DNA of 10,836 nt, taken from an uncultured Verrucomicrobiota bacterium. Lineage in GTDB: Bacteria; Verrucomicrobiota; Kiritimatiellia; RFP12; UBA1067. The translations under genes and the position numbers were made by a program. Shown here piece after piece: positions 1-10,836 of this stretch. A model generated the notes under the pieces. It made no database searches, was not told where the DNA came from, and saw only the letters and a list, made by a program, of their open reading frames with translations. The stretch covers positions 1-10,836 of the forward strand of contig CAMZET010000028.1 of the NCBI GenBank assembly GCA_947305825.1, in the 5' to 3' direction. Every line of letters starts with the position of its first letter. Within the stretch, counting starts at the first letter, position 1.

Positions 1-29
1 GCCCATGCGAGAGTAGGACGCCGCCGGCC
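1..29 (+). rRNA. rrf: 5S ribosomal RNA, 3' end (partial)
   Basis: The first bases carry the conserved 3' part of bacterial 5S rRNA: CCCATGCGAGAGTAGG at 2-17 matches the same stretch of the E. coli 5S gene as I remember it. It is followed by CGCCGCCGGCC, which would be the 3' strand of terminal helix I. The 5' strand lies outside the window. The window therefore starts at the end of an rRNA operon reading rightwards. The 3' end at about 29 is set by the start of the T-run. Confidence 0.85.
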
Positions 30-37
30 TTTTTTTT
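30..37 (+). terminator. T-run after 5S rRNA, probable rRNA operon terminator
   Basis: Eight T residues follow the GC-rich 3' strand of 5S helix I directly. A GC-rich stem followed by a U-run is the usual form of an intrinsic terminator. Here the stem would be the 5S terminal helix itself, whose other strand is outside the window, so pairing cannot be checked. Confidence 0.55.
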
Positions 38-38
38 A

Positions 39-87
39 TTTACGATTTGCGATTTGCGATTTGCGATTTACGATTTACGATTTGCGA
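39..87 (+). repeat. Tandem heptamer array, seven copies of TTT(A/G)CGA
   Basis: Seven back-to-back 7-base units run from 39 to 87 with no interruption. The fourth base varies: A, G, G, G, A, A, G. The array lies just downstream of the 5S terminator. In frame it would encode RFAIYDL-type repeats, but it has no coding character. Function is unknown. The last two units also form the head of the first ~80-base direct repeat. Confidence 0.9.
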
Positions 88-283
88 TTGCATTGTTCCA
101 TTGCGGCAATTTGGCCATTTGCGCAATTGGAATGGTTGAGGGGGTGAGATATTTACGATTTGCGATTGGATTGTTTTATTGCGGCTATTTGGGCATTTGC
201 GCAATTGGAAAGGTTGAGGTGTTGAGGGGGGTGAGATATTTACGATTTGCGATTGGATTGTTTTATTGCGGCTATTTGGGCAA
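74..283 (+). repeat. Three ~80-base direct repeats headed by the heptamer
   Basis: Copies start at 74, 152 and 239, each with TTTACGATTTGCGATTG. Copies 1 (74-151) and 2 (152-238) continue through a TTGCGGC(A/T)ATTTGG(C/G)CATTTGCGCAATTGG core and a G-rich tail ending GGTGAGATA. Copy 2 has an extra ~9 bases in the tail. Copy 3 matches copy 2 up to TATTTGGGCA near 282 and then diverges. Spacings are 78 and 87 bases, so it is not a CRISPR array. The open frame across it is a by-product of the repeats. Confidence 0.85.
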
Positions 284-298
284 TTCCGTAATGGACAA

Positions 299-317
299 AT
301 TGAATCAATGATTCAAT
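299..317. repeat. Perfect 8-bp inverted repeat with a 3-base loop
   Basis: ATTGAATC (299-306), loop AAT (307-309), GATTCAAT (310-317) is a perfect small palindrome. It lies between the third direct repeat and the inverted heptamers. It is AT-rich and has no T-run, so it is more likely part of the repeat element or a protein site than a terminator. Confidence 0.7.
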
Positions 318-323
318 GCAATT

Positions 324-350
324 GTAAATCGTAAATCGTAAATCGTAAAT
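324..350 (-). repeat. Heptamers in inverted orientation (3.9 copies of GTAAATC)
   Basis: GTAAATC occurs at 324, 331 and 338, with a partial copy at 345-350. Its reverse complement GATTTAC is the same unit as the 39-87 array, so the element is bounded by heptamer arrays facing each other about 310 bases apart. Transcribed or single-stranded, the ends could pair over about 27 bases, with A/G fourth-position mismatches. Confidence 0.85.
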
Positions 351-399
351 GGGCCCCTCCCCATCTCCTCAGCCTGCGAGAAAACACCCCCCGCCGTGC

Positions 400-428
400 T
401 GGACTTAAGGCACATAATTTGGTATAAT
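400..428 (+). promoter_or_regulatory. Probable sigma70 promoter of the secDF operon
   Basis: A perfect -10 hexamer TATAAT at 423-428 is preceded by TGG (extended -10, TGn). A 4/6 -35 match TGGACT lies at 400-405, with a 17-base spacer. Transcription should start near 435, giving a leader of about 40 bases. An AGGA ribosome site at 463-466 is 8 bases before the secDF ATG at 475. Confidence 0.65.
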
Positions 429-474
429 TAATATCCAATAGCCCGAATAGTAGGCTGAAAACAGGAACAGAACA

Positions 475-3048
<2,574 letters not shown>

Positions 3049-3070
3049 GCGGATGCGGACGGAAATCTGC

Positions 3071-3667
3071 ATGATTCTGACGTTGATTGGCGCCTACCTG
3101 GTAGGCGCCATTCCGTTTGGATTTCTAATCGGCAAGGCGCGCGGCGTGGACGTGCGCCTTGTCGGCTCCAAGAACATCGGGGCGACGAACGTATTCCGCA
3201 CGGTAGGGAAGAAGTGGGGTCTGGTGGCGTTCGCGCTCGATTTTCTCAAAGGTTTCGTGCCGACGCTTCTGGCGGTGCGAGGCGTGCTGCCGGCGGCGCC
3301 GGTGGCGGTCGGCGTCGCGTGCGTCCTCGGCCACATGTTCACGCCGTACATGAAGTTTCGCGGCGGCAAGGGCGTTGCGACGGCGTTCGGGATGCTCGTG
3401 GCGCTCGTGCCGGCGCTCGTCGGCGTCGCGTTCGCGCTCTTCGCGGTCGTTTTTGCGTTTTCCCATTACATATCGCTCGGCTCGATTGCGGCGGCGGCGT
3501 TTCTCGCCGTGGCGGTGTGGTTCCGCTGGCTCGGCTGCCCCGGGCCCGACGCTCCGCTCCAGGCCGCAGTAATTTCCATAATTGCATCGTTCGTAATATG
3601 GAAGCACCGGGCGAACATCGCCCGCCTCCTCTCCGGCACAGAGAACAAAATCACGCTGTTCAAGTAG
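3071..3667 (+). CDS. plsY: Acyl-phosphate glycerol-3-phosphate acyltransferase PlsY
   Basis: This integral-membrane enzyme transfers an acyl group from acyl-phosphate to glycerol-3-phosphate, giving lysophosphatidate, the first step of phospholipid synthesis. All three family motifs are visible: GSKNIGATNVFR (usually GSGN, here Lys for Gly), GHMFTPYMKFRGGKGVAT, and WKHRANIARLLSGTENK at the C-terminus. Between them are long hydrophobic segments, fitting the family's multi-span fold. Length is about 198 aa, as usual. I chose ATG 3071 because GGA at 3061-3063 is well spaced and the protein then starts right at the first membrane helix (MILTLIGAYLVG). An ATG at 3053, 4 bases after the secDF stop, would add six residues and cannot be excluded. 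Confidence 0.95.
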   Translation: MILTLIGAYLVGAIPFGFLIGKARGVDVRLVGSKNIGATNVFRTVGKKWGLVAFALDFLKGFVPTLLAVRGVLPAAPVAVGVACVLGHMFTPYMKFRGGKGVATAFGMLVALVPALVGVAFALFAVVFAFSHYISLGSIAAAAFLAVAVWFRWLGCPGPDAPLQAAVISIIASFVIWKHRANIARLLSGTENKITLFK

Positions 3668-3681
3668 GCCGGCTCACCGGC
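3668..3681 (+). other. Short GC hairpin after the plsY stop
   Basis: GCCGG-CTCA-CCGGC begins at the base after the plsY TAG, a perfect 5-bp stem with a 4-base loop. No T-run follows and hisS starts 49 bases later. It may stabilise the upstream mRNA or cause pausing, but it is not a convincing terminator. Confidence 0.4.
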
Positions 3682-3729
3682 GGGACGCAAGCCGCCCTGC
3701 GAACAAAGTTAGTTAAAAGGTATACCGAC

Positions 3730-4968
3730 ATGGCAGACAGAATCAGTTTCGACGCGCCAAGAGGCATGAGGGACTTCTATCCCGAAGACATGCAGTGGCG
3801 CAACAAGGTTTTCGACGCCTTCCGCGCGGCGGGCGAGGCTGCGGGCTTCGACCAGTACGACGCCTGCGTAGTCGAAAGCTACGAGCTTCTCGCCCGCAAG
3901 GCCGGCGAGGAAGTCTCCGAGCAGATATACCACTTCTTCGACAAGTCCGAGCGCCACCTGGCGCTGCGCCCGGAAATGACGCCCACGCTCGCCCGCCTCG
4001 TCGCCCAGCGCCAGAAGGAACTCCCGTTGCCGCTGAAGTGGACGACCATCGCGCAGTGCTTCCGCTACGAGCGCATGACAAAGGGGCGCAAGCGCGAGCA
4101 CTACCAGTGGAATCTGGACATAATCGGCGAAGAGAGCGTGATGGCCGAGGTGGAAGTCCTGGGCGCGGCGGTGGACGCCCTGCGCCGCATGGGGCTTACG
4201 ACTGACGATTTCAGGGTTCGCGTGTCGTCGCGCCGTTTTCTGTCGCGTCTGCTGGGCGAGAGCGGCATAGCGCCGGAGAAGCACGCGCAGGTGTTTTTGG
4301 CGCTCGACAAGCGCGGGAAGATGCCCGATACTGAAATTGGGGCGATGTTGCTCGACGGCGGCCTCACGGAGCAGGAGGTTTCTGCGGCTTTCGCCATAAT
4401 GGAGACGAAGGACTATTCGGCGTGCGAAGAGCTGGTCGAGCTTTTCCGCCTCGCGAAGGTGGCGGGTTTTGCAGATGCGCTCGTGTTCGACATTGGCGTG
4501 ATACGCGGTCTTTCGTACTACACTGGCATCGTGTTCGAGGCGTTCGACGCGAAAGGGGAGTTCCGTGCGATATTCGGCGGAGGGCGCTACGACAATCTTT
4601 TGACGGCGATAGGCGGCGAGCCGACGAGCGCGGTTGGTCTCGGGTTCGGCGACGTAGTGGTGACGGAGTTGTTGAAGTCGCGGCTCGGTGCGGAGGCGGC
4701 CGTCACGCGCACAGGGACGGCGGTAGGCTACATGACGGACGGCGAGCGCGACGCCGCGCTGGCTTTGGCGCGTTCGCTTCGCTCATCGGGCGAGCGGGTC
4801 GACCTGGCGTTGCGGCCGGCCAAGCCGAAAAAGTTTTTCGCGCGCGCCGCTGCGACAGCCGCGAAAGCCGTGTTCATCGGCCCGGACGATGTTGCTGCGC
4901 GCTCAGCCCGCTTGAAAGACCTCGCTACGCGCGAAGAGACGGTTGTCGCGCTTCCCGCCGCGCCTTGA
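3730..4968 (+). CDS. hisS: Histidine--tRNA ligase
   Basis: This class II aminoacyl-tRNA synthetase charges tRNA-His with histidine. The 412-aa product has the N-terminal RGMRDFYPED; the substrate motif LRPEMTPTLARL from residue 79 (the variant of the more common LRPEGT type); motif 2 RYER at 112-115 followed by GRKREHYQWNLD; the histidine-specific RGLSYYTG at 259; motif 3 GGGRYDN from 283; and a C-terminal anticodon-binding domain. The open frame extends far upstream over plsY, but the start is set at ATG 3730 by the AAGG site at 3717-3720 and because homology begins there. It lies 62 bases after plsY. Confidence 0.96.
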   Translation: MADRISFDAPRGMRDFYPEDMQWRNKVFDAFRAAGEAAGFDQYDACVVESYELLARKAGEEVSEQIYHFFDKSERHLALRPEMTPTLARLVAQRQKELPLPLKWTTIAQCFRYERMTKGRKREHYQWNLDIIGEESVMAEVEVLGAAVDALRRMGLTTDDFRVRVSSRRFLSRLLGESGIAPEKHAQVFLALDKRGKMPDTEIGAMLLDGGLTEQEVSAAFAIMETKDYSACEELVELFRLAKVAGFADALVFDIGVIRGLSYYTGIVFEAFDAKGEFRAIFGGGRYDNLLTAIGGEPTSAVGLGFGDVVVTELLKSRLGAEAAVTRTGTAVGYMTDGERDAALALARSLRSSGERVDLALRPAKPKKFFARAAATAAKAVFIGPDDVAARSARLKDLATREETVVALPAAP

Positions 4969-5008
4969 CGGACTCCGCTTCTTTCCACAGCACGCCTGAA
5001 CCGATGAC

Positions 5009-5518
5009 ATGAAGAACGATCTGGAGCCGATACTGCGGGAAATGAGTTCCCGCTTCAAGCGCCTGAGAAGCGCCCTAGCCGTAGGGTTTGGGCATTCCGG
5101 GGCGGTTTCCGCCCTGCGCACTCGTCTGGGCGGCATCTGGATGGACGTGCCGGCGGCGGCGGAACTCGACTTCGACGAAGCGCAGTTCGACGCCGTCGTG
5201 GTCGCGCCCGGCGCCGTTTCGCGCGAAGTGGCTCGCGAGGCGAACCGCGTTTTGCGCGCCGACGGTTTCATGTTTTTCACGGTGCCGGAACGCCGCCGCG
5301 GCTCCGACGCCGGCTACACCGCCCCGGAAGTCTACAGAATCGTCCGCGAGGGGTTCGACATACTGTCCGTGGTGCGTCCGAAGTGGTGGCATTTCGGGTT
5401 CGCCGGGCACACGCTCACGGTGACGGCGCGCAAGAAGGCGTGGCGCGAGCACAAGGGACTTCGCGGTTCGGGCGGCACGTATTTTTTCAAGCCTTTCAAC
5501 GACAAGGAGAAACGATGA
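5009..5518 (+). CDS. Small SAM-methyltransferase-like protein, unassigned
   Basis: This 169-aa protein looks like a shortened class I methyltransferase. GFGHSGAV near 26-33 sits where the glycine-rich SAM-binding loop would be, but it is not a clean GxGxG. The stretch FDAVVVAPGAVSREVAREAN at 60-79, then RVLRADGFMFFTVPE, matches the motif IV/V pattern of Methyltransf_11-type enzymes (the 'RvLrpGG.l...' signature). The C-terminal part ends in a Lys/Arg-rich tail. At about two thirds of the usual domain length it may be inactive or have a structural role. No strong Shine-Dalgarno precedes the ATG. The start lies 40 bases after hisS and the stop overlaps the next ATG by 4 bases, so it is translationally coupled to the Sel1 protein. 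Substrate cannot be inferred. Confidence 0.6.
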   Translation: MKNDLEPILREMSSRFKRLRSALAVGFGHSGAVSALRTRLGGIWMDVPAAAELDFDEAQFDAVVVAPGAVSREVAREANRVLRADGFMFFTVPERRRGSDAGYTAPEVYRIVREGFDILSVVRPKWWHFGFAGHTLTVTARKKAWREHKGLRGSGGTYFFKPFNDKEKR

Positions 5519-6666
5519 AGACAAGATTCGGCAAGGCGCTTTGCGCCGCCGCCGCCGCGTTGGCGATGCTTTCCGCCGCGCCGGAATGTCTGGCGGACGG
5601 CGACGACGCCCGTTCGAGCGAAGAGGCCATACTTCGCCTCATAAACTCCCGTTCTTCCGGCAATCCAAAGGCGTATGCCGCCGCCGCCGAGCGTGTCGCC
5701 AGCGAAGCCGAGGACGGCAAGCCGCTGCAGCAGTTCGTGATTGCACTCGTATCGCGCGAGCAGCGTCCGCCGCCGGCCGCGCGTCTTTCCGATGAGGTGC
5801 GCAACAGGTATCTCGCTCAATCGCGCGGTAAAATACGCGCACTCGCCGAGCGCCGCGACAACGCCCTCGCCTGGTATCTCCTGTCGCTCGAATCCAACGA
5901 CATGCAGCTTCTGAAGAGGGCGGTCGATGCGCAAAACGTCCAGGCTCTCAACGCCTGGGGAACGATTGCCATTGCGAAGAAACTGAACGACCCCAACGTA
6001 AACACCAACGACCTCGTCCGCATCCTCTACCAGAGTTATTCATGCTTCAAGACGGCGGCGGACCGCCATGACGCGAATGGGCTTTACAATCTCGGGATGT
6101 GCTACATGCACGGCTACGGTGTGCAGCCGGACCCGTTCCGGGCGCTGGAGTGCTTTCGCGCGGCGGCGGCGGAAGACCATCCGGAGGCAATCAACAACAT
6201 AGGCGGCTTCTACCGCGACGGCATCGTGGTCGAGCGCGACCCGATAATTGCGGCTCGATGGTTCGCCAAGTCCGCCGATTTCGGCAATGCATACGGCGAG
6301 TTGAACTACGCCTACGCGCTGCAGCGCGGCGAGGGCGTTGCGCAGGACAAGGAGCGCGCGGCGAGGATGTTCAAGTCGAGCGCCGAGCAGGGCACAGTCG
6401 AGGCCATGAACGCCTGGGGCAAGTGCCTCTACGACGGCGACGGCGTGGAGCAAGACCGCGACATGGCCGTGCGCTGGTATCGCGTCGCGGCAGAGCGCGG
6501 CTTCCCGCCGGCGATGGAGAACTACGCCGCGTGTTTCGAGAACGCTTCCGGCGGCCTTCTCAAGGACTACAAGACGGCGACCGTGTGGCGCATGCGCGCA
6601 CGCGCCGCCAGGGGCGACCGCAATGCGGCCGCCTGGCTCCTGCAGAACGGTCATGAACTCAGATAG
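5515..6666 (+). CDS. Secreted Sel1-repeat protein
   Basis: This 383-aa exported protein probably acts as a protein-protein interaction scaffold in the periplasm. The N-terminus has a typical Sec signal peptide: MKTRFGK, an alanine-rich core, and likely cleavage after Cys-Leu-Ala near residue 27. There is no proper lipobox. From about 186 to the end there are roughly five ~36-residue Sel1-like (alpha/alpha) repeats, recognisable from A..NLG..Y..G.GV..D...A..WF..AA..G patterns (for example NLGMCYMHGYGVQPD, ALQRGEGVAQD, WGKCLYDGDGVEQD). The region 30-185 is helical-looking and unassigned. ATG 5515 is used because it overlaps the upstream stop and begins the signal peptide. Upstream in-frame ATGs lie inside the methyltransferase-like gene. 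Confidence 0.88.
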   Translation: MKTRFGKALCAAAAALAMLSAAPECLADGDDARSSEEAILRLINSRSSGNPKAYAAAAERVASEAEDGKPLQQFVIALVSREQRPPPAARLSDEVRNRYLAQSRGKIRALAERRDNALAWYLLSLESNDMQLLKRAVDAQNVQALNAWGTIAIAKKLNDPNVNTNDLVRILYQSYSCFKTAADRHDANGLYNLGMCYMHGYGVQPDPFRALECFRAAAAEDHPEAINNIGGFYRDGIVVERDPIIAARWFAKSADFGNAYGELNYAYALQRGEGVAQDKERAARMFKSSAEQGTVEAMNAWGKCLYDGDGVEQDRDMAVRWYRVAAERGFPPAMENYAACFENASGGLLKDYKTATVWRMRARAARGDRNAAAWLLQNGHELR

Positions 6667-6678
6667 GCGGTCGCGCGA

Positions 6679-7503
6679 ATGAGACTTCTTTTTCTAGGCG
6701 ACGTGGTCGGCAGCCCCGGACGCAGAATCATCAAGGAAAACGTCAAGCGCCTCAAGAAGGAACTTTCTATCGGCGCCGTGGTCGCCAACGCGGAGAACTG
6801 CGCCGCCGGCTCGGGCATCACCGCCGCCCTCGCAGAGGAAATCAGGGATTGCGGCGTCGACGCCATCACGCTCGGCGACCACACCTGGGGCCAGAAGGAG
6901 TTCGCCACGCAAATCGATACTTTGGGTTTTGTGGCGCGTCCGGCTAACTTTCCGCAAGGCTGCCCGGGAAAAGGCTGGCTGACCGTCACGTTGCCGACTG
7001 CCTCCTTCGCCGTCGTCAACCTCCAGGGCCGCACTTTCATGAACCCCATCGACTGCCCCTTCAGGACTATCGACCGCGTTCTCGCAGAAATACCGAAAAA
7101 CCTCCCCGTCTTCATAGATTTCCACGCCGAGGCGACAAGCGAGAAAATCGCGCTTGCGAGCTATGTGGACGGGCGGGTCACGGCCGTTGTCGGCACGCAT
7201 ACGCACGTGCAGACTTCCGATGCGTTCATCCTGCCGGGAGGGACCGCGTTTCTGACAGATCTCGGCATGACGGGCCCTTACGTTTCGTCCATCGGGCGCG
7301 AGCTGAAGCCGGTCTTGAAGAGGTTCCTGACGGGGATGCCCAGCCGGTTCGAGGTCGCTGGCGGGCCGGCGACGCTCGAAGGAGCGATAATCGATTTCGA
7401 CCCTGCGACGCGCCTGGCCTCCGCCATCGAGACGTTCCGGCTGCGCGAGCCGTTGCCGCAGCCGCCGGCCACCGCGCCATGCAAGGGCGTCCGTAAGAAA
7501 TGA
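6679..7503 (+). CDS. ymdB: YmdB-family metallophosphoesterase (cyclic nucleotide phosphodiesterase)
   Basis: The 274-aa product has the complete motif set of the YmdB/TIGR00282 family, dimetal enzymes that hydrolyse 2',3'-cyclic nucleotides and are linked in Bacillus to RNase Y and biofilm control. Visible are GDVVGSPGR (Asp8), NAENCAAGSG (Glu39, Asn40), LGDHTW (Asp67, His68), RPANFP, FHAEATSEK (His149), GTHTHVQT (His174, His176) and LTDLGMTGPY. These fall at nearly the same positions as the metal ligands I remember for B. subtilis YmdB, except that residue 67, Asn there, is Asp here. Length matches the family. The start is 12 bases after sel1, and the stop overlaps the next gene by 4 bases. 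Confidence 0.94.
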   Translation: MRLLFLGDVVGSPGRRIIKENVKRLKKELSIGAVVANAENCAAGSGITAALAEEIRDCGVDAITLGDHTWGQKEFATQIDTLGFVARPANFPQGCPGKGWLTVTLPTASFAVVNLQGRTFMNPIDCPFRTIDRVLAEIPKNLPVFIDFHAEATSEKIALASYVDGRVTAVVGTHTHVQTSDAFILPGGTAFLTDLGMTGPYVSSIGRELKPVLKRFLTGMPSRFEVAGGPATLEGAIIDFDPATRLASAIETFRLREPLPQPPATAPCKGVRKK

Positions 7504-7847
7504 AGCGCAAGGGACTTGTCGAATACGATTTGCACAGGCGCGGAATGAAGGTGGAAGACGCCCTGGCGCAGCTAGAACGCATAGTCTCCGCAGAGCGCGC
7601 GCGGCGTCCCGCCGTCTTCGCCGTCGTTACCGGCTACGGCTCCACCGGCGGGACCGCGCTCATAAAGAGCGCCGTGATTGCGCAGTGCCGCCGCTTCGCC
7701 CGCCAGAACCACATCCGAGGCTTCCTCGACGGCGAATATGCCGGCGACATATTTTCGGACGAGGCGCTTTCGTTCCCGGCGCTCTTCGCGCTGCCGCCGG
7801 AGGCGAAGCGTTCTCCGAATCCCGGCGTCGTCTTCATCGCCGTCTGA
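7500..7847 (+). CDS. Small Smr-domain protein
   Basis: This 115-aa protein matches a stand-alone Smr (small MutS-related) domain. Such domains bind or nick structured DNA or RNA. YDLHRRGMKVEDALAQLERI (9-28) fits the 'DLHG...eA...l' motif, with DLH at 10-12. VVTGYGSTGGTALIKSAV (42-59) fits the 'I.HGkG.g.LR..V' motif, with Thr-Gly-Tyr-Gly for His-Gly-x-Gly. It starts by ATGA overlap with ymdB, so the two are coupled. An ISL3 transposase remnant begins within about 10 bases after the stop, so the natural C-terminus could have been altered. Confidence 0.75.
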   Translation: MKRKGLVEYDLHRRGMKVEDALAQLERIVSAERARRPAVFAVVTGYGSTGGTALIKSAVIAQCRRFARQNHIRGFLDGEYAGDIFSDEALSFPALFALPPEAKRSPNPGVVFIAV

Positions 7848-7850
7848 ACG

Positions 7851-8408
7851 CCTAAAGTCCTGGAAATGTCCAGCAACGTCAAAAGTGCAATGCAGATTTT
7901 GTAGTTGAATTGGGAGCGGCCCCAGGCCATGATGACGAGGGCTGTCGAAAGAGGAATGTCCGCCAGGCTCCTGGAAGAGATTTCCGCTGTCGGCATCGCC
8001 GAGAAGAGTTTCAAGAAAAGGAAGCCGACGCCCGAAGAGGAAGCGGCAGGCAAAAAGGACGAACGGTTCATAAGCGTCATGGTGGATCATGGCACCGGCA
8101 GGTTGCTGGACGTCGTGCCGGGCCGAAGCGAAGAAAGTGGAACCGCCTTTATAGACAAGGCCCTGCTTCCTTGGCAACAATTCTACGTTGGAGCCGTGAA
8201 GATCGGCAAGGCATGGGGTTGCAAGCAGAGCTTCAACGCGATATAAGGGCGGCGCGGCATTGACTTTGCAAGAGAATATTTCAAGAGATGGTACGACAGC
8301 GCCATGAAATCCGGATTGGCGCCCATCAAGAAAGTGGCGCGCATGGTCAAGCGACATCTCGAAGGAATATTGAACTGGTACAAGTGGCATATCGCCAACG
8401 GAATTTAG
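7851..8408 (+). pseudogene. Eroded ISL3-family transposase
   Basis: One reading frame (frame of 7854) shows a broken ISL3 DDE transposase. First KVLEMSSNVKSAMQIL, then an in-frame TAG at 7902. Next WERPQAMMTRAVERGMSARL with the first catalytic-region motif GIAEKSF (normally GIDEKSF, so the catalytic Asp is Ala) and FISVMVDHGTGRLLDVVPGR. After VGAVKI there is a TAA at 8244. The frame then resumes with the family's C-terminal IDFAREYFKRWYDSAMKSG and VARMVKRHLEGILNWYKW, ending in TAG 8406-8408. The middle of the transposase and the N-terminal zinc-binding region are missing. Two in-frame stops, an internal deletion and the lost Asp mean it is dead. No clear terminal inverted repeats were found. 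Confidence 0.75.
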
Positions 8409-8476
8409 CGAAGTGCGGGTGGTGATGGGGGTAGATAAATTATAAAATAAATAAATCAAATAAACAAAAATCCCCC
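8409..8476. other. AT-rich non-coding tract upstream of the regulator promoter
   Basis: The stretch 8432-8470 is almost pure A/T (taaattataaaataaataaatc and on), unlike the GC-rich surroundings. It lies directly upstream of the -35 box, where an UP element or a nucleoid-protein/regulator site would be. No coding frame or clear operator palindrome is seen. Confidence 0.5.
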
Positions 8477-8505
8477 TTGATGCCGGAGCAGGAAAATGGT
8501 ATAAT
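8477..8505 (+). promoter_or_regulatory. Strong sigma70 promoter, probably producing a leaderless mRNA
   Basis: The -35 TTGATG (8477-8482), a 17-base spacer and a perfect -10 TATAAT (8500-8505), with TGG just before it (extended -10), form a near-consensus promoter. Only six bases (GCGCTC) separate the -10 from the ATG at 8512. A start 6-7 bases after the -10 would fall on or next to the A of the start codon. No Shine-Dalgarno is present in that space. Confidence 0.75.
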
Positions 8506-8511
8506 GCGCTC

Positions 8512-9567
8512 ATGATTGAGATAGGTGCCATAGTGGCGGCGAAACGCTCGGAGAAGGGAGTTGGACAGAATGAGCTTGCCCGGCGGGCTGATATGTCGCC
8601 GTCGCAGCTTTGTCTTTTGGAGAAGGACAGGGTCAGCCCTACCGTGCGCACTCTCGAGAGAATAGCGGAGGCCCTCGGCATATCGTTCTGGGATTTGGTG
8701 GCGGAGCCGCCCAGAGAGGGCGCACAGGGCGGCGCACCGCGTGCCGCAACCCGTCTTGGGGACTATGTCGCGCTGCGTCTAGGCGAACCTTGGGCGGGGA
8801 AAGCGCTCAATGATATATTGCCGCGTGAGCGCGAAATCTCATCGATTGAAGACGGCAAGGGGGTGGATTCGGCGTGTCGGCTGCTTTTGAAGTACCCAAA
8901 GGGGAAGTTGGAAGGGTCTGGTGCTGTAATCGCGGGGGCTGCGCGCGCTTCTCTCGGCATTGGGACTGCGCCGTACTGCGACCTCGCCGGATGTCTCGAT
9001 TTTAATGGAGTGCGCATCCACAAAATCCCTCTCTCCTACCAGGTGCAAAGCGCGGCTTATTGGAACACGGAGCGGAAAACGTTCTCAATCATCTTGAGTG
9101 CTGCCAATACTCCGGAGCGGGATTTATACAGGCTCGCATGGGAACTCGGAAGCATATGTATATTTTCATCTCTCGGATTCGTACCGTTTGAAGAAACGCA
9201 TGCGTACCACCGCTTCCTAACCGACTTTTCGGCGGAATTGCTCATGCCGGCCGTCACGGTACAGAGTTTCTCGGCCTCGACTGGTATCGCCAGAAACGGC
9301 TGGACGCTGGAGACCGTCTGTGCGCTGAAAGCGAAGTTCGGCGTCTCGGCGGAGACGTTCGCCCTGCGTCTCGACGAACTGGGCCTCATCGACCCGGCGG
9401 TGCGCATCGGGATAAGGGACGCGCTGCGCGCACACTACGTTTCCCATCCTGACGAAATGGAGCCCGCGCCGCGCCTGGCGCCGTTGAATATCGCCTCCCG
9501 TGTCCAGATTCTCGCCGGTACGCCGCGCAATCCGTCTGCCCAGCCGGCAAAGGAGACCATGCAATGA
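8512..9567 (+). CDS. XRE-family regulator with a degenerate ImmA/IrrE (M78)-like domain
   Basis: This 351-aa protein is probably a transcriptional regulator. Residues 2-62 form a clear XRE/Cro helix-turn-helix (QNELARRADMSPSQLCLLEK, then SPTVRTLERIAEALGIS). A linker to about 80 follows. From about 150 to 295 the layout resembles the ImmA/IrrE peptidase family: DLAGCLDFNGVRIHKIPL, a beta-strand pair (YWNTERKTFSIILS), then LYRLAWELGSICIF where the family has the zinc helix r.tlAHELGH, then FSAELLMP (239-246) and a final helical part ending RLDELGLI. The HEXXH site is W210-E-L-G-S214, so both histidines are gone and no metalloprotease activity is expected; the fold may serve as a sensor. The start is ATG 8512, directly behind the promoter. 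The stop overlaps the next frame by ATGA. The family link of the second domain rests on pattern and order and is less certain than the HTH. Confidence 0.85.
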   Translation: MIEIGAIVAAKRSEKGVGQNELARRADMSPSQLCLLEKDRVSPTVRTLERIAEALGISFWDLVAEPPREGAQGGAPRAATRLGDYVALRLGEPWAGKALNDILPREREISSIEDGKGVDSACRLLLKYPKGKLEGSGAVIAGAARASLGIGTAPYCDLAGCLDFNGVRIHKIPLSYQVQSAAYWNTERKTFSIILSAANTPERDLYRLAWELGSICIFSSLGFVPFEETHAYHRFLTDFSAELLMPAVTVQSFSASTGIARNGWTLETVCALKAKFGVSAETFALRLDELGLIDPAVRIGIRDALRAHYVSHPDEMEPAPRLAPLNIASRVQILAGTPRNPSAQPAKETMQ

Positions 9568-9698
9568 ATACAGGAATCTACGCCCACAGCCGACGGGACC
9601 TCCCTATCGACAAGTGGCAGCCGCTTCAAGATTCTCGGATATTGAAATTGGAGGATTTGATATATGGGACAGCATTGCATTATTCCCGAAGTGGTTGA
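9564..9698 (+). pseudogene. cas3: Probable cas3 5' remnant (44 codons, type I-C-like N-terminus)
   Basis: The frame starts by ATGA overlap with the regulator and reads MNTGIYAHSRRDLPIDKWQP, then LQDSRILKLEDL, and ends at TGA 9696. YAHS...P...WQPLQ is the usual opening of type I-C Cas3 proteins, just before the HD nuclease (family pattern: YAHS, then WQ.L..HL). After LQD the resemblance stops: the expected His-Leu and the HD motifs are absent. A full Cas3 has more than 700 residues; only 377 bases separate this ATG from the end of the frame before cas5. I see a cas3 that has lost almost everything but its first ~23 codons. The alternative is a chance resemblance in a 44-codon spurious frame, but the position next to cas5 and cas8 argues against that. 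Confidence 0.5.
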
Positions 9699-9936
9699 AC
9701 CGTGGACATTGCCAAAACCCTTCTTACAATTATCCCATTAAATGAAAGTTGCTATTGCGCACTATCCGAACATATGCTATACTGTCCTTCGTCGTGAGCG
9801 GAATAGGCATCAAAAGAGCAGACTTCGCGTCATGTGAATTGAAACATTTATTGGGACAATATGATTCGTTCATCCTCCGCAATCTCGCGTTGGATGAACG
9901 AGCCAAGATGGGCAGTATTGCAATGAAAGGACTAAA
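9699..9936 (+). other. Gap between the cas3-like start and cas5; holds a 63-codon frame (9749-9940)
   Basis: No recognisable gene fills this stretch. All frames are short: one ends at 9743-9745, another at the TGA near 9790. The only frame reaching cas5 opens at a TTG at 9749 and ends at TGA 9938-9940, sharing an ATGA overlap with the cas5 ATG. Its product includes ELKHLLGQYDSFILRNLALD and ends in AMKGLK. I do not recognise it. Because it is coupled to cas5, it could be the 3' end of the deleted upstream gene (cas3), shifted in frame, or an unrelated small protein. It has no good ribosome site. Confidence 0.35.
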
Positions 9937-10587
9937 ATGAAAGCTTATCAAGTTAAACTTGAGATTGCAGGACCGACTGCGATGTGGACAAGACCGGACA
10001 CGGGCGATTGCCCTGTGAGTTATCCTGCGCCCACATATTCTGCTGTCGCAGGGATATTCAAAGCAATTTGTTGGGGGCCTGCCGTTGACATCGTTCCTTT
10101 TAAGGCTGAAATTTGCCGACCGTTGCATTATGAGCAATACATGACCAATTATCGTGGGCCGTTACGTGAAAAAATAGATGACAATTCTTTTCAGTTCATG
10201 GCAACGGTTCTGACGGATGTTTGTTACCGTCTTTATGCATATGTCTATCCTTCACGGAATAAGGATGAGCTTCCAGAATCTGCTAAAAAGTGGGATGCAA
10301 AAACAACATCGCCAGGGCATGCATACGCGGCAATGTTTGAACGGCGACTTAATCGGGGGCAAAGTTTTACACGACCATGTCTTGGATGGAAAGAATTTAC
10401 ACCTACATACTTTGGACCGTTTCGTTCTGAAACGAAAGTGTGTTCGGACATCAATATGGTTATTCCGTCAATGTTGCGACAAGTGTTTGATGATAGATTC
10501 ATGGGTATTAAGCACGTTATTTTTGATCAGAATGTCGAGATAGTAAATGGAGCCATTGTTTATTCGAATTCCGGGAAAGGTGAGTGA
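9937..10587 (+). CDS. cas5: CRISPR-associated protein Cas5, type I-C-like
   Basis: Cas5 is a RAMP-fold subunit of the Cascade surveillance complex that caps the 5' handle of the crRNA. In type I-C, which lacks Cas6, Cas5 also cuts the pre-crRNA. The 216-aa product shows the family pattern: the N-terminal strand YQVKLEIAGPTAMWTRPD, then PVSYPAPTYSAVAGIFKAI and WGPAV (the usual form is TRPE..ERVSY..TPSAARGILEAI.WKP), a middle TDVCYRLYAYVYP, and YAAMFERRLNRGQSF with LGWKEF near the C-terminus. It is divergent from the classic I-C sequence. AAAGGA at 9926-9931, 5 bases before the ATG, sets the start. It is more AT-rich than the core genes (A/T-ending codons such as AAA, TTT, ATT, GCA), consistent with transfer. 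It is complete. The putative RNase residues cannot be assigned by eye. Confidence 0.85.
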   Translation: MKAYQVKLEIAGPTAMWTRPDTGDCPVSYPAPTYSAVAGIFKAICWGPAVDIVPFKAEICRPLHYEQYMTNYRGPLREKIDDNSFQFMATVLTDVCYRLYAYVYPSRNKDELPESAKKWDAKTTSPGHAYAAMFERRLNRGQSFTRPCLGWKEFTPTYFGPFRSETKVCSDINMVIPSMLRQVFDDRFMGIKHVIFDQNVEIVNGAIVYSNSGKGE

Positions 10588-10589
10588 AG

Positions 10590-10836
10590 ATGGTAAATGA
10601 ATTGATAGCAGCATCTCAAGCCATTTCGCGTTTTGCACCCAATAGGCTTGTCTCTTGGCACCCATTGTTGCAACCAATGCCAGGTAATTCCTGTTATAGG
10701 ATTTGGCTTTCAAGTGATGGCATGGTCTTATCAGTGGATGTTTTAGAAAAAGATCATGTGAAGAACCTTCGCAAATTTGCGCCGAACAAGCATAAAAGTT
10801 TTCCGGGTTTCAACATGATGGTTCTACGAGGATACA
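10590..10836 (+). CDS. cas8c: Probable Cas8c/Csd1 large subunit, N-terminal fragment (runs off the window)
   Basis: ATG 10590 comes 2 bases after the cas5 stop, with AAAGG at 10576-10580 as ribosome site, and the frame is open to the window end (82 codons). The fragment contains SWHPLLQP, CYRIWLSSDGMVLSVDVLEK and FAPNKHKSFPGFNM. A strand pair with 'D.dG.v..v' followed by a conserved basic and Pro stretch resembles the start of Csd1/Cas8c proteins, and cas8c follows cas5 directly in type I-C operons. The call rests mainly on gene order plus this weak resemblance. In the complex this subunit recognises the PAM and recruits Cas3. Confidence 0.55.
   Translation, partial: MVNELIAASQAISRFAPNRLVSWHPLLQPMPGNSCYRIWLSSDGMVLSVDVLEKDHVKNLRKFAPNKHKSFPGFNMMVLRGY

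Follow-up and report, generated by a model that had tools for sequence, protein, structure and literature searches.

The locus studied here raises the question of what lies in front of cas5 in a type I-C-like operon in which a first-pass annotation had read a cas3 gene reduced to a remnant, and whether the operon is one without Cas3. The window (the whole stretch of DNA analysed, 10,836 nucleotides) covers the first 900 bases of the operon, any cas7, cas3 and array of its own falling beyond its end. The features considered are collected in Table 1.

Table 1. Features of the window before and at the start of the cas operon
Feature	Position	Strand	Basis or remark
XRE-HTH/M78-peptidase (RmrA-like) regulator gene	8512..9567	+	Pfam HTH_3 and Peptidase_M78; PADLOC RmrA 1.7e-16
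44-codon ORF with apparent cas3 5' remnant	9564..9698	+	Profile scores; P0121; Cas3-like part about 9576-9635
Sigma70-like promoter TGGACA-16-TACAAT, candidate cas promoter	9703..9730	+	10 of 12 consensus; overlaps guide target
Putative self-guide target	9710..9746	-	TTC PAM (9744-9746) and protospacer, seed 9743 to 9729; protospacer length assumed
Weaker second promoter-like pair TTGCGC/TATACT	9755-9783		8 of 12
Degenerate CRISPR repeat (psi-repeat)	9814..9845	+	Length assumed from relatives
Psi-spacer of putative CreR-like guide	9846..9879	+	Length taken as about 34 nt
Inverted repeat	9866..9901	+	Two 15-nt arms, 6-nt loop
Intact cas5 (Cas5c), at the head of the cas genes of the variant I-C operon	9937..10587	+	PADLOC; whole-length alignment
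cas8c, 5' part, cut by window end	10584..10836	+	GTG at 10584; ATG at 10590; PDLC01562 1.3e-14

The 5' end of the operon

The product of cas5 was assigned to Cas5c by PADLOC (E=3e-23) and aligned end to end with those of 23 relatives; its NCBIfam Cas5c score, 53.8, lies below the family cut-off of 85. The reading frame of cas8c is open through all 84 visible codons (PADLOC Cas8c E=1.3e-14). Both genes had been described as intact, cas8c as far as visible, and this was borne out; by its Cas5c and Cas8c, the operon is placed in type I-C. The window Cas5 is a member of a distinct I-C clade. Its variant was not confirmed in any viral contig (32 pattern matches), and all 36 plasmid records were below 60% identity, with about 26-31% for plasmid Cas5c in the 20 records listed.

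The regulator gene is the direct upstream neighbour of the 44-codon ORF, its stop overlapping the ATG of the ORF as ATGA, and a 39% relative of this regulator adjoins cas5 upstream in loci L064 and L106. A second ATGA overlap is present at the cas5 start (9937-9940). The first-pass annotation had reported both overlaps and suggested from them that one gene once spanned the gap. The overlaps are indeed there, whereas the 63-codon frame ending in the second one (9749-9940) had to be rejected as a Cas3 C-terminus: it belonged to no family in Pfam, NCBIfam or PADLOC, no row for the window exceeded 8 bits with the canonical Cas3 profile, the frame was absent among the best window fragments listed for the clade Cas3 profile, and by eye it was unlike two canonical Cas3 C-termini.

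Similarity to Cas3 had been expected at the start of the ORF, in a region named in advance (9564-9640). Neither a curated Cas3/HD family match nor an HD motif was found in the ORF: it gave no match at E<=10 in Pfam, NCBIfam or PADLOC, none in plasmids, and two chance-level matches in the PDB, neither to Cas3; with a profile made from the N-termini of five canonical Cas3 proteins it was not listed at E<=1 (all frames, 81 sequences). Likeness to the Cas3 N-terminus was detected with a stub profile of 14 Cas3 N-termini, 10 of them from relatives' stubs and none from the window. The window region scored 14.8 bits, and the ORF alone 16.5 bits against a maximum of 8.9 among 20,000 residue shuffles. 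Maxima of 7.0 and 6.7 bits were obtained for reverse-strand and shuffled controls (81 each), the best of 3,000 Markov regions stayed at 13.3 bits, and four of 191 further-upstream control regions exceeded 6.3 bits (L068, 61.4; L065, 18.5; L070, 12.9; L075, 11.3). The likeness extends over about 20 residues and stops short of the HD motif. Judged by these scores, it is real but weak, and the ORF has the appearance of what remains of a cas3 5' end. A 44-aa relative of equal length, P0121, is 89% identical to it.

Position of cas3 and Cas3 stubs in the relatives

The gene order of the clade is cas5-cas8c-cas7-cas3-cas4-cas1-cas2. Among the 80 relatives examined, every one of the 70 whose sequence continues for 4.2 kb or more past cas5 has cas3 downstream of it. 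It lay between cas7 and cas4 in 58 of 58 loci with at least 6.5 kb after the cas5 start, in 57 of them as a single ORF of at least 700 aa, and it followed cas7 in all of the 12 other relatives sequenced far enough. Locus L186, from the inferred host family, has the same order. The Cas3 encoded at this place in the relatives is of another type than the canonical one; the clade profile used to score it was built from 65 of the same ORFs, two of which were verified against PADLOC. Cas7, adaptation genes and an array are likewise present in the relatives' loci. In the window, the corresponding position of cas3 would be about 2.7 kb past its end, and the clade profile found no cas3 in any frame within it (best E 6). 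From the relatives, the window's cas3 most likely lies after cas7, beyond the window.

Short Cas3 N-terminal stubs were found with the stub profile upstream of cas5 in 16 of the 80 relatives, nine of which had contributed to that profile, and such stubs also occur upstream of other cas operons. Their end points fell at 52-63 in 16 of 25 cases, many near the HD motif, and almost identical stubs adjoin divergent cas5 genes. We read them as probable scars of effector-module exchange. The L072 and L075 stubs differ by 6 nonsynonymous and 3 synonymous codons (9 and 32 in their cas5), and those of L069 and L074 by 7, 5 and 23 changes by codon position over 41 codons, a pattern that does look constrained. 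One functional stub protein conserved across all lineages was discarded on account of a stop in L073, frameshifts in L133 and L011, and the L072/L075 codon changes. Simple insertion into a resident cas3 was discarded too, no C-terminal cas3 piece following the operon among the matches listed for the available sequence of the 80 loci.

These data bear on two readings in which the locus is damaged. The first-pass annotation had proposed that the operon lost cas3 and became a binding-only repressor module, as would fit a window devoid of cas3 and an upstream scrap of some 20 residues. It had also stated beforehand that relatives with cas3 elsewhere in the operon would speak against this, and that is the arrangement found, with cas3 between cas7 and cas4 in the relatives and after cas7 in all 70 with enough sequence and in L186; we regard the loss of cas3 as very improbable. 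Plain decay of the whole locus, starting with its 5' gene, would account for the stops or frameshifts in some stubs (L073, L133, L011), but it is hard to reconcile with an intact and conserved cas5, an open cas8c and the length kept by P0121 at 89% identity, and has in our opinion scarcely any likelihood. The earlier observation of a 44-codon ORF with weak Cas3 likeness before an intact cas5 and an open cas8c was confirmed as a whole; of its interpretation, the cas3 5' remnant and the intact cas5 were supported and the Cas3-less binding-only system was not.

A predicted CreR-like guide in the leader

CreR are crRNA-like RNAs that regulate cas genes by pairing over a short stretch with the promoter of their own cas operon, according to the available parts of PMC12737573 and PMC13131331. 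The elements in the gap apparently constitute a predicted guide of this kind. A degenerate repeat stands ectopically beside the cas genes, its 3' handle GTGAATTGAAAC (9834-9845) being identical at 12 of 12 positions to the array handles of L003 and L005; by eye its stem is strongly degenerate, and for this reason its processing by Cas5 is uncertain. The first 15 bases of the psi-spacer match a TTC-flanked site (9729-9746, minus strand) with mismatches at positions 6 and 12 only, that is, at 13 of 13 scored positions; the pattern that located this target was written from the match itself. Positions 6 and 12 are the bases that Cascade flips out. The site is at the candidate cas promoter, which is a consensus match only and weak by itself, 0.9 such sites per region being expected by chance. 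The leader (9699-9940) folds better than its shuffles (z -2.5), and Rfam gave no matches on the window at gathering scores.

The handle was found in 12 of 99 loci versus 3 of 81 control stretches and, with up to one mismatch, in 15 of 200 window shuffles. The complete guide design was present in 11 of 96 loci, window included (mean for scrambled handles, 0.13), leaving 85 without a guide in this strict test. A score of 13 was reached by 4 of 21 real candidates and by none of 4,200 shuffled psi-spacers. When each of the 66 possible pairs of positions was ignored in turn, three or more loci were obtained with (6,12) alone. In nine cases picked solely by positions 1-5 and 7-11, there was a mismatch at position 6 in seven and at position 12 in eight, and a match at position 13 in all nine. 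Further candidates failed with 7 to 9 of 13: one each in L010, L014, L024, L029, L030, L048, L051 and L131, a second one in L015 and two in L130. In 7 of the 10 loci the guide's target lay across a promoter-like sequence of top score ahead of cas5, where 3.1 would be expected; in the other three it missed the best such sequence, by no more than 14 bases in L034 and L046 and by 101 in L015.

We therefore favour, with a probability of roughly 70%, a variant I-C operon start with cas3 after cas7, preceded by a leader that holds a scrap of old cas3 and a CreR-like guide repressing cas. The sequence elements, the PAM, the mismatch pattern, its recurrence in relatives and the relatives' downstream cas3 are directly seen. 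The window's own cas3 and the transcription, processing and repressive action of the guide are what we infer from them. The gap would be a regulatory leader containing the 5' leftover of a former cas3 of canonical type that once headed the operon, together with a crRNA-like guide gene made of degenerate repeat and psi-spacer. Loaded with this guide, the I-C Cascade would bind the TTC-flanked site over the cas promoter through about 13 to 16 matching bases, repressing cas transcription with a pairing too short for cutting; relief from this repression would come from antiviral crRNAs or anti-CRISPRs. Repression without cutting, which the first-pass annotation had attributed to the loss of cas3, would in this way return as a short-match guide to the operon's own promoter region.

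The same elements could be the CreA antitoxin of a CreTA-like pair, repressing a small toxin gene between target and psi-repeat instead of the cas operon. The target overlaps the promoter-like site at 9703-9730, the second promoter-like pair (9755-9783) could drive the guide, and a 31-codon Arg-rich open frame from 9742, an example of a toxin candidate, fills the intervening space; L015, where the target is 101 bases upstream of the strongest promoter-like sequence preceding cas5, would also agree. That frame has, by eye, no ribosome-binding site upstream, however, and the targets' preference for the top-scoring site before cas5 (7 of 10) points to the cas operon, so that we consider a CreTA-like pair unlikely. 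The inverted match 9729-9743/9846-9860 might instead be a half-site pair for the XRE regulator, with no guide or target involved: a DNA-binding regulator gene does adjoin, and the two sites form an imperfect inverted repeat. This hardly explains why a CRISPR repeat end stands immediately before one copy and a PAM immediately before the other, nor why relatives differing in sequence share the layout and the 6/12 mismatch pattern, and we give it very little credence.

Possible module exchange and comparison with known systems

As a tentative extension, which we hold possible though not probable, the stubs ending at the HD motif could be the recurrent left border of I-C module swaps, the stub serving as crossover homology, with some stubs kept and each module having a CreR-like guide. 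Under this module-exchange reading, some stubs, among them the 44-codon ORF of the window, may be retained as small genes or leaders, and incoming modules may carry or evolve their own guide setting their expression. The stubs would then document physically the places at which effector modules may have been exchanged. The locus also carries a warning: where cas3 has moved, calling it missing or broken from the 5' end of an I-C operon can be wrong. The guide, if read correctly, would bring type I-C, one of the common CRISPR subtypes, into the range of crRNA-like self-repression and would be an apparent self-made brake on the CRISPR defence of this bacterium. The coincidence of mismatches with Cascade-flipped bases is an internal sign of mechanism, and the design offers a simple recipe to find such guides in other operons.

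The window's clade shares with a canonical I-C system (Nitratidesulfovibrio plasmid, L081) the Cas5c, Cas8c, Cas7, Cas3, Cas4 and Cas1 families and, in the window's relatives, I-C type repeats; cas3 comes first in that system, whereas in the clade it follows cas7 and is of another type. In situ shuffling, in which effector genes are swapped and adaptation genes stay (available parts of PMC6452270 and PMC12669027), resembles the effector exchange proposed here. The difference is that here the border would be marked on its left by a scar in the form of a cas3 5' stub whose end lies close to the HD motif; in section 4 of PMC6452270, exchange is situated around cas6 and cas1/2/4, and such a scar is not mentioned. 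In the type I-E systems of Escherichia and Salmonella, cas3 and cse1 pseudogenes are reported to adjoin apparently intact operons, and cas genes to have been replaced via recombination at conserved flanks (PMC2886076, available part). The cas3 remnants next to such operons are alike; that text concerns closely related strains and describes, in the same part, no cross-phyla stub with a repeated end and no leader guide. CreTA RNA guards share the ectopic degenerate repeats and a guide partly matching a promoter (PMC9458426, available part), but no toxin gene was recognised in the window and the targets tend toward the promoter-like site before cas5 (7 of 10). The likeness to CreR comprises the crRNA-like guide, the short promoter match and the predicted repression by the effector without cutting (PMC12737573 and PMC13131331, as far as available). 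The types named in the available text of PMC13131331 are I-B, I-E and V-A, whereas the window, known here from its sequence, would add a type I-C operon with a relocated cas3.

Operon organization and position of cas3

The first-pass annotation had described cas5 as intact and cas8c as intact as far as it is visible, and both descriptions stand: cas5 is a complete Cas5c gene, and the cas8c frame stays open through the window end. The ATGA-type overlap read at the regulator end was also found, the start codon of the 44-codon ORF overlapping the regulator stop. In the window, and also in two members of the family inferred for its host (L064/L106 and L108), RmrA-like XRE/M78 regulators adjoin the cas operon, in two orientations.

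Features of the window considered in this analysis
Feature	Position	Strand	Remarks
Repeated short units	1-311		before secDF; frame reads FAICDLRFTIYDLRL
919-codon open frame	313-3072	-	antisense to secDF-like gene; probably due to base composition
RmrA-like XRE/M78 regulator	8512-9567		adjoins cas operon
44-codon ORF	9564-9698	+	ATG overlaps regulator stop
Putative guide target	9746 to 9729	opposite	directly after TTC
31-codon Arg-rich frame	9742-9840		between target and psi-repeat
Repeat-like end GTGAATTGAAAC	9834-9845	+	one in window, 91 bases before cas5
cas5 (Cas5c), complete	9937-10587	+	family match
cas8c	from 5' end, open up to window end	+	family match and open frame

A protein-database search at E≤0.001 gave 2,102 relatives of the window Cas5, 120 of them listed; 80 loci from species genomes were kept out of 170 confirmed. 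In these relatives cas5 is followed by ORFs of about 700, 300, 730, 210, and 340 codons. The first three match Cas8c, Cas7, and Cas3c (two, one, and two proteins scanned as examples; Cas3c matches of 5.6e-94 and 1.8e-95), and the following genes match cas4 and then cas1, where annotated. With 65 of the 730-codon proteins combined into a clade Cas3 profile, a downstream cas3 was detected in 58/58 loci with at least 6.5 kb past the cas5 start (a single ORF of at least 700 codons in 57, split in L033) and in 12/12 loci with 4.2–6.5 kb; the remaining 10 loci end earlier. The order cas5-cas8c-cas7-cas3-cas4 was likewise present in L186, a locus of the inferred host family, the host being placed in that family because of a SecDF in G096 (one of its genomes) that is 67% identical to that of the window. 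Cas3 had been proposed to be missing from the operon. This was not upheld: cas3 follows cas7 in 70/70 loci with at least 4.2 kb past the cas5 start, and since the window stops 900 bases past that start, before the point where cas3 stands in relatives, its lack there is uninformative. In all five canonical I-C operons taken from plasmids, cas3 is the leading gene, and the variant Cas5 clade was separated from four canonical Cas5 with support 100 in a tree of 98 rows.

Cas3 stubs upstream of cas5

The 44-codon ORF matched no curated family at E≤10 and was not listed by profiles made of canonical Cas3 alone. With a profile of 14 Cas3 N-termini (10 from stubs of relatives, none from the window), its region scored 14.8 bits, and the ORF by itself 16.5 bits versus a maximum of 8.9 over 20,000 residue shuffles. 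Top control scores with this profile were 7.0 bits in 81 reverse-strand regions and 6.7 bits in 81 shuffled regions; 0/3,000 Markov regions reached 14.8 bits (top, 13.3). Four of 191 regions further upstream exceeded 6.3 bits and were taken as other cas3 relics: L068 (61.4 bits), surely one, L065 (18.5), and L070 (12.9) and L075 (11.3), which could be chance matches. The Cas3 N-terminal likeness that the first-pass annotation had seen in this frame is thus present, as about 20 Cas3-like residues scoring 14.8–16.5 bits, with shuffled and reverse controls at 8.9 or less. The sole relative of the ORF, the database protein P0121, is likewise 44 residues long and 89% identical, differing only at residues 2–5 and 20, so the ORF may be kept in evolution.

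Comparable stubs, short remnants of the 5' end of cas3, scored at least 13.8 bits within 700 bases 5' of cas5 in 16/80 relatives and the window with the 14-sequence profile, to which 9 of the 16 had contributed; a profile of five canonical Cas3 N-termini alone finds 12 of the 16 at E<0.001. Two phylum searches added 18 loci (L121–L138), 14 at 34.9 bits or more and 4 not, three of the positives being taken as repeats of earlier loci and one negative repeating L060. No locus carried a whole canonical cas3 directly 5' of cas5, 62 of the 80 having at least 2.3 kb there, room enough for it. On the canonical Cas3 profile the stubs end at positions 42 to 198, 16/25 of them at 52–63, around the HD motif (stubs above 8 bits, partly non-independent; the window, L065, and L079 fall below this line and were left out). 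Stubs occur in 26/93 rows of the Cas5 tree, a distribution that takes no fewer than 12 changes. In L019, a 239-codon ORF 5' of cas5 (9202–9921) matches the HD portion of Cas3 but lacks the helicase, and a full Cas3 is also encoded downstream.

Stubs also occur outside this operon. Four loci (L168–L171; genome:contig G773:C45, G755:C231, G526:C227, and G519:C38) bear a canonical cas3 stub, ending near the HD motif, immediately 5' of other I-C-like operons, whose own first gene is a different cas3, of full length. In L172 (G742:C106), a stub (10442–10582, minus strand) is followed by cas4-cas1-cas2 with effector genes absent between; apparently the effector module was lost and both borders remain. 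Some stubs stand alone. Searching the protein database with the L069 stub, admitting only proteins of about 35–110 residues, gave 54 short proteins (42–99 residues), some of which may stem from genes truncated at a contig end. Different stubs are followed by equal tails, and the short proteins P0122 and P0123 have a common stub and tails that differ past the HD motif.

L069 and L128 are 99% identical over 162 bases 5' of cas5, their cas5 genes being 69% identical; for L074 and L126 the values are 96% over 77 stub bases and 61%. The latter two loci are mosaic, and their stubs seemingly carry the same palindrome-like insertion. For all loci compared here, misassembly of a contig from a metagenome-assembled genome is possible in single cases. 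From the stub end points, the stubs at other operons, those shared beside divergent cas5 genes, and the tail swaps, we read the stubs as scars left where effector modules were exchanged, with one border favoured; one old truncation spread by recombination would yield much of the same picture.

A candidate guide aimed at a putative cas promoter

Array repeats of relatives end mostly in GTG[G/A]ATTGAAAC or a close variant, and an end of this kind (the handle) precedes cas5 in the window. With at most one mismatch it is expected 0.07 times per whole window, and was seen in 15/200 shuffles. By inspection, the bases 5' of it are strongly degenerate relative to the L003 repeat; as this psi-repeat is without most of the stem, any processing of it would be a guess. 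Handle-type ends lie within 700 bases before cas5 in 12/99 loci; controls gave 3/81 in the next 700 bases, one inside cas8c (a bare count), and none or one per shuffle over five shuffles.

Directly past the window handle begins the psi-spacer, whose first 15 bases match the target with mismatches only at positions 6 and 12, the other 13 all matching. In the guide-target pairing within Cascade, each sixth base is known to be flipped out. Among 21 handle candidates from 19 loci, 4 matched at 13/13, 6 at 11 or 12, and 11 at 7 to 9; shuffled spacers (n=4,200) gave none at 13 and 1.3% at 11 or 12. A wider search of 96 loci found handle plus target in 11, versus a mean of 0.13 (maximum 1) over 30 scrambled-handle runs. 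When each of the 66 pairs among positions 2–13 was ignored in turn, only (6,12) gave three or more loci (six). Selection by positions 1–5 and 7–11 alone kept 9/34 handle candidates, with mismatches at 6 in 7/9 and at 12 in 8/9, and a match at 13 in 9/9. On the tree the guide (10 best handle candidates plus further loci from the 96-locus search) is scattered, with 14 changes over 15/89 rows, a pattern that either rapid evolution of the element or gaps in detection would produce.

The target overlaps a top-scoring promoter-like site in 7/10 loci examined (3.1 expected at random placement) and lies off it in L015, L046, and L034. In the window it covers the -10 box of TGGACA-16-TACAAT, a promoter-like match of a quality for which chance alone predicts 0.9 per region. 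Most likely, the guide represses its own cas operon by the scheme of CreR, a cas-regulating crRNA-like RNA: psi-repeat and psi-spacer would yield such an RNA, which would take Cascade to the cas promoter, and Cascade would repress it, the predicted pairing being too short for cutting. The main rival is a CreTA-like toxin-antitoxin arrangement, because of the Arg-rich frame starting at 9742, which might encode a small toxin or be due to chance.

Comparison with known systems

The CreR scheme is described in portions of PMC12737573 and PMC13131331, the latter naming types I-B, I-E, and V-A there, whereas the window operon is of type I-C. In a literature search with subscription papers mostly outside its scope, none of the papers listed contained CreR together with type I-C (each matched as a whole word), and the matches listed showed no description of such stubs before I-C operons. 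In type I-E, cas3 pseudogenes beside intact operons are reported in a portion of PMC2886076, whereas here cas3 stubs precede I-C operons.
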